64,000 bases of DNA from Falsochrobactrum shanghaiense (GTDB lineage: Bacteria > Pseudomonadota > Alphaproteobacteria > Rhizobiales > Rhizobiaceae), in assembly GCF_003149535.1 (NCBI RefSeq), contig NZ_QGDB01000002.1, positions 558,001-622,000 on the forward strand. The letters are read 5' to 3'. Made by a program: the position numbers and the translations under genes. Below are positions 1 to 64,000 of the stretch, in pieces (the stretch's first letter is position 1; every line of letters starts with the position of its first letter). Under the pieces are notes generated by a model. It ran no database searches and had not been told where the DNA came from. It saw only the letters and a program-made list of their open reading frames with translations.

Positions 1-710
1 CCAGCTTCCTTCATCAGCTCGACGTAAAAGTTGATCGCCTTTTTCCATTCGTCCGAATTGATCTGCGGATTCCATTCCTCATCGAACCATCGCCCGCCGA
101 AAGTATTCACGAGCGTACCCAGATAGGCCATGTTTTCGCCCCAGCCCGGCTTGCCGCGCAGGCAAAGGCCATATTGCTCTTTCGACTTGTCGGTGAGCTT
201 GGTGGCGAATTCCTTGATCTGCTCATAAGTCGGCTCGTCAGGCATGGTCAGGCCCGCGGCTTCGAACAGGTCCTTGCGGTAAAGCGTGAACGAGCTTTCC
301 GCATAGAAAGGCACGGCATAGAGCTTGTCATCAACCGTCAGACCGGCGCGGACAGGCTTGATGAGATCGTCGTAATTATAATCGTCTCCAAGATCATCGA
401 CGGAAAGAAGCCACCCGGCTTTGCCCCAGATCGGCGTTTCATAGCCGCCAATGGTCAGAATATCGAACTGGCCGCTCTTGGTCGCGATGTCTGTGGTCAC
501 GCGCTGGCGCAGCACGTTTTCTTCCAGCACCACCCAGTTGATCTTGTTGCCGGTTTCCTTTTCCCACTCCGGCGAGAGCTTCTGCATGATGATCATGTCG
601 CCGTTATTGACGGTGGCAATCGTCAGTTCTTCAGCCGAAGCCGCCCCGGCGATCAGGGCAAGCGCCGCCACCGAGCCGATCAGCCCTATTGCATGAGATT
701 TGGTCCGCAT
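1..710 (-). CDS. ABC transporter substrate-binding protein, sugar/polyol type (3' end outside window)
   Basis: This is the N-terminal 236 residues of a periplasmic solute-binding protein; the gene runs off the left edge. It begins MRTKSHAIGLIGSVAALALI and has a clear Sec signal peptide with likely cleavage after ASA at residue 26. The mature part reads like the sorbitol/mannitol branch of family 1 sugar-binding proteins (GQFDILTIGGYETPIWGKAG, then PFYAESSFTLYRKDLFEAAG). The start is set by an AGGAG ribosome site directly upstream. It is divergent from a LacI-type regulator, the usual arrangement for a sugar-inducible ABC operon, so the permease and ATPase genes probably lie to the left. The exact sugar is not determinable. 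Confidence 0.88.
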   Translation of the reverse strand, partial: MRTKSHAIGLIGSVAALALIAGAASAEELTIATVNNGDMIIMQKLSPEWEKETGNKINWVVLEENVLRQRVTTDIATKSGQFDILTIGGYETPIWGKAGWLLSVDDLGDDYNYDDLIKPVRAGLTVDDKLYAVPFYAESSFTLYRKDLFEAAGLTMPDEPTYEQIKEFATKLTDKSKEQYGLCLRGKPGWGENMAYLGTLVNTFGGRWFDEEWNPQINSDEWKKAINFYVELMKEA

Positions 711-1120
711 CTCGTCTCCTCCTTTACGAATGCATAACAAATACCTTACATGTGTAAACTTTATCGCGTGCATATCCGCCGCTTGTCAAGCAGGGGTACA
801 CATTTCGCCTTCCAAAGCAGATCGCCCTTCGTCCCGATTATCGCGGGGTAATTTGCGCCGCGCCCCGCCTCCTCTTCTTTTGCGGCAAAGTCTAACACAT
901 CTCGAATATAGCTGCATCAAACTATGCTGATCATTTGCGCGCTTGACGTTTCGACCGGCCTTTGCCAGCTTGCTGGAGTTGGCAAGACTACCAGACTCTT
1001 GAAATCTTTAAAAAATACATGTGCCGATCTTCATGGTTTGCGAAAACAGGCTAAAAGGTTTCGCAGCCGCAGGGACCGGCAATCATGCAATGACCATACG
1101 CGGCAAGTGGCGTCGGGACG
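711..1120. promoter_or_regulatory. divergent intergenic region between sugar-binding protein and LacI regulator
   Basis: These 410 bases separate two divergent genes and must hold both promoters and probably the operator of the LacI-type regulator. I see no open frame with a convincing start and no operator palindrome I can defend. Small ORFs here have no family resemblance. Confidence 0.45.
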
Positions 1121-2179
1121 ATGAGACAGGACAAGGATGTGCGCAAGAATATCCGCACCATGGAAGATTTTTCGGATTTCGTCGGACTGTCCCGTCCGAC
1201 CGTTTCCAAGTATTTCAACGACCCCGCGTCCGTCCGGCCGAAGACCCGCGCGAGAATTGAGACTGCGATAAAACAGTCCGGTTTCCGGCCCAATCTTTTC
1301 GCCGTCAACCTGAACCGGCGCCGCACGACAATATTGGGCATCATCATCCCCAACCAGCTTGACCATTTCTATATGGCCATGACGCGTAAGCTCCAAAGCC
1401 TCGCCGAGCAGCGGGGCTATCTGGCCATTGTGCTCTCGTCGGACGGCAAGCCGGAACTCGAAATGCGCGCCATCGAAACCCTGCGCTCGCTCAACGTAGC
1501 CGGTGCAATCATTGCACCGCTTGGCGAACAGTCCCAGCATGCAGCACTCGCTCGCCTTGCTTCCGATGTGCCGATTATCTACGTCGACTCTCCGCTCGAC
1601 AACAACTCGCCATTTGTCGGAACCGATAATCTGAAATCCTTCCATCTGATCGTCGATTATCTGTGCCGTTCAGGGAGCGAACCTTGTTATTTCGCGATGC
1701 CGGATGTGAATAATAATGCGCTCAAACGTCAGCACGCCTATTGCGCGGCGATGGAAAAACTTGGGGCAGAACCGCGCATCGTGGAGCTGCAACCGGCCAA
1801 TAGCTGGGATTTTGAGCAATATGCCTTTGAGCAAGCGGCGCATATCTTGCGAGAAAAAGGCGGTTTCCCCACCAGCACGATCCTTTGCGCGAATGATCGT
1901 ATCGCTTTCGGCGTCATGGCGGCAGCGTGGCAGGCGGGACTGAAAGTCGGGAGACTTAAAGACTGCGATATTCGTATTGCCGGACATGATAATAATCCGC
2001 TTTCCGAATATTGCTGCCCTCCACTGACCACCGTGGCACAGGACTATAATGAAATAAGTCGCCTCGCCATGGATTTATTGTTTCGCACACTTGGCGAAGC
2101 TGCGGGTTCTCAGGCGAACCCGCCAGATAGCACGCGCATTCTGCTCAATGCGGAAATCAAGCTGCGAATGTCTGCCTGA
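1121..2179 (+). CDS. LacI-family transcriptional regulator
   Basis: A 352-residue regulator. Residues about 14-60 form the LacI helix-turn-helix and hinge (FSDFVGLSRPTVSKYFNDPA, then RARIETAIKQSGFRPN), followed by a periplasmic-binding-protein-like effector domain (ILGIIIPNQLDHFYMAMTRK onward). The length is normal for LacI/GalR proteins. It is divergent from the sugar-binding protein at 1-710 and most likely controls that operon in response to its sugar. A shorter start at the internal Met 14 (position 1160) is possible, since the HTH begins only there. Confidence 0.85.
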   Translation: MRQDKDVRKNIRTMEDFSDFVGLSRPTVSKYFNDPASVRPKTRARIETAIKQSGFRPNLFAVNLNRRRTTILGIIIPNQLDHFYMAMTRKLQSLAEQRGYLAIVLSSDGKPELEMRAIETLRSLNVAGAIIAPLGEQSQHAALARLASDVPIIYVDSPLDNNSPFVGTDNLKSFHLIVDYLCRSGSEPCYFAMPDVNNNALKRQHAYCAAMEKLGAEPRIVELQPANSWDFEQYAFEQAAHILREKGGFPTSTILCANDRIAFGVMAAAWQAGLKVGRLKDCDIRIAGHDNNPLSEYCCPPLTTVAQDYNEISRLAMDLLFRTLGEAAGSQANPPDSTRILLNAEIKLRMSA

Positions 2180-2199
2180 CCAAGCCCGGATGGCTGGCT

Positions 2200-5100
2200 C
2201 TATTCCGCAGCGATTTTTGCCAATTGCGTCATGATGACGGCAGAACCGTTGAGGCGCTTCTCCGGCGTCGCCCAGTCGCGGATGAAGACGATGCTCTGAT
2301 CCGGCCTGATCTTCGCCATGGAGCCCTGTTCGCCGATCATCTTCACCAGCCCGACCGGATTGGCGAAGGTCGCATTGCGGAACTGGATAACCACGCCTTT
2401 CGGTCCGGCATCGAGTTTTTCGACATTCGCCCTGCGGCAGAGCGCTTTGATGTAGACGATCTTGAGCAGGTGCTGCACTTCTTCCGGCAAGGGACCGAAA
2501 CGGTCGATAAGTTCTGCACCAAAGGCGTCAATATCCTGCGGCTCTTCCAGATCGGCCAGACGACGATAAAGGCCGAGGCGCAATTGCAGGTCGGGCACAT
2601 AGCTGTCCGGTATCATCACCGCTGTGCCAATCGCAATCTGCGGCGACCACTGGCTGTCCTCGACCTCGACCGAACCCTTGAGCGTCGCGACCGCTTCTTC
2701 CAGCATCTGCTGATAAAGCTCGAACCCGACTTCCTTGATATGGCCGGATTGCTCTTCGCCGAGCAGATTGCCCGCGCCGCGAATATCCATATCGTGGCTG
2801 GCAAGCTGGAAGCCCGCGCCAAGCGTATCGAGCGATTGCAGCACTTTCAGCCGCCGTTCCGCGGTCTGGGTCAACATCTTTCCCGCCGGAAGCGTGAACA
2901 GCGCAAAGGCGCGCTGTTTGGAACGCCCGACGCGCCCGCGCAACTGGTAAAGCTGCGACAGGCCGAACATATCCGCCCGGTGCACGATCATCGTATTGGC
3001 CGTTGGAATATCCAGTCCCGATTCCACGATGGTCGTGGAAAGCAGCACGTCATATTGTCCGTCGTAAAAGGCATTCATGATGTCATCGAGCACGCCCGGC
3101 GCCATCTGGCCATGTGCCACCGCAACTTTGAGTTCGGGTACATGTTCTTTCAGAAAATCTTCGATTTCCGCAAGATCGGCGATGCGCGGGCAGACATAAA
3201 AACTCTGCCCGCCGCGATAGCGCTCGCGCAGCAGCGTTTCGCGGATAACCAGCGGGTCGAAAGGCGAAACGAAGGTGCGCACGGCCATGCGATCCACCGG
3301 CGGCGTGGTAATCAGCGAAAGCTCGCGCACCCCCGTCAGTGCAAGCTGCAAGGTGCGCGGAATGGGCGTTGCCGAAAGCGTCAGCACATGTACGTCGGAT
3401 TTCAACTCTTTGAGCCGTTCCTTGTGCTTGACGCCGAAATGCTGTTCTTCGTCGATGATCAGCAGGCCAAGATTCCTGAACCGGATCGAATTGCCAAGCA
3501 GCGCATGCGTACCCACGACAATATCGACTGTCCCCTCTTCCAGTCCCTTCTTGGTTGCTGCAAGTTCCTTTGCGCCCACAAGCCGCGATGCATGCGCCAC
3601 ATTGATCGGCAATCCATGGAAACGCTTGGAAAAGGTCTTGAAATGCTGGCGGGAAAGCAGCGTCGTCGGCACCACCACCGCCACCTGCACGCCGCTCATC
3701 GCAGCGATAAAGGCGGCGCGCAAGGCTACTTCCGTCTTGCCAAAACCGACATCGCCGCAAATGAGGCGATCCATCGGCTTTCCTTCGGCAAGATCGTCTG
3801 CGACCGCTTCAATGGCGGTTAGCTGGTCATCGGTTTCGTCATAGGGAAAGCGCGCGGCAAACTCGGCATAAAGTCCCTCTGGCGGCGTCATCACCGGCGC
3901 GCCGCGCATCTGGCGTTCGGCGGCAATCTGGATCAGATGACCGGCAATTTCCAAGAGCCGCTTCTTGAGCTTGGCCTTGCGTGCCTGCCATGCGCCGCCA
4001 CCCAGCTTGTCGAGAACGGCATCGGAGCCTTCCGATCCATAGCGCGACAAAAGCTCGATATTTTCAACCGGCAGGAACAGCCGATCATCGCCCGCATAAT
4101 GGATTTCAAGGCAATCATGCGGCGCTCCGACTGCGGTGATCGTCTTGAGGCCGATAAAGCGGCCGATACCATGATCGACATGAACGACAATATCGCCCGC
4201 ATTGAGCGAGGCGACTTCAGAGATGAAATCCTGATCGCGCTTGCGGCGCTTCGAGCGCCGGATCAGCCGGTCGCCGAGAATATCCTGCTCGGCAACAACA
4301 ACGAGATCGCCTGCATCAAAACCGCTTTCGACAGCCAGAACCGCCGCCGTTACCTTGTCGCGCGAAAGCGCCTTGACGGTTGCAAGCCGGTCAACAGTCT
4401 CGATTTTCTCAAGACCATGTTCGTCCAGCACCTGAAGCAGACGGTCCAGCGAGCCTTCCGACCAGGCGGCGACCACAACTTTTCTGCCAGCCGCGCGCAG
4501 TTCGGCAATGTGCTTCACGACGGCTTCGAACAGATTGACGTCCGTTGCGGCGCGCTCTTCGGCAAAGCTGCGGCCCTTATGCGTATCCGCATGCAGAATT
4601 TTCCGGCCCGTAACGTCCGGCGCGCCAAAGGGCGTCAGATCGATGCGCAAACCCGCAGCCTGCGCCTTGTCTTCCACCTCCTCGGGCGAAAGATAAAGCA
4701 TTTCCGGTCTGACCGGCTTGTAGGGCACGGCCTCGCTGCCCGTTTCCTTGCCTTCTGCCTGACGCAGCCGCGCCTCATAATGATCCACAACCGTTGCATG
4801 GCGCTCGGTCAGCGCCTCATGCACCAGATGATCAAAGACCACCGGCATGCCGCCAGCATGATCGAAGATCGTCTCCAGCTCGTCATAAAATAACGGCAGC
4901 CAATGCTCCATGCCCGCAAAACGGCGGCCTTCGCTGATTGCCTGATAGAGCGCATCGTCACGCTGCGGCGCGCCAAACATGGCCACATAATTCTTGCGGA
5001 ACCGGCTGATCATATCGGGGACAAGCGTGATCTCGCTCATCGGCTGAAGCACGAATTCCTTGCGCGTTCCGGTGGTGCGCTGCGAAGCCGGATCGAAGGC

Positions 5101-5712
5101 GCGGATCGTTTCCAGCGTATCGCCGAAGAAATCAAGCCGCAGCGGTTCCTCCGCGCCCGGCGCGAAAAGATCGAGAATGCCGCCGCGCACCGCATATTCG
5201 CCAATATCGCGCACGGTCGAGACGCGCTCGAAGCCATTGCGCTCAAGCCGGGACGCCAGATCGTTCATATTGAGCTGATTGCCGGGGCGCGCGGAAATGA
5301 CCTGTTCTTCTATCGCCGCCTGCGGCGGCAGCTTCTGCAAAATGGCATTGGCGGTGGTCAGGATGATTGCCGGATGCGGCGACTTCTTCAAATGCGCCAG
5401 CGCACTTAACGCGGCAAGCCTGCGCGCACTGGCATCCGCGCCCGGCGACACGCGATCATAGGGCAGGCAGTCCCATGCGGGCAAATGCAGGACCGGCAGA
5501 TCAGGCGCAACAAAGCCCAGCACCTGTTCGAGATCAGCAATGCGCTGCCCGTCACGCACAATATACATCACAGGTCCGCGTTCGCCGATCTCTTCCACCA
5601 GACGCGCGAGACAGAACGCCTCGAAACCATCGGCAACGCCGTCGATCACGATATGGCGGCTTACACCAGCCGCGACAATGGGCTTGAGACCTAGTTTGCT
5701 GAAAACGGGCAT
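2200..5712 (-). CDS. mfd: transcription-repair coupling factor Mfd
   Basis: A 1170-residue SF2 translocase that removes stalled RNA polymerase and recruits UvrA for transcription-coupled repair. Domains in order are the UvrB-like N-terminal module, the RNA polymerase-interacting CarD-like domain (GDIVVHVDHGIGRFIGLK), the RecG-like helicase core with Walker A GDVGFGKTE near residue 655 and DEEQ box near 754, the helicase C domain (STTIVESGLDIPTANTMIVH, QLRGRVGRS) and the C-terminal TRCF domain. Length is typical. It is convergent with the LacI gene and lies just downstream of sdhE on the same strand, 12 bases apart, so the two may be cotranscribed. Confidence 0.97.
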   Translation of the reverse strand: MPVFSKLGLKPIVAAGVSRHIVIDGVADGFEAFCLARLVEEIGERGPVMYIVRDGQRIADLEQVLGFVAPDLPVLHLPAWDCLPYDRVSPGADASARRLAALSALAHLKKSPHPAIILTTANAILQKLPPQAAIEEQVISARPGNQLNMNDLASRLERNGFERVSTVRDIGEYAVRGGILDLFAPGAEEPLRLDFFGDTLETIRAFDPASQRTTGTRKEFVLQPMSEITLVPDMISRFRKNYVAMFGAPQRDDALYQAISEGRRFAGMEHWLPLFYDELETIFDHAGGMPVVFDHLVHEALTERHATVVDHYEARLRQAEGKETGSEAVPYKPVRPEMLYLSPEEVEDKAQAAGLRIDLTPFGAPDVTGRKILHADTHKGRSFAEERAATDVNLFEAVVKHIAELRAAGRKVVVAAWSEGSLDRLLQVLDEHGLEKIETVDRLATVKALSRDKVTAAVLAVESGFDAGDLVVVAEQDILGDRLIRRSKRRKRDQDFISEVASLNAGDIVVHVDHGIGRFIGLKTITAVGAPHDCLEIHYAGDDRLFLPVENIELLSRYGSEGSDAVLDKLGGGAWQARKAKLKKRLLEIAGHLIQIAAERQMRGAPVMTPPEGLYAEFAARFPYDETDDQLTAIEAVADDLAEGKPMDRLICGDVGFGKTEVALRAAFIAAMSGVQVAVVVPTTLLSRQHFKTFSKRFHGLPINVAHASRLVGAKELAATKKGLEEGTVDIVVGTHALLGNSIRFRNLGLLIIDEEQHFGVKHKERLKELKSDVHVLTLSATPIPRTLQLALTGVRELSLITTPPVDRMAVRTFVSPFDPLVIRETLLRERYRGGQSFYVCPRIADLAEIEDFLKEHVPELKVAVAHGQMAPGVLDDIMNAFYDGQYDVLLSTTIVESGLDIPTANTMIVHRADMFGLSQLYQLRGRVGRSKQRAFALFTLPAGKMLTQTAERRLKVLQSLDTLGAGFQLASHDMDIRGAGNLLGEEQSGHIKEVGFELYQQMLEEAVATLKGSVEVEDSQWSPQIAIGTAVMIPDSYVPDLQLRLGLYRRLADLEEPQDIDAFGAELIDRFGPLPEEVQHLLKIVYIKALCRRANVEKLDAGPKGVVIQFRNATFANPVGLVKMIGEQGSMAKIRPDQSIVFIRDWATPEKRLNGSAVIMTQLAKIAAE

Positions 5713-5724
5713 TACGGCTCTATC

Positions 5725-6018
5725 TTAGAATTTTATGCGGTCGCGGAAAGCAACGATGTCGCGGAAAAACGGCGTATCATAGTCGGCGGGAATCGGACTT
5801 TCGCCCGTCACCCATTTGAGAAGATCGCGGTCGAGCACTTCGAGAAGATGCTCGAATTCATCAAGTTGCGCATCGGTAAAGCCGACAAGATGCTGGTCGG
5901 CATATTGACCGAGAATCAGATCCATCTCCCGCATGCCGCGATGCCAGGCGCGAAACAGAAGCTTGCGACGCCTTACATCGAGATTTTCCCCCGCAAGTGT
6001 GCTGCCAGTCATCGTCAT
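5725..6018 (-). CDS. sdhE: succinate dehydrogenase assembly factor 2 (SdhE/DUF339)
   Basis: A 97-residue protein of the SdhE/Sdh5 family, which promotes covalent FAD attachment to the succinate dehydrogenase flavoprotein subunit. The family core RRRKLLFRAWHRGMREMD contains the RGxxE-like region, here RGMRE, followed by DLILGQYADQHL. I prefer the Met at 6018 (or the one two codons on, 6012), because GGAG sits just upstream and the longer frame adds about 36 residues unrelated to the family. It lies immediately upstream of mfd and divergent from recG; this order is common in alphaproteobacteria. Confidence 0.85.
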   Translation of the reverse strand: MTMTGSTLAGENLDVRRRKLLFRAWHRGMREMDLILGQYADQHLVGFTDAQLDEFEHLLEVLDRDLLKWVTGESPIPADYDTPFFRDIVAFRDRIKF

Positions 6019-6156
6019 CGCGCTCCATTGATAAATCAGTGCCGGTATATAGCATCTGACACGCAAGTGGGAACCCGTTTTAGAGCAAGAACAAAAATAG
6101 TACAAAACTATTTCGCGGGCTTGCACATGGAAATAAAGCAGTTAATGCTCCCTGTC

Positions 6157-8265
6157 ATGCGTCCGTCCCTGCTCGATCCGTTTTTCGCTTCTGTTCGCTC
6201 GCTTTCCGGCATTGGCCCGAAAGTGGCGGCTTTGCTTGGTAAATTGCTGGGAACCGATGTACCCGGTGCCGAGCCGAAAGTCGGGCAACTTCTCTTCCTG
6301 CCGCCGCACAGTGTCATTGACCGGCGCAACCGCCCCGGCATTGCCTTCGCGCAGGAAGGGGCAATCGTCACGCTCGAAGTGGTGATCGACCAGCACCAGC
6401 CCGCGCCGCGCGGTCGCAACAATGTGCCCCATCGCGTCTTTGCTCATGACGATACCGGTGAAATCGCCCTCACCTTCTTTCACGCGCAAGTGCCATGGCT
6501 GGAGAGAATGCTGCCGGAAGGAGAAACCGTCGTGGTTTCGGGCAAGGTGGAATGGTTCAATGGCCGCGCCTCGATGGTGCACCCGGACTATATCGCCAGT
6601 CTTGAGGATTCCGCCAGCCTGCCGATGGTCGAGCCCGTCTATCCGCTGACCGCGGGTCTTTCGTCCAAAACGCTTGCGCGCGCCGTCAAGGAAGCCCTTA
6701 CCCGCGTGCCGGAACTCCCCGAATGGATCGATGGGCCTTTGCTTGCCCGCGAGCGTTTTGCGGATTTTCGCACAGCGCTCAACACGATGCATCTGCCCGA
6801 AGACCCAGGCGATATTGCGCTGGAAGGCATTACGAGACGCAGGCTTGCCTATGACGAATTTCTGGCCGGTCAACTGGCACTGGCACTTGTTCGTGCCAGG
6901 ACGCGGCGGCTTTCGGGGCGTCCGCTTGACGGAACAGGCCGCATCATTGCCGAAATCATGCGCCACCTGCCTTATCGGTTGACGGCAAGTCAGGACCGGG
7001 CGGTGCGCGAAATCATTGCCGATCTCAAATCGCCCGAGCGTATGCTGCGGCTTTTGCAGGGCGATGTGGGGTCGGGCAAGACAGTCGTAGGATTGCTTGC
7101 AATGGCGCATGCCGCCGAATCAGGCGGGCAATCGGCGCTGATGGCGCCAACGGAAGTTCTCGCGCGCCAGCATTTTGCGACCATTGCGCCGCTGGCCGAA
7201 AAGGCGGGACTGAAAGCAGCACTTTTAACAGGCCGCGAAAAAGGGCGTGATCGCAATGTAGTGCTGGAAGGACTGAAAAGCGGCGAGATCGACATCATCA
7301 TCGGCACCCATGCGCTGTTTCAGGAAAAAGTCGAATATCACGATCTGGTTCTTGTCATCATCGATGAGCAGCACCGTTTCGGTGTGCATCAACGTCTGAT
7401 GCTGACCGCCAAAGGGGCTGCGCCGGATATGCTCGTCATGACCGCGACGCCTATTCCGCGCACGCTCGTTCTCACCGCTTTTGGCGATATGGACGTATCA
7501 AAACTGACCGAAAAACCCGCCGGACGGCAGCCGATCACCACGGCAATCCTGCCCATGGAGCGTATGGGGGAACTGGTGGAGCGTATTGCAAAGGCCGTAG
7601 CCGACGGCCAGAAAATCTACTGGATCTGCCCGCTGGTCGAGGAATCCGAAGTCGTTGAACTGACTTCCGCCGAAGAACGCTTTGAATCTCTGAAATCTGT
7701 CTTCGGCAATAAAATCGGCCTGATCCATGGCCGCATGAATGGCGCGGAGAAAGACGAGGCCATGCGCGCCTTCAAGCAGGGCGAAACGCGGCTTCTGGTG
7801 GCCACCACCGTCATTGAGGTCGGCGTCGATGTGCCGGATGCGACGATTATCGTCATCGAACATGCCGAGCGCTTCGGCCTGTCGCAATTGCACCAGTTGC
7901 GCGGGCGCGTGGGGCGCGGCGACAAGCCGTCCACCTGCCTGCTGCTTTATAAGGGGCCACTGGGCGAGGTCGGCCAGGCACGGCTGAAAGTGATGCGCGA
8001 AACGGAAGACGGTTTCCGCATTGCCGAGGAAGATTTGAAACTGCGCGGCGAAGGTGAGTTGCTCGGAACCCGCCAGTCGGGCACGCCGGGATTTCGGCTC
8101 GCTTCCATCGAGGCGCATGGTGATCTGCTGGAAATCGCGCGCAAGGATGCCCGCTATATTCTGGCAAGCGATCCCGATCTTGAGAGCGAGCGCGGGCAGG
8201 CGCTGCGCGTGCTGCTCTATCTCTTCGGACGGGACGAGGCCATCCGGCTGTTGCGGGCCGGATAG
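6157..8265 (+). CDS. recG: ATP-dependent DNA helicase RecG
   Basis: A 702-residue helicase that remodels stalled forks and Holliday junctions. It shows the N-terminal wedge/OB domain (HDDTGEIALTFFHAQVPWLE), Walker A QGDVGSGKT near residue 303, the DEQH box (IIDEQHRFG) near 402, and the C-terminal helicase motifs (ATTVIEVGVDVPDATIIVIE, QLRGRVGRG). The open frame extends about 100 codons upstream, but the start at 6157 (MRPSLLDPFF) gives the length usual for alphaproteobacterial RecG. An alternative Met lies at 6127. Neither has a strong ribosome site. Confidence 0.95.
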   Translation: MRPSLLDPFFASVRSLSGIGPKVAALLGKLLGTDVPGAEPKVGQLLFLPPHSVIDRRNRPGIAFAQEGAIVTLEVVIDQHQPAPRGRNNVPHRVFAHDDTGEIALTFFHAQVPWLERMLPEGETVVVSGKVEWFNGRASMVHPDYIASLEDSASLPMVEPVYPLTAGLSSKTLARAVKEALTRVPELPEWIDGPLLARERFADFRTALNTMHLPEDPGDIALEGITRRRLAYDEFLAGQLALALVRARTRRLSGRPLDGTGRIIAEIMRHLPYRLTASQDRAVREIIADLKSPERMLRLLQGDVGSGKTVVGLLAMAHAAESGGQSALMAPTEVLARQHFATIAPLAEKAGLKAALLTGREKGRDRNVVLEGLKSGEIDIIIGTHALFQEKVEYHDLVLVIIDEQHRFGVHQRLMLTAKGAAPDMLVMTATPIPRTLVLTAFGDMDVSKLTEKPAGRQPITTAILPMERMGELVERIAKAVADGQKIYWICPLVEESEVVELTSAEERFESLKSVFGNKIGLIHGRMNGAEKDEAMRAFKQGETRLLVATTVIEVGVDVPDATIIVIEHAERFGLSQLHQLRGRVGRGDKPSTCLLLYKGPLGEVGQARLKVMRETEDGFRIAEEDLKLRGEGELLGTRQSGTPGFRLASIEAHGDLLEIARKDARYILASDPDLESERGQALRVLLYLFGRDEAIRLLRAG

Positions 8266-8269
8266 CAAA

Positions 8270-8290
8270 ATGGCCGCAAATTGCGGCCAT
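8270..8290. terminator. palindrome between convergent recG and glmS
   Basis: A perfect 10-bp stem, ATGGCCGCAA with its complement around a single A, lies between the two convergent genes. Read on the minus strand it is followed by TTTT, so it should terminate glmS; on the plus strand the T-run is weak. Confidence 0.6.
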
Positions 8291-8310
8291 CGTTGTCAGC
8301 CTATGATATT

Positions 8311-10134
8311 TTATTCCACCGTTACCGACTTTGCCAGATTGCGTGGCTGGTCGACATCCGTGCCCATGATGACGGCGGTGTGATAAGCCAGCATCTGGAT
8401 CGGCAGCGCATAAACAAGCGGCGTAATGAATTCCGGCACGTCGGGCAGGACGATGGTCGCCATCGTGTCGATGCTGGCCGCCTTGGCACCCTTTTCATCG
8501 GTAATCAGGATGATGCGTCCGCCGCGTGCCGCCACTTCCTGCATGTTGGAAACGGTCTTTTCATAAAGACGATCCGATGGCGCAATCACGATAACCGGCA
8601 TGGCTTCATCGATCAGCGCAATCGGGCCATGCTTGAGTTCACCAGCTGCATAGCCTTCGGCGTGGATATAGGAAATTTCCTTGAGCTTGAGCGCCCCTTC
8701 CATCGCCAGCGGGAAGGATGTGCCGCGACCCAGATAAAGCACATGATTGACCTTGGCCAGTTCATGACAAACAGTCGCGATTTCCTCTTCCAGCTTGAGC
8801 ACCTGATTGATGAAACGCGGTGCTTCGGAAAGCTCGCGCACCAGTTCCTGTTCACGCTTGTCGTCAATGACGCCACGTGCCTTGGCAGCAGCGATAGCAA
8901 GCGAAGCCAGCGCCGAAAGCTGGCAGGTGAAAGCCTTGGTCGATGCAACACCGATTTCCGGGCCCGCAAGCGTCGGGAAGACGGCATCGGATTCGCGTGC
9001 AATGGTCGAGCCGGTGACATTGACCACCGAGGCGATCTTCAGCCCTTGCGATTTGCAATAGCGCAATGAGGCCAGCGTATCCGCCGTTTCACCCGACTGC
9101 GAGATGAACATGGCCAGCGTATCTTTCGACAACGGCATTTCGCGATAGCGGAATTCCGAAGCAATATCGCAATCGACCGGCAGGCGCGCGATCTGCTCGA
9201 ACCAGTATTTGCCGACCGAAGCCGCATAAAAAGCCGTGCCGCAGGCCGAAATCGTCAGACGGTCGATTGTGCTGAAATCGACCCCGACAGCTTCCTGTCG
9301 CACCGTGCCCTTTGTGAAATCAAGATAATTGGCGAGCGTATGGGAAATGACTTCCGGCTGCTCGAACATTTCCTTTTCCATGAAGTGGCGGTGATTGCCC
9401 TTGGAAACGAGAAAACCCGCGCTTTGCGATTTCTGCACGGGACGTTCGACTTGGCTGTTGGTCTCGTCATAGACGGTGACACCCTTGCGCGTCAGCACCG
9501 CCCAGTCGCCATCTTCCAGATAGGCGATGGAATCGGTAAAGGGCGCCAGCGCAATCGCGTCGGAACCAAGATACATTTCACCGTCGCCATAACCAACGGC
9601 GAGCGGCGGCCCCTGACGTGCGCCGATCAGCAGTTCTTCGTCGCCATCGAACAGGAAGGCGAGAGCAAAAGCACCGCGCAATTGCGGCAGGCAATCGCGC
9701 ACGGCTTCAATCGGCGACTTGCCCTTGTCGAGTTCGCGCGTCACCAGATGCGCAACGGCTTCCGTATCAGTTTCGGTCTCGAATGTGTAACCATCGGCTT
9801 CCAGCGCAGAGCGTAATTCGGCGAAATTCTCGATAATGCCATTATGCACCACTGCAAGGCGCTTGGTGATGTGCGGATGGGCGTTGCGCTCCACCGGCTT
9901 GCCGTGCGTCGCCCAGCGCGTATGGCCGATGCCGATGGTGCCGGGCAACGGCTCACCACCAAGACGCTTTTCAAGGTTCACAAGCTTGCCTTCGGCGCGG
10001 CGGCGATCCAGCTTGCCATTTTGCAGCGTGGCGATACCAGCGGAATCATAGCCGCGATATTCGAGCCGTTTCAGGGCATCCACCAGAAGCGGCGCTACTT
10101 CGTCTTTTCCGATGATGCCAATGATTCCACACAT
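8311..10134 (-). CDS. glmS: glutamine-fructose-6-phosphate aminotransferase (isomerizing)
   Basis: A 607-residue cytosolic enzyme making glucosamine-6-phosphate from fructose-6-phosphate and glutamine, the first step toward UDP-GlcNAc for peptidoglycan and lipid A. The N-terminus MCGIIGIIG exposes the catalytic Cys after Met removal. The glutaminase domain (TRWATHGKP, NGIIENF) is followed by two SIS isomerase domains (SACGTAFYAASVGKYWFE; LGRGTSFPLAMEGALKLKE). The C-terminus LAKSVTVE is the conserved family ending. GGAG precedes the start. It lies downstream of glmU on the same strand with an 80-base gap, so the pair probably forms an amino-sugar operon. Confidence 0.97.
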   Translation of the reverse strand: MCGIIGIIGKDEVAPLLVDALKRLEYRGYDSAGIATLQNGKLDRRRAEGKLVNLEKRLGGEPLPGTIGIGHTRWATHGKPVERNAHPHITKRLAVVHNGIIENFAELRSALEADGYTFETETDTEAVAHLVTRELDKGKSPIEAVRDCLPQLRGAFALAFLFDGDEELLIGARQGPPLAVGYGDGEMYLGSDAIALAPFTDSIAYLEDGDWAVLTRKGVTVYDETNSQVERPVQKSQSAGFLVSKGNHRHFMEKEMFEQPEVISHTLANYLDFTKGTVRQEAVGVDFSTIDRLTISACGTAFYAASVGKYWFEQIARLPVDCDIASEFRYREMPLSKDTLAMFISQSGETADTLASLRYCKSQGLKIASVVNVTGSTIARESDAVFPTLAGPEIGVASTKAFTCQLSALASLAIAAAKARGVIDDKREQELVRELSEAPRFINQVLKLEEEIATVCHELAKVNHVLYLGRGTSFPLAMEGALKLKEISYIHAEGYAAGELKHGPIALIDEAMPVIVIAPSDRLYEKTVSNMQEVAARGGRIILITDEKGAKAASIDTMATIVLPDVPEFITPLVYALPIQMLAYHTAVIMGTDVDQPRNLAKSVTVE

Positions 10135-10214
10135 GGACTGCTCCGATACGTCTTGGGATTATTGCGAGCGATGTAAATGCCCGGCTTTGAAAGGGCAAGA
10201 ATGGTCTGGTTGTT

Positions 10215-11579
10215 CTATGATGACAATTTAGCTGCTTTGATGGCGGCATATTTCTCGCGCAGGATTTTCGCGCGGCCTTCCTTACTTTCCTGTCGCGCAC
10301 GCCCCAGCGCCAGCGCATCGGCCGGCACATTGGCGGTAATCACGCTGCCGGAAGCCACATAAGCATTATCGCCAATCTCGACCGGAGCTACCAGTGAACT
10401 GTTGGAGCCGATAAAGGCGTTCTCGCCAATCACCGTCTTGTGCTTGTTATAGCCGTCATAATTGCAGGTGATCGTGCCTGCGCCGATATTGCTCGACGCG
10501 CCGATAGTGGCATCACCAATATAGGTGAGGTGATTGATCTTCGCGCCCTTGCCGACCTTGGCATTCTTGACTTCGCAGAAATTGCCAACCTTGGATTTTT
10601 CGGCCAGATCAGCACCCGGACGCAACCTTGCGAACGGTCCGATTTCAGCATTCTTACCGATATACGCACCTTCAATATGCGAGAAAGCGTGAATGACCGC
10701 ACCCGATGCTACATGCGCGCCGGGGCCGAAAAACACATTCGGCTCGATAACGACATCGGCCTCGATCAGCGTGTCATGGCAGAAAAATACCGTTTCAGGC
10801 GCAATCATCGTGACGCCCGCAAGCATCATTTCGCGGCGCTTGCGGTTCTGCCAGATGGCTTCTGCTTCGGCCAGTTCGGCGCGATTATTGATGCCGATGA
10901 CATTATCGAGCGGCACTTCAATCGCCGTCACCTTCAGCCCCTTCGCATGGGCAATGGCCACAATGTCGGTGAGGTAATATTCGCCCTTGGCGTTATCGTT
11001 TCCGACCGCGTCAAGCAGCGCCAGCGCATGCTGCCCACGCACCGCCATCAGCCCGCCATTGCAGAAACCGATCTTCTTCTGATCTTCCGTCGCTTCTTTT
11101 TCCTCGACGATTGCGACCAGTCGGCCATTTTCCTCGATCAGACGGCCATAGCCATGGGGATTGTCCGGGCGAAAGCCGATGACGACCACGTCGGCGCCAT
11201 CGGCAAGCTTCGCGCGCGCCGCCTGCAAAGATTGCGCCTCGATGAGCGGCGTGTCGCCAAAGACGATCAGCAGATCGTCATAGCCGCGCTCGATGGCTTC
11301 GCGCGCAGCCAGAACCGCATGGGCGGTGCCGAGGCGCTCTTTCTGCTCGAAGGAAGAAACTTCTCCGGCAATTTTCTCGACCGCCCCGCGCACTTCATCG
11401 GCACCACGCCCGACGACCAGCGCGACATCGCTTTGTCCTGTCCCCTGCACCGCCTTGACGACATGACAAACCAGCGGCAGTCCGGCCACGCGATGGAGCA
11501 CTTTCGGCAGGTTCGATTTCATGCGTGTGCCTTCGCCAGCGGCAAGCACGATGGAAAGGCAGGTACGGTCAGTCATCAT
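10215..11579 (-). CDS. glmU: bifunctional UDP-GlcNAc pyrophosphorylase / glucosamine-1-phosphate N-acetyltransferase
   Basis: A 454-residue enzyme making UDP-GlcNAc from glucosamine-1-phosphate. The N-terminal uridyltransferase half carries [18 protein letters not shown] (residues about 11-28) and the GDTPL loop. The C-terminal half is a left-handed beta-helix of hexapeptide repeats ([47 protein letters not shown]) with the acetyltransferase site. Length is typical. Two adjacent Met codons (11579, 11576) could start it. It is upstream of glmS, the next enzyme-coding gene of the same pathway. Confidence 0.97.
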
Positions 11580-11647
11580 ATCGTCCGTAATTATTGAAGC
11601 GCTTATCCGCCCATAGCATCAAAGCGTATATGGAAACTTACAATTGG

Positions 11648-12397
11648 TCAGCCGAGCCTGCCCAGGGCAGGGAACGTCTCAAGCAGCCAGAACGAAAAGG
11701 ATTGCATGCCGCCGGTAAGAAACAAGACGCCTGCAACAATGAGAAGTCCGCCCATGGCTTTCTCTACCTTGCCCAGATGAACCCGAAAACGGGACAGGAA
11801 GCGCATGAATGCACCCGAAAAAAGAGCGGCGATCAAAAACGGAATGCCAAGCCCCAGCGAGTAGACCGCCAGCAGCGATGCGCCCTCGCCCACGGTGCTG
11901 CTGCCGCCTGCAAGTGTCAGGATCGGCCCCAGAACCGGCCCGATGCAGGGTGTCCAGCCGAAGGCGAAAGCAAGGCCCATGACATAGGCCCCCAGTGGCG
12001 AAGCGGGCGCATTACGCGCCTGAAAACGCGCCTCGCGCGAAAGGAATGAAAACCGCAAAAGCCCGAGAAAATTCAGCCCCATCAAAATGATGACAATGCC
12101 CGCGACGATGGCGATTTCCTGCTGCCACATGCGCAAAAATGCACCGATTGACGAGGCGCCTGCCCCAAGCGCCACGAAAACCGTCGTAAATCCGAGCACG
12201 AAAGAAATTGCGGCAAACGCCAGCGAGCGTCGCTGCCTTGGCGCAGCAGCGATACCCGCCGGGCTGTTGCCCCGGAAGTCTTCGACGCTGACACCCGCCA
12301 TATAGCAAAGATAGGGCGGCACCAGCGGAAGCACGCAGGGCGAAAGAAACGAAAGCGCACCCGCACCGGCAGCCGTCAAATAGGAAACACTGAGCAC
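11648..12397 (-). CDS. ccdA: cytochrome c biogenesis protein CcdA/DsbD-like
   Basis: An inner-membrane protein that carries reducing equivalents to the periplasm for cytochrome c maturation and disulfide reduction. It has six hydrophobic segments and the two paired-cysteine signatures of the family, FLSPCVLPLVPPYLCY near the N-terminus and FGWTPCIGPVLGP in mid-protein. The frame opens at 12445, but a GAGG ribosome site just before a TTG/GTG pair favours the GTG at 12397, giving 249 residues, the usual CcdA length. It ends shortly before glmU, on the same strand. Confidence 0.9.
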   Translation of the reverse strand: MLSVSYLTAAGAGALSFLSPCVLPLVPPYLCYMAGVSVEDFRGNSPAGIAAAPRQRRSLAFAAISFVLGFTTVFVALGAGASSIGAFLRMWQQEIAIVAGIVIILMGLNFLGLLRFSFLSREARFQARNAPASPLGAYVMGLAFAFGWTPCIGPVLGPILTLAGGSSTVGEGASLLAVYSLGLGIPFLIAALFSGAFMRFLSRFRVHLGKVEKAMGGLLIVAGVLFLTGGMQSFSFWLLETFPALGRLG

Positions 12398-12567
12398 CAA
12401 AACCTCATTCAAAAAATCGAAGTTGCGCGGAGCCACGCATATCATCTTTTTTACGCATTATCCGGACGCAAAACCGCTACGCGCTTTTGCTGGAAATGCT
12501 TGTATAGCGCAACTTCGACTTTACTTTGAACATTTTCAATGCGGCATCTCGTTCATGGGCCAGCTAT

Positions 12568-14946
12568 TCAGGACGAAACCACCTGCAATGTGCGCTTTCC
12601 TGCCGTAAGCGCGCTGACGGATGCAACCAGCGCATGGCGGTCAATCCGGAAATGGCGATAAAGATCGCCGATGGTTCCAGTCTGGCCGAAATGCTCGACG
12701 CCATGCGGGATCGTGCGATGCCCCGCCACGGCACCAAGCCATGAAAGTGTTGCCGGATGCCCGTCGATTACGGTGACGATGGAGCAATGGTTGGGCAGCG
12801 GGTCGAGCAGGGTTTCGATATGGCTTTTTGCAGAGGAATTGCCGCGCGCGCGCTCACGCTGCGCCGCCGTCCAGCCTGCATTGAGGCGGTCTGCAGAAGT
12901 TACCGCCAGAACGCCAATGTCACGCCTGAATTCCCCAATCATTCCGGCTGCGGCAATGGCTTCATCGGCGACTGCACCCTGATAGGCGATCACCACCGAG
13001 CAATTGGGGCCGGGCTTGCGCAGCCAGTAAGCGCCGTCGATGGCACCCTGCCGGAAGTCGTCGTCCGCGCGCTTCACCGGCTGTTCGAGCGGCTTGGTGC
13101 TCAGGCGCAGATAGACCGATCCGCCGGTTTCGTCGCGCAGCCATGTGCGCTCGTCGGGATCGCCTTCGCCGTCGCGCTGCATATAATCGAATGCCCATTG
13201 CATGATGACCGCAAGCTCGTCGGCAAAGGCAGGCTCGAACGCCGCCAGCCCATCCTGACTCATGCCGATCAGCGGCGTGCCGATGGATTGGTGCGCGCCG
13301 CCTTCGGGCGCAAGCGTCACCCCGGAGGGCGTGCCGACGATCATGAAACGCGCATCCTGATAGCAGGCATAATTGAGCGCATCGAGGCCGCGGCTGACAA
13401 AGGGATCATAGACCGTGCCGATAGGAATCAGCCGCTTGCCAAACAGCGAATGGCTCAGACCCGCAGCTCCCAGCAGCAAAAAGAGGTTCATTTCGGCAAT
13501 GCCAAGCTCGATATGCTGTCCCTTGGGCGTAAATTCCCATTTCGCCGTCGAGGGGATGCGGTGCTCGATAAAAGCATCGGCCATCGCCTCCCGGGCAAAA
13601 AGCTTGCGCCGGTTGACCCATGGTCCCAGATTGGTGGTTCCGGTCACATCGGGCGAAGTCGTCATGATGCGATCCGCCAGTTCGCCGCCGCCCTTGGCCA
13701 GATCATCGAGAATCTTGCCGAAAGCCGTCTGGGTGGAGACTTCGCGCGCGCTGTCGATCTCGATCTGCGGAACCGCGAGGTCCGCATCGTGATAGCGACG
13801 TTTTCCGCGCGCAAAAAACGGCACGTCACGCAAAAATGCCTTGAGCGCCGCCGCATCGGGGACATTGGCGAAATGCTCCCATTCCTCGCCCTCTTTGATG
13901 CCCATATGAGCCTGCCATTCGGCGAACTGCTTCGTGTTCATCAGCCCGCCATGATTGTCCTTATGACCTGCAATCGGCGTTCCCCAACCCTTGATCGTAT
14001 AGGCAAGGAAACAGGTGGGGCGGTCATGATCGATGGCGGCAAAAACATCCGCCATGGTGGAAACGCAATTGCCGCCAAGATTTTCCATCAGGGCGGAGAG
14101 CTCGGCATCGCTGCGACGCTCGATAAGCCGGGACACATCGCCCTGATCGCCAAGATCGTCCATGAGACGCTTGCGCCAGACGGCCCCACCCATGAAGGTC
14201 AGCGCCGAGTATTCCTGATTGGGGCACTGGTCGATCCAGTCGCGCAGCTTTTCGCCGCCCGGCTCCTCGAAAGCTGCGTGTTGCAATGCGCCATATTTAA
14301 CGCGCACCACATCCCAGCCGAAAGCGTCGAAAATCTTTTCGATCCGCGTAAACAGGCCCTCACGGACGATACCATCCAGCGACTGGCGATTATAATCGAT
14401 AATCCACCAGCAATTGCGCAATCCGTTCTTCCAGCCCTCCTGCAAGGCTTCATAGACATTGCCCTCGTCCAGCTCGGCATCGCCCACCAGCGCGACCATG
14501 CGGCCCTGCTCCACATCGCTGCCCCATTGCTTGCTTGCAATGAAATCCTGCACGATCGAAGCGAATGCGGTTACTGCAACGCCAAGCCCGACAGAGCCGG
14601 TGGAAAAATCCACATCGTCAATATCCTTGGTGCGGCTCGGATAGCTCTGCACCCCGCCAAGCCCGCGGAAATTCTCCATCTTCTCGCGCGTCTGATTGCC
14701 CATCATATATTGCATCGCATGAAAGACCGGAGAAGCATGCGGCTTCACCGCAACCCGGTCCTGCGGGCGCAAAGCTGAGAAATAAAGTGCCGTCATGATC
14801 GAGACCATTGACGCCGAACTTGCCTGATGACCGCCGATCTTGATGGCGTCGACCTTCGGGCGAATATGATTGGCGTGATGGATCATCCAGTGAGAAAGCC
14901 AGAGGAGCCGTTGTTCGATGGTCTTGAGATGAGAAGAGCTGGTCAT
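12568..14946 (-). CDS. transketolase-family / pyruvate dehydrogenase E1-like thiamine diphosphate enzyme
   Basis: A 792-residue ThDP-dependent enzyme resembling homodimeric AceE-type E1 more than classical TktA. Evidence includes the GGHQASSASMVSIMTALYFS segment, the ThDP/Mg motif GDAELDEGNVYEALQEGWKN ending in the WWIIDYNRQSLDG block, and the pyrimidine domain ELGIAEMNLFLLLGAAGLS with its catalytic-type Glu. The start at 14946 (MTSSSHLKTIEQ) is preferred; the longer frame to 14994 adds an unrelated extension. No E2 or E3 gene is adjacent, so whether it works in a 2-oxoacid dehydrogenase complex or as a stand-alone decarboxylase/transketolase cannot be told. It is on the same strand as acdS. 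Confidence 0.8.
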   Translation of the reverse strand: MTSSSHLKTIEQRLLWLSHWMIHHANHIRPKVDAIKIGGHQASSASMVSIMTALYFSALRPQDRVAVKPHASPVFHAMQYMMGNQTREKMENFRGLGGVQSYPSRTKDIDDVDFSTGSVGLGVAVTAFASIVQDFIASKQWGSDVEQGRMVALVGDAELDEGNVYEALQEGWKNGLRNCWWIIDYNRQSLDGIVREGLFTRIEKIFDAFGWDVVRVKYGALQHAAFEEPGGEKLRDWIDQCPNQEYSALTFMGGAVWRKRLMDDLGDQGDVSRLIERRSDAELSALMENLGGNCVSTMADVFAAIDHDRPTCFLAYTIKGWGTPIAGHKDNHGGLMNTKQFAEWQAHMGIKEGEEWEHFANVPDAAALKAFLRDVPFFARGKRRYHDADLAVPQIEIDSAREVSTQTAFGKILDDLAKGGGELADRIMTTSPDVTGTTNLGPWVNRRKLFAREAMADAFIEHRIPSTAKWEFTPKGQHIELGIAEMNLFLLLGAAGLSHSLFGKRLIPIGTVYDPFVSRGLDALNYACYQDARFMIVGTPSGVTLAPEGGAHQSIGTPLIGMSQDGLAAFEPAFADELAVIMQWAFDYMQRDGEGDPDERTWLRDETGGSVYLRLSTKPLEQPVKRADDDFRQGAIDGAYWLRKPGPNCSVVIAYQGAVADEAIAAAGMIGEFRRDIGVLAVTSADRLNAGWTAAQRERARGNSSAKSHIETLLDPLPNHCSIVTVIDGHPATLSWLGAVAGHRTIPHGVEHFGQTGTIGDLYRHFRIDRHALVASVSALTAGKRTLQVVSS

Positions 14947-15047
14947 GAGCGTTACTTTACGTTCCCGCTTATTTTGCGCAGTTGCAATCCCCATGCAGGG
15001 AGACCGGGCCTGAAGGCTCGATTCCCCTGCATGGCTTTCAAGGCAGT

Positions 15048-16082
15048 TTAGCCCTCGCGATAATAATAGCTATAGCCATTGAGCGCAGGCGCGCCGCCAA
15101 GATGAGCATAGAGCACCTTCGACCCTTCCGGGAAAAAGCCCTTATTGGCGAGGTCGATCAGCCCCTGCATCGACTTGCCCTCATAGACCGGATCGGTAAT
15201 CATCGCTTCGGTGCGCGCGGCAAGGCGGATCGCCTCGTTGGTTTCCTCGGATGGAACGCCATAGGCGGGATAGGCATAATCGGGATTGATATGAATCTCG
15301 TCGTCGCTTATTTCGCGGCCAAGCCCTACCAGTTCGGCGGTATTATCGACGATCTGGCGCACCTGCGCGCGCGTCTGCTCGACCGTGCCGGATGCATCGA
15401 TGCCGATCACCTGCCGCGCGCGGTCCTGCGCGGCAAATCCGACAATCATTCCCGCCTGTGTCGAACCCGTCACCACGCATACGACGATATAGTCGAATTT
15501 GAAGCCAAGCTCTTCTTCCTGCTGCGCCACCTCTTCAGCAAAGCCGATATAACCGAGTGCGCCGTATTTGTGCACGGAAGCGCCTGCCGGGATCGCATAG
15601 GGTTTTCCGCCCGCATCCTTGACCGACTGGATCGCATCTTCCCAGCTTTTGCGGATACCGATGTCGAAACCGTCCTCGACCAGACGGCTATCCGCACCCA
15701 TCAGGCGCGTCATCATTATATTGCCGACGCGATCATAGACCGCATCGTAATGCGGAACCCATTTCTCCTGAATGACCACGCATTTCATGCCGATCTTGGC
15801 GGCAGTCGCAGCCACCATTCGCGTATGATTGGACTGCACGCCGCCAATCGAAACCAGCGTATCAGCCCCCGAGGCAATGGCGTCGGGCACGATATATTCA
15901 AGCTTGCGCAGCTTGTTGCCGCCCATGGCAAGGCCGGAATTGCAATCGTCGCGCTTGGCGTAAATATCGATCTTGCCGCCAAGGGCTTCGCTCAGGCGCG
16001 GCAGATGCTCGATAGGCGTGGGGCCGTCGAAGGTCAGCTTATAGCGTTCAAATTTTTCAAGAAGTGATTTGGTCTGCGGCAT
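15048..16082 (-). CDS. acdS: 1-aminocyclopropane-1-carboxylate deaminase
   Basis: A 344-residue PLP fold-II enzyme cleaving ACC, the ethylene precursor, to 2-oxobutyrate and ammonia. The functional residues of Pseudomonas ACC deaminase are all present with a constant offset of six: PLP lysine K57 ([10 protein letters not shown]), S84 (GGVQSNHTR), Y300-E301 (DPVYEGKS) and L328 ([12 protein letters not shown]). Glu and Leu at the last positions separate true ACC deaminases from D-cysteine desulfhydrases, which usually carry other residues there. It is divergent from an Lrp-type regulator at 16234, the arrangement described for rhizobial acdS/acdR. A D-amino-acid side activity is possible. Confidence 0.92.
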
Positions 16083-16233
16083 GGCTTGTCTCCGTTGTTG
16101 ATGCGCGAAACATAGGCGAAAGCCGCTGAAAGGTGCTCTCTATTTTTATCTAAAAATTTCGTTTATAGATCGTGATATAAATAGTAATCTAAGATTGCTC
16201 TCATATTACTCGATGATAATGAAAGATTCTTTC
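16083..16233. promoter_or_regulatory. acdS/acdR divergent promoter region
   Basis: An AT-rich 150-base intergenic between acdS and the Lrp-type gene. It contains several A/T tracts (ATTTTTATCTAAAAATTT, then ATAGATCGTGATATAAATAG), the kind of sequence Lrp/AsnC proteins bind. No exact consensus can be assigned by eye. Confidence 0.5.
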
Positions 16234-16695
16234 ATGCATGAACTTGACCGTATCGACCTGCGAATCCTTCGCGCGCTTCAGGCGGACGGGCGGCTGACCA
16301 ATGCGGAACTGGCAACCCGCGTTCACATCAGCGCTGCGACCTGTCATCGTCGTACGCAGCGGCTGTTCGAGCAGGGCTATATTTCGGGCGTGCGTGCGCA
16401 AATTGCACCCGGCGCGGTCGGGCTGGGCGCATTGGTGATGGTCGGCGTGGTGCTCGACCGCTCGACGCCGGAAAGTTTTGGCGATTTTGAAAATGCGGTG
16501 GTGCAGATGAAGGAAGTGCTCGACTGCAATCTGGTGGCCGGGGATTTCGACTATCTGCTCAAGGTGCGCGTGCGCGACATGGCGGACTTCAACGCATTGC
16601 ACGGCCGGCAACTGATTTCGCTGCCGGGCGTGCGCCAGATCCGCACTTTCTTCGTGATGAAGGAAGTCAAGGACAACCAGCCGCTGGCATTCTAG
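16234..16695 (+). CDS. acdR: Lrp/AsnC-family transcriptional regulator (AcdR-like)
   Basis: A regulator of about 153 residues with an N-terminal winged HTH (LDRIDLRILRALQADGRLTN, then AELATRVHISAATCHRRTQR) and a C-terminal RAM effector domain (DCNLVAGDFDYLLKVRVRDM). The frame opens at 16195, but Met codons at 16219 and 16234 are more plausible, the latter having a weak purine-rich site upstream. Position directly divergent from acdS makes it the probable acdS activator. The symbol is inferred from context and family. Confidence 0.85.
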   Translation: MHELDRIDLRILRALQADGRLTNAELATRVHISAATCHRRTQRLFEQGYISGVRAQIAPGAVGLGALVMVGVVLDRSTPESFGDFENAVVQMKEVLDCNLVAGDFDYLLKVRVRDMADFNALHGRQLISLPGVRQIRTFFVMKEVKDNQPLAF

Positions 16696-16701
16696 GCCCC
16701 A

Positions 16702-17622
16702 TCAGCCCTTCCCGATCTGCTCCAGATCGTAAGGGGTGGACTGGTACAATTCGTTGATCCAGTTTCCGAAAAGCAGATGCGCATGACCGCGCCAGCGATT
16801 TTCCGGTTTGCGGTTCACATCGTCATTGGGGAAATAATTCACTGGCAGCGCTGTATCCGGCTGAAGCTGCATATCGCGGAAATATTCGTCCGCCAGCGAT
16901 GTCGTGTCATATTCGACATGGTTGAACATATGCAGCGCGCGATGCTCCGGGTCGTCAAGCAGGCAAAGCCCGCTCTCCGCGCTATCGACCAGAATTTTCA
17001 ACTCGCTCCCGCCCGGAATATCGTTTTCGCGTACTTCCGTCCATCGGGAGACGGGAATCGCAAAATCATCCGAAAAGCCGCGCAGATAGGGCGATGACGG
17101 CGCAAGATTGCGCTGGCGGAAAACACCGACCAGTTTTTGCGGAAGCTCATATTTATCCATTCCATGGAAGTGATGAACCGCCGCCTGCGCTGCCCAGCAA
17201 ATATTGAATGTGCGGTGGACATGGGTTTGCGTCCAGTCGAAAATCCGCTGCATCTCGTCCCAATAGGTGACTTCCTCGAAAGGCAGCCGCTCGACCGGCG
17301 CGCCGGTAATCACAAACCCATCAAACCGTTCCTCTTTCACTTCTTCCCATGGACGATAGAAGGAAAGCATATGGTCGGCAGGCGTATGGCGAGCGACGTG
17401 ATTGGTGATGCGCACCAATGTCAGCTCCAGTTGAAGCGGCGTGGCGCCCAGAAGCCGCGCGATCTGCGTTTCGGTCGTCACCTTGTTGGGCATCAGATTA
17501 AGGAGGCCTATTCTCAACGGCCTTATATCCTGACGAATGGCGTCGGCCTCACGCATGACCATGACGCCCTCGGCTTCGAGAACGCTGGTTGCGGGCAGAT
17601 CGTCAGGAATTTTAATGGGCAT
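16702..17622 (-). CDS. metA: homoserine O-acyltransferase MetA (predicted acetyl-CoA dependent)
   Basis: A 306-residue member of the MetA family, catalysing the committed acylation of homoserine in methionine synthesis. The catalytic Cys142 lies in [18 protein letters not shown] and the catalytic His in HMFNHVEYD. Residue 111 is Glu ([14 protein letters not shown]). In characterised MetA proteins Glu111 goes with acetyl-CoA and Gly111 (E. coli) with succinyl-CoA, so an acetyltransferase is predicted. The start has an AAGGA site upstream. The leader at 17655-17770 looks like a SAM riboswitch, giving feedback by S-adenosylmethionine. Confidence 0.95.
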
Positions 17623-17654
17623 TGTCGCGTCAGTCCTTCGTTATGTCAGAGCAG

Positions 17655-17770
17655 ACGCATGTGGCTTGATCCGTTTATTTGCCGGCTGGCCACATCCTTC
17701 CTGAAGGAAGTACCACCTTGCCCGGAGAGGCAGGTTGGCGTTGGGCGTCGCCCCAACTCTTGATGTATCG
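17655..17770 (-). promoter_or_regulatory. SAM-I-clan (S-box-like) riboswitch candidate in the metA leader
   Basis: Read on the minus strand, the metA leader carries ACATCAAGAG, a short hairpin TTGGG/CCCAA, CGCCAACCTGCC, a GCC/GGC stem, AAGGTGGTACTTCC, a CTTCC/GGAAG hairpin and then GATGT, which closes helix P1 with ACATC. Order and spacing match the S-box clan (ATCAAGAG, GGCAACC, AAGGTGnTAAnTCC), but P2 is short, as in the SAM-IV or SAM-I/IV variants. The 3' strand of P1 is also part of ATGTGGC (17695-17689), which can pair with GCCACAT (17665-17659), a plausible switch helix. I do not see the SAM-II consensus often found before alphaproteobacterial metA. Confidence 0.7.
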
Positions 17771-18023
17771 CTACTACTATCCAAATTCACATGCGCTGAC
17801 AAGTGCTTGCACGTCAGACCGGGCTGACGTGGTGGAATTTTATTCCCACACAGGCCATTGAGCATAGCGGCACATACAATGCCAGCCCCGCAAAGAGAAA
17901 ACGATGCCTTTTCAATTTGTTTGCGCTCCGAGGCGCGACGGGCCGATTACGGAACGATCCCACGGCCTGCGCGTTTCTCCTCATGGCTCGTCATGTTATA
18001 GTGGCGAAAAGGGAGGGAACAAA

Positions 18024-18128
18024 ATGAGCAATATCATATTCTGGATGGCGCTGGTCATTCTGCCGATTCTGGCAGGGAGTGCTTTTGCCTATTTAAGACA
18101 TTATCGCCATCACGGTGACGATTTCTGA
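18024..18128 (+). CDS. small single-pass membrane protein, 34 residues
   Basis: The frame reads MSNIIFWMALVILPILAGSA followed by FAYLRHYRHHGDDF: one hydrophobic helix and a short basic, histidine-containing tail. A strong GGGAGGGA ribosome site lies five bases before the ATG, which argues that it is translated. The stop abuts the convergent stop of the DUF488 gene with no gap. I do not recognise the family; the single helix plus charged tail suits a small inner-membrane regulator or transporter accessory, but no function is assigned. Confidence 0.65.
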   Translation: MSNIIFWMALVILPILAGSAFAYLRHYRHHGDDF

Positions 18129-18479
18129 TCAAAGCGATTGCATGAAATCAAAAAGCACCACGGCCTGATTGTGCTCTTCATCCTTTGCGCCATAAAGCAG
18201 CGTAAGCGTCTTGCCCTTGGCCTTGCTGGCAATTTCGCGCACAGCGGGAAGGTTGCCTTCGATTTCCCTGCGGTATTTTTGCTGGAATTCGTCCCATTTG
18301 GCCGGATCGTGATCGAACCATTTGCGCAGCTCGGTGGACGGGGCGACATCCTTGGCCCATAGATCGATAGCCGCCTTTTCCTTGGTCATGCCCCGCGGCC
18401 ATACCCGATCCACAAGCACACGATAACCATCGCCCGGCGACGGGTCTTCATAAATTCTCTTGAGACGAATTTGCGCCAT
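18129..18479 (-). CDS. DUF488 family protein
   Basis: A 116-residue cytosolic protein of the DUF488 (YeaO-like) family. Typical features are RIYEDPSPGDGYRVLVDRVW, then PRGMTKEKAAIDLWAKDVAP, ELRKWFDHDPAKW and the C-terminal LTLLYGAKDEEHNQAVVL. Length matches the family. No biochemical role is established for most members. It stands alone, convergent with the small membrane protein to its left. Confidence 0.85.
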   Translation of the reverse strand: MAQIRLKRIYEDPSPGDGYRVLVDRVWPRGMTKEKAAIDLWAKDVAPSTELRKWFDHDPAKWDEFQQKYRREIEGNLPAVREIASKAKGKTLTLLYGAKDEEHNQAVVLFDFMQSL

Positions 18480-18604
18480 GGCCAGCCAGTGCTTTCTTCT
18501 GCCTGATCAGAATATGGCCTGATTTCATAGCAAGGCAAGACCTATCCTTATGCGGGATGCGTTCCAAGCTATTCGCAAATGCATATCTGCATTGCAGTAT
18601 CCGG

Positions 18605-18634
18605 CGTTGCAAGTAGTGCGTACCGCCCCTATCT
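18605..18634 (+). promoter_or_regulatory. RpoH-like promoter of the 18.64-kb small RNA
   Basis: CGTTGC at 18605-18610, a 17-base spacer, then CCTATCT at 18628-18634. This resembles the alphaproteobacterial sigma-32 pattern (TTG, then CnTATnT). It places the transcription start a few bases before the first hairpin of the small RNA, the same geometry as at 53835-53863. Confidence 0.5.
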
Positions 18635-18639
18635 AGAGG

Positions 18640-18762
18640 TTGTTCAGTTTTACTCCTCCCAGAAACTGGACATGAAGCGCGATACTCCTCCTCCCTATCG
18701 CGCTTTCCAGATCAGCCCGCTGCACACTTCCTCCTCCCGGTGCAGCGGGCGTTCTTTTTTGA
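18640..18762 (+). ncRNA. CTCCTCCC-loop small RNA (cuckoo / CcsR-like), copy 1
   Basis: Three consecutive stem-loops each display CTCCTCCC in the loop. Hairpin 1 (18644-18669) is CAGTTT/AAACTG. Hairpin 2 (18675-18705) is AGCGCGAT/ATCGCGCT. Hairpin 3 (18714-18760) is GCCCGCTGCAC/GTGCAGCGGGC followed by a T-run and acts as terminator. CTCCTCCC is complementary to GGGAGGAG, a Shine-Dalgarno-like sequence. This matches the described cuckoo RNA family of alphaproteobacteria (CcsR RNAs of Rhodobacter, alpha-r14-type RNAs of Sinorhizobium). No protein frame is supported here. The copy is not next to a DUF1127 gene. Confidence 0.8.
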
Positions 18763-18795
18763 TGGCTACCGCCCCGATTGCACGCGCATCAAACC

Positions 18796-19848
18796 CTATA
18801 TTTCTTCCTGTTTATCCTGTTCATTCCCAAACAAGGACCATGCCGCAATAAACATTGCCGCAATCATTGGTCCCACGACAAATCCGTTAATGCCCACCAG
18901 TGATATGCCACCGATTGTTGAAATCAGGATCACATAATCAGGCATGCGCGTGCCTTTGCCCACCAGCGGCGGGCGCAGCAGATTGTCGATCATGCCAATG
19001 ACCAGCACCCCCATAAGGATCAATATTGTTCCCCGGCCCCATTGACCGCTGAGAATGAACCATGTGGCCGCAGGCGCCCAGACCAGTGCCGCGCCGACGG
19101 CAGGCAGCATGGAACAAAACGTCATCACCACCCCCCACAGCAACGCAGCTTCTATGCCCAGCAGCCAGAAGGTAACGCCGCCGATCGTCCCCTGTATGAC
19201 CGCGATGATAATATTGCCCTTGACGGTCGCACGAATGACGGCTGCGAATTTATCGAGGAACTGGCGTGTATAATCATCGCTGAGCGGAATGGTTTTACGG
19301 ATCGTCGATCCCAGTTCCGCCCCGTCGCGAAACAGGAAGAAAAGCAGGTAGATCATGATGCCGAAGCTGATCAGGAATTGCGCGGTATTTTGCCCGAAGC
19401 TTACCAGACGGCTTGCAAAAAGCTGGCTGGCCTGCAAGGCGGCCGATGAAATACGCGAGCGCCACTCGGCAAAGCTGCCCAGTTCGAAACGCATCAGCCA
19501 TTCTTCCAGTGAATCGGGCAAGGCAGCCGTGATGCGTGAAATATAACTGTTCAGATCAAATTCCCGCGTGCTGAGACGTTGATAAAGGGAATTGCCTTCC
19601 TGAACCAGCGAGCCGAAAATCAAAAGCATCGGAATAATGACGAGACAAATGCACATCAATACCGACAACATTGCCGCGATATTGCGCCGGCCACGCAGCA
19701 TGCGCACCAGCCATTGCTGCACGGGATAGAAAATTATAGCGAGAATGATCCCCCATAAAACAGCCGAGTAATAGGGAATGAGCAGCCACGCGAAGGCTAT
19801 GGTAACCAGAGTCAGGAGAATGTAAAAGCTTGCGCGCTCAACGGACAT
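18796..19848 (-). CDS. AI-2E family transporter (PerM/DUF20-like permease)
   Basis: A 350-residue inner-membrane protein with seven or eight hydrophobic helices. Family signatures include the N-terminal AWLLIPYYSAVLWGIILAII, the central periplasmic segment rich in S/L/R, the LISFGIMIYLLFFLFRDGAE helix and the C-terminal MIDNLLRPPLVGKGTRMPDY block. Family members were named for autoinducer-2 export, but substrates are unknown in most cases, including ion or antiport functions. It is a single gene, convergent with the small RNA on its right in transcription terms, and has no visible partner. Confidence 0.88.
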   Translation of the reverse strand: MSVERASFYILLTLVTIAFAWLLIPYYSAVLWGIILAIIFYPVQQWLVRMLRGRRNIAAMLSVLMCICLVIIPMLLIFGSLVQEGNSLYQRLSTREFDLNSYISRITAALPDSLEEWLMRFELGSFAEWRSRISSAALQASQLFASRLVSFGQNTAQFLISFGIMIYLLFFLFRDGAELGSTIRKTIPLSDDYTRQFLDKFAAVIRATVKGNIIIAVIQGTIGGVTFWLLGIEAALLWGVVMTFCSMLPAVGAALVWAPAATWFILSGQWGRGTILILMGVLVIGMIDNLLRPPLVGKGTRMPDYVILISTIGGISLVGINGFVVGPMIAAMFIAAWSLFGNEQDKQEEI

Positions 19849-19922
19849 GGCATCTCATGAGTTATAGTGAGGCACTCAAGCCTCACCCTGCCCCGGATTC
19901 GTTTCGCATTCAATAACCCGAT

Positions 19923-20765
19923 TTATGCCTTTGGGTCCATCAGGGGATGACTTGCTCGTTTGCGGCGTCCTGAAAAGGGCTTTGGCATCGCATCCAGCAA
20001 AGCTTGCGTATAAGCATGTCGCGGATGATCGAACACTTCGTGGGTCGGCCCCTCCTCCACGATGTGCCCCTGATAAAGAACAGCCACACGGTCAGTAATT
20101 GCCCGCACCACACCAAGGTCATGGCTGATAAAAAGATAGGACAGGCCGAATTTTTCCTGCAAGTCCATCATCAGGTTCAAAACCTGCGCCTGAATGGAAA
20201 CATCGAGCGCGGAAACAGGCTCGTCGGCGACGATCAGCGCGGGTCGCGTGATCAATGCACGCGCAATCGCGATACGCTGACGCTGACCCCCGGAAAATTC
20301 ATGCGGATATTTTTCCGCAGACGCAACTGGCAGGCCAACGGCTTCCAGAACTTCGATCACACGCTTGTCGCGTTCGCTGGCGCTTGTGGCGCGCTCCAGC
20401 GAGGTGATCGGTTCGGCAATGATGCGCCTGACCGTGTGCCGCGGATCGAGCGAACCGTAAGGATCCTGAAAAATTGCCTGAAAGCCCTTGCGCGCCTCGC
20501 GCAAGCCTGCCCTGTCGAGGGCATAAATATCCTGCCCATTGATCACAACCTGCCCCGATTGCGGCCTTTCAAGCCCCATTATGGTGCGCGCCAGCGTGGA
20601 TTTTCCCGAACCGCTCTCACCAACGATGCCAAGGCTTTGTCCCGCTTCGATCTCGATGCTGATGCCATCAAGCACGCGCAGCCTTTTTGGCCTTGAAAGC
20701 AGCGATGCGCGCGCCAGATCATATTCGCAAACCACATTTCGCACCTGTAAAATGGCTGGCCTCAT
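19923..20765 (-). CDS. peptide/nickel-type ABC transporter ATPase (DppF/OppF class)
   Basis: A 280-residue ABC ATPase. Walker A is [20 protein letters not shown], the signature EFSGGQRQRIAIARALITRP, Walker B LIVADEPVSALD, and the switch His lies in FISHDLGVV. The C-terminal oligopeptide-type extension is short (TQALLDAMPKP). Its ATG overlaps the stop of the preceding gene by four bases (ATGA), as do the next junctions, so the operon is translationally coupled. It is the last gene of a five-gene uptake operon for peptides or related solutes. Confidence 0.92.
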   Translation of the reverse strand: MRPAILQVRNVVCEYDLARASLLSRPKRLRVLDGISIEIEAGQSLGIVGESGSGKSTLARTIMGLERPQSGQVVINGQDIYALDRAGLREARKGFQAIFQDPYGSLDPRHTVRRIIAEPITSLERATSASERDKRVIEVLEAVGLPVASAEKYPHEFSGGQRQRIAIARALITRPALIVADEPVSALDVSIQAQVLNLMMDLQEKFGLSYLFISHDLGVVRAITDRVAVLYQGHIVEEGPTHEVFDHPRHAYTQALLDAMPKPFSGRRKRASHPLMDPKA

Positions 20766-21775
20766 AAAATGACCTCGCCATCCTGCGGATGAAAACAGGC
20801 AGCCCGATGCGGGTGTCCGTTTCCGCTATCGAGCATATCGAGCGGCGGTATTGCCTGACGGCAATCATTCTGCACGAATGCGCAGCGCTCGGCAAAGCTG
20901 CAATAAGGCGGGCGCTCCAGCGGATCGGGAACCGCGCCCGGAATAGAAGCCAGGCGCTGGCGATGGCCTGAACGACTGGAAGCCAGTGCCGCAATATGCG
21001 GCGAGGCTGCAAACAAGCCGCGCGCATATGGATGCGCCATACGGCGAAAAACGGCCTCGGTAGAGCCTGTTTCGACAATGCGGCCTGCATACATGACGGC
21101 GATACGGTCAGTCATTTCGGACACCACGCCAAGATCGTGGGTGATGAGCATCAGCGCCATTCCCGTTTCATCGACCAGTTCATCGATCAGATCGAGTATC
21201 TGCGCCTGCACGGTCACATCAAGCGCCGTGGTCGGCTCGTCGGCTATCAGCAGGCCCGGCTCGCAAGCGATGGCAATCGCGATCATGACACGCTGGCGCT
21301 GTCCGCCCGAAAGCTGATGGGGGTAAAGATCGAGGCTGAAACGCGGTGCGGACAAACCCACCCGGTCAAGCAAGGCGCGGGCCTTGCGCTCCGCATCGGC
21401 ACGGTTTTCTCCTAGATGCAGCCTGCGGCCTTCGGCAATCTGCGCACCGATGGGCTTGATGGGATTAAGCGCCGTCATCGGTTCCTGAAAGATCATCGCC
21501 ATGCGTCGTCCCCGCATCCTGCATAATTGCCTTTCGGGCATCGCGGCAATATCCTCGTCCGCAAGGCGCAACATGCCGCGAAGTCGCATCCGGTCGGGCA
21601 GCAATCCCATTGCCGCAAGCGCCATGACGGTCTTGCCGCTGCCAGATTCGCCCACGATGCCAAGGCGTTCACCGCGATCAAGCGTCAGCGTGATGTCGGC
21701 GAGAATTTCCGCCGTCTCAAAACCGAGCGGCAGTTCAACGAACATCTGCGTCATTTCAAGCAAGGGTGCGCTCAT
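20762..21775 (-). CDS. peptide/nickel-type ABC transporter ATPase (DppD/OppD class)
   Basis: A 337-residue ABC ATPase pairing with the downstream DppF-like subunit. It shows Walker [20 protein letters not shown], the signature [20 protein letters not shown], Walker [13 protein letters not shown], and the DppD-type C-terminal extension with cysteines ([20 protein letters not shown]), which in this family binds an iron-sulfur cluster. It overlaps both neighbours by four bases. Confidence 0.93.
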
Positions 21776-22632
21776 CTGCGTCTCCTGACGCGCGGATCGA
21801 GCACATCGCGCAAGCCGTCACCCAGCATGTTCAGGCCGAGAACCGCCAGCGTGATGGCAATACCGGGGAAGATCGCAAGCCACGGCGCCTGATATATGAA
21901 TGTCTGCGCATCATTGAGCATCTTGCCCCAGCTTGGCATTGGCGGCTGTGTCCCCAGTCCGACATAGGAAAGCCCCGCTTCGGCGACAATCGCCAGCGCA
22001 AACTGGATCGTTGCCTGGACGATGAGCACATGATTGATATTGGGCAATATATGCAACAGCGCGATCGAAATATCGCCCCGCCCCGCACATCGCGCGGCCT
22101 GCACATATTCGCGCTTCCACAAGCCAAGTGACGCACCGCGCGTCAGCCGTGCAAAAACCGGTATGTTGAAAATGCCGATGGCGATCATCGCATTCACCGC
22201 GCCGGGGCCGAATATGGCGGTAATGATGACGGCGGTAAGAAGTGCTGGAAATGCGAAGGCCAGATCGGTCATACGCATGACAATGCCATCGTCCAGCCCG
22301 CCGCGTGCTGAAGCAAAGACGCCCAGCGGAATGCCTATTCCCGCGCCCACAAGCACGGCAATAAGCGACACGGCGATGGAATTGCGCGCGCCAGCCATGA
22401 TCATCGAAAAGACGTCGCGTCCGTAATTATCGGTCCCGAAGAAATGTGTGACACTAGGCCCCTGCAATTTGTCGCGGAAATTCATCGCCGTCGGAGAAAA
22501 CGGCGTCCAGACAAAGGAACCGAGCGCCATGACCACGAAGATCATGGTTATGGCAAGGCCCGCACACAGGCTGCGGCTCATCAGGAGTGTTTTCAAAAGA
22601 CCCGGCTTTGGCAGCAACTGCGTGACGCTCAT
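21772..22632 (-). CDS. peptide/nickel-type ABC transporter permease (DppC class)
   Basis: A 286-residue inner-membrane permease with an N-terminal OppC-like helix (SLCAGLAITMIFVVMALGSF), the FGTDNYGRDVFSMIMAGARN segment diagnostic of the DppC/OppC class, and the EAA-type ATPase contact loop (EYVQAARCAGRGDISIALLH). It overlaps the DppB-like gene upstream and the DppD-like gene downstream by four bases each. Confidence 0.93.
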   Translation of the reverse strand: MSVTQLLPKPGLLKTLLMSRSLCAGLAITMIFVVMALGSFVWTPFSPTAMNFRDKLQGPSVTHFFGTDNYGRDVFSMIMAGARNSIAVSLIAVLVGAGIGIPLGVFASARGGLDDGIVMRMTDLAFAFPALLTAVIITAIFGPGAVNAMIAIGIFNIPVFARLTRGASLGLWKREYVQAARCAGRGDISIALLHILPNINHVLIVQATIQFALAIVAEAGLSYVGLGTQPPMPSWGKMLNDAQTFIYQAPWLAIFPGIAITLAVLGLNMLGDGLRDVLDPRVRRRR

Positions 22633-23582
22633 CGGCTGCTCCCGCCTGAAAGGCGCGGATCGATGAGGCCATAGAGCAGATCAACGAGAAAATTGACCGC
22701 GATCACCGCTGCGGCCAGCAGCGTCACCAGCGATTGCACCGTGACCAGATCGCGCTGCGCGATTGCCTGAAACACCAGCCGCCCAAGACCGGGGAGATTG
22801 AAGACATTCTCGATGATGATGGTTCCCGCAAGCAAAAACGAGAATTGCAGCCCAATGATCGTTACAATCGGAATCAGCGCATTGGGCACCGCATGGCGCC
22901 AGAGCGCAGCCTGCTGCGTCAGCCCCTTGGCGCGCGCGGTGCGGATGAAATCCTCCCCCAGTGTCTCGATGACCGCCGAACGCGTAATTCGGGCGAGAAT
23001 GGCTGCAAGAGGCAAGGCCAGCGCCAATGCGGGCAAGAACAATGAACGAATGCCGTTCCAGAAGCCATTTTCCCAACCTGCAAAACCCGAGGCCGGGAAC
23101 CAGCCAAGCTGCAATGCGAAAAAAAGAATAAGCAGCAGCCCGAGCCAGAAATTCGGAATCGCTATTCCCACCTGTGCCATGCCCATGGAAAGCACATCGC
23201 CTGCCTGCCCGCGGCGGGCTGCCGCGTAAACGCCAATCGGAATGGCGACCAGAATAGAGATCGCCATCGATAAAAGGGCCAGCGGCAGCGTGACCATGAT
23301 ACGCGGCCCCAGCAACTCGCGGATCGGTACGGAATAGGTATAGCTGGTGCCAAAATCCCCGACAAAAAAGCCGCCGATCCAGTGCAGATAGCGCCACCAG
23401 AGCGGTTGATCGAGGCCAAGCTGCTTATGCAATGCGGCCAGCGTTTCAGGCTGCGCATTGATCCCGAGGATCACCGCTGCCGGATCGCCGGGCAAAACCT
23501 GCATCAGCAAAAAGACGACGATGGAGGCCGCAAGCGTCGTCAGCAGGAGCGAAACCACTCGCCCGGCTATGTAAAGCAGCAT
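22629..23582 (-). CDS. peptide/nickel-type ABC transporter permease (DppB class)
   Basis: A 317-residue permease. It begins MLLYIAGRVVSLLLTTLAAS and contains the class signature VVFLLMQVLPGDPAAVILG and the EAA loop (GEDFIRTARAKGLTQQAALW). Six transmembrane helices are expected. A 94-base gap separates it from the binding-protein gene upstream, the usual order (binding protein, B, C, D, F). Confidence 0.93.
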   Translation of the reverse strand: MLLYIAGRVVSLLLTTLAASIVVFLLMQVLPGDPAAVILGINAQPETLAALHKQLGLDQPLWWRYLHWIGGFFVGDFGTSYTYSVPIRELLGPRIMVTLPLALLSMAISILVAIPIGVYAAARRGQAGDVLSMGMAQVGIAIPNFWLGLLLILFFALQLGWFPASGFAGWENGFWNGIRSLFLPALALALPLAAILARITRSAVIETLGEDFIRTARAKGLTQQAALWRHAVPNALIPIVTIIGLQFSFLLAGTIIIENVFNLPGLGRLVFQAIAQRDLVTVQSLVTLLAAAVIAVNFLVDLLYGLIDPRLSGGSSR

Positions 23583-23676
23583 AACGTCCTCCCTGAATGG
23601 ATCCGCCCTCCATTCCGCATTGCATCACTGCCATGCAGCATTTTTTCGCAAAGCGCCCGCCTCTTTGCAGGCTTGA

Positions 23677-25155
23677 TCAATTCTCCCAGTAAGCTTGGGT
23701 CAGATCGTCTGCGGGAATAGGCATATTTTTCCATAGGCCTTTGATGTTCTTGTTCCAAACGCCAATCTTCGGCAGCGCGAAGAGGAAGATATTCGGCTCG
23801 TCCTGAGCCAGCTTCTCCTGCAATTCCTTCACAAGTTCGAGCTGTTCCGTCTCACTGGCCGCTTCTGAATAGGATTTGTAAAGCGCTTTATATTCAGGAC
23901 TCCGGTAATTGAAATAATATTTATCGCGGGCATAGATATCGAGATCGCGCGCCTCCGTATGGGCAATGATGGTTGCATCGAAATCGGAACGCGTGAACAC
24001 CTGATCCAGCCATTGGGCAAACTCAATCGGCACCAGATTTGCCTGAATGCCGACCTCAGCCAGCATGGCCGCAATGATCTCGCCGCCCCGGCGTGCATAG
24101 ACCGGAGGCGGCAGCGTAATGGTGATCTGCGTACCCGCCGGAACGCCCGCCTCTTCCAGAAGCTGCATCGCCTTGGCGGGATCATAGGGATAGGTTTCCG
24201 ACAGATCGACATAACCGGGATCGACCGGCGCATAATGGGAGCCAATCGGCGTGCCGAAGCCCGAATAAATGCCTTCGATCAGCGCCTTGCTGTCAATGGC
24301 ATGCGCGAGTGCGCGGCGTACCCTGACATCGTCAAACGGCTTTCTCGCATTGTTGAGCGAGAGCAGAACCTTGCCAGCCGTATCACCTATCTCGACGTCA
24401 AGTTCATCTTCGCTCTTGAAGCGATTGATGAGTTCGGGGGCCTGAAACATTGGAAATGCGTCAATATCCCCCGCAAGAATTGCTGCCGCAGCCGCCGATG
24501 GATCGCTCACAAAACGAAAGGTGACGGCAGAAAGCCTTGCAGGCTCGCCCCAGTAATCGGGATTGCGCTCAAGCTCGACGCGATCACCCTGCACCCAGCG
24601 CTTGAACCGGAACGGACCTGTTCCAACCGGCTTTGTCCGGTTTGTGGCGGCCGAATCGGGTGCGATCATCACCGCATCCCCCCACCCCATATTGAACAGG
24701 AAATTCGAGCTCGGGCGTTTCAGCGTCACAACCGCCGTCTGCGGATCGGGACATTCGGTTCTGGCGATCGGCTCGAACAGACCTTTTTGCGCATTCGTGG
24801 AATCAGGTGCTGTCGCGCGCTCGTAGGAAAATTTCACAACCGAGCAATCGAAGGGTGTCCCATCATGGAATTTTACCCCTTCATGGAGCCTGAATGTATA
24901 GGTCAGCTGATCATCCGAAACAGCCCAGCTTGCGGCGAGGTGCGGCTTTACGGTGCCATCCTCGACAATACGCACCAGACCTTCATAGAGATTGGCATAA
25001 GTAACCTGCCTGATGCCTGCCGCGGCATTTGCTGTCGGGTCCAGCCCCGGCGGCTCAAGCACCTCGCCTACAATCAATGTGTCCTTGGCGAAAGCGCCGT
25101 TGATCGAAGCCAGCATCGTTATTGTCAGCAGCCCGGCCTTGAGCAAGTTCCCCAT
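23677..25155 (-). CDS. peptide-type ABC transporter substrate-binding protein (SBP family 5)
   Basis: A 492-residue periplasmic protein with a signal peptide cleaved after GAFA at residue 23. Family 5 features are LTYTFRLHEGVKFHDGTPFD, then RFKRWVQGDRVELERNPDYW and ARKPFDDVRVRRALAHAIDS. It heads the five-gene operon running to 19923. The substrate could be a dipeptide, glutathione, nickel complex or opine-like compound; the sequence alone does not decide. Confidence 0.93.
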   Translation of the reverse strand: MGNLLKAGLLTITMLASINGAFAKDTLIVGEVLEPPGLDPTANAAAGIRQVTYANLYEGLVRIVEDGTVKPHLAASWAVSDDQLTYTFRLHEGVKFHDGTPFDCSVVKFSYERATAPDSTNAQKGLFEPIARTECPDPQTAVVTLKRPSSNFLFNMGWGDAVMIAPDSAATNRTKPVGTGPFRFKRWVQGDRVELERNPDYWGEPARLSAVTFRFVSDPSAAAAAILAGDIDAFPMFQAPELINRFKSEDELDVEIGDTAGKVLLSLNNARKPFDDVRVRRALAHAIDSKALIEGIYSGFGTPIGSHYAPVDPGYVDLSETYPYDPAKAMQLLEEAGVPAGTQITITLPPPVYARRGGEIIAAMLAEVGIQANLVPIEFAQWLDQVFTRSDFDATIIAHTEARDLDIYARDKYYFNYRSPEYKALYKSYSEAASETEQLELVKELQEKLAQDEPNIFLFALPKIGVWNKNIKGLWKNMPIPADDLTQAYWEN

Positions 25156-25463
25156 GGTTTCTATAGTCCTTACGGTTAACGGTCAGATCGCGCGCCACGA
25201 TCCAGATCAGCTGCGATTCTGACAATCATAGAGGCAGCGGGCGAGCAAAGAAAAGCCGCAGTTGCATTAATATTCGCCCTCACGCATCTTCCTTCGGGCC
25301 TTGTTTGGTGCATTTATCGGCCAACCCTGCCCCATCTTCTTGATAATGAAAATTTGATCGGTCAATTGTTGGTATTTGCTGCGAAGAACAGCTAACCAAT
25401 AGATAGAGATTTTTCACGCACCTCTTTACTTCATTGGATTTTTCCCGGCAGCGAACTGTAATC

Positions 25464-26855
25464 ATGACCTCTCAATCAACGTCCAAAGCTTCCGTATTCG
25501 TAGCGCCTGATGGGTTATCCGCCCCTCGCCTTTATCGAGCCTGGGCAACGCTTATGCTCGGACTGACGCTTGCCGTGCTCGATGGCACGATTGCCAATGT
25601 CGCCCTGCCCACGATCGCGGCTGATTTCGCCGCAGGACCCGCAGCCTCGGTCTGGATCGTTAACGGCTATCAGCTTGCAATCGTCATCAGCCTGCTTCCA
25701 TTCGCGGCCCTGGGCGAAATTTACAGCTATCGTCGCGTTTATCTTCTCGGCGTTTCACTCTTTACGCTCGCATCTATAGCCTGTGCCTTTTCCGGGTCGC
25801 TGGAAATGCTGACGGCTGCTCGTATTATTCAGGGTTTTGGGGCGGCCGGACTGATGAGCGTCAATACCGCGCTTCTGCGCTACACGGTGCCGCAAGCTAA
25901 ATTCGGAACGGCAATTGGGCTCAATGCGCTGTTTGTCGCCTTCTCGGCCAGTGTCGGCCCGACACTTGCCGGTTTCGTTCTTCATGTTGCCAGCTGGCCA
26001 TGGCTCTTTGTCATCAATATACCTCTCGGCGTGCTGACGGTCGCGATGGGTCTTAAAAGCCTGCCCGACAACGAACGCTCATCCCGGCGCTTTGACATTT
26101 TAAGCGCCATTTTAACCGCAATGACAATTGGATTGCTGATTACCGCGATAGACGGAGCAGGCAACGGCCTTCCCCCTGCACCCTTACTTTTGCAGGTAGC
26201 AGGATGCGTGATCGCTGCATTTTTCCTGATTCGCCGCTCCTCGCGCCGGATGGACCCGCTCCTGCCGCTGGACCTGCTGCGAATCCCTGCATTCAGCCTG
26301 TCCCTTTGCACCTCGATCATATCCTTTCTGGCCCAGATGATGGCGTTCATCTCACTGCCATTCCTGTTTCAGAGCGTCTATGGCTTTGAACCGATTGCCG
26401 TGGGGCTGCTCATGATGCCCTGGCCGATAGCGCTTGCAATCGTCGCCCCTTTATCGGGCAGGCTTTCCGATAAATATTCTCCGGCAATCCTCGGTCTTCT
26501 CGGGCTGATTATTTTTGCCATCGGCCTTGCTATGCTGGGCCTGCTGCCCACCCATCCCACTGTTGAGGATATTTGCTGGCGGATGGCTTTATGCGGCATC
26601 GGGTTTGGGCTGTTTCAAGCCCCCAATAACCGGATGATCATCACGTCTGCACCGCGTTCACGCAGCGGCGCTGCCAGCGGCCTGCTCGGAACCGCGCGAC
26701 TTCTGGGACAATCCCTTGGCGCGGCTCTGACTGCCTTCCTGCTGGCAAGTTCCGGGATAGCCGGTATCCCGCGGATGTTGCTGATCGCCGCCGGTTTTGC
26801 CGCAATGGCGTCACTCGTCAGCCTTTCCCGCCATAGCCACGCAGAACGCCATTAA
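25464..26855 (+). CDS. MFS multidrug exporter, DHA2 (14-TMS) type
   Basis: A 463-residue proton-coupled exporter. The DHA2 signature LAVLDGTIANVALPTIAADF lies in the first helix, followed by WIVNGYQLAIVISLLPFAAL and motif C-like PTLAGFVLHVASWPWLFVIN. Hydrophobic helices fill the whole length. The frame opens at 25434, but the Met at 25464 (MTSQSTSKAS) is the more likely start. It is divergent from the peptide-transport operon, with no adjacent regulator gene, so the drug or metabolite exported is unknown. tRNA-Gly follows it. Confidence 0.9.
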   Translation: MTSQSTSKASVFVAPDGLSAPRLYRAWATLMLGLTLAVLDGTIANVALPTIAADFAAGPAASVWIVNGYQLAIVISLLPFAALGEIYSYRRVYLLGVSLFTLASIACAFSGSLEMLTAARIIQGFGAAGLMSVNTALLRYTVPQAKFGTAIGLNALFVAFSASVGPTLAGFVLHVASWPWLFVINIPLGVLTVAMGLKSLPDNERSSRRFDILSAILTAMTIGLLITAIDGAGNGLPPAPLLLQVAGCVIAAFFLIRRSSRRMDPLLPLDLLRIPAFSLSLCTSIISFLAQMMAFISLPFLFQSVYGFEPIAVGLLMMPWPIALAIVAPLSGRLSDKYSPAILGLLGLIIFAIGLAMLGLLPTHPTVEDICWRMALCGIGFGLFQAPNNRMIITSAPRSRSGAASGLLGTARLLGQSLGAALTAFLLASSGIAGIPRMLLIAAGFAAMASLVSLSRHSHAERH

Positions 26856-26952
26856 TCCCGGAAATAATCCTGGCTAAAACATGAAATTCCCTGTTGCATT
26901 CCTGAAATCATTGGTACATATAGCGCCTGCCTGATGGAAACGACTGGCGCGA

Positions 26953-27027
26953 GCGGGTGTAGCTCAGGGGTAGAGCACAACCTTGCCAAGGTTGGGGTCG
27001 AGGGTTCGAATCCCTTCGCCCGCTCCA
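26953..27027 (+). tRNA. tRNA-Gly(GCC)
   Basis: A complete cloverleaf: acceptor arms GCGGGTG and CGCCCGC, D-loop TAGCTCAGGGGTAGAGCA, anticodon loop TTGCCAA with GCC, and T-loop GTTCGAATC. CCA is encoded at 27025-27027. Confidence 0.98.
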
Positions 27028-27865
27028 GTTTTCCGATGCGGATAATTCTGTACCGCATTGAAATTACTAGATTAATCTAGACCGATAATTCACCTGTAAT
27101 TTTATTCGCTTGACTTTGCGCCCCGCCTGTAACCCGCAAGATCATATGGCAGCAAGCCGGATTTTGTGGGGAGTCGGCAAAAGCTGCGGAAAATCAAAGC
27201 CTTATAGCGAAAGCGCCACGACAGAAGGTTATGTCAGCCAAAATCAAGGCACACGGTCGGTTGCTCTAAATATCAATGTAAAAAATCTGAAAATCAGCGA
27301 CGCGCTACAACTGAACTTTATTTTATCAATGATTTCAATGGTTTATAAATGCAAATGGCGAGGGTGGGAACTAAACTATACAATTAAGCAATTGATATAA
27401 TTATCAAATTTAAAACTTGAAAAATTCTTCCCAACATTCCTCCCCACACTTTCTGAAAATGTCGCCCATCGTGACGCAACGGTAAGCGTGTAGGCGCGCT
27501 TCGGAAGTTCGGAAACCATCGCACCGATTTCTCTGGCTCCAAAAATCAAGATGGACGTAAACCGACGTAGGCAGAACACCGCGAAAGTTGATTTAGAAAA
27601 ATCAACGTATAATATTAATTAATATATTATAGATTGTATTTAGTAAATATTTCCCTCTTATTTTCCGTCAATGCGTGATAAAATCATATTATAATACGAC
27701 GCCAAAATATTATTATGATTTACTGAGTATTATTCGAATAATATTCTAATTTTTGTGCAATTTCTATTGATTCTTAGTGACATTTATACTGATTCATGCG
27801 AATTCGTCCTTGTCCGCTGTACGCCACGTTAAAGCGGACCCACTATAAACTGAGGAAGAAAGACC
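27028..27865. other. non-coding stretch spanning the left boundary of the mini-element
   Basis: There is no supported gene in 838 bases. A 96-residue frame at 27110-27400 starts at TTG and resembles nothing. Base composition drops sharply at about 27370: 27590-27780 is very AT-rich with runs such as TATAATATTAATTAATATAT. A degenerate copy of the tRNA-Ser 3' end lies at 27355-27369 and a TCCCCACACTT repeat at 27442. The AT-rich part probably holds the promoter of the excisionase-DUF3631 operon. Confidence 0.6.
27442..27453 (+). repeat. left-end TCCCCACACTTT repeat, probable integrase arm site
   Basis: TCCCCACACTTT occurs about 70 bases inside the proposed left boundary, in the same orientation as the repeats next to the integrase start (33105-33170). 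A degenerate TTCCCAACATT lies 13 bases before it. Short repeats at both ends of a tyrosine-recombinase element are the expected arm-type binding sites. Confidence 0.55.
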
Positions 27866-28042
27866 ATGAATAATCAAAAGCTATGTTCAGTCCTCGATGC
27901 GGCAAAAATGCTCGGCGTCGGACGGACGAAAATCTACGACATGCTTGCCAAGGGGCAAATCTTGTCCATGCGGATCGGCTCACGGCGGCTGGTCAAGGTG
28001 GAGAGCATCAAGGCGCTGATTGAACGCGGTGATGCAGCATGA
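27866..28042 (+). CDS. excisionase-like helix-turn-helix protein
   Basis: A 58-residue protein, MNNQKLCSVLDAAKMLGVGR followed by TKIYDMLAKGQILSMRIGSR and RLVKVESIKALIERGDAA. This is the excisionase/MerR-like winged HTH of AlpA and Xis type found in mobile elements. A GGAAG site precedes the ATG. Its TGA overlaps the ATG of the DUF3631 gene (ATGA), so the two are translationally coupled. Likely roles are directing excision by the integrase or activating element genes. Confidence 0.85.
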   Translation: MNNQKLCSVLDAAKMLGVGRTKIYDMLAKGQILSMRIGSRRLVKVESIKALIERGDAA

Positions 28043-29388
28043 GCGGCATGGACCCAGACGAAAAAGCCGGTGCTGCGCTACCAGCCACCGGCCCTGATAA
28101 TGCCAAAGCTTACGACCCGGCATTTTCACCTAACACGAAAGAGGAGGTTACGCCAGAAGGGGATGCCTCCGGTGTCGTCAACATCGACGGTGCGGACCTG
28201 CTGAACCGTGTCCACGCCTATGCCCGTCGCTTCATATGCTACCCGTCTGAAACGGCGAGCATCGCGCATGTGCTGTGGATGGCCCACACGCATCTCATGA
28301 ATGCGTGGTTCACAACGCCGCGCCTTGCGGTCTTGTCCCCAGAGCAGGGAAGCGGAAAATCTCGGGTGCTGGAAATCACGGCGCTGCTTGTGCCTAATCC
28401 GGCTCATTCGGTGAACTCCTCGGCGGCTTACATATTGCGCAAGGTAGCCGACCAAAATAACCGGCCCACAATCCTTTATGATGAGATTGACACAATCTTC
28501 GGCCCCAACGCGAGGGGCAACGAGGATTTACGCGGCATGTTCAACGCCGGGTATAGACAGGGGGTAACGGTAGGCCGTTGCTTCACGGAAAAAGGTAAGG
28601 TTCTCACTCAAGATTTCCCAATCTATGCAGCGGTTGCTCTCAGCGGTCTCGGCAATCTACCAGATACGATCATGGGCCGGTCGGTCATTATCAGAATGAG
28701 GAAACGAGGACCGGGTGAGGAAGTAGAACATTTCCGACCTCGCCTGCACGAACCGTCTGCCGGTGTCCTGCGTGACGAACTGGCTGCATGGGCGGCAGGC
28801 GTTATTGTCTTGGCAGAAGGAAGCGAGCCTTCGCTGCCAGATGGCATTACCAATAGGGATGCAGATGTCTGGGAACCGCTGGTCGCAGTGGCAGACCTTG
28901 CCGGTGGCGATTGGCCCGCTTTAGCTCGGCAAGCAGCAACAGAGGCGGTGCAGTCAGCGAAGGCCAATAATAAGCCTTCGCTTGGTGTTCGGCTGCTGGC
29001 TGATATTCGGGCCTGCTTCGGTAGCAAGGATCGGATTTCGACCGCCGATCTGCTGGACAAGTTGCTGGCTGATGAGGAAGCCCCTTGGGGTGATCTCGGA
29101 CGCAAGAAGCTGGATGCCCGCATACTGGCTAAGATGCTGGGCGAATATGATATTCGTTCTTCGAACATGCGAATATCAGGCGGTTCGCCGGTGAAGGGCT
29201 ACACGCGTGAATCATTCCATGATGCATGGAAATGCTACCTCCCTCCTCTTGAAACAGACGCAACAAGCGCAACAGACGCCACAAGTCAGGAAAGCCTAGC
29301 TAAAACAGAGACTTCCGATGTGGCGGATGAAGCCACTTTGCCGATATGTAGCGGCAACGATGCAGATGTTGCGGAACCGAAAGGCTGA
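28039..29388 (+). CDS. DUF3631-domain P-loop ATPase of mobile element
   Basis: A 449-residue protein. An acidic, disordered start of about 45 residues is followed by an ATPase core: Walker A SPEQGSGKSR (residues about 100-109) and Walker B TILYDEIDTIFG (about 144-155), then the DUF3631 region (FNAGYRQGVTVGRCFTEKGK, LPDTIMGRSVIIRMRKRGPG). The C-terminal 50 residues are low complexity (DATSATDATSQE). DUF3631 proteins are typical of phages, satellites and integrative elements, often as helicase-like partners of primases. Here there is no separate primase, so it is probably the element's replication or DNA-remodelling ATPase. Confidence 0.85.
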   Translation: MSGMDPDEKAGAALPATGPDNAKAYDPAFSPNTKEEVTPEGDASGVVNIDGADLLNRVHAYARRFICYPSETASIAHVLWMAHTHLMNAWFTTPRLAVLSPEQGSGKSRVLEITALLVPNPAHSVNSSAAYILRKVADQNNRPTILYDEIDTIFGPNARGNEDLRGMFNAGYRQGVTVGRCFTEKGKVLTQDFPIYAAVALSGLGNLPDTIMGRSVIIRMRKRGPGEEVEHFRPRLHEPSAGVLRDELAAWAAGVIVLAEGSEPSLPDGITNRDADVWEPLVAVADLAGGDWPALARQAATEAVQSAKANNKPSLGVRLLADIRACFGSKDRISTADLLDKLLADEEAPWGDLGRKKLDARILAKMLGEYDIRSSNMRISGGSPVKGYTRESFHDAWKCYLPPLETDATSATDATSQESLAKTETSDVADEATLPICSGNDADVAEPKG

Positions 29389-29508
29389 AACCCCAAGGAT
29401 TTCAGGCGTTGTTGCGGTGTGGCGTTTGTGGCGGCAATTCCGGAAGGGGCAGGGAAAGTTCAAACCTGTTCCTTCTGATAGCCTTGAACCAAGGAAGGAA
29501 CTGCTCTG

Positions 29509-29832
29509 TTGGAAGATTTAACGAACAATCCCATGCAACCGGAAAATCTCGCCAACGCGCCGCGTTGTGGAGCGAAAACGCGATCTGGTGCTGAATGCCG
29601 GTCTCCTGCTGTCAGAGGCAAGCGGCGATGCCGGATGCACGGCGGCACCAATTCCGGCGCACCTAAAGGTAACCGAAATGCTTGGAAGCATGGCGACCGT
29701 TCCGCCGAAGCTGAGGAACAGCTAAAAGTCATCACGGAAAACAGCCGTATTTTGCGGTTGCTGGATAAAGTCCGGCAGGGTGTAAAATTGCGGTCTGACG
29801 AAATGGACGAGATTATTTTCTATCTGAGATAA
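29509..29832 (+). CDS. HGGXXG-motif protein
   Basis: A 107-residue protein with the core RCGAKTRSGAECRSPAVRGK followed by RRCRMHGGTNSGAPKGNRNA and WKHG. The three Cys and one His before the HGGXXG motif suggest a small metal-binding fold. The family occurs in proteobacterial phages and islands; some members lie beside terminases, but the role is unproven. The frame starts at TTG 29509 behind GGAAGG; the first ATG is at 29533. The C-terminal part (ITENSRILRLLDKVRQGVKL) is helical. Confidence 0.78.
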   Translation: MEDLTNNPMQPENLANAPRCGAKTRSGAECRSPAVRGKRRCRMHGGTNSGAPKGNRNAWKHGDRSAEAEEQLKVITENSRILRLLDKVRQGVKLRSDEMDEIIFYLR

Positions 29833-29871
29833 ATAACCCAAACCGGATTTCTCCGATAAGGGTTTTCGATA

Positions 29872-30216
29872 TTATTCAGATGCCGAAGGATTGAGCAGAG
29901 CTTTTAGCTCCGTATAATTTTCCGCAAAGAGCTTTGCGAAAATCGGGTCTTCCGCCATCTTGCGCTGATATGCGCTTTCCCGGCTGCTGATCTTCTCGGC
30001 ATACGAAGAAAGCAGTTCTCTCTCGTAATTCGCATTGTCCAGCTTGGACCGCATTGCATGGCGCTGGTCCATGTCGTTCATCATGCGCTCGAACATATCG
30101 GCACCGGTGGAAATGCCGTTGATGACCTTGGTCGCTGCGATGGCGGTGTTGCTGACGGTATCGAACACGTTGATGGTGGCGTTCGATGCGGACGAAAGGA
30201 CAGAGGTAGAGGACAT
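29872..30216 (-). CDS. hypothetical helical protein of the mini-element
   Basis: A 114-residue protein starting MSSTSVLSSASNATINVFDT, with a Ser/Thr/Ala-rich N-terminal third and a charged helical C-terminal half (SKLDNANYERELLSSYAEKI). A GGAG site stands eight bases before the ATG. There is no signal peptide. I do not recognise the family. It is convergent with the HGGXXG gene and next to the large stem-loop at 30432-30531. Confidence 0.6.
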   Translation of the reverse strand: MSSTSVLSSASNATINVFDTVSNTAIAATKVINGISTGADMFERMMNDMDQRHAMRSKLDNANYERELLSSYAEKISSRESAYQRKMAEDPIFAKLFAENYTELKALLNPSASE

Positions 30217-30431
30217 GGGTGCTTGCTCCTATGGTTAGAACCATGGGGGGCGTCAGCCCATGTGTTGGTGTAAGAGACCGGGGGGGTCTCCGAAGTGTAG
30301 GGCCAGAGGCCCAGACACGGGCCACGTCAACAGGTATGAGCATTTTCAGTATGCGAAAAATATAGCGTAGAAAATCTACTATAGGATTTAATGTAATGTT
30401 TTTAATTAAATAACCTACCCTCTTCCCTTTT

Positions 30432-30531
30432 CTGGTTCCCGCCCCGTTCGGAACGAAGGCTCCCCATCGGTCCGAGCGCAGCGAGGAGCCGGGGCGGTAA
30501 AGCCGGGAGTGGAGAACGGGGCGGGAACCAG
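30432..30531. repeat. large GC-rich stem-loop in AT-rich intergenic DNA
   Basis: An 18-bp perfect inverted repeat, CTGGTTCCCGCCCCGTTC at 30432-30449 with its complement at 30514-30531, encloses 64 bases that form a further hairpin (GGCTCC/GGAGCC) with a CCGAGCGCAGCGAGG loop. It lies in a 632-base gene-free stretch (30217-30848), and the 250 bases to its right are strongly AT-rich. No T-run marks it as a simple terminator. It could be an origin or nicking structure, a structured RNA, or a packaging site. Confidence 0.7.
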
Positions 30532-30848
30532 TGAAAAATATAAAAATAATTTAATATAAAATGTATTTATTTTTTATCTGATTGTCGGTTGATAATTTGA
30601 AGTATCCGCGTTTGCGTAAAATAATAATACCGCTTTTTTCGACGCTGGCACGATGATTAGCACCCGATTTGGCGGCTGGTCGGGGTTGCAAGCCTAATTG
30701 GGCGCGGGTGATAGGCGTCACTTTCCAAATTAAATCAATAATATATTTTAAATATTAAATATTATTATTTTATATTCTGAATTTTTTCCTTGGTTCCTGT
30801 GCGTCACTTGAGGGAGAGCGGGCAATCAGTACCGCCCCAATTTGCTCA

Positions 30849-31091
30849 TCAACCTTTTAATTTCTGAATGCGGTGCACCGCAGATGCCGCATCGAATCCC
30901 AATATCTCTGACAGTTCTAGGAACTCCACTACGTCAACACGACGTTGGCCGCTCTCCATGCGAGCAACAAACGATTGGTACTCCCCCAGCTGCGCAGCCA
31001 ATTCGCTTTGCGTTAGATCGGCGGCCTCTCGCTTCTCGATCAATAACGCTATTAGCTCCTTGTGCCGCTCTGTTCCGAGTGTTTTTACCAC
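30849..31091 (-). CDS. XRE/Cro-CI family HTH repressor
   Basis: A regulator of about 80 residues with one XRE HTH (LTQSELAAQLGEYQSFVARM, then ESGQRRVDVVEFLELSEIL). It lacks a peptidase or dimerisation domain and so resembles small Cro-type repressors of mobile elements. The frame opens at a GTG at 31103, inside an inverted repeat; the GTG at 31091 is preceded by GGTGGGG at good spacing and is preferred. It is divergent from the membrane-protein gene at 31255 and probably regulates that intergenic region. Confidence 0.82.
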   Translation of the reverse strand: MVKTLGTERHKELIALLIEKREAADLTQSELAAQLGEYQSFVARMESGQRRVDVVEFLELSEILGFDAASAVHRIQKLKG

Positions 31092-31100
31092 GGGTTGCCC

Positions 31101-31169
31101 CACCTGATTCCAGATGGGGTTTTCATTTATATCTGATTTTCAGTTATCTTAAATTCAGATAATCAGGTG
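31101..31169. promoter_or_regulatory. operator region of the XRE repressor
   Basis: Two nested inverted repeats lie between the divergent genes: CACCTGATT (31101-31109) with AATCAGGTG (31161-31169), and TATCTGA (31130-31136) with TCAGATA (31155-31161). Such paired half-sites are the usual layout for an autoregulated Cro/CI-type repressor. Confidence 0.55.
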
Positions 31170-31254
31170 TTAAGCGTCGGGGCTATAGAATGCGAATGCT
31201 GGAACTGGCATGGGTTATTTGGCCGCTCTCATTGCCCATTCACATTAGCTCACC

Positions 31255-31866
31255 ATGAAATCGTGCGTTGAAAAAGACCGCTTATCGGGGGGATTGAAAC
31301 AAAATATGGTATGGATAATTTCGCTTGTAATAGCCCTTGTGCTGACACTTCCAACATTTGGGCTGTCCTTGCTGGTCTGGATTGCCTGCTTTTTTCTCTT
31401 GTCTAAAGCGAAGCAGAGCGCAAACGAAGCGCGCCAGAAGAATAGAGAGATATTAAACGGGTACATCAGAGACCCCGGCTTGTTCATGAGAGATTTACAT
31501 TTTCCGCGTTGGAAACCGATGAGCAAAGAAAATGCCAATAGATGCGGCTCTCTAATTCTGAATTACATCGCTCACAATCCATCAGAGATGCAGATTTTCA
31601 TTGATGGTATTCATCAAGCAACTACATCAGGCATGCTATTAAGTATCAGTCGCAATGATGGTCACAAAGCGACTGCCATTGAAATGGCGGACGGGTCTCT
31701 TGATAAGAAAATCCATCTTGTTTGCTTCCGGGCGGTAGAGGCGCTGGTTCACAACAACAATTTTGATTATTTTAATGAAATTAATACAAAAATCATGAAG
31801 AAATACATAAATGAAATTGAGGCGACAGGAAAATTCGAAATAGAAAAAGAATTTTCCATATTTTAG
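31255..31866 (+). CDS. hypothetical membrane-anchored protein of the mini-element
   Basis: A 203-residue protein. Residues about 17-50 are strongly hydrophobic (MVWIISLVIALVLTLPTFGL, then SLLVWIACFFLLS), forming one or two helices, followed by a soluble, mostly helical domain with no motif I can name. Codon use is more AT-rich than the flanking chromosome. It lies between the element's repressor and integrase, a place where satellites and prophages often carry accessory genes such as exclusion or defence factors, but nothing in the sequence proves that role. Confidence 0.68.
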   Translation: MKSCVEKDRLSGGLKQNMVWIISLVIALVLTLPTFGLSLLVWIACFFLLSKAKQSANEARQKNREILNGYIRDPGLFMRDLHFPRWKPMSKENANRCGSLILNYIAHNPSEMQIFIDGIHQATTSGMLLSISRNDGHKATAIEMADGSLDKKIHLVCFRAVEALVHNNNFDYFNEINTKIMKKYINEIEATGKFEIEKEFSIF

Positions 31867-31895
31867 GCGTCGCTTATGGCTGCACGGTTATCCAT

Positions 31896-33098
31896 TTAAA
31901 CCACCTGCGCCCGCCTGATCGGCACGATCTTGGTCAGCGTCATGTCGCTGGCGCAATAAGCGCCCCATGCCTGCATCAGCTTTCGGCGCTTGTCGAGCAA
32001 GCCGCCTCGCTGATAGGCGCGTTCAATTTCGTTGGGGTTCTGGTGCGCCAATGCCGCTTCCGCCACCTCTCCGGGGAAATTCGTGGTCTCTGCTACCCAT
32101 GTGCGGAATGAGGAGCGGAAGCCATGCACCGTTACTGGTTCTTTCATGCGGCGAAGGACGGCCAACAAGGTCATGTCGGACATGACGCCACCGTTCGAAC
32201 CGGGGAAGACAAGATCGGTTGTCGTCAGCCGGACAGCCGCAGCACTTCGCAGCACGGCCAGAGCTTCCGCAGATAGCGGCACGATATGCTCACGCTTCAT
32301 CTTCATGTGCTTGGCTGGCACCGTCCAGAGGCCGCTTTCAAGGTCGAACTCATTCCATGTCGCAAGCCGTACTTCCTGCGAGCGGGCGGCGGTCAGGATG
32401 GCGAATTCCAATGCCAGCCTTCCCCATACCCCGCCGCTTGCCCGGAGCCGGGTCAGGAAGGCCGAAACCTCGGCATAGGGCATGGCGGGGTGGTGCTTGC
32501 CACCTGATTGTTTGGGCAGGCCCTTGCCTGCCGCCAGAGAGCGAGTGGGGGCTTCGGTGGTCTGCCAGCCGCGAGCATGAGCATAGTCCAATACGGTGCA
32601 TATTCTCTGACGCACACGCCGCCCGGTTTCGGGCTTGGCCGTCCACACCTCGGAAATCGCCGTGATAATGTCACCAGCCGCAATGCTGCCAACCGGCTTG
32701 GAACCAAGAGAGGGGAATGCGTAGGTTTCGAGTGTACTGATCCATTGATCGCCATGCTTGGCGTTGGCCCATTGGTCCTTGTGCGTCTCGATGTAGGACA
32801 AAGCGGCTTCCCGGAAGGTGACGGCTTCCGCCTTGACCTTCCGCTTCTCGGCAACAAGGTCGCGTCCCTCTTCGCGGGTTGCCTTGCGGGCCTCTGCGGC
32901 CTTTGCCCGCGCCGCTGCCAGCGTGACGAGCTTGGCGCTGCCCAATCCTATATCCCGGCGCTTGCCCTCGTGCTGGACACGCAAGAGCCAGCTTGCGCCG
33001 CCGCCCTTGCTCACTTTCAGGAAAAGGCCGTCGCCGTCACCATAGGTTCCCGGCTTCGTCAGCGCCGCCTTAACTTCGTTCGCTGTCAGTTTTCCCAT
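31896..33098 (-). CDS. int: P4-type tyrosine recombinase (integrase)
   Basis: A 400-residue integrase. The N-terminal DUF4102 arm-binding domain (LTANEVKAALTKPGTYGDGD, GLFLKVSKGGGASWLLRVQH) is followed by the core-binding and catalytic domains. Catalytic residues are seen in order: Arg in TAARSQEVRLATW, the HxxR box in VTVHGFRSSFRTW, His in ALAHQNPNEIE and Tyr in RAYQRGG. The frame continues upstream through the tRNA-Ser gene, but the ATG at 33098 (MGKLTANEV) is the family start. Position beside the tRNA 3' end is the standard P4-integrase attachment layout. Confidence 0.95.
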   Translation of the reverse strand: MGKLTANEVKAALTKPGTYGDGDGLFLKVSKGGGASWLLRVQHEGKRRDIGLGSAKLVTLAAARAKAAEARKATREEGRDLVAEKRKVKAEAVTFREAALSYIETHKDQWANAKHGDQWISTLETYAFPSLGSKPVGSIAAGDIITAISEVWTAKPETGRRVRQRICTVLDYAHARGWQTTEAPTRSLAAGKGLPKQSGGKHHPAMPYAEVSAFLTRLRASGGVWGRLALEFAILTAARSQEVRLATWNEFDLESGLWTVPAKHMKMKREHIVPLSAEALAVLRSAAAVRLTTTDLVFPGSNGGVMSDMTLLAVLRRMKEPVTVHGFRSSFRTWVAETTNFPGEVAEAALAHQNPNEIERAYQRGGLLDKRRKLMQAWGAYCASDMTLTKIVPIRRAQVV

Positions 33099-33104
33099 GC
33101 CCGC

Positions 33105-33170
33105 TTCCCCACACTTTGGGGCTGCCCTTCCCCACACTTGGGAATGTCCCCACACCGTTCCCCACATAAT
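33105..33170 (+). repeat. tandem TTCCCCACACTT repeats upstream of the integrase
   Basis: Four copies occur in one orientation: TTCCCCACACTT at 33105 and 33128, then GTCCCCACACCG at 33146 and TTCCCCACATAA at 33158. They lie between the integrase start and the tRNA. The same sequence occurs once near the other end (27442), so these are probable integrase arm-binding sites that also overlap the int promoter. Confidence 0.6.
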
Positions 33171-33281
33171 ATCGTGGTTGCAGGCGGTTGGCAACGAACA
33201 GCGGCGGGCTGACGCGGTTAAATTTTCCGTATGAATTCGCGTACTTAGGCGGTCATCGGCAAATAGGGATGAATGAGAAAA

Positions 33282-33371
33282 TGGCGGAGGGGGTGGGATT
33301 CGAACCCACGGTACAGTCTCCTGCACGCCGGTTTTCAAGACCGGTGCCTTAAACCGCTCGGCCACCCCTCC
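33282..33371 (-). tRNA. tRNA-Ser(TGA)
   Basis: A class II tRNA with a long variable arm. Acceptor arms are GGAGGGG and CCCCTCC, the anticodon loop is CTTGAAA with TGA, the T-loop is GTTCGAATC, and CCA is encoded (33284-33282). The 3' end is the proposed integration site of the 27.4-33.3 kb element; the gene is intact. Confidence 0.97.
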
Positions 33372-33444
33372 AAGTAATTGATTCGATTATCATTCTCTAT
33401 TGTAAGAAATTTCAAATCGACGAAAGCTGCCAATTTGCAACCAA

Positions 33445-33690
33445 TCACTTTTCGGTCGCTTTCTTAACAGCTTTTATGGCGGCGTCAACTTGCTCTACCG
33501 CATTTCCGGGCATTCCTGGCATCATATCTAAATAAAGATCGAATGCGATCCCGATTGCAGAATGCTCCAAAGGTTGACTGGCGATCCTTAATTGGACGCC
33601 AGTTGCGAATAATTGTGTTGTATAAGAACCTGGAGAGCATAAATCCTTCGCGTAAGAAGGTGTGAACTTCTTGATGAAGCGCATCCACAA
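33445..33690 (-). CDS. hypothetical protein beside IS insertion, possibly 5'-truncated
   Basis: An 81-residue frame, MWMRFIKKFTPSYAKDLCSP onward, ending AAIKAVKKATEK. There is no recognised family and no strong ribosome site. The frame stays open upstream to the IS boundary 26 bases away. If the IS and one TTA copy are removed, it continues only to an in-frame TAG in the DNA beyond the IS, without a new ATG. So the gene may be nearly whole, with its promoter displaced by the IS. Confidence 0.4.
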   Translation of the reverse strand: MWMRFIKKFTPSYAKDLCSPGSYTTQLFATGVQLRIASQPLEHSAIGIAFDLYLDMMPGMPGNAVEQVDAAIKAVKKATEK

Positions 33691-33715
33691 CCAGCCAAAA
33701 CGACGAAATCTCTTA

Positions 33716-34647
33716 GAGCCTGTTCCAAAAAGGGTTGAGCGATTACAGTAGGTTATGATTCAATCGGATTGCTTACATTCGATGGAGATCACAATGGCCT
33801 GGACAGTAACCGCTCGCCGCCACTATGTACGACGCAATTCGCGCTATGCAACTGATTTAACGGATGCGGAATGGTCAGTGATCGAACCGCTGATGCCTTT
33901 GCCCAGATACCTTGGTCGCCCTCGCAAAACGGATCTGCGTGAGGTGGTAAACGCGCTTCTTTATATCGCATCTTCTGGCGGTGCGTGGCGGCTTCTGCCA
34001 ACCGATTTCCCACCATTCTCGACGGTACAGAAATACTTCTACCGCTGGCGCGATGAAGGCTTGCTGCGTACCATCAACAACACGCTTGTGATGCTGGCGC
34101 GTGAGCAGGCTGACAGGCAGCCCAGTCCAACGGCTGGCGTCATCGACAGCCAGTCAGTTAGAACCACGGAAAGTGGCGGAATACGGGGCTTTGACGCGGG
34201 AAAGAAGATTAACGGACGTAAGCGTCACATTGTCGTTGATACCCTTGGCTTGATGGTTGGTCTGGTGATCCATTCTGCGGGTATTCAGGATCGCGATGGC
34301 GCACCGGACGTCTTGAAAACCATACTCAAACGATGGCCGTGGCTGCGACATATCTTTGCTGACGGCGGATATGCAGGCCCCAAGCTCAGAGGCAGGCTGG
34401 AAAAGGTCGGAAAGTTTACACTGGAAATTGTCAAGCGCTCCGATCAGGCCAACGGTTTCGAAGCCCTGCCACGCCGATGGGTGGTCGAGCGAACATTTGC
34501 ATGGCTGGGAAGGTGTCGCAGACTGGCCAAAGACTTCGAGAAAACTATCGCTTCTTCCGAAGCGTGGATATACATCGCAAATATCCGCTTCCTCACACGG
34601 CGTATCGCAAGAGCCTGATATCATTACATTCATTATGATTCAGGCTC
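33716..34647 (+). mobile_element. IS5-family insertion sequence, about 932 bp
   Basis: The element is flanked by TTA on both sides (33713-33715 and 34648-34650), a three-base target duplication. The outer ends are GAGCCTG and its complement CAGGCTC. The right end also carries an internal GAGCCTGA (34610 region), so the last 40 bases can fold as a hairpin. It encodes one uninterrupted transposase and looks complete and possibly active. Confidence 0.82.
33794..34618 (+). CDS. IS5-family DDE transposase
   Basis: A 274-residue transposase. The N-terminal DUF4096-type domain (LTDAEWSVIEPLMPLPRYLG) is followed by the DDE domain with Asp in AGVIDSQSVRTTESGG, Asp in HIFADGGYAGPKL and Glu in RWVVERTFAWLGR. 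A GGAG site precedes the ATG at 33794; the frame opens at 33755. It is a single frame rather than the split orfA/orfB seen in many IS427-group elements. Confidence 0.92.
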   Translation: MAWTVTARRHYVRRNSRYATDLTDAEWSVIEPLMPLPRYLGRPRKTDLREVVNALLYIASSGGAWRLLPTDFPPFSTVQKYFYRWRDEGLLRTINNTLVMLAREQADRQPSPTAGVIDSQSVRTTESGGIRGFDAGKKINGRKRHIVVDTLGLMVGLVIHSAGIQDRDGAPDVLKTILKRWPWLRHIFADGGYAGPKLRGRLEKVGKFTLEIVKRSDQANGFEALPRRWVVERTFAWLGRCRRLAKDFEKTIASSEAWIYIANIRFLTRRIARA

Positions 34648-34741
34648 TTAAAGCGCGAACAGACAAAAAAGTGAGCACCTGAACCCGAAATATTGTGCTA
34701 GTGCACGTCCCGATAGATAGCAGTATGGAAATATTTAAAAG

Positions 34742-34870
34742 ATGGAATGGATTCCTGTAGGCCTAATGGCGTTCAAGATTGTCGTGTTAGGCGTTTGCAT
34801 GTTCTTCGCCATAAAGTGGCATTACGATAAAGATAAGGAGGAGAAGGAAAGAAGACTGGAAGGAGAATAA
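34742..34870 (+). CDS. small membrane protein, 42 residues
   Basis: The frame reads MEWIPVGLMAFKIVVLGVCM, then FFAIKWHYDKDKEEKERRLE, then GE: a single hydrophobic helix with a highly charged cytoplasmic tail. The ribosome site is weak, and I do not recognise the family. Membrane helix plus charged tail favours a real small protein over chance. Confidence 0.5.
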   Translation: MEWIPVGLMAFKIVVLGVCMFFAIKWHYDKDKEEKERRLEGE

Positions 34871-35020
34871 CGAAAGGCCGTCCGCAGGAATCCGTTTGCT
34901 CGCATTCCAAATCTCAGCTCCCATCGGGGATGCCAAAGGACGATCCCTTCCCGATAAAGAAGGGGCTCTCCGAGTCGTATGGCGCTATGGCATAGCGATA
35001 GAACGCAGCAGGCGAGCGGT

Positions 35021-35311
35021 TTAACTTGAAGCTCCGATCATTGCGTCCTGGGTAAGGCGGCGGCGCACATCCTCTTTCTGGCTCTGCACCATTCCCGGAA
35101 TCAGGAAGGCGTCAATCAAAACCCAGATGAAACCGATAAGAATGAAATAGGACAATATCTGAAGTACTGCCGTACCGGGACGGCCCAAATAAAACCGGTG
35201 CGCGGAGAAAAACCAGAGAAAGAACCAAAGCAAATATGCGGCACCAACCGATTTGGCTTCGTTGGTGACACGCTGCTCGATGAGCATTTGTTGTTGTGTT
35301 GAAAGTACCAT
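35021..35311 (-). CDS. TM2-domain membrane protein
   Basis: A 96-residue protein with a cytoplasmic N-terminal helix (STQQQMLIEQRVTNEAKSVG) and the TM2 domain, two helices joined by a short loop (LLWFFLWFFSAHRFYLGRPG, then TAVLQILSYFILIGFIWVLI) with the conserved HRFYLG and D motifs. The start at 35311 has a GGGGGA site six bases upstream; the longer frame to 35350 does not. Function of bacterial TM2 proteins is unknown. Confidence 0.88.
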   Translation of the reverse strand: MVLSTQQQMLIEQRVTNEAKSVGAAYLLWFFLWFFSAHRFYLGRPGTAVLQILSYFILIGFIWVLIDAFLIPGMVQSQKEDVRRRLTQDAMIGASS

Positions 35312-35432
35312 CAGAAATCCCCCTATCAGCGAAATATCTGGTAGAGGCACGCGAGAAGGTCAAGTTATCAGGAAACTTGATATAAAGGCGGTGATTTCGC
35401 TCTCTGATGTGGCAATTCCGAAATTCCGGCAC

Positions 35433-35825
35433 TCAATCCTCGCTTCTCCCCGACGATTCCCGATCTCGTTCATACTGCCGCTTTATCGGAAAATCCGGCA
35501 GCCAGTTTTCCCGGCGTATGGTCCAAAGCTCATAGGTCGGCATAAACTGGTCAGGTGCGTCCAGCGACCCCAGGTTTACTTCGATCTCGTCATTACTCCT
35601 GCCGAACACAGGCGATCCGCAAAGCGGACAAAAATGGCGTCCGCGATATTCGCTTGTCTCGCCCTCAATGCTAACCGCAGCCTCTGGAAAAATTGCCGAA
35701 GCATGAAAAAGCGCGCCGTGATGTTTGCGGCAATCCATGCAGTGACAGATGCCCACCCGATAGGGTGCGCCGGTCAGGCCAAATCGGACTTTACCACATA
35801 GGCATCCGCCCGTGATCGAGTTCAT
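35433..35825 (-). CDS. GFA-family (glutathione-dependent formaldehyde-activating-like) zinc protein
   Basis: A 130-residue cytosolic protein with the GFA/DUF636 cysteine pattern: GGCLCGKVRF, CHCMDCRKHHG and FCPLCGSPVF, which bind zinc. Family members range from S-hydroxymethylglutathione-related enzymes to unknowns. The frame opens far upstream (36245), but an AGGA site and the family boundary fix the start at 35825 (MNSITGGCLC). The upstream extension overlaps the divergent ybaK gene and is an artefact. Confidence 0.88.
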   Translation of the reverse strand: MNSITGGCLCGKVRFGLTGAPYRVGICHCMDCRKHHGALFHASAIFPEAAVSIEGETSEYRGRHFCPLCGSPVFGRSNDEIEVNLGSLDAPDQFMPTYELWTIRRENWLPDFPIKRQYERDRESSGRSED

Positions 35826-36023
35826 GTCGTCCTCCACAGAACAGCCCCACGCAACCCCATTGTGCGCAAACCCACCGTGCGCGCGCAAGTGGTAGATGGT
35901 CAAGCGGCCTGTAGATCGAGAGAAAGGCTCGCCGCCTGCCCCCTGCAAGGATGATGCCTTGCTCTTTGTAAAGGCGGCAGATAGCCTGATGTTGAAAGTC
36001 ATGTTGAGATCGCGAGGGCGCTG

Positions 36024-36482
36024 ATGAGTCTGGAATCTGTAAAGGCGTTTTTCGCAAACAAGGCGCCAGAGATTGAAGTTATCGAATTGCCGACCAGCAC
36101 CGCCACGGTCGCTCTGGCGGCGCAGGCTCACGGTGTGGAACCCGGCCAGATCGCCAAAACCCTTTCCATCGCGGCAAAGGAACAGACGATACTCATCGTC
36201 ACACGGGGCGACGCGCGCATCGATAATCGCAAGTTCAAGGACCATTTTGGCACAAAGCCGCGCATGCTCGATGCAGAAAGCGTATTAAGCCAGACCAGCC
36301 ATCCGGTGGGCGGCGTCTGCCCGTTTGGATTGCCAAGCCCCCTGCCCGTCTATTGCGATCTTTCATTGAAAAGCTTCGATGAAGTGGTGCCCGCAGCAGG
36401 CGCAACCAATAGCGCCGTGCGCATTTCGCCTGACCATATGGCCGAACTTGTCGCCGCTAAATGGATCGATGTTTGCCAATAA
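36024..36482 (+). CDS. YbaK/EbsC-family aminoacyl-tRNA deacylase
   Basis: A 152-residue protein of the YbaK/ProX editing superfamily, which hydrolyses mischarged aminoacyl-tRNAs. Motifs are IAKTLSIAAKEQTILIVTRG, then DNRKFKDHFGTKPRMLDAES and HPVGGVCPFGLPSPLPVYCD. Which mischarged tRNA (Cys-, Ala- or other) it corrects cannot be read from sequence. It is upstream of rirA on the same strand but with its own 213-base gap containing iron boxes. Confidence 0.88.
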   Translation: MSLESVKAFFANKAPEIEVIELPTSTATVALAAQAHGVEPGQIAKTLSIAAKEQTILIVTRGDARIDNRKFKDHFGTKPRMLDAESVLSQTSHPVGGVCPFGLPSPLPVYCDLSLKSFDEVVPAAGATNSAVRISPDHMAELVAAKWIDVCQ

Positions 36483-36513
36483 AAAGATAAAATGCTTTTT
36501 CGCCCTTTAAAGA

Positions 36514-36551
36514 TGAGAAAAGGCTTCATATATTTTAAGAATAGTTCTAAA
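36514..36551. promoter_or_regulatory. IRO box and ICE-like box upstream of rirA
   Basis: TGA-GAAAAGGCT-TCA at 36514-36528 is an exact TGA-N9-TCA, the core of the RirA-recognised IRO box. TTAAGAA-TAG-TTCTAAA at 36535-36551 differs at one position from the Irr ICE consensus TTTAGAAnnnTTCTAAA. The pair suggests rirA is autoregulated and also under Irr control. Confidence 0.65.
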
Positions 36552-36695
36552 GTGGAATCAGAGTCTACCATAGTCCAAATTCCGGGCTTGATACCCGGTA
36601 TAGCAGAGCGATCATGAGCCGGACCGGAGAGCGAGCTTTCTGGACTTGTCACCGCAAAGCCGGAAAGATTTGGCAGATGCTGAAAGGAATATTCA

Positions 36696-37157
36696 ATGCG
36701 CCTTACCCGTCAGACGAATTATGCCATTCGAATGCTCATGTATTGTGCCGCCAATGATGAAAAGCTAAGCCGCGTACCGGAAATCGCCCGTGCTTATGGC
36801 GTTTCAGAACTGTTTCTGTTCAAAATTCTTCAGCCCCTCGTCGGCAATGGCCTGATTGAAACCATACGCGGGCGAAATGGCGGTATTCGGCTCGGACGTG
36901 AAGCCAAGGATATTTCGCTGTTTGATGTCGTGCGTGTGACCGAAGAAAACTTCGCCATGGCGGAATGCTTTGAGAATGACGCCTCGGACTGCCCGCTCGT
37001 GAATAGCTGTGCGCTTAATTCATCACTGCGTGAAGCGCTGAACGCCTTCTTTGCGGTTTTGATGAAATATAGCATCGCCGATATGGTCAAGGCGCGCCCA
37101 AATGTGCGCGCCTTGCTCGGCATCGATGAACCCGAAGCCGAACGGCTGGTGGGCTAA
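36696..37157 (+). CDS. rirA: iron-responsive Rrf2-family regulator RirA
   Basis: A 153-residue Fe-S regulator that represses iron-uptake genes of Hyphomicrobiales when iron is plentiful. The Rrf2 HTH (LSRVPEIARAYGVSELFLFK, then ILQPLVGNGLIETIRGRNGG) is followed by the three cluster cysteines C91, C99 and C105, at the positions known for RirA. It lies beside the heme-uptake locus it is expected to control. Its stop codon falls within the start of the 171-bp repeat at 37154. Confidence 0.95.
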   Translation: MRLTRQTNYAIRMLMYCAANDEKLSRVPEIARAYGVSELFLFKILQPLVGNGLIETIRGRNGGIRLGREAKDISLFDVVRVTEENFAMAECFENDASDCPLVNSCALNSSLREALNAFFAVLMKYSIADMVKARPNVRALLGIDEPEAERLVG

Positions 37158-37324
37158 AGTGTGTCGCGATCTTTCAGATTCGCTCCTTACGCTTTCAGTT
37201 TTTGTTTTAACGCGCATCTTTTCCGAAAACCGTTTCACACTTTTCGGGATGCGCTTTAAGTTGTTGTTTTAACGCATGTCGTTATCCCGAAACCGGTTCC
37301 CACTTTCGGGCGACATGCTTTAGA
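37154..37324. repeat. 171-bp palindromic repeat, copy A (Bru-RS-like)
   Basis: The sequence from CTAAAGTGTGTCGCGATC to GACATGCTTTAGA recurs at 44109-44279 with the same length and about five differences. It contains two palindromic modules (around CGCATCTTTTCCGAAAACC... and CATGTCGTTATCCCGAAACC...). It resembles the Bru-RS intergenic repeats of Brucella, a match I infer from memory of the family. Confidence 0.85.
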
Positions 37325-37343
37325 CAGATATACCGTTCAGCCC

Positions 37344-38147
37344 TCATTCCGCCGCAGCACTATAGGCAGACTGCGGCAGAATGAAAGGAATACCGCGCGC
37401 TGGCGGCACGCCGACCTTCAACGAACATTCATAGACGCGCTCAAGCCGGTCATCGGTGAGCGCTTCCTCGGGCATGCCGATCGTATCAAGATGCCCCTTA
37501 TGCATGACAGCGACGCTATCCGCGAACATGGCTGTCAGATTGAGATCATGCAAAATCGCAATCACCCCGCCACCGGCTGCCGCGAATTTACGAGCAATCT
37601 CCATGACCACGATCTGGTGTTTTATATCGAGGCTTGAAATCGGCTCATCAAGCAGGAGATAGCGCGGCCTACCGTCGACAACCGGCTTCCAGACCTGACA
37701 CAAGACACGGGCAAGCTGTACGCGCTGCTGCTCGCCGCCGGAAAGTTCCTGATAGTATCTGCCGCTGAAGCCTCCCAGATCCACCATCTGCAAGGCGAGG
37801 TCGGGAAGGCGTTCCTGCTCTTGTGCCGACACGCCGCTAAACCCGCCCGTCAGGCCTATCCGCACGACTTCACGCACTGTGAAGGGAAAGGAAAGCGCAT
37901 TGGCTTGCGGCAGGACGGCACGCCGCGCCGCCATTTTCCACGGCTTGATATTCCTGAAATTCTCACCATCGAGGCTGGCCGATCCCGTATAAGGCAGGTC
38001 GCCCGAAAGTGCGCGCAAAAGCGTCGTTTTTCCTGAACCGTTAGGGCCAACGATTGCAGTCACCTTTCGGGGATGCGCCACGAAGTTCACATCTTCGATG
38101 ATCGTCTTGCCGCCAATGACAACGCCCAAGGCATTTGTTTCAATCAT
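37344..38147 (-). CDS. hmuV: heme ABC transporter ATPase HmuV
   Basis: A 267-residue ABC ATPase powering heme import. Walker A is AIVGPNGSGKTTLLRALSGD, signature ELSGGEQQRVQLARVLCQVW, Walker B YLLLDEPISSLD, switch His LHDLNLTAMFADS. The frame opens at 38213, but the Met at 38147 (MIETNALGVV) follows a GAGGCG site and sits 10 bases after the hmuU stop. Last gene of hemP-hmuS-T-U-V. Confidence 0.95.
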   Translation of the reverse strand: MIETNALGVVIGGKTIIEDVNFVAHPRKVTAIVGPNGSGKTTLLRALSGDLPYTGSASLDGENFRNIKPWKMAARRAVLPQANALSFPFTVREVVRIGLTGGFSGVSAQEQERLPDLALQMVDLGGFSGRYYQELSGGEQQRVQLARVLCQVWKPVVDGRPRYLLLDEPISSLDIKHQIVVMEIARKFAAAGGGVIAILHDLNLTAMFADSVAVMHKGHLDTIGMPEEALTDDRLERVYECSLKVGVPPARGIPFILPQSAYSAAAE

Positions 38148-38157
38148 CTTATTCGCC

Positions 38158-39276
38158 TCACAGGTCCAGAACGCCGCGCTGGCGCAGCAATATCCAGAGG
38201 AAGAACGGTGCACCGCAAACGGCGGTTATAATGCCGATGGGCAATTCGGCGGGCGCCACGATCGTCCGGCTGACAGCATCGGCAAGCAGGAGCATGATCG
38301 CTCCCAACAGTGCCGAGGCAGGCAGCAAATAACGATGGTCCGGGCCGATGCTCAGCCGCAGCATATGCGGCACCACGATGCCAATGAAGCCGATTCCGCC
38401 TGAAATAGCCACCGTTGCGCCGACAGCCGCCGCAACCGTCACGATGGAGACATGCTTGATGCGCTGAACAGGGATGCCAAGATGGCCCGCCGCAGCCTCC
38501 CCGAGCGCCAGGGCATTCAGGCCGCGCGCCAGAAAAGGCGTTGCAACGAGCACGGCCGCAATAATGGGCCCGGCGGTTGCAATCTTGGTCCATGTGGCGC
38601 CTGCCAGCGAGCCAAGGCCCCAGAAAGTCAGATCGCGCAGCTGACGGTCATCGGAAACATATACCAGCGCGCCCGTCGCGGCGCCCGCCAGCGCACCAAG
38701 CGCGATGCCTGCCAGAAGCATGGTTGCTACGGAAGTCCGCCCGCGACGCGTCGCCACCCGATAAAGGAGCATCGTCGTAACAAGCCCGCTGAGAAAGGCT
38801 GCGACAGGCAAGGCGAAAATACCCAGCATTCCATAAATGGGGGCAAGTATGGTGCCGCCCAGAACGATCATCGATACAGCGCCCAGCCCCGCCCCCGCGG
38901 AAACGCCGACCAGCCCCGGATCAGCCAGAGGGTTGCGAAACAGACCCTGCATGACTGCGCCCGACACCGCCAGCGCCGCACCCACCAGCACTCCCATGAC
39001 GATACGAGGGAAACGGATTTCCATAATTATCAGATGGTCGCGGCGAAAGGTTTCAAAGCTGTCCTGAGTGCCAAAAATCAGAGCGCGCAGGACACTCAGC
39101 GCCGACGCATCGGATGCCCCTGCCGTCAGGCTGAACAATCCCGTCAGGCAAAGGGCAATTGCCAAGACCACGATGGCAAGGCGCGCCCGTGCCGAACGGT
39201 CTCCGACATGGAAAGCCCTGGCTTGATCACGCATGACAGAATTTCCTGATTCCGCCACGCGGGTCTGGCTGTTCAT
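38158..39276 (-). CDS. hmuU: heme ABC transporter permease HmuU
   Basis: A 372-residue FecCD-family permease with about ten helices. Signatures include the family block RFPRIVMGVLVGAALAVSGA, then VMQGLFRNPLADPGLVGVSA, and the C-terminal GIGFIGIVVPHMLRLSIGPD. The N-terminal 30 residues are an extra cytoplasmic segment; a start at the internal Met 15 is possible. It is between hmuT and hmuV. Confidence 0.94.
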   Translation of the reverse strand: MNSQTRVAESGNSVMRDQARAFHVGDRSARARLAIVVLAIALCLTGLFSLTAGASDASALSVLRALIFGTQDSFETFRRDHLIIMEIRFPRIVMGVLVGAALAVSGAVMQGLFRNPLADPGLVGVSAGAGLGAVSMIVLGGTILAPIYGMLGIFALPVAAFLSGLVTTMLLYRVATRRGRTSVATMLLAGIALGALAGAATGALVYVSDDRQLRDLTFWGLGSLAGATWTKIATAGPIIAAVLVATPFLARGLNALALGEAAAGHLGIPVQRIKHVSIVTVAAAVGATVAISGGIGFIGIVVPHMLRLSIGPDHRYLLPASALLGAIMLLLADAVSRTIVAPAELPIGIITAVCGAPFFLWILLRQRGVLDL

Positions 39277-39411
39277 TACGGTATTCCTTAGTGGAGCGGT
39301 TTTTGTTTAAGGAAAAACACCAAAACCGCTTTTCAAGTCTTTGTTTTATCGTATTGTCCGACGCAGGATCGGCCCCGGCATCTGCTGGAAACGCTCCATG
39401 CCCAGACGAAG

Positions 39412-40293
39412 CTATTGCACGGCTTGCTCACCATAAAGCTTCTGAGAAAGCTCACGACTTGCAGCACCGGTACGCGGCCCGAAGCCCAGCAGATACAATG
39501 AATCCATCTGAATGATATTTCCGCTTCTCCCGGCTGGCGTATTTGCGAGAAGAGGGTTTTTCAGCAATTCATCCTTCAGCACGCTGTCCTTGCCGATGTC
39601 CATTATGAGAATTGCGTCCGGGGCGGCTTGTTCGATGGCTTCATCGGTCAACTGCTTGTAGCCCTGATAGGCGTCGATGGCATTGACGCCGCCGGCAAGG
39701 GTTATGATGCCATTTGCACCCGTTCCCGTTCCCGACGCCGTAAAGCGTCCGCCTTGCGCGGAAATGATGAACAAGACGCGTTTACGCGGATTTTGATTGG
39801 CTGCGATCCTGGCTGCTGCCTCAAGATCGCGCGCAACATCGTCAGCCAGCGCCTTGGCCTTGCTTTCCAGCCCGAGCGCCTTGCCAACAATCTCGATTTT
39901 ACGGATCACGCTCTCGCCGGTATGATCATCCGGAACGACCACCATCGGCACGGAGGCTTTTTCGAGAACCTGCAAGGTTTCCGGAGGGCCGCTGCCTTCC
40001 AGAAGCAGGATGCCGCTGGGATTGACCCCAAGCACACCTTCCGGCGAAAGACGACGCATATAGCCGACGTCCATCAGTTTTGCCGTTTCTTCAGGATAGG
40101 TGCTGGTCTCGTCGCGCGCGACCAGCATGTCGCCAGCACCCAGTGCATAGACGATTTCCGTCAGCGAACCGCCGACGGAAACAATACGTGACGTGTCCGG
40201 CAATCTGTCGACCGTATCGGCACGGGCTCCGACGGCAAACAGAAGCGACGCAGACATGAATGCAAGGACCGTAAAGTCGTGGATACGTAACAT
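39412..40293 (-). CDS. hmuT: periplasmic heme-binding protein HmuT
   Basis: A 293-residue periplasmic protein passing heme to HmuUV. The signal peptide (MLRIHDFTVLAFMSASLLFA) is cleaved after ARA at about residue 24. The heme-binding Tyr region is VSVGGSLTEIVYALGAGDML, and RDETSTYPEET is typical of the family. The start at 40293 lies 20 bases after the hmuS stop; the longer frame overlaps hmuS and lacks a signal peptide. A 135-base gap with a GCGGTTTTTG hairpin repeat separates it from hmuU. Confidence 0.94.
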   Translation of the reverse strand: MLRIHDFTVLAFMSASLLFAVGARADTVDRLPDTSRIVSVGGSLTEIVYALGAGDMLVARDETSTYPEETAKLMDVGYMRRLSPEGVLGVNPSGILLLEGSGPPETLQVLEKASVPMVVVPDDHTGESVIRKIEIVGKALGLESKAKALADDVARDLEAAARIAANQNPRKRVLFIISAQGGRFTASGTGTGANGIITLAGGVNAIDAYQGYKQLTDEAIEQAAPDAILIMDIGKDSVLKDELLKNPLLANTPAGRSGNIIQMDSLYLLGFGPRTGAASRELSQKLYGEQAVQ

Positions 40294-40312
40294 GGCAGTT
40301 GGCTCAGCCCCT

Positions 40313-41389
40313 TTACGCAGCGCTCGACTGTGGAAGACGCGGGAGGTTTTCAGCAACGACACGCCAATCGGCCAGCTCCGTCTCCCCCTCATGACGCTCA
40401 CCAAAGAACTGGATAATCAGTTCACCCTTGGCATTATATGCCTCCAGCGACGTGACATGACCATCCTTTGTCGGCTTGCGCACCACCCATACATCCGCGA
40501 TGTGGTCCGCGCGCAAATGCAGATGGAATGTCGGATCAAGCACATTCAGCCATGGCCCCATCATTTTGATCTCATGGATCGGGCCGGTGTGAATCTGGAT
40601 ACAGCCGCGGCTGCCGACGAAACACATGATCGAAAGCTCTTCCTGAATCGCATGCCGCATCATGGCTTCGACCGAGGACGTGTCCACGCGCCACGCGAAA
40701 TCATTCCCCGCAAGATGCACCGCCTGATAGCGCTCCAGTCCGAAATCCTTCAGGAGTCCGACGAATTGATGAACATCGGTGAGTTTGCTCCAGCGCTGGC
40801 GGAAGGCAGCGGTATCAACCAATGACGTATCGACCTTTGCTTTTGCAGCGGCAGGCGGCGTGATTTCAATGCTGGGCGTCTGGTCATCAAGCAGAAGCTC
40901 GCTTACCAGCTCTTCATAGGCTTCGACATTTGAAGCGGGCCGCAGATGTATCTTGTGAACCGCCTCTCCGGCTGCATCGAAAAACTGCAGGCTGCGGCGG
41001 ATATGCTCGCCATCATACTTGGCGACAGCAAAGCCATGCACCCAATGTTTCGGGAAAATACGCAGATCGATCTGCTTGCCCAGCGCTATGGATGCGTGCT
41101 GGTTGAAACCGGTTTTTTCAAATGGGCCGATTTTCTCATGGACCGCGCTTTCATTGCGCGTAAGCGTCATCACCTCACCTAGAGACGGCGCAGATTTAAG
41201 CAATGCTTCAACATCGGCACGGATGCGGCGGGCAGAAATTGCCGAAGTCTCATCCATACCGCAATGGGCCGCTATGAAATCAGCTTCGGATATAGCAAGA
41301 CTCTGCGCAAAGTCTCGCTCACGCATTTTCGGGTTATCCGCCCGTGCCTGGATAATTTGCTCTGGGGAGGGCCTGGTCTGGGTCGTCAT
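40313..41389 (-). CDS. hmuS: hemin-degrading/heme-carrier factor HmuS (HemS family)
   Basis: A 358-residue cytosolic protein with two HemS repeats that receives heme from the importer and delivers or degrades it. Repeat one contains ALGKQIDLRIFPKHWVHGFA, repeat two MCFVGSRGCIQIHTGPIHEI and WLNVLDPTFHLHLRADHIAD. Length is normal. It starts 10 bases after the hemP stop and precedes hmuT. Confidence 0.93.
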   Translation of the reverse strand: MTTQTRPSPEQIIQARADNPKMRERDFAQSLAISEADFIAAHCGMDETSAISARRIRADVEALLKSAPSLGEVMTLTRNESAVHEKIGPFEKTGFNQHASIALGKQIDLRIFPKHWVHGFAVAKYDGEHIRRSLQFFDAAGEAVHKIHLRPASNVEAYEELVSELLLDDQTPSIEITPPAAAKAKVDTSLVDTAAFRQRWSKLTDVHQFVGLLKDFGLERYQAVHLAGNDFAWRVDTSSVEAMMRHAIQEELSIMCFVGSRGCIQIHTGPIHEIKMMGPWLNVLDPTFHLHLRADHIADVWVVRKPTKDGHVTSLEAYNAKGELIIQFFGERHEGETELADWRVVAENLPRLPQSSAA

Positions 41390-41399
41390 CTATATCTGC

Positions 41400-41660
41400 C
41401 TATTTGTTCAGAATGAGCTTGCCTTGGCGGGTGATCCTGAGACGATAGAGCGAGCCGCCATGCTCTATCGCTACTTCGTGGGAGCCGTTGAACAGTTCCC
41501 GGCTACCATAGGTCTTGAGTTTGGGTTCGAGCATGGAAGCGCGCGGACGCACTTCAATACGATTGTCAGCCTCCGAGCGTGACGGGCTTTCAGCAGCATG
41601 ATTTGCGGTGCGCTCTCGCGGCAACCGCACCTGCATGTCAATATGAATACGCCTGTTCAT
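41400..41660 (-). CDS. hemP: hemin uptake protein HemP/HmuP
   Basis: An 86-residue protein whose C-terminal 35 residues carry the HemP core (SRELFNGSHEVAIEHGGSLY, then RLRITRQGKLILNK). The HmuP member in rhizobia is a coactivator needed for expression of the heme receptor gene. The start at 41660 has AGGCAGGA upstream. It is the first gene of the hmu operon and divergent from bhuA, so it is well placed to act on the shared intergenic region. Confidence 0.9.
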   Translation of the reverse strand: MNRRIHIDMQVRLPRERTANHAAESPSRSEADNRIEVRPRASMLEPKLKTYGSRELFNGSHEVAIEHGGSLYRLRITRQGKLILNK

Positions 41661-41724
41661 TGTCCTGCCTCTGCACCGCTTCCAATCCACCAATAGTGAG
41701 CGGCTACTTGCCCGATTCATTAGT

Positions 41725-41739
41725 TGACAATAACACTCA
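41725..41739. promoter_or_regulatory. IRO box between hemP and bhuA
   Basis: TGA-CAATAACAC-TCA is an exact TGA-N9-TCA core, the RirA recognition pattern, in the 275-base divergent promoter region. It lies 65 bases upstream of hemP and about 200 upstream of bhuA, and could repress both when iron is high. The rest of the region shows no other motif I can name. Confidence 0.6.
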
Positions 41740-41935
41740 CATTTAATAATCACTGCATTACTGGATCAATCGAGTCAAGTTTAATTCTCGCTTTTTCCCG
41801 AGCAAGCCCGAAGGCCCGCCCTTCCAGCCAGCAAATCGTCCTCGGAAAGAGAGGACTCCATAACCATCTGATTTATTTTAGTTATCACGCCATTGGTGCG
41901 GGATATGTGCTTTGGCACGCAGGAGAGATAAGGCA

Positions 41936-43927
41936 ATGCGGGCAACAAACGGGCGTCACAAACTGGCATTTTTCGCGGGCACAGGACTCGCGGTTATTCT
42001 TTCTGCTTTAGCGCAGCAGGCGATCGCGCAGGAGCAGGCTGCGACAAGTGAAGGTGGCGTAGCCCTCAAGACGATCACAATCCGTCAGACACCCAGAACA
42101 CAGGAAACGCCCGCCCCGACCAGCACCGTTGATCGCCAGACGATCAATCGCTTTGGCGGAGCCAAAATCGATGATGTCCTGCGTTCTGAACCGGGTGTCT
42201 TTACATCCATAAATGCTTCCAACCCCGGCGTTGCGGTTAATATTCGCGGCTTCGAGGGATCGGGCCGTGTCAATATGCTGATTGACGGCGTACCGCAAAG
42301 CTATCGCAATACGGACCATAGCTCGGCTGGCTATTCCTATATCGACTCTAATCTGCTTGCTGACATCGACATTCAACGCGGCGCGGTAACGACTGAGCAG
42401 GGTGGCGCATTGGCGGGTAACGTGAATTTTCGCACGCTCGGAGTCGATGACATCTTGCTGGAGGGCAAGAACACCGGCGTTCTGGGGCGCGCGTCCTGGG
42501 GCAGCAACGGCACCGGCTTTTCTGAAATGCTTGCAGGGGCCGCTCGCGTGAATTCTCTCGGTCTTGCAGCAGCGATCAGCCGTCGTGATTCCAACGATTA
42601 CAAGAATGGCGACGGCGAAACCGTCGAAGAGACCGGACAGGAACTGACCTCGGGGCTGTTTAAAGCCGAATTCGGTTTTGGAGAGGATCACAAACTCACG
42701 CTTGGCGGCATTTTATATAATAACCATTACGGTACGTATCAGGCAGGTTTTGGCGGCAGAGCGACGATCTACGATATGTTCGTGCAGAACCGGACTTTCT
42801 TCGCGCAATATGGGTTTAACCCCTCCGATAACGACCTGCTTGATCTTAACGTCAATATTTACCGCAATGTGACCAACCAGAACTGGGGCGAAGGCACCGG
42901 CAGTTTCACAGGCCGGCAGGTCTCAACAGAGACAACGGGGCTAACCGCTTCGAACACGTCCCGATTTGCCTTTGGCGACGTTCTTGTCAGTTGGAAAAAC
43001 GGTTTCGAATATAATCATGACAATGCGGGCGGTAACAGTGTAGGCGTTAATCCTGTCGATGCCAATTCGGACAAGGCCGCTGTTTTTTCCGAAGCGACAT
43101 GGACCTACAACGCCTTGCAGGTCATCACCGGGCTTCGTTACGATCATTTCAAGCTTGAAAACGAAGACGGCTCCATATCGAACGACGATAGTGAACTCAG
43201 CCCGAAAGTTACAGTCGCCTACAATCTTACGGATTGGCTCCAGCCTTACGTGACCTATGCGCATTCCATGCGCACCCCGACCCTGCAAGAGACATTTCTT
43301 GGTGGCGTTGCCCATGCAGGGACCGGCATGATGCACGGCAATCCCGATTTGCGCCCCGAAAAGCAGCGCGGCTGGGAGTTCGGCGTCAACATCGCCCGTG
43401 ATGGAATTCTCACCGCCGAAGACGGGCTGCGGATCAAGGCGAATTATTACACCATGCGCGTGGAAGACTATATCACGCTCGCACCCGATTATAGTTCATT
43501 TGCCAATGTCGAAGGCACCTCGACCGTTAAAGGCTTCGAACTTGATGCGAGATATGATGCAGGCTTCGCCTTTGCCGGTATCGCCTATACGCATTCGAAG
43601 TCTGATCTGCCGGAGCAAAACTATCTGGGCGGCAATCAGTATCTGCCTGAAGACATCGTCACTGTTACCGCCGGAGCCCGCTTCTTCGAACGCAAGCTTG
43701 AGGCCGGTGCGCGCGTGCAGCACGTATCGAGCGGGAAGACGCTGGAGGGAGACGACAGCGATCCTTACACGCTGGTGGATCTGTTCGCGAAATACAAATT
43801 CACCGATACGGTCGATATGTCGTTTCAGGTGCTCAACGTCGCGGACGAAAGCTACACGCCTGCTCTAAGCATTTATGGCGGCGGGCGCGGCCGTACCTTC
43901 CTCGTGGCGACGCAGTTCCAGTTCTAA
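41936..43927 (+). CDS. bhuA: TonB-dependent heme receptor BhuA/HmuR
   Basis: A 663-residue outer-membrane receptor for heme. The signal peptide ends near AIAQEQ. It has a plug domain with TonB-box-like start (INRFGGAKIDDVLRSEPGVF, NIRGFEGSGRVNMLIDGVPQ) and a beta barrel ending in the aromatic FLVATQFQF. The FRAP/NPDL region of heme receptors is present as HSMRTPTLQETFLGGVAHAG followed by MMHGNPDLRPE. The ATG at 41936 follows GGAGAGATAAGG; the frame opens earlier at a TTG. It is divergent from hemP-hmuSTUV and is followed by the second 171-bp repeat. Confidence 0.95.
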   Translation: MRATNGRHKLAFFAGTGLAVILSALAQQAIAQEQAATSEGGVALKTITIRQTPRTQETPAPTSTVDRQTINRFGGAKIDDVLRSEPGVFTSINASNPGVAVNIRGFEGSGRVNMLIDGVPQSYRNTDHSSAGYSYIDSNLLADIDIQRGAVTTEQGGALAGNVNFRTLGVDDILLEGKNTGVLGRASWGSNGTGFSEMLAGAARVNSLGLAAAISRRDSNDYKNGDGETVEETGQELTSGLFKAEFGFGEDHKLTLGGILYNNHYGTYQAGFGGRATIYDMFVQNRTFFAQYGFNPSDNDLLDLNVNIYRNVTNQNWGEGTGSFTGRQVSTETTGLTASNTSRFAFGDVLVSWKNGFEYNHDNAGGNSVGVNPVDANSDKAAVFSEATWTYNALQVITGLRYDHFKLENEDGSISNDDSELSPKVTVAYNLTDWLQPYVTYAHSMRTPTLQETFLGGVAHAGTGMMHGNPDLRPEKQRGWEFGVNIARDGILTAEDGLRIKANYYTMRVEDYITLAPDYSSFANVEGTSTVKGFELDARYDAGFAFAGIAYTHSKSDLPEQNYLGGNQYLPEDIVTVTAGARFFERKLEAGARVQHVSSGKTLEGDDSDPYTLVDLFAKYKFTDTVDMSFQVLNVADESYTPALSIYGGGRGRTFLVATQFQF

Positions 43928-44108
43928 AAATTTCGGCAGGCACCTGCTTTTCGAAAACAATCGTCGCATCCAGAGGGACCAGCCATCTCTGACCGCGGCT
44001 TTGGTGTTCCGCTTGGATACGGCGCGGCGAATGCGGACCCTACCACCGCATTCGCCGGAATTTTGTTCCCATTCACCGGGACTTTCCTCGGCATCTATGC
44101 AATTGTCC

Positions 44109-44279
44109 CTAAAGCGTGTCGCGATCTTTCAGATTCGCTCCTTACGCTTTCAGTTTTTGTTTTAACGCGCATCTTTTCCGAAAACCGTTTCACACTTTTC
44201 GGGATGCGCTTTAAGTTTTTGTTTTTACGCATGTTGTTATCCCGAAACCGGTTCCCACTTACGGGCGACATGCTTTAGA
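44109..44279. repeat. 171-bp palindromic repeat, copy B (Bru-RS-like)
   Basis: A direct repeat of 37154-37324 with about five mismatches, in the 395-base gap between bhuA and bhuQ. A fragment of the first 25 bases recurs inverted at 46160-46184. The rest of this gap (43928-44108) shows nothing recognisable. Confidence 0.85.
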
Positions 44280-44322
44280 TAGCCAGCCTATAGCCAGCCC
44301 ATCTTCACAGAAAGGATCAGCA

Positions 44323-44637
44323 ATGTTTATCGCCATGAACCGCTTCAAGGTGAACATCGGATCGGAAGCCGATTTTGAAGCCGTGTGGAAAAACCGGGAT
44401 TCGCAGCTTGCCGAATTGCCGGGCTTTGAAACTTTCCATCTGCTGCGCGGCGCCACCAATGAAGAGGAAGGCTACACGCTTTATTCTTCACACACCGTCT
44501 GGCGCAATCGTGACGATTTCATCTTCTGGACCAGGTCCGAGCAGTTCCGCAATGCGCATCGCAATGCGGGAACCAACAAGTCGCTCTATGCCGGCCCACC
44601 GCAGTTCGAAGGTTTCGAGGCCATCGAAGGCATCTGA
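44323..44637 (+). CDS. bhuQ: heme-degrading monooxygenase, IsdG/BhuQ type
   Basis: A 104-residue ABM-fold protein (MFIAMNRFKVNIGSEADFEA, then VWKNRDSQLAELPGFETFHL) with the conserved Asn near the N-terminus, a Trp (WKNRD region) and His (SSHTVWRNRDDFIFWTRSEQ) seen in IsdG-type oxygenases. Such enzymes open imported heme to release iron. An AAAGGA site lies upstream. It is separated from bhuA by the repeat, and is the natural cytosolic endpoint of the uptake pathway encoded to its left. Confidence 0.88.
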   Translation: MFIAMNRFKVNIGSEADFEAVWKNRDSQLAELPGFETFHLLRGATNEEEGYTLYSSHTVWRNRDDFIFWTRSEQFRNAHRNAGTNKSLYAGPPQFEGFEAIEGI

Positions 44638-44768
44638 AAACCTCTTTCCAGAGCGTTTTCCACAAAGTGCGGCGAAATATCGCAACAAGCAAGAACAGGG
44701 CAAAATTTGTCCTGTTTCAAGCGGTGTAAATCGCCAATTAACCTTTAAAGATGGGTAGTTAACTCATA

Positions 44769-44785
44769 TTTAGAATAATTCTAAG
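44769..44785. promoter_or_regulatory. Irr ICE box upstream of bfd-bfr
   Basis: TTTAGAA-TAA-TTCTAAG matches the ICE consensus TTTAGAAnnnTTCTAAA at all but the last base. A second half-like copy, TTTTTAGAACGTTTC, begins about 10 bases later. It is in the 456-base gap before bfd, otherwise without a gene, and predicts iron- and heme-dependent Irr repression of the storage genes. Confidence 0.7.
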
Positions 44786-45093
44786 TTATTGATTTTTAGA
44801 ACGTTTCAAAAACATAAAATTTGACGAAACCGCCTCCAGTCGCCATAACCTGACTTAGCTTGGATAGTTTTAGAAAGTCTTGTCCAAGTCTACCTTTGAT
44901 GTTCGGGCCTTTACCCCCTGCAATTGGAGGAATACTTGTTCGGATCTGCGTGGATTAGCATCGATATGCAAATCGAATTGCACTCAAAATGCAGTTGTTT
45001 TGGCATTAATGCCCATAAAGAAAAGAACACCCCCCTCCGCACTGTGAATTCTGTTCTGTCACATCGCGTTGCAGATGCTGGAGTATACTGAGT

Positions 45094-45405
45094 ATGTTAG
45101 TCTGTAGCTGCAACGTTATTACGGACAAAGATATTGAAGCTGTCGTCATCGAACTTCTCGATGAGGATTGCTGGCAATTAATCGTTCCGGGCACCGTCTA
45201 CAACGCCATGTCCAAGCGCGGTCGCTGCTGTGGCTGCTTCCCAAATGTCGTAGAAACGATCATAAGAGTGACTGAAGAATATCATCTTCGTCGCAACCAA
45301 ATGGACGAAAACGTAATCCAGTTCATGGATCGTGTGCGTTCTCTACGAGAAAAATTCGGGAGTTCATGGAATGAAAGGCGAACCAAAGGTCATCGAGCGG
45401 CTTAA
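45094..45405 (+). CDS. bfd: bacterioferritin-associated ferredoxin Bfd
   Basis: A 103-residue protein with the [2Fe-2S] ligands C4, C6, C45 and C48 ([10 protein letters not shown] and [11 protein letters not shown]), the BFD fold that delivers electrons to release iron from bacterioferritin. Residues 60-103 are a charged extension beyond the usual 60-70-residue Bfd. Its last 12 codons overlap the start of bfr in another frame, so translation is coupled. Confidence 0.92.
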
Positions 45406-45856
45406 CGAGGCACTGTTTCTCGAGCTTGGTGCGGTAAACCAGTACTGGCTGCACTACCGCCTTCTCAATGATTGGGGTTTCACGCGTCTTGCCAAGAAAG
45501 AGCGTGAGGAATCCATCGAAGAAATGCATCACGCCGACAAGCTGATCGACCGTATCATCTTCCTCGAAGGCCACCCAAATCTGCAAACCGTCGCGCCATT
45601 GCGCATCGGCCAGAACGTCAAGGAAGTTCTGGAGTGCGATCTCAAGGGTGAATATGACGCCCGCGCTTCCTACAAGAAGTCGCGCGAAATCTGCGACGAA
45701 TTAGGCGATTATGTCTCCAAGCAGCTTTTCGACGAATTGCTGGCGGATGAAGAAGGCCACATCGACTTCCTCGAAACCCAGCTCGACCTGCTCGAAAAAA
45801 TTGGCGAAGAGCGTTATGGCCTGCTCAATGCAACGCCAGCCGACGCAGCAGAATAA
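45371..45856 (+). CDS. bfr: bacterioferritin
   Basis: A 161-residue heme-containing ferritin. Ferroxidase ligands are at the standard positions E18 (FLELGA), E51 and H54 (EEMHHADK), with further E and H in the [15 protein letters not shown] helix. M52 is the axial heme ligand. The ATG at 45371 follows GGGAG inside the 3' end of bfd. A strong terminator follows. Confidence 0.97.
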
Positions 45857-45877
45857 ATCTGCAAAAAAACGCATTAA

Positions 45878-45911
45878 AAAAGGGGGCTTTTCAGCCCCCT
45901 TTCTGTTTTGA
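45878..45911 (+). terminator. rho-independent terminator of bfd-bfr
   Basis: AAAGGGGGC, loop TTTTCA, GCCCCCTTT, then TCTGTTTT. It lies 20 bases after the bfr stop. Confidence 0.9.
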
Positions 45912-45918
45912 CTTGTGA

Positions 45919-46263
45919 TTATTGCGGCAGCTTGTCGTCAACGCCCGCAACATAGAAATTCAGGCCCAAAACCGTTGCACGATCGCAAAGCCGCTTCACC
46001 TCTTCCAGACGGTGGCAGATATACAGGATCGACTTGCCTTCAGATCTGAGCCGTTCCAGCGTCTCAAACAGGCGATCCACTTCCCGCGCGGGTTTGGCCA
46101 CGTCCGCAAGCGACAGCGAACCATCGAGTGAAAGCGCTATATTTTCAGCGGCAGTCAAAGAATCTGAAAAATCGCGACACGCTTCAGCCTTTCCAGATGA
46201 TTTCGTCTTCCAGCGGTTGCCTGATTGAAAAGACTTAAAACAAACGGCGGCGCATATATGCAC
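45919..46263 (-). pseudogene. fused remnants of an ABC sugar/nucleoside transport system
   Basis: A 114-codon frame joins pieces that belong to different genes: SLTAAENIALSL (the Q-loop region of an RbsA/MglA-type ATPase), then RLRSEGKSILYICHRLEEVK and RLCDRATVL (from its second part, with the Walker/signature regions missing), then GLNFYVAGVDDKLPQ, like the C-terminus of a BMP-type binding protein. The 5' part also contains 25 bases of the 171-bp repeat. This is what repeated internal deletions of an ATPase and binding-protein gene pair would leave. Confidence 0.75.
46160..46184 (-). repeat. fragment of the 171-bp repeat
   Basis: On the minus strand AAGCGTGTCGCGATTTTTCA and the next bases match the start of the repeats at 37154 and 44109 with one mismatch in about 25. 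It lies inside the ABC pseudogene, suggesting recombination at repeats shaped the deletion. Confidence 0.7.
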
Positions 46264-46320
46264 CGCCGTATATTTTTCGCTGAATTCCGGTTCCCGGCAG
46301 ACACTAAGGCCTGGCAGACC

Positions 46321-47295
46321 CTAAGGAATGAGAATGGTCGTCCCGGTCGTCTTGCGCGCTTCCAGATCCTCATGCGCCTTGCGCACATCCTTGAGCGCAT
46401 AATTCTGGTTGATTTCAATTTTCACCGCACCGCTCGCCACCACGTCGAAAAGCTCGTTTGCGGTTTTTTCCAGAGCGGCCCGCTTGGCGACATAGTTGAA
46501 CAGCGTCGGGCGCGTTGCAAAAAGCGATCCCTTCTGTGCCAGAATGTTGAGATCGAAAGGCGGAATCGTACCCGAAGACTGGCCAAAGCAGGCGAACATG
46601 CCCAGCGGCTTGAGCACATCGAGCGACCCCATATAGGTGTCGTGGCCAACGGAATCATAGACCACGTCAACGCCTTCGCCGCCGGTCAGTTCGCGCACCC
46701 GCTCGACAAAATTTTCGGTGCGGTAATTGATGACATGATCGTAGCCATGCGCCCTGGCGAGGGCCATTTTTTCTTCCGATCCTGCCGTGCCGATAACTCT
46801 CGCCCCAAGGTGCTTCGCCCATTGGCCCGCGATCAGCCCGACGCCGCCTGCAGCCGCATGAAACAGGATCGTATGCTCCGGCCCGACCCGGAATGTCTGG
46901 CGCAGCAGATATTGCGCAGTCATGCCCTTGAGCATCATCGCAGCAGCGGTCTTGAGTTCAACCGCATCAGGCACCTTCACCAGACGGTCGGCAGGCAGGA
47001 TGCGTTCATCCGCATAAGAGCCGGGCGTTGCGGCATAGGCCACACGGTCGCCGACGCCGAGATTTTCAACCCCCTCGCCGACGGCGATGACGACGCCAGC
47101 ACCTTCATTGCCGGGCGTGAATGGCAATTGCGCTGCCTTATAAAGCCCGGTGCGGAAATAGACGTCGATGAAATTCAGGCCGACCGCCTCATGGCGCACT
47201 TTCGCCTCGCCCGGCCCCGGTTCACCGATCTCCACCTGTTCATATTGCAGAACCTCTGGTCCACCCGTCTGATGAACGCGAATGGCATTAATCAT
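46321..47295 (-). CDS. qor: NADPH:quinone oxidoreductase (zinc-less MDR family)
   Basis: A 324-residue cytosolic oxidoreductase. Features are VGLNFIDVYFRTGLYKAAQL, PFTPGNEGAGVVIAVGEGVE, the NADPH loop LFHAAAGGVGLIAGQWAKHL, and MVYDSVGHDTYMGSL-like DVVYDSVGHDTYMGSLDVLK. No zinc cysteines are present, as in the QOR branch, which reduces quinones by one or two electrons. It overlaps the pcs stop by eight bases. Confidence 0.92.
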   Translation of the reverse strand: MINAIRVHQTGGPEVLQYEQVEIGEPGPGEAKVRHEAVGLNFIDVYFRTGLYKAAQLPFTPGNEGAGVVIAVGEGVENLGVGDRVAYAATPGSYADERILPADRLVKVPDAVELKTAAAMMLKGMTAQYLLRQTFRVGPEHTILFHAAAGGVGLIAGQWAKHLGARVIGTAGSEEKMALARAHGYDHVINYRTENFVERVRELTGGEGVDVVYDSVGHDTYMGSLDVLKPLGMFACFGQSSGTIPPFDLNILAQKGSLFATRPTLFNYVAKRAALEKTANELFDVVASGAVKIEINQNYALKDVRKAHEDLEARKTTGTTILIP

Positions 47296-48103
47296 CGTCT
47301 TTCTCCGCTATATTCGTTTTGGCGCTTGCAGCCTCGGCGGCAATCACGCTGGCCGTACGCCCCAGATTGGGAAACCACTGCATGATAGCTCCGATGAAAT
47401 AGATATAAAGTCCCGTTACCGTGATCCCGATGCGAACCCAGTTGGGTGCATCCAGCATGTAGTAAAGCGCGACAACCCCGAAAGCGCACCAAAGAAAGAA
47501 GATCGACAGATTGAGCGGTCGAAGCCGGACCACTCGCACCGGGTGCAGGAAGTTGATCGGCAAAAACGACAGGAACGCAGAGATAACAACCGTTGCGAAG
47601 GCGACCCATTCGCCGGGCCTGACGATGAACAGGGTGAAGACCACCATGTTCCATACGACGGGAAAGCCCTTGAAGAAGTTCTCCTTCGTCTTCATCCCCG
47701 TATCGGCATAATAAATTGCACTGGAAACCACGATGATCGCGCCGGAGAGAAACGACAGATTGGTTCCCATGAACCCGCTTTGATAAAGGGCGAAGGCGGG
47801 GATCAGCACATAGGTGACATAATCGATGATATTGTCGAGCATCTCGCCCGACCAGTTGGGCAAGACATATTTGACTTCAAGCCTGCGCGCGATGGGACCA
47901 TCGATGCCATCGACGAAAAGCGCCAGCGCCAGCCACCACCACATGGCGGTGTAATGCCCGTCACTGGCCGCCACGATGGACAGAAAGGCCAGAAAGGAAC
48001 CCGATGCAGTCAGAAGATGGACGGAAAATGCCTTGGCCTGCGGCGCGGTCACTTTCCTGGTCTTGATTTTTCCGGTCAGTTTGGTTTTCACGCCCTTCGC
48101 CAC
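47288..48103 (-). CDS. pcs: phosphatidylcholine synthase
   Basis: A 271-residue inner-membrane enzyme condensing choline with CDP-diacylglycerol. It contains the CDP-alcohol phosphotransferase motif D-G-x2-A-R-x8-G-x3-D-x3-D as DGPIARRLEVKYVLPNWSGE followed by MLDNIIDY, and about eight helices. PC made by Pcs from host choline is important in Brucella envelopes. The frame starts at a GTG; internal starts would shorten the basic N-terminus (KTKLTGKIKTRKV). Confidence 0.92.
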   Translation of the reverse strand: MAKGVKTKLTGKIKTRKVTAPQAKAFSVHLLTASGSFLAFLSIVAASDGHYTAMWWWLALALFVDGIDGPIARRLEVKYVLPNWSGEMLDNIIDYVTYVLIPAFALYQSGFMGTNLSFLSGAIIVVSSAIYYADTGMKTKENFFKGFPVVWNMVVFTLFIVRPGEWVAFATVVISAFLSFLPINFLHPVRVVRLRPLNLSIFFLWCAFGVVALYYMLDAPNWVRIGITVTGLYIYFIGAIMQWFPNLGRTASVIAAEAASAKTNIAEKDDD

Positions 48104-48387
48104 TTCTCTGTGTCACGGCCCCACGGGTTTCATACGACAAGAGGCGGTCGCCATGACTCCTCCGGCTGATGCGCCCATCCGCAAGCCACAATCATGCTGC
48201 AAGCTTTCCCCGAATAAGATCAAAAGAGCAAGTAAGTCATGAGACAAAACCGCCCTCATTCCACCAAAGATTGAGGTTGAGCAGGCATGGCATTGGCCTT
48301 TTTTCTATATGCGTTTAAATATGACAGAAAATTATACGGCGAGAATCATCCTCTCCGGGGCGGCATGATGGCCAAGGATAGAGCAGA

Positions 48388-49650
48388 ATGACGGACATAG
48401 CGGTAGACAAATCTCTCATCGAGATCGTGGTAAGCGGCGGCGGTCCCGCAGGCATGATGGCGGCTCTGGCACTCGCCGGTAAAGGCTATCGCACCACGCT
48501 GCTCGGCCCCGAAACCGACAGGAACGACCGCCGCACGACGGCGCTGATGATGCCTGCAATCCGCTTTCTGGAAGAGCTCGGCGTCTGGAACGCCATCCAG
48601 CCGCATACCGCACCGCTTGCTTCCATGCGCATTATCGATGCGACCGAGCGCCTGATCCGCAGCCCGACCGTTACATTTCGCGCCAGCGAAATCGATGAAA
48701 CAGCCTTCGGCTACAATATTCCCAATGCGGTACTCAACGAGAAACTCGCCGAAGCGGTGGCGCAAAACAGCAGCATCGAGCGCAATTACTTGCCCGCGAT
48801 CGAATATCGCAACAATGGCGATCATATAACGATCACGCTTTCAGACGGACAAACGCTGCATACACGCCTCGTCGTGGCAGCGGACGGACGCAATTCGGCA
48901 GCGCGCGAGGCAGCAGGCATCCGCACCCGGCGCTGGTCCTATCCGCAGACGGCCATGGTGCTGTCATTCGCCCACACGCTCGATCATCAGAATATCTCGA
49001 CGGAGTTTCATACCGAGGAAGGCCCCTTCACACAGGTTCCGCTCACGGGCAGGCGCTCCAGCCTTGTATGGGTTATCAATCCCGGCAAGGCCGAGACCTT
49101 GCTGGCGCTCGACGATACGGCATTGGCAGGCCGGATTGAGAGCATGATGCAATCCATGCTGGGCAAGGTGACGCTGGAAACGAAGCCGCAAGCCTGGCCG
49201 CTATCGGGCCTCGTTCCCCATGTCTTTGCCGCAAGGCGGACCGTTCTGGTCGGCGAGGCCGCGCATGTCTTCCCTCCCATTGGCGCGCAGGGCCTCAATC
49301 TGGGCTCACGCGATGTGGAAACCTTGCTCGATGCCATTTCAAAAGACCCGTCCGATCCGGGTTCCGAGCGCGTAATCCGCGCTTACGACCGGGGACGACG
49401 GCCCGATATTCTGGCGCGCACGGGATCGGTGGATGCGCTCAACCGCTCCCTGCTCTCCCCCATGCTGCCCGCGCAGATCCTGCGTGGCATGGGATTGGAA
49501 ATGCTGCGCTCATTCGCACCGCTCAGAGCCTTCTTCATGCGTGAGGGCCTGCGGCCCGGCAGCGGCTTTGCACATTTCCTGCCGCGGCTTCCCAGCCCGC
49601 CAAAATACACAAGGAATAGGCCCGGCGATAACGGCAATCACGCAACATAA
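48388..49650 (+). CDS. UbiH/UbiF-family FAD-dependent monooxygenase
   Basis: A 420-residue flavoprotein hydroxylase. It has the FAD GxGxxG box (IVVSGGGPAGMMAALALAGK), the DG box (LVVAADGRNSAAREAAGI) and the GD box variant VLVGEAAHVFPPIGAQGLNL. It belongs to the ubiquinone-ring hydroxylase group; which ring position it modifies (UbiH, UbiI, UbiF or alphaproteobacterial UbiL) is not clear from sequence. It is divergent from pcs. Confidence 0.85.
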   Translation: MTDIAVDKSLIEIVVSGGGPAGMMAALALAGKGYRTTLLGPETDRNDRRTTALMMPAIRFLEELGVWNAIQPHTAPLASMRIIDATERLIRSPTVTFRASEIDETAFGYNIPNAVLNEKLAEAVAQNSSIERNYLPAIEYRNNGDHITITLSDGQTLHTRLVVAADGRNSAAREAAGIRTRRWSYPQTAMVLSFAHTLDHQNISTEFHTEEGPFTQVPLTGRRSSLVWVINPGKAETLLALDDTALAGRIESMMQSMLGKVTLETKPQAWPLSGLVPHVFAARRTVLVGEAAHVFPPIGAQGLNLGSRDVETLLDAISKDPSDPGSERVIRAYDRGRRPDILARTGSVDALNRSLLSPMLPAQILRGMGLEMLRSFAPLRAFFMREGLRPGSGFAHFLPRLPSPPKYTRNRPGDNGNHAT

Positions 49651-49702
49651 ATTGCATTCCCCGCAGGCTTTACTTCGCGGGGACGCAAACTACATAAGTC
49701 TT

Positions 49703-50038
49703 ATGGCTATGACACAGATAAAACACGCAAAGTTCCAGATAGGCCAGGTGGTCAAACACCGGCTTTTCGCATTTCGGGGAATCATCTTCGACGTGGACCC
49801 TGAATTCGCGAATACCGAAGAATGGTACGAATCCATTCCCGAGGACAGCCGACCGCGCCGCGACCAGCCTTTTTATCATTTGCTGGCCGAAAACTCGGCC
49901 TCCGAATATGTTGCCTACGTATCCGAGCAAAATCTCGGACCCGATCTGAGCGGGGAACCATTGCGCCACCCGGATGTGAAGCAGATGTTCGAACGGCTTG
50001 ACAACGGCACCTATCGCTCGAAAGCGCATGTAAACTGA
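49703..50038 (+). CDS. hspQ: heat shock protein HspQ / YccV-like
   Basis: A protein of 111 residues (109 from the second Met, 49709) with the HspQ/hemimethylated-DNA-binding fold: AKFQIGQVVKHRLFAFRGII, then FDVDPEFANTEEWYESIPED and PFYHLLAENSASEYVAYVSE. In enterobacteria HspQ modulates Lon-mediated proteolysis. No strong ribosome site is visible. Confidence 0.85.
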   Translation: MAMTQIKHAKFQIGQVVKHRLFAFRGIIFDVDPEFANTEEWYESIPEDSRPRRDQPFYHLLAENSASEYVAYVSEQNLGPDLSGEPLRHPDVKQMFERLDNGTYRSKAHVN

Positions 50039-50093
50039 GGCTGACGGTTTCTGTCGTTAGAGCATTTTCAGAAAAACTGTGAAACGGTTTGCG

Positions 50094-50120
50094 AAAAAGG
50101 GCGCTCGAAGCGCCCTTTTT
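50094..50120. terminator. bidirectional terminator between hspQ and the IalB-like gene
   Basis: AAAAAGGGCGCT, loop CGA, AGCGCCCTTTTT: A- and T-runs on both sides serve both convergent genes. Confidence 0.9.
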
Positions 50121-50138
50121 GTTTGACAAGACTGGCAA

Positions 50139-50759
50139 TCAATTGCCGGACTTGGCTTTTTCCTGCTCGGCCTTCATCTTGGCCTCGAATTCCTTCTGGC
50201 GCGCCTGGACTGCTTCCTGAAGCTCCTTCTGGCGCTCTTCAAGCTCGGACTGCTTGAGGCCCGGACCCGTCAAAGCCTGCGTGAAGCCGCTCAGCGTTAC
50301 CGGAATCGGGTTCTGCTTGTTCTGATAGTTGACCGAGGTAAGCGTCAGCTTGCCGCCCTTCTTGAGCGCATTGACGAGATCGTCGGAAAGCGGCGCTTCG
50401 GCGATGCAGCGATCAGGGAAGCAAATGCCGTATTCGAGTTTCGTGGGCTTGTTGGTATCGATCTGAAGGCCGACACCTGCCGGGATCAGACGACCGATCG
50501 GCACGGTGACCTGAAAAATCTTGCGATTGATCTTGCCTGTGATCTCAATGAGGTTGACGGCGGTGAGGAGTTGGCCTGAATCGGCGGTGACAATGTTCTG
50601 CGTGTTGCAAATATCATTGTCTTCCTGCTTGGAGCAAACCTTGAACCAACCCTGCGGCGGCTGTTGCTGTTGCGCGGACGCAGGCACCGTCGCCGAGGCA
50701 AGCAGGGCGAGCGCGCCAGCGAATGCCGATGCGGCAGCGATTGTCTTCGTGCTGGACAT
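50139..50759 (-). CDS. IalB-family (invasion-associated locus B) secreted protein
   Basis: A 206-residue exported protein. The signal peptide is cleaved after VPASA (residue 29), leaving a Gln-rich start. The IalB core has paired cysteines (WFKVCSKQEDNDICNTQNIV; YGICFPDRCIAEAPL) and a basic-acidic helical tail (LEERQKELQEAVQARQKEFE). Bartonella IalB assists erythrocyte invasion; the Brucella homologues' role is not settled. The start at 50759 follows AAAGGAA; the frame opens at 50801. Confidence 0.87.
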   Translation of the reverse strand: MSSTKTIAAASAFAGALALLASATVPASAQQQQPPQGWFKVCSKQEDNDICNTQNIVTADSGQLLTAVNLIEITGKINRKIFQVTVPIGRLIPAGVGLQIDTNKPTKLEYGICFPDRCIAEAPLSDDLVNALKKGGKLTLTSVNYQNKQNPIPVTLSGFTQALTGPGLKQSELEERQKELQEAVQARQKEFEAKMKAEQEKAKSGN

Positions 50760-51096
50760 GATCAACAGGTTCCTTTCAACGCTTTGATCTGTAGTTCCCA
50801 TACTCTGGCTAAGTCAGCGATAGACCGTCACTGATTAGAAAATGCGGCAACAGCGTGACTTTCAGAAATTTCAATCCCTATCCGGGCCGTGTTACAACGC
50901 TTGAGCCTTCGAATCCAGATGGTGACAGGGATGCTGGTCCAGAATCCATCAAAATTCGCATTTAATTTAACCTGCGTCATGCGTCAGTCACGTTCTTGAT
51001 CCCCACATGACAGGTTCATGCTAATTTCGCCACACGAATCGATGCTTTCTCTCAAGCTTATTGCAGCAGCAAAACTTTAAACAGGATGCACATAAC
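50760..51096. other. divergent intergenic region, IalB-like / YejA-like genes
   Basis: About 340 bases without a supported gene. It must contain promoters for both flanking genes. I see no conserved motif. Confidence 0.4.
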
Positions 51097-52956
51097 TTGA
51101 CCGGATTGATTGCCCTTTGCCGCCGCACGCTCCTTGCCTGCCTGACGGGGCTGTTTTTGAGTGCAAACGCCGATGGCGTGGCTTACGCGCAGCAAGCGGG
51201 CTCATCCGATCCCGATTACGCATTATCGATGCATGGCGATGTGGCCCTGCCGCCGGATTTCTCCCACTTCCCCTATGCCGATCCAGACGCGCCCAAGGGC
51301 GGAGCACTGAGAATGGGGGTGGTCGGTACTTTCGACAGCCTCAATCCCTTCATACTTAAAAGCATGCGCACGACCGCGCGCGGGCTGTTCGCCGATGGCG
51401 AATTCGGCAATCTTGTTTACGAAAGCCTGATGCAGCGCTCGCGCGACGAGCCATTTACGCTTTACGGCCTGCTGGCCGAAAAAATCGCGATCGATCCCCA
51501 GCGTCATTGGGTCGAGTTCACGCTCGACCCCCGCGCGACATGGTCCGATGGCCAGCCGGTGACGGTGGATGATATTCTTTTCACCTATGACATACTGACT
51601 GAAAAAGGCCGACCGCCCTATAATGGCCGCATGACCCGGATCGACCGGATTGAAAAGACCGGCGAACGTTCGGTACGCTTTGTTTTCAACGATAAGTCCG
51701 ACCGCGAATTTCCGCTGCTGATTGCAGCCTCCATGCCTGTTTTGCCCAAACATGCCATCAATCGGGAGACTTTTGGCAATTCGACGCTCAAGGCGCCTCT
51801 GGGCAGCGGGCCTTATGTGGTTGCCAATATTCAACCGGGCCAGCGCATCACCTACAAGCGCAATCCGGATTATTGGGGCAAGGATCTGCCTGTACGGCGC
51901 GGCTTCGATAATTTCGATACGCTGACCATCGAATATTTCCGCAATGAGACCTCGCTGTTTGAATCCTTCAAGAAGGGACTGCTCGATGTCTTTGTCGAAG
52001 GCAATCCGACCCGCTGGCAGAAATCCTATAATTTCCCGGCTGTCATGGATGGCAAGGTCATCAAGGAAGCTTTCGAGACAGGCACGCCGGCCAATATGTT
52101 CGGCTTCGTCTTCAATACGAGACGGCCAATATTTGAAGATCAGCGCGTGCGTCAGGCGCTGGCGCTTTTGTTCGATTTTGAATGGGCAAACCGCAACCTG
52201 TTTGCCAATCAATACAAGCGCACACAAAGCTTCTGGGAAGGCTCGGAGCTTTCCTCGGTAGGCAAGCCCGCAGATATGCGTGAACGCCAGCTGCTCGCCG
52301 CTTTCCCTCACGCGGTTCGCAAAGAGGTGATGGATGGTCTCTGGCATCCATCCGTGAGCGATGGCAGCGGCCATGATCGGACCGCGGCCAGGCAGGCTTA
52401 TGACCTGCTGATCGAGGCTGGCTTTTCACTTGAAGGGGGCAAGGCTCTCGATCCTTCGGGCCAGCCGTTCCAGTTCGAGATCATGACGCGTTCCGCTGAA
52501 GAGGAAAAAATCGCTCTTTCTTATAAGCGCAATCTGGCACGTCTGGGGATCAAGGTCGATATTCGCACCGCCGACGATGCCCAGTATCAACAGCGGCTGC
52601 AAACCTTCGATTACGACATGATCCTTGGTGCCTTGAGCGGTTCGCTCTCGCCCGGCAATGAGCAATGGATGCGCTGGGGTTCGGCATCGCGCGATGCGCA
52701 GGGCAGCTTCAATTATGCAGGCGTGGCGGACCCCGCCGTGGACGCCATGATCGATGCCATGCTTGAGGCACGAAGCCGCGATGATTTTATCAGCGCCGTG
52801 CGGGCGCTCGATCGCATCCTCATTTCCGGAGATTATTATATCCCGCTCTATCACCTGCCCCAACAATGGGTGGTGCGCTGGGACAGGATAGGACATCCCG
52901 ACAGGACGTCGCTTTACGGCTATCAACTGCCGACCTGGTGGAATCGGGGCGGATAA
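51097..52956 (+). CDS. YejA-like periplasmic peptide-binding protein (SBP family 5)
   Basis: A 619-residue protein. The signal peptide (LIALCRRTLLACLTGLFLSA) ends near VAYA. The mature part matches the YejA branch (ALSMHGDVALPPDFSHFPYA, then DPDAPKGGALRMGVVGTFDS, FILKSMRTTARGLFADGEFG). There is no ATG near the 5' end. TTG at 51097, with AGGA 11 bases upstream, is preferred over the TTG at 51061. No yejBEF permease or ATPase genes follow, so it works with a transporter encoded elsewhere, presumably in microcin-like or antimicrobial peptide uptake. Confidence 0.88.
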   Translation: MTGLIALCRRTLLACLTGLFLSANADGVAYAQQAGSSDPDYALSMHGDVALPPDFSHFPYADPDAPKGGALRMGVVGTFDSLNPFILKSMRTTARGLFADGEFGNLVYESLMQRSRDEPFTLYGLLAEKIAIDPQRHWVEFTLDPRATWSDGQPVTVDDILFTYDILTEKGRPPYNGRMTRIDRIEKTGERSVRFVFNDKSDREFPLLIAASMPVLPKHAINRETFGNSTLKAPLGSGPYVVANIQPGQRITYKRNPDYWGKDLPVRRGFDNFDTLTIEYFRNETSLFESFKKGLLDVFVEGNPTRWQKSYNFPAVMDGKVIKEAFETGTPANMFGFVFNTRRPIFEDQRVRQALALLFDFEWANRNLFANQYKRTQSFWEGSELSSVGKPADMRERQLLAAFPHAVRKEVMDGLWHPSVSDGSGHDRTAARQAYDLLIEAGFSLEGGKALDPSGQPFQFEIMTRSAEEEKIALSYKRNLARLGIKVDIRTADDAQYQQRLQTFDYDMILGALSGSLSPGNEQWMRWGSASRDAQGSFNYAGVADPAVDAMIDAMLEARSRDDFISAVRALDRILISGDYYIPLYHLPQQWVVRWDRIGHPDRTSLYGYQLPTWWNRGG

Positions 52957-53060
52957 ACATTTTGATCCGGCCGAATTCTGCCCTACATCCCCTCATATAA
53001 TCTTCAAATCGGGTATCGGGCGGAGATAAATACGCCTGCCTCTCCAAGCGGAGCAATTCC

Positions 53061-53735
53061 ATGCCTCAGAAAAAGATAACTATCGACGTCGTTTCAGACG
53101 TGGTCTGCCCCTGGTGCTTCCTTGGCCGCAAGCGGCTTGAGCAGGCTCTCGACATGCTGCCCGAGATCGAGGCGCAAATCAGCTGGAGACCGTTCCAGCT
53201 CGACCCGACCCTGCCCCCGCAAGGCAAGGACCGCAGCACCTATATGCGCGAGAAATTCGGCAGCGGTTCGAAGATCGACGACATTCACAAACAACTCACC
53301 CAGCTTGGCGAGGAAAACGGTATCGTCTTCGATTTCGAGGCGATTACCCGCGCACCCAACACGCTCGATGCTCATCGTCTGATTCATTGGGCGGCGCAGG
53401 CTGGCCCCGATACGCAGGATCGCATCGTCGGCGCGTTATTCTCCCTCTATTTCGAGCAGGGGCAGGATATTGGCGATCATGAAGTGCTGGTCGAGGCAGC
53501 AAGCGCTGCGGACATGGAGGCGGCAGCGGTTGAGCGTCTGCTGCAGAGCGATGCCGACAAGGCCGTCATTCGCGAAGAGATCGATACCGCAAATCGTATT
53601 GGCGTGCGCGGCGTACCCTGTTTCATCATCGACCGGAAATATGCCGTCATGGGCGCGCAGAGCGCCGAGGTGCTGGCCGATGCCATCCGCCAGACCGCCG
53701 AAGGCTTTGAGCCGGGAATTGCCGAAGATCGGTGA
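53061..53735 (+). CDS. DsbA-family oxidoreductase, FrnE-like
   Basis: A 224-residue cytosolic thioredoxin-fold protein without a signal peptide. The active site is C16-P-W-C19 (VVCPWCFLGRKRLEQAL), and the cis-Pro loop is GVRGVPCFIIDRKYAVMGAQ. This matches FrnE-type DsbA proteins, linked in some bacteria to oxidative or metal stress. An AAGCGGAG site precedes the ATG. It is 104 bases after the YejA-like gene. Confidence 0.9.
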   Translation: MPQKKITIDVVSDVVCPWCFLGRKRLEQALDMLPEIEAQISWRPFQLDPTLPPQGKDRSTYMREKFGSGSKIDDIHKQLTQLGEENGIVFDFEAITRAPNTLDAHRLIHWAAQAGPDTQDRIVGALFSLYFEQGQDIGDHEVLVEAASAADMEAAAVERLLQSDADKAVIREEIDTANRIGVRGVPCFIIDRKYAVMGAQSAEVLADAIRQTAEGFEPGIAEDR

Positions 53736-53834
53736 TAATTCAAGGCAATATCGTCTTTTTCTGACATATGGCTTTTCCATCCACAGCCGAATTTTCAAAA
53801 TTTTCCGAAATGGTAAAAAATTATCAGCCGAGGG

Positions 53835-53863
53835 CTTGAACTATCTTGTCAACTGCTCCATAT
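53835..53863 (+). promoter_or_regulatory. RpoH-like (sigma-32) promoter of the 53.87-kb small RNA
   Basis: CTTGAA at 53835-53840, 17-base spacer, CCATAT at 53858-53863. This fits the alphaproteobacterial RpoH pattern CTTG, about 17 bases, CnnTAT/CCATnT. The predicted start lies just before the first hairpin. Confidence 0.65.
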
Positions 53864-53867
53864 GACG

Positions 53868-53981
53868 GGTGCTTACCGCTGCGTCTCCTCCCATTACGCG
53901 CGGTAAGTGTTCCCCTCTGGAGGTTTGCCTAAATGGCACCTTCATAACTTAGCCGGACTTTTCAGTCCGGCTCTTTTTTTG
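53868..53981 (+). ncRNA. CTCCTCCC-loop small RNA (cuckoo-like), copy 2
   Basis: Hairpin 1 (53872-53907) pairs CTTACCGC with GCGGTAAG and GCG with CGC, presenting CTCCTCCC in the loop. A second weak hairpin is CCTC/GAGG, and the RNA ends in the perfect terminator at 53951-53981. Only one CTCCTCCC copy is present, unlike the three in the other two RNAs of this window. It lies in the 419-base gap between the FrnE-like gene and gcvP, which has no supported protein frame. Confidence 0.72.
53951..53981 (+). terminator. rho-independent terminator of the 53.87-kb small RNA
   Basis: A perfect 9-bp stem AGCCGGACT/AGTCCGGCT with a four-base loop is followed by CTTTTTTT. Confidence 0.93.
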
Positions 53982-54154
53982 CCTCAATCACGCCTGCATG
54001 AAGCAGGCAGCAGAGCATTTCCAGCAAAAGTGCGTAAGGCTTTGCGTCCAGATAATGCGATCAGGCAAAGCTATGGAGCGGTCGCCTCCAAGCGCTTTAA
54101 AAAAAGCGCCGCGTTTCCGCGGCGCTCCAATTGCTTGAAATCAGATCGTTGCGA

Positions 54155-56965
54155 TCAGGCCATGCGCCGGTCGTAAGACGCGACGGGCGGGCAGGTGCAA
54201 ACCAGGTTCCTGTCACCGCCGACATTGTCGACGCGGCTGACCGGAGGCCAGTATTTTGCCGTCGTATCGAAATTCCCGCCGGGGAATACCGCATCCTCAC
54301 GCGTATAGGCGTGTGCCCACTCGCTTGCGAGCGTATCGCCTGCCGTGTGCGGCGCATTGACAAGCGGATTATCATCCGCAGGCCAGACGCCTTCGACAAT
54401 CTTTTTTGCTTCCGCAGCGATGGCGATCATCGCATCGCAGAAGCGGTCGATCTCTGCCTTTGGCTCCGACTCGGTCGGTTCGACCATCAGCGTACCGGCC
54501 ACCGGCCATGACATGGTCGGCGCATGGAAACCGTAGTCGATCAGGCGTTTCGCCACGTCTTCCACGCTCACACCCGCGCTGTCCTTCAACACCCGCGTAT
54601 CCACGATACATTCATGCGCGACACGATCATGCGCGCCGGTATAGAGGATCGGATAGGCGTCCTTGAGACGATGGGCGACGTAATTGGCGCTCAGAACCGC
54701 ATTTTCGGTCGCCTTTTTCAGTCCCGCGCCGCCCATCATGCGGATATACATCCACGTAATGGCCAGAATGGAAGCACTGCCGAACGGCGCCGCCGAAACG
54801 GCATGTTCTGAACCGACCTCCACATGCCCCGGCAGATAAGGTACCAGATGCTTTGCGACACCGATCGGGCCAACACCCGGACCGCCGCCGCCATGCGGAA
54901 TGCAGAAGGTCTTGTGCAGGTTCATATGGCAGACATCGGCACCAATATCCGCCGGGCGGGCAAGGCCGACCAGCGCATTGAGATTGGCACCGTCGAAATA
55001 GACCTGACCGCCATTTTCATGCACGATCTCGCAGAAAGCCTTGATGCCTTCCTCGAACACGCCATAGGTCGAGGGGTAGGTGATCATGAAGGCCGCGAGA
55101 TTGTCGCGATGCTTTTCCGCCTTAGCCCTGAGATCGTCGATGTCGATGTCGCCATCGGGGCGGCAATTGACCACCACGACGCTCATGCCCGCCATCGAGG
55201 CGCTGGCCGGATTGGTGCCATGCGCGGAAGATGGAATAAGGCAGATGTTGCGATGGCCTTCGCCGCGTGCCTGATGATAATGGCGAATGGCCAGAAGACC
55301 GGCATATTCGCCCTGGCTTCCGGCATTGGGCTGCAAGGAAACACCGGCAAAACCGGTAATTTCGCAAAGCCAGGCTTCAAGATCAGCCGTCATTTTCGCA
55401 TAGCCGGCGCTATGGGCCGCAGGCGCGAACGGATGCATGTTGGCAACCGTGTTCCAGCTCACGGGCATCATTTCCGCAGCCGCATTCAGCTTCATCGTGC
55501 ATGAGCCGAGCGGAATCATCGCACGGTCGAGCGCCAGATCCTTATCGGCCAGACGGCGCAGGAAGCGCATCATCTCGGTTTCGGAACGATGCGAATGGAA
55601 CACGTCCTGCGTAAGAAAGCCTTCGCCGCGCCCGTTGCCCGGAACAAGCACCCCGCCCTCGTCGCCCGGCTTTGCGCCAAAAAGTGCGGCAAGAGCTTTG
55701 AGGTCTTCTTCGGTCGATGTCTCATCAAAGGTGACGCCGAGCGTATCGGCATCCAGAACGCGGATCAGGCGGTCACTTTTTTCTGCTTCCCGGGCAAGAT
55801 CAGCAGCCTTGCCCGCAATCTTGACCGTCACGGTATCGAACAGGCTCTCGCCTGCAATTTCAACACCCGCAGCCTTGAGGCCAGCGGCGAAGCGGGCGGC
55901 AAGGGATGCTACGCGGGTTGCAATCGCCTGCAAGCCTGCCGGACCATGCCAGATGGCATAGGCTGCGGCCATATTGGCGAGCAGGGCCTGCGCGGTGCAG
56001 ATATTCGAAGTCGCCTTGTCGCGGCGGATGTGCTGCTCGCGGGTCTGGAGCGCCAGACGATAGGCTTCACGGCCATGCGCATCGACCGACTGGCCGACGA
56101 TACGGCCCGGAATGATGCGGGTGAGCGATTCTGAAACCGCCAGATAGGCCGCATGCGGACCGCCAAAGCCCATTGCAACACCATAACGTTGCATGGAGCC
56201 GACGGCCATATCTGCGCCCCACGCGGCAGGCGCTTCCATAATCGTCAGCGCCAGCGGATCGGCGACCGCAATCACCAGCGCGCCTTTGGCCTTGGCATCG
56301 GCGATCACCTTGGCAAAATCGCCATAGACGCCGCGCGTATCCGGCCAGGGAATGACCACGGCTGCGGTATTGTCATCGACTTCGCTGCCCATATCGATCT
56401 GCCAGTCGAGCGGTTCGGCACGCGTATTGACGACATCGACTGTCTGCGGATGCAGATCGCCCGCCAGAAGAATGCGGCTGCGCTTGTCGCGATGGTGACG
56501 GCAGGCAACGCCGATGGCTTCGGCAACGGCGGTCGCTTCATCGAGCAGCGAGGCGCAGGCGACCGGCAGGCCGGTGAGTTCGGCGACCAGCGTCTGGAAA
56601 TGAAACAGCATTTCAAGACGGCCCTGGCTGATTTCCGACTGATAGGGCGTATAGGCCGTGTACCAGGCCGGGTTCTCGAACAGATTGCGCTGGATCACCG
56701 GCGGCGTATGGGTGCCGTGATAGCCCGCGCCGATGAAGCTCTTCTTCACCACATTGCGGCCCATGATGGCGCTGAGTTCCGCAAGCGCCTCGGCTTCGTC
56801 CAAAGGCGCAGGCAGATCGAGCGCACGGTTCAGCCGGATCGAGCCGGGAACGGCCTGCGAGATGAGCGTTTCCATGGAAGGAAGGCCGAGCGCCGCCAGC
56901 ATGGCGCGCTCGTCTTCCAGTCTCGGCCCGATATGCCGGGCAACAAAGGGTGATTGTTGGGTCAT
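54155..56965 (-). CDS. gcvP: glycine dehydrogenase (decarboxylating), P protein
   Basis: A 936-residue PLP enzyme of the glycine cleavage system, here as one fused chain. The N-terminal half begins [20 protein letters not shown]. The PLP lysine is in [20 protein letters not shown]. It releases CO2 from glycine and passes the aminomethyl group to GcvH. It follows gcvH by four bases in the gcvT-H-P operon and is controlled by the riboswitch upstream of gcvT. Confidence 0.97.
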
Positions 56966-56969
56966 TGAA

Positions 56970-57338
56970 TTATCCTACCAGAGCGTCGTAACCGGCTTTA
57001 TCCAGAAGGCCGGAAAGCTGGCTTTCATCGGAAAGCTTCAGCTTGAACAACCAGCCCTCGCCTTCCGCAGCCTGATTGATGAGAGCCGGATCGCTTGCCA
57101 CTGCTTCGTTAACTTCCACCACTTCGCCATCGACCGGCGCATAGACATCGGAAGCGGCCTTGACCGATTCCACGACGACAATGGCTTCGCCCTTGGAGAC
57201 GGTACGGCCCGTTTCCGGCAATTCAACGAAAACGAGGTCGCCGAGCTGTTCCTGTGCGTGGACCGTAATGCCGACTGTGGCGATGCCATTTTCGACGTTG
57301 AGCCATTCATGATCTTCGGTGAACAGGATATTGGCCAT
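56970..57338 (-). CDS. gcvH: glycine cleavage system H protein
   Basis: A 122-residue lipoyl carrier. The lipoylated lysine is K60 in [20 protein letters not shown]. The start at 57338 ([13 protein letters not shown]) has AGGA eight bases upstream; a longer frame adds only MIS. The stop of gcvT lies just after this start region. Confidence 0.96.
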
Positions 57339-57343
57339 GGAAA

Positions 57344-58447
57344 TCATCCTTTGCGATAGCGATGCGGTGTGAAGGGAAGTGCTGATACGTCAACGGGAAC
57401 CTTGTTGCCGCGAACGTCCGCGAAAACACGGGTGCCGGGAGCTGCGAGAGCTGTCTCGACATAGCCCATGGCGACAGGAAAGCCGACCGATGGGCCAAAG
57501 CCGCCAGAAGTGACAGTGCCTACCTGGCGGCCTTCGGCGTCAAAAAGGGCCGAGCCTGCGCGCACCGGCTGACGGCCTTCCGGCTTCAAGCCGACGCGCT
57601 TTGCCGCAGCACCCTTGGCGATGGCATCAAGAACGGCTTTCGCGCCGTTAAAAGCAGCCTTTTCGCGTACGGGTTTGGAAATCGCCCATGTAAGCCCCGC
57701 TGAAACCGGGTCGGTCTCCGGCGTAATGTCCTGCCCATGCAGGCAAAGCCCGGCTTCAAGCCGCAGACTGTCGCGCGCGGCCAGACCGACCCATTCGACA
57801 CGCTCGTCGGAAAGAAGCTTCGCCGCCAGTTCGCGACCTTCATCGATGGGCAGGCCGATTTCAAAACCGTCTTCGCCGGTATAGCCGGAGCGGGTCATGA
57901 ACCAGCCTTCCTTCGGCTCTATGCCGGTCATGAAGGCAAGCTCGCTGCCCGCAAGTCCGGCAGCAGCAATGACAGCTTCCGCTTCCGGTCCCTGAATGGC
58001 GAGAAACACGCGTTCCAGCGGATCGATCTTCACGTCCCGGCCCGATGCCGCTTCATTGAGAAGTTCAATATCGGCTTCGACATTGCCGGCATTGGCAACG
58101 ACCATGAAACGGTCTTCACCCAGACGGGTGACGATCACGTCATCCAGCACGCCGCCATTATCATTGAGGAAGAAACTATATTTGGACTGCCCGGTCTTGA
58201 GCACCGATGGATCGAGCGGGCAGGTTTGCGACAGAAGCGCCATGGCGTCCGCGCCCGATACTTCGATCAGCTTCATGTGGGAAATGTCGAAAAGACCGAC
58301 ATGCTCGCGCGTATGAAGATGTTCCTTCATCACGCCAAGCGGATAGGTGATCGGCATGTTCCAGCCTGCAAACGCGCCAAAACGCGCATTGGCTGCTTCA
58401 TGCAGAGCCTGCAAAGGCAGGGTTTTCAGATGTGCGGTATCGCCCAT
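57344..58447 (-). CDS. gcvT: aminomethyltransferase, glycine cleavage T protein
   Basis: A 367-residue tetrahydrofolate-dependent enzyme that releases ammonia and forms methylene-THF. Features are [40 protein letters not shown] and [20 protein letters not shown]. The start at 58447 (MGDTAHLK) follows GGAG; the longer frame reads into the riboswitch. First gene of gcvTHP. Confidence 0.96.
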
Positions 58448-58498
58448 AACAACTCCAGAGTCGCACGTATGCCTTCCGCGAAATGCGGTTGCTTCGTG

Positions 58499-58684
58499 CC
58501 CCTCTGTCTCAAGCCTGAGAGACTTGCGTGGCTCTATATAAAGCCACACTTACACCTTCGGCGCGGGGTTTCCCCCGACTTTCCAGAGTTGTCTTACCCG
58601 TCTGCGGTTCCTTGTACCTGAGAGATTTCGGGCGATTTCCCCTTCGGCGGCTGATTTTGTCAGCTCTCTCCCGCAGACCGACAG
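58499..58684 (-). promoter_or_regulatory. tandem glycine riboswitch upstream of gcvT
   Basis: On the minus strand two aptamers follow each other. The first runs from GCGGGAGAGAGCTGAC through GCCGCCGAAGGGG and CTCTCAGGTACAAGGAACCGC-like bases; the second from GACAACTCTGGAAAGTC through GCGCCGAAGGTGTAAG and CTCTCAGGCTTGAGACAGAG. The repeated GCCGAAGG and CTCTCAGG blocks and the short linker are diagnostic of gcvT-type glycine riboswitches. It should switch gcvTHP on when glycine is abundant. Confidence 0.95.
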
Positions 58685-59074
58685 TGCAAGAACGCATATA
58701 TATTGCAGCGTTCCGGCACCCGACTTATGTCCCATAACCCAATCCGCTTGAGGAGTCATGCGGAATTGTTGTCTTCAGCCGACAAATACCCGGGCTTTTG
58801 CGACAATATTTTGCACATAGCCGGGCCGAATTCTCATGTCCTGTCGTCACGCATCGCGACTGGTGGGGCGACTGGTGGGACAGTCTGAAAAATTGCGATC
58901 TATTCAGTAGACCAGATGATTGTGATGGCATGATGGCCAAACTGGGCAAAAGGGGTGCAATCGACAAGCTTTAACGCAGGGCAGCTATGCAAATATGGCC
59001 CTCCAATTCAGCGGGCATCGGACCTATATGCTGTTTGCAACAAGAGATTAAGATTTTTACTTAGGGTGAGAGAA
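58685..59074. other. intergenic region between gcv riboswitch and DUF1127 gene
   Basis: 390 bases without a supported gene. It must hold the gcv promoter (minus) and the promoter of the DUF1127 gene (plus). No clear RpoH-type element is visible here, unlike the other two small-RNA loci. Confidence 0.4.
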
Positions 59075-59221
59075 ATGAACCTGATCCGCTCGTACAATAA
59101 CTGGCGCCGTTACCGCAATACCGTAAACGAACTGAGCCGCCTGAGCCCGCGTGAACTCAACGACCTCGGCATCATGCCTTCCGAGATCCCGCACATTGCA
59201 CGCAAGGCCGCTGCTCGCTAA
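59075..59221 (+). CDS. DUF1127 small protein
   Basis: A 48-residue basic protein, MNLIRSYNNWRRYRNTVNEL, then SRLSPRELNDLGIMPSEIPH and IARKAAAR. It has the DUF1127 core (R-R-x-L/V, then LSxREL-DLGI). In alphaproteobacteria such proteins bind RNA and affect phosphate/carbon metabolism and RNA turnover. The 3' region carries CTCCTCCC stem-loops, the same linkage described for Rhodobacter CcsR RNAs. A GTGAGAG site precedes the ATG. Confidence 0.9.
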   Translation: MNLIRSYNNWRRYRNTVNELSRLSPRELNDLGIMPSEIPHIARKAAAR

Positions 59222-59263
59222 GAAGCGCCTGCCCGAAGGCTGCTGAACAAGACAGTCTTCTTT

Positions 59264-59421
59264 CAGGACCGCAATTCCAACGCTGTGCGGTCCTCCAGTT
59301 TCACAGTTGTCACCGGGGTCTCCTCCTCCCATCCCTGGTGATCGAAAGGCCGGAACTCCTCCTCCCAATCCGGTCTTCCCGATAACACCCGTCGCTCCTC
59401 CCGCGACGGGTGTTTTATTTT
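59264..59421 (+). ncRNA. CTCCTCCC-loop RNA in the DUF1127 3' region (cuckoo / CcsR-like), copy 3
   Basis: After the DUF1127 stop there is a plain hairpin (GGACCGCA/TGCGGTCC, 59264-59295) and then three stem-loops with CTCCTCCC in the loop: TCACC-GGG at 59310-59342, GGCCGGA/TCCGGTC at 59349-59375, and the terminator ACCCGTCGC/GCGACGGGT at 59387-59412 followed by TTTTATTTT. It is probably cotranscribed with DUF1127 and processed. The T-run abuts the 3' end of the convergent ridA gene. Confidence 0.82.
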
Positions 59422-59830
59422 ATCTGTCTCCCCGTGCAGTCTGGCGCGCCGCCACGACCTCGATTTCCACCTTGAATTCTTCGCGCGTAAACCCCGAAAC
59501 GATCATCAATGTCGAAGCGGGAGCAGGCTGTGCAAACAGCCGGTCGCGAACATCCATATAGGGTCGCATATGGGTGCGATCCGTCACATAGGCATTGATG
59601 CGCACGACGTCTCGGAAATCCATGCCGCCATCGCGCAATATGCGGCGGATATTTTCAAAGCAGAGTTCTGCCTGTGCGCCGGCATCTTCCGGCACGTTTC
59701 CATCCGGCGCAATGCCAAGCTGACCGGAGCAGAAAACCATCTCCGCGCCCGCTTCTACTTTCACGCCATGACTATAGGCTGCGAACGGCGCCGCCATATC
59801 CTGCGGCAGCAAATGTTTCAAAGCGCTCAT
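59420..59830 (-). CDS. RidA/YjgF-YER057c-family protein
   Basis: A 136-residue Rid-family protein, which generally hydrolyses reactive enamine/imine intermediates. Features are VKVEAGAEMVFCSGQLGIAP, ENIRRILRDGGMDFRDVVRI and NAYVTDRTHMRPYMDVRDRL. Arg before AQPAPASTLMIV is not in the RidA catalytic context (R105 of archetypal RidA is not evident), so it may belong to Rid2-7. It lies 9 bases after the flavoprotein gene, on the same strand. Confidence 0.87.
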   Translation of the reverse strand: MSALKHLLPQDMAAPFAAYSHGVKVEAGAEMVFCSGQLGIAPDGNVPEDAGAQAELCFENIRRILRDGGMDFRDVVRINAYVTDRTHMRPYMDVRDRLFAQPAPASTLMIVSGFTREEFKVEIEVVAARQTARGDR

Positions 59831-59839
59831 CTTTCTTCC

Positions 59840-61072
59840 TCAGCTTTTTGCTGCATTCGCGATCAGTTCTTTCAGGCGCGCAGCACCGGCTGCAATATCG
59901 GCTTCGGTCGGGCTGATGCCTGCCGCAAGCAGCCGCCGCGCAATCATATGATCCGCCGGGCGATTGATGGAATCGACCGCCACCAGCCTGTCGCCTGCAA
60001 AATGGAAAACCGAGAATGCATTTTCTTCGGGATTACCAGAAAGAATATGCCTGTCGGCATCAAATGACAGTCCTGCGGTCTGGAGCTTCATATCGCCCTG
60101 ATCGGACCAGAACCAAGCGACTTCGCGAAACGGCGCGGCACGTCCGACGATGGAACGGGCCACATGCTTGGCCTGATCGGTCGCATTCTGAACCGATTCC
60201 AGCCGTACGCGGCGGCCTGCATGAAAATGGTCGTAGCTCACGCAATCGCCAATTGCATAAACATGTTCGGTAGATGCGCGCATATGCTCATCCACCACAA
60301 TACCATTGTCGATAAGCACGCCCGCAGCCTCCGCCAGTTCCACATTCGGAACCGCGCCGGTGCCGATCACCACCATATCGGCGGGGAAAATACTGCCATC
60401 AACGGCCCTGACGCCGATCACACGGCCATTCGCGCCTTCAATTTCCTGCACGCCCACCCCAGTCAGAAGCGCAATGCCTGCCGAGCGGCTGCGCGCTTCC
60501 ACATGGACGGAAATATGGGTTGCGACCGAGCGGCCCAATACACGCGGCGCTGCCTCGATCAGCACGGTCTTCTTGCCCAGCGCGATTGCGCTATGCGCCA
60601 TTTCGAGACCGATGAACCCGCCGCCGATAATCACCACATTCTGCACTTCCGGCATCATCGCGGCGATGCGGCGCGCATCCTGCATACGACGCAATGTGAC
60701 GACGCCATCCAGATCGACGCCCGACACATCGGGGATGCGCGCGCGTGCGCCGGTGGCAAAAACCAGTTCCGACCAGTTAAGCACCCGACCATCATCGAGC
60801 GTCACGGTCCTGTCGCCAATCGATACCGTATCGACACGATGGCCGAACACAAGTTCGATATTATTGTCGCGATAGGTGCTTTCAGGCCGCAGCACCAGAC
60901 CGCCATGTTCCGGTGCCTTGAGATAGGATTTGGAGAGCGGCGGCTTGTGGTAGGGAATATCCTCCTCGTCATTGATGAGGAGGATTTCGCCCGTATAGCC
61001 TTCCTGCCTGAGACTGATTGCGGCCTGCGAGCCGGCATGGCCCGCCCCTATGATAATGCATCTGTCGTCCAT
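59840..61072 (-). CDS. ferredoxin-NAD(P) reductase-like FAD oxidoreductase
   Basis: A 410-residue flavoprotein of the putidaredoxin/rhodocoxin reductase type. It shows the FAD fold (CIIIGAGHAGSQAAISLRQE), PYHKPPLSKSYL, NAD(P) fold (NVVIIGGGFIGLEMAHSAIA) and the second FAD motif ADMVVIGTGAVPNVELAEAA with HVYAIGDCVSYD. Such enzymes feed electrons to a ferredoxin of a monooxygenase or dioxygenase; no partner is visible. GGAGG five bases before the ATG fixes the start at 61072. It is divergent from the creatininase operon across a TetR-type palindrome. Confidence 0.88.
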   Translation of the reverse strand: MDDRCIIIGAGHAGSQAAISLRQEGYTGEILLINDEEDIPYHKPPLSKSYLKAPEHGGLVLRPESTYRDNNIELVFGHRVDTVSIGDRTVTLDDGRVLNWSELVFATGARARIPDVSGVDLDGVVTLRRMQDARRIAAMMPEVQNVVIIGGGFIGLEMAHSAIALGKKTVLIEAAPRVLGRSVATHISVHVEARSRSAGIALLTGVGVQEIEGANGRVIGVRAVDGSIFPADMVVIGTGAVPNVELAEAAGVLIDNGIVVDEHMRASTEHVYAIGDCVSYDHFHAGRRVRLESVQNATDQAKHVARSIVGRAAPFREVAWFWSDQGDMKLQTAGLSFDADRHILSGNPEENAFSVFHFAGDRLVAVDSINRPADHMIARRLLAAGISPTEADIAAGAARLKELIANAAKS

Positions 61073-61186
61073 AGGACCTCCGGAAATTTCGCGCATCATA
61101 AATACGCCATACGGCCATCGCGTGGCTTATTCGTCACGGATTCACATCTTAATTGCACGCATCTTTTATATTTTAAACATTTAGTT

Positions 61187-61200
61187 TGACCGATCGGTCA
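61187..61200. promoter_or_regulatory. TGACCGATCGGTCA palindrome, TetR-type operator
   Basis: A perfect 14-base palindrome midway between the divergent reductase and creatininase genes. TGACCG-CGGTCA is the half-site pattern of many TetR-family repressors. The regulator gene is not in the window. Confidence 0.6.
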
Positions 61201-61254
61201 GATTGTTTAGTAAGTTGATTGCTTCACCGTGCAGCCGTGCCTGGGAGCGCAATC

Positions 61255-62055
61255 TTGAAAAGATATTGGTCAGATTACAGCAGCGAAGCATTCTCGCGAC
61301 TTGAGCGGGAGAAAATCGTGGCAGTCCTTCCCGTAGGCGCGATCGAACAGCACGGCCCCCATCTGCCGCTGGCTGTCGATGCAGCGGTCGCTGACGGAAT
61401 GGTCAAGGAAATCATCGCACGCCTGCCGGAATCAAGCCATACGCTGTTTTTGCCCACCCAATCCATCGGCAAGAGCAATGAGCATAGCCGCTATCCCGGC
61501 ACACTGACCTTTTCAGCCGAAACTATCATTCGCATGTGGTGCGAAATCGGCGCCTGCGTTGCCGCGAGCGGCGTCCGCAAGATGGTGCTTCTCAACAGCC
61601 ATGGCGGCCAGATCAGCGTCATGGACATTGTTGCACGCGAACTGCGCGTCAAACACAATATGCTGGTTTTCAGCGTCAACTGGTTCGGCGTGGGCATGCC
61701 GGAAGGCGTCTATGACGATTATGACGTAAAGCACGGCATCCATGCCGGCGACATGGAAACTTCGGTCATGCTGGAAATGCACCCCGATCTCGTTGACATG
61801 ACGAAAGCGCAGGATTTCCGCGCTCTTACGGAAGTTTTCGAAAGCGATTACGAATATCTCTCCCTGAGGGGCGGCGCTAAGCCCGCCTGGCAGATGCACG
61901 ATATAAATCCCTATGGCGCTGCTGGAAATGCGACGCTTGCCACCGCCGAAAAGGGTCGCAAGACCATCGACTTCGCCGCAGACCGTCTGGTCGAGGCGCT
62001 GGCGGAAATCGAGCGCGCACCGCTCTCCTGGCTCGACAACAAACCCGCCTGGTAA
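61255..62055 (+). CDS. creatininase-family amidohydrolase
   Basis: A 266-residue metal-dependent amidohydrolase. Metal-binding signatures are PVGAIEQHGPHLPLAVDAAV, LLNSHGGQISVMDI and HAGDMETSVMLEM. Substrates in this family include creatinine, formamide-type and cyclic amides or intermediates of cofactor synthesis. There is no ATG at the 5' end; TTG at 61255 follows GGGAG at good spacing. It heads an operon with an ABC importer and a deaminase, so a nitrogenous ring or amide is the likely substrate. Confidence 0.87.
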   Translation: MKRYWSDYSSEAFSRLEREKIVAVLPVGAIEQHGPHLPLAVDAAVADGMVKEIIARLPESSHTLFLPTQSIGKSNEHSRYPGTLTFSAETIIRMWCEIGACVAASGVRKMVLLNSHGGQISVMDIVARELRVKHNMLVFSVNWFGVGMPEGVYDDYDVKHGIHAGDMETSVMLEMHPDLVDMTKAQDFRALTEVFESDYEYLSLRGGAKPAWQMHDINPYGAAGNATLATAEKGRKTIDFAADRLVEALAEIERAPLSWLDNKPAW

Positions 62056-62060
62056 GGATA

Positions 62061-62870
62061 ATGAGCGTGGCCCCCAACTCGCAATCCCCCTCTTCCCTGA
62101 TCGAAATCAATGGCGTCTACAAGCAGTATGGCACCGGCGTCATGGCTGTCAGCGACATGTCGCTCAAGATCGAACAGGGGCAGTTCGTAAGTTTCCTCGG
62201 CCCATCGGGATGCGGCAAGAGCACAGCCTTGCGCATGATTGCCGGACTGGAATCGATTTCCGCAGGCAGCATTCACGTCAACGGACACGCGCCCGGCAAG
62301 GGCCCGTCGGGGGCACAGGACATCGGTTTCGTGTTTCAGGAGCCGACGCTGATGCCATGGGCCAGCGTCTTCGATAATGTCTACCTGCCGCTGCGGCTTT
62401 CCGGTCTTTCCCGCAAGGAAGCCACGCCGCGCGTCGAGGAAGTGCTCACACAGGTCGGCCTTTCACGCTTTGCGAAGGCCTTTCCGCGCGAGCTTTCGGG
62501 CGGCATGAAAATGCGTGTTTCCATCGCCCGCGCGCTCGTCACCCGTCCACGCCTTCTGCTGATGGATGAGCCTTTCGCAGCACTTGATGAAATGACGCGC
62601 TTCAAGCTCAACAATGATGTGCTGCGGCTCTGGCAGGAACATGGTCTGACGGTGGTTTTCGTCACCCATAGCGTTTATGAATCAGTCTATCTTTCCAATC
62701 GCGTCATCGTCATGGCAGCCCGACCGGGCCGTGTCGTTGACGATATTCCGATTATCGGAAGCTATCCGCGTGCCGAAAACTACCGCACCACCGAATCTTA
62801 CGCGAAATATTGCGCCAAGGTTTCGGATGCGCTGACCGCGACCCTTTCCTCTGAAGACATAGACCATTGA
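62061..62870 (+). CDS. ABC transporter ATPase, nitrate/sulfonate/pyrimidine type
   Basis: A 269-residue ATPase of the SsuB/TauB/ThiZ class. Walker A is SFLGPSGCGKSTALRMIAGL, signature ELSGGMKMRVSIARALVTRP, Walker B LLLMDEPFAALDEMTR, switch His VTHSVYES. AAGGA precedes the ATG, six bases after the creatininase stop. Its permease is the next gene; the binding protein is not in the window. Confidence 0.92.
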   Translation: MSVAPNSQSPSSLIEINGVYKQYGTGVMAVSDMSLKIEQGQFVSFLGPSGCGKSTALRMIAGLESISAGSIHVNGHAPGKGPSGAQDIGFVFQEPTLMPWASVFDNVYLPLRLSGLSRKEATPRVEEVLTQVGLSRFAKAFPRELSGGMKMRVSIARALVTRPRLLLMDEPFAALDEMTRFKLNNDVLRLWQEHGLTVVFVTHSVYESVYLSNRVIVMAARPGRVVDDIPIIGSYPRAENYRTTESYAKYCAKVSDALTATLSSEDIDH

Positions 62871-62880
62871 GGACCGGCAG

Positions 62881-63723
62881 ATGAACCAGATACAAAACGA
62901 ATTGCCCGTTCTTAATTCCGAGCAGGATCGTCTCGCCCGCCGCGAGCGCAATCTGCGTATCCTCATGCCGACGCTTGCAATCATCATCGCGCTCGGCCTG
63001 TGGGAAGGACTGGTGCGCTATTATCAGGTGCCGCATTACCTTATCCCCGCGCCATCCCTCATCGCCGAAACACTCTTCAAGGACGGCCCATCCCTGATGA
63101 CCTCGATGTGGTTTACGGTGAAACTGACGCTGATCTCGCTTGCCTGCGCTATTGTCGGCGGCGTATTGCTCGGCATGGTATTTGCCCTGTCGCGGCCTGT
63201 GGAAATGGCGTTCTTTCCCTTTGCCGTCATCCTGCAGGTGACACCGGTGATCGCGATTGCGCCGCTGATCCTGATCTATGTGCGCGACACTTTTTCAGCG
63301 CTGCTGATTTGCGCGTGGATCGTCGCCTTTTTTCCGATCCTGTCGAATACGGTAATCGGCCTGCGCAGCGCCGATCATAATCTGCGCGATCTCTTCAAGC
63401 TTTATCGTGCCTCGCCATGGCAGCGCCTGCGCTATCTGCTGGCGCCAAGCGCCCTGCCCTATTTCATGGCGGCGCTTAAAATTGCCGGCGGGTTGTCGCT
63501 GATTGGCGCGGTGGTTGCGGAATTCGTGGCCGGTAGCGCCGGACAAAGCACCGGCCTTGCCTCGCGCATTCTCGAATCGAGCTTCCGCAATGAAATCCCG
63601 CGCATGTTCGCCGCGCTCTTTCTGGTTTCGTTGCTCGGCATTGTGATCTTTCTGGCCACAAGCAGGCTGTCGCGCCTTGTCCTCGGACGTTGGCACGAAA
63701 GCGAGATTCGGCGCGAGCGCTAG
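62881..63723 (+). CDS. ABC transporter permease, nitrate/sulfonate/pyrimidine type
   Basis: A 280-residue inner-membrane permease with about six helices. The BPD EAA-type loop is DLFKLYRASPWQRLRYLLAP. The N-terminal cytoplasmic segment is basic (DRLARRERNLRIL). It pairs with the ATPase 10 bases upstream and overlaps nothing. Confidence 0.92.
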   Translation: MNQIQNELPVLNSEQDRLARRERNLRILMPTLAIIIALGLWEGLVRYYQVPHYLIPAPSLIAETLFKDGPSLMTSMWFTVKLTLISLACAIVGGVLLGMVFALSRPVEMAFFPFAVILQVTPVIAIAPLILIYVRDTFSALLICAWIVAFFPILSNTVIGLRSADHNLRDLFKLYRASPWQRLRYLLAPSALPYFMAALKIAGGLSLIGAVVAEFVAGSAGQSTGLASRILESSFRNEIPRMFAALFLVSLLGIVIFLATSRLSRLVLGRWHESEIRRER

Positions 63724-63724
63724 A

Positions 63725-64000
63725 ATGTTGCAGGGCGTCGCCATAGCGGGCCTGCCGGGCCGTTACGATATTCGCATCGAAGGCGAACATATTGGCGCGC
63801 TTGTGCCTTCGCAGGCAACAGGCGGGGGTTTTATCACCCCACTATTTGCCGATGTGCATGTGCATCTCGACAAGACTTTCACATTTGCGCGCATTGCCGC
63901 AAATGGCCCCGCAAAGGTCGAATGCCTGTTTGACGCAATCGAGCTGATGGCAAGCGACCGGCCCAACTGGAACGCCGACGATATACGCGCTCGCGCCACG
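63725..64000 (+). CDS. cytosine-deaminase-like amidohydrolase (3' end outside window)
   Basis: The first 92 residues of an amidohydrolase, beginning MLQGVAIAGLPGRYDIRIEG. The zinc-binding signature of the cytosine deaminase branch is present: FADVHVHLDKTFTFARIAAN. The ATG is one base after the permease stop. With the ABC importer and creatininase it forms an operon for a nitrogenous cyclic compound such as a pyrimidine, hydantoin or creatinine derivative. The gene continues past the right edge. Confidence 0.85.
   Translation, partial: MLQGVAIAGLPGRYDIRIEGEHIGALVPSQATGGGFITPLFADVHVHLDKTFTFARIAANGPAKVECLFDAIELMASDRPNWNADDIRARAT

What the first reader, a model, noticed from the sequence alone, without database searches (positions are those of the whole stretch)
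18605..18762. Three-hairpin CTCCTCCC small RNA with its own RpoH-like promoter
Each of three hairpins exposes CTCCTCCC, complementary to GGGAGGAG ribosome sites. The last hairpin is the terminator. A TTG/CCTATCT promoter sits directly before hairpin 1. The architecture matches the cuckoo/CcsR family, here as an orphan not attached to a DUF1127 gene.
Basis: partly seen in the sequence, partly recalled or inferred. Interest (0 to 1): 0.82.

Follow-up and report, generated by a model that had tools for sequence, protein, structure and literature searches.

The report
Stress-type small RNA blocking ribosome sites

Summary
Three hairpins with loop CTCCTCCC lie at 18642-18750, followed by six T. Rfam places 18635-18755 in RF02344 (ar14/alpha-r14, the cuckoo or NfeR1 family) at 73.1 bits, cut-off 58.8. 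The fold is far stronger than shuffles (z -8.5) and the stems covary over 22 copies. It is a further copy of a known RNA family and is not attached to a DUF1127 gene. The genome holds five ar14 matches, four above the cut-off. The core promoter GTTGCA-N16-CCTATCT is conserved in its lineage (19 of 22), slightly closer to the published RpoH1 than the RpoD consensus; the sigma factor is not settled. The addition is a likely site for the LysR regulator LsrB/VtlR at 18580-18594: 13 of 15 letters of the published Brucella motif, at the spacing reported for abcR1. Within one mismatch it stands before 37 of 39 DUF1127-free copies examined, and reversed 79-103 nt ahead of the DUF1127 start in 26 of 26 operon copies. 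In other genera it is a minority feature. Best reading: a LysR-activated anti-Shine-Dalgarno sRNA. New member of a known kind.

The parts
18580..18595 (+). putative LsrB/VtlR (LysR-type) activator site TGCATATCTGCATTGC, about -62 to -47 from a start at 18642
   Evidence: 18581-18593 match the published consensus GCAT-N3-TG-N3-T exactly; 18580-18594 match 13 of 15 of the published Brucella motif, 0 of 300 mononucleotide shuffles; conserved in relatives
18606..18634 (+). core promoter GTTGCA-N16-CCTATCT, RpoH1-like or RpoD-like
   Evidence: sequence; pattern kept in 19 of 22 lineage members
18642..18760 (+). inferred ar14-family small RNA (start inferred from the -10 position and hairpin 1)
   Evidence: Rfam RF02344 at 18635-18755, 73.1 bits; fold; covariation
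18642..18671 (+). hairpin 1, loop with CTCCTCCC at 18653-18660
18674..18706 (+). hairpin 2, loop with CTCCTCCC at 18688-18695
18715..18760 (+). hairpin 3 with CTCCTCCC at 18731-18738, then a T run: terminator-like
59305..59418 (+). second ar14 RNA of the window, downstream of a DUF1127 gene
   Evidence: Rfam 85.9 bits
59075..59221 (+). DUF1127 gene ahead of the second ar14 RNA
   Evidence: PF06568 match G000:C12:617081-617188; start read and agreeing
58976..58991 (-). LsrB/VtlR-type site upstream of that DUF1127 gene, reverse orientation
53871..53978 (+). ar15/AbcR-type RNA with one CTCCTCCC; no forward match to the LsrB/VtlR consensus in the 200 bases before it
   Evidence: also not among the hits

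Best explanation
A free-standing trans-acting small RNA of the ar14 (alpha-r14, cuckoo/NfeR1) family, about 119 nt. Shown here: family membership, three hairpins with covarying stems and exposed anti-Shine-Dalgarno loops, a terminator-like end, a conserved core promoter and a conserved LsrB/VtlR-type site at activator distance. Inferred: the LysR-type regulator encoded beside one abcR gene in this genome activates it; RNA polymerase with RpoD or RpoH starts it near 18641-18642; the three loops pair redundantly with GGGAGGAG-type ribosome-binding sites and stop translation of a set of mRNAs rich in transporter genes.
For: Rfam hit above cut-off; fold z -8.5; covariation; ar14 in 78 of 81 genomes drawn across the family, own genome included. 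Mechanism from print: NfeR1 silences targets through three redundant aSD motifs and is activated by LsrB (PMC10746234, section 5 and passages; PMC7143759, section 10). Site: exact in 26 of 39 DUF-free copies and within one mismatch in 37 of 39; mononucleotide shuffles give means of 0.05 and 1.1, maxima 1 and 5. Commonest-base frequency in the window's lineage: 0.85 over -57 to -39, 0.69 over -115 to -75, 0.51 in the promoter spacer. In this genome TGCATNNCTGNNNTGC has 7 hits, 5 at one abcR and the four ar14 units above the cut-off; reversed control 0. That abcR promoter holds the published motif letter for letter beside a 301-aa LysR-type ORF; PMC12595884 (passages) gives VtlR as 301 aa, next to trxB and abcR2. 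GGGAGGAG 4-9 nt before ATG: 13 places, control 0; 5 of the 8 proteins scanned are transport proteins.
Against: No expression, binding or target data for this locus. The pattern was drawn by me from the five sites it then finds, so that count shows specificity, not independent proof. The copies are related by descent. Outside the genus the site is a minority feature: of 16 DUF-free copies 3 exact and 6 within one mismatch (one, L173 at -70, may be chance), and of 14 DUF copies 1 in reverse orientation; reverse matches also stand before 3 of the 16 DUF-free copies. In the genus set, reverse matches also occur somewhere in the 400 nt before 7 of 39 DUF-free copies. The weak fifth own match and L134 lack the proximal site, and one DUF copy (L098) has a one-mismatch match there. 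The C1:230180 copy scores 10 of 15 on the published 15-mer, no better than shuffles (129 of 300), although it fits the looser consensus exactly. The LysR ORF passes no NCBIfam cut-off among the 25 models shown, so its name rests on place and length. GGGAGGAG before ATG marks strong ribosome sites whether or not an sRNA uses them.
Confidence: 0.75

Rival explanations
1. [quoted passage not shown]
For: GTTGCA-N16-CCTATCT fits CTTGAA-N16-CCTATAT at 4 of 6 and 6 of 7 with the exact spacing; against RpoD (CTTGAC-N17-CTATAT) it fits 3 of 6 and 5 of 6. In the lineage most copies have CTTGTA or CTTGCA with CCTATTT or CCTATCT. CcsR has an RpoHI/RpoHII promoter (PMC10253847, figure legend), and AbcR2 of S. 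meliloti depends on RpoH1 (PMC8844928, passages).
Against: RpoD and RpoH predictions overlap (PMC3616915, passages). The stretch upstream of a groES-type gene of this genome holds CTTGAC-N16-TCTATCT, so CTATCT alone does not tell them apart. NfeR1 is reported as sigma70-driven (PMC7143759, section 10). The LysR-type site is conserved beside the core.
Confidence: 0.3
2. A weakly expressed or eroding extra copy: in S. meliloti only one of six NfeR1-family copies was reliably seen by northern blot.
For: PMC7143759 section 10; loop 1 is 3 nt short here, and relative L093 has a changed loop 1.
Against: Compensatory changes and conserved promoter over 22 copies; all three CTCCTCCC loops intact here.
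Confidence: 0.15
3. A coding region (ORF 18579-18851, 90 aa) rather than an RNA.
For: Open frame listed.
Against: No Pfam match; variation follows base pairs, and single-base gaps occur among relatives.
Confidence: 0.02

Closest known systems
alpha-r14 family, Rfam RF02344 (RFMSmelA075/RFMSmelA099; cuckoo RNA)
   Same: three hairpins, aSD loops, variable stems, several copies per genome, terminator-like last hairpin
   Different: loop 1 has ACTCCTCCC rather than CCTCCTCCC; otherwise no difference seen
NfeR1 of Sinorhizobium meliloti
   Same: same RNA architecture, stand-alone, LsrB-type site upstream at a similar distance
   Different: the likelier NfeR1 counterpart in this genome is the copy at C1:230180 (its start GTCATTGAG resembles the GTCATCGAG and ATCATCGAAG starts of site-bearing copies in other genera); the window copy has a different core promoter. 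S. meliloti NfeR1 itself was not compared
CcsR1-4 / CIN1 locus of Rhodobacter sphaeroides
   Same: related aSD-loop stress RNAs; RpoH-type promoter reported there, RpoH-like core here
   Different: CcsR RNAs are co-transcribed with the DUF1127 gene ccaF1; this copy has no such gene
AbcR1/AbcR2 (ar15, RF02345)
   Same: aSD loop motif, transporter mRNAs as targets, LsrB/VtlR control of one of the pair
   Different: different Rfam family and hairpin layout

Membership tests
alpha-r14 / RF02344 | covariance model score above the curated cut-off | tested here: met
   73.1 bits against 58.8
alpha-r14 / RF02344 | three hairpins with unpaired aSD motif in each loop and variable stems | tested here: met
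   loop 1 has 8 of the 9 letters of CCTCCTCCC
alpha-r14 / RF02344 | several copies per genome | tested here: met
   5 matches, 4 above cut-off
alpha-r14 / RF02344 | expressed as a discrete stress-responsive transcript | not testable with these tools
   no RNA data
NfeR1 ortholog | own promoter with an LsrB-type site upstream | tested here: met
   site at 18580-18595 by sequence; binding untested
NfeR1 ortholog | being the ortholog rather than a paralog | tested here: inconclusive
   C1:230180 group looks closer by its 5' sequence; S. meliloti NfeR1 itself was not compared
CcsR / CIN1 | co-transcription with a DUF1127 gene | tested here: not met
   no DUF1127 in the 400 nt upstream; neighbours DUF488 and AI-2E
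RpoH regulon | RpoH-dependent start | tested here: inconclusive
   core sequence fits RpoH1 slightly better than RpoD; dependence untested
LsrB/VtlR regulon | binding site and dependence on the regulator | tested here: inconclusive
   site present by sequence; binding and dependence not testable here

The most novel reading that the evidence does not exclude
In this genus one LysR regulator (VtlR/LsrB) commands nearly the whole anti-Shine-Dalgarno RNA arm: one abcR, both kinds of free-standing ar14 RNAs and the DUF1127-ar14 operons. The strongly VtlR-dependent small DUF1127 genes reported in Brucella would then partly be the leaders of aSD RNA operons, and part of the vtlR phenotype could come from those RNAs. 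The window copy would be a two-input version, joining the LysR site to an RpoH-like core.
Probability: 0.5. Interest if true: 0.55.

Novelty: new member of a known kind. Interest (0 to 1): 0.33.

Why it matters
The RNA itself is ordinary for its lineage. The shared LsrB/VtlR-type site is the useful part: published VtlR work names three DUF1127 proteins and AbcR2 as the main targets and reports that supplying them did not restore virulence of the vtlR mutant (PMC12595884, passages). If ar14 RNAs ride on such operons and also stand behind separate LysR-driven promoters, that accounting leaves out a set of regulators able to silence many mRNAs at once.

Tried and rejected
Coding ORF over the RNA: no family match and base-pair-wise variation. 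RpoH as settled: the groES and HSP20 upstream stretches gave no clean contrast with RpoD. My first expression for the core promoter had the wrong spacing and returned 0 of 65; corrected. The lineage rule also took in 11 DUF1127-attached copies (33 rows); I dropped those 11 by name, leaving 22, and 19 of 22 is counted on these. The site is not a universal ar14 feature (30 loci, the best-scoring copy of 30 genomes of other genera, so not a random draw). Two other hits of the site pattern: C1:691659 reads like a coding region (not tested further) and window 23621 lies between two ABC-transporter genes; no ar14 match is near either. Two own DUF1127 genes without aSD motifs in the 700 nt downstream have no consensus site upstream; one has an 11-of-15 match to the published motif. 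Synteny beside the AI-2E gene is limited: of 29 loci, 5 (L006, L008, L009, L011, L025) show the RNA by a CTCCTCC-cluster search of the whole loci. The region read left out L027 (its held DNA ends inside the gene) and L031. Four of the 29 are Gammaproteobacteria. Absence elsewhere may be relocation or loss. PMC9751625 (review of Brucella sRNAs) gave no passage for four words tried.

Full report
What is there. The window has three hairpins between 18642 and 18750, each with CTCCTCCC in its loop, then TTTTTT at 18755-18760. The fold is 8.5 standard deviations better than dinucleotide shuffles. Rfam's RF02344 (ar14) matches 18635-18755 at 73.1 bits, cut-off 58.8. A second ar14 RNA lies at 59305-59418 and an AbcR-type (ar15) RNA at 53871-53978. 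The whole genome has five ar14 matches, four above the cut-off, and two ar15 matches.

Conservation. ar14 was found in 45 of 60 genomes of the relatives search and in 78 of 81 genomes drawn across the family, the own genome counted in both; 0 of 14 control genomes in both. From the capped list I fetched 60 copies from 17 genomes, chosen by genome and not at random; with the five own copies that makes 65. By a protein pattern in the 400 nt upstream, 26 follow a DUF1127 gene and 39 do not. The window's copy belongs to a lineage of 22 DUF-free copies that share stem sequences. On their alignment 95.0% of cells pair, 11 of 32 pairs change on both sides, and the covariation score is 0.297 (shuffles 0.166, slid controls at most 0.073); the count of further pair types does not exceed shuffles.

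Core promoter. GTTGCA-N16-CCTATCT at 18606-18634. The pattern [CG]TTG-N18-CCTATnT stands in 19 of the 22 lineage members (20 if CTTATTT of L093 is allowed) and in 0 of 15 members of the other free-standing lineage, to which C1:230180 belongs. The published consensuses are RpoH1 CTTGAA-N16-CCTATAT and RpoD CTTGAC-N17-CTATAT (PMC8844928, passages). The window core fits RpoH1 at 4 of 6 and 6 of 7, RpoD at 3 of 6 and 5 of 6. The paper on S. meliloti start sites says that the two predictions overlap and that many RpoH predictions are likely false (PMC3616915, passages).

LysR site. The quoted LsrB/VtlR consensus GCAT-N3-TG-N3-T (PMC8844928) matches 18581-18593 exactly, and the Brucella motif CAATGCAGCCATGCA (quoted in PMC12595884, passages) matches 18580-18594 in 13 of 15 letters on the reverse strand; none of 300 mononucleotide shuffles of the 400 nt upstream did as well. 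With a start at 18642 the consensus lies at -61 to -49, where PMC8844928 reports it in the abcR1 promoter. In the 39 DUF-free copies the consensus is exact in 26 and within one mismatch in 37, at -64 to -48 from the Rfam start; in the 26 DUF1127 copies 0 exact and 1 within one mismatch at that place. All 26 DUF1127 copies have an exact match in reverse orientation, starting 255-383 nt upstream of the RNA and ending 79-103 nt before the first in-frame ATG of the DUF1127 frame; reverse matches also occur somewhere in the 400 nt before 7 of the 39 DUF-free copies. Mean commonest-base frequency over -57 to -39 is 0.85 in the window's lineage and 0.95 in the other; over -115 to -75 it is 0.69 and 0.53, over -38 to -30 it is 0.58 and 0.88, in the spacer 0.51 and 0.67. 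One abcR of this genome (at C40) holds the published motif exactly, 63 nt before its Rfam start, next to a 301-aa ORF that matches LysR models, none of the 25 shown above its own cut-off; that a trxB lies beside it is my reading. In Brucella papers the regulator-linked copy is called abcR2, in S. meliloti abcR1. Two own DUF1127 genes without aSD motifs downstream have no consensus site.

Outside the genus. I examined 30 loci, the best-scoring copy of 30 genomes of other genera. Of 16 DUF-free copies 3 have the consensus exact and 6 within one mismatch at -75 to -45, and 3 have a reverse match further up; of 14 DUF copies none has the proximal site exact and 1 has a reverse match. So the arrangement is not a family-wide rule; in this genus it covers nearly all ar14 units examined.

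Mechanism. For NfeR1, three redundant aSD motifs block translation at ribosome-binding sites of several mRNAs, many for transporters, and LsrB activates transcription (PMC10746234, section 5 and passages; PMC7143759, section 10). The same loops and the same kind of site are here. In this genome GGGAGGAG 4-9 nt before ATG occurs 13 times, reversed control 0. One place is the complement of an ar14 RNA, two open no frame above 52 aa, two more were not scanned, and the 8 scanned are two periplasmic binding proteins, an ABC permease, an ABC ATPase, an MFS protein, an acyl-CoA dehydrogenase, a hexapeptide protein and a 5-formyl-THF cyclo-ligase. This suits the model but does not show targeting, since such sites are strong ribosome sites in any case.

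Against known systems. It is an ar14 RNA by every defining feature that could be tested. It is not a CcsR/CIN1 unit, because there is no DUF1127 gene. Whether it is the NfeR1 ortholog is open; C1:230180 looks the likelier one. In print (held library): ar14 structure and copy number (PMC3927594, section 21 and passages), LsrB on NfeR1 with a conserved upstream stretch whose first alignment also covered Brucella homologs (PMC10746234), VtlR on AbcR and on small DUF1127-type genes (PMC12595884, PMC7486931, passages). The reference list of PMC11975290 names a paper on a LysR regulator controlling numerous small RNAs in A. tumefaciens, which I have not seen. I did not find the statement that VtlR sites stand before the ar14 units of this group (searches; listings, and passages of the papers named), but key papers are not held, so I do not claim that it is unpublished.

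Noticed in passing
17665-17771 (-): Rfam SAM-I/IV riboswitch upstream of a homoserine O-succinyltransferase gene (16702-17622, -).
   Followed up: no
58595-58683 (-): Glycine riboswitch aptamer.
   Followed up: no
53871-53978: AbcR-type RNA with CTTGAA about 17 nt before CCATATG upstream, RpoH-like, and no forward LysR consensus match in the 200 bases before it; the other AbcR copy of the genome (C40) has the LysR-type site. This resembles the AbcR1/AbcR2 split of S. meliloti.
   Followed up: partly
23621-23636: Match to the LysR site pattern between two ABC-transporter genes; probably chance.
   Followed up: partly
L039 (C22:411845): DUF1127-attached ar14 copy with an extra upstream aSD hairpin and one loop that has lost the motif (CTCACTCCCC).
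   Followed up: no
relatives, for example G001:C2:1477799-1478625: Divergent pairs of ar14 RNAs about 585 nt apart in several genomes, and neighbouring same-strand copies in other genera.
   Followed up: no
L008, L009, L011, L012, L025, just upstream of the ar14 RNA or, in L012, of its empty place: A conserved GC-rich hairpin-like block ending in a T-rich run, not identified.
   Followed up: no
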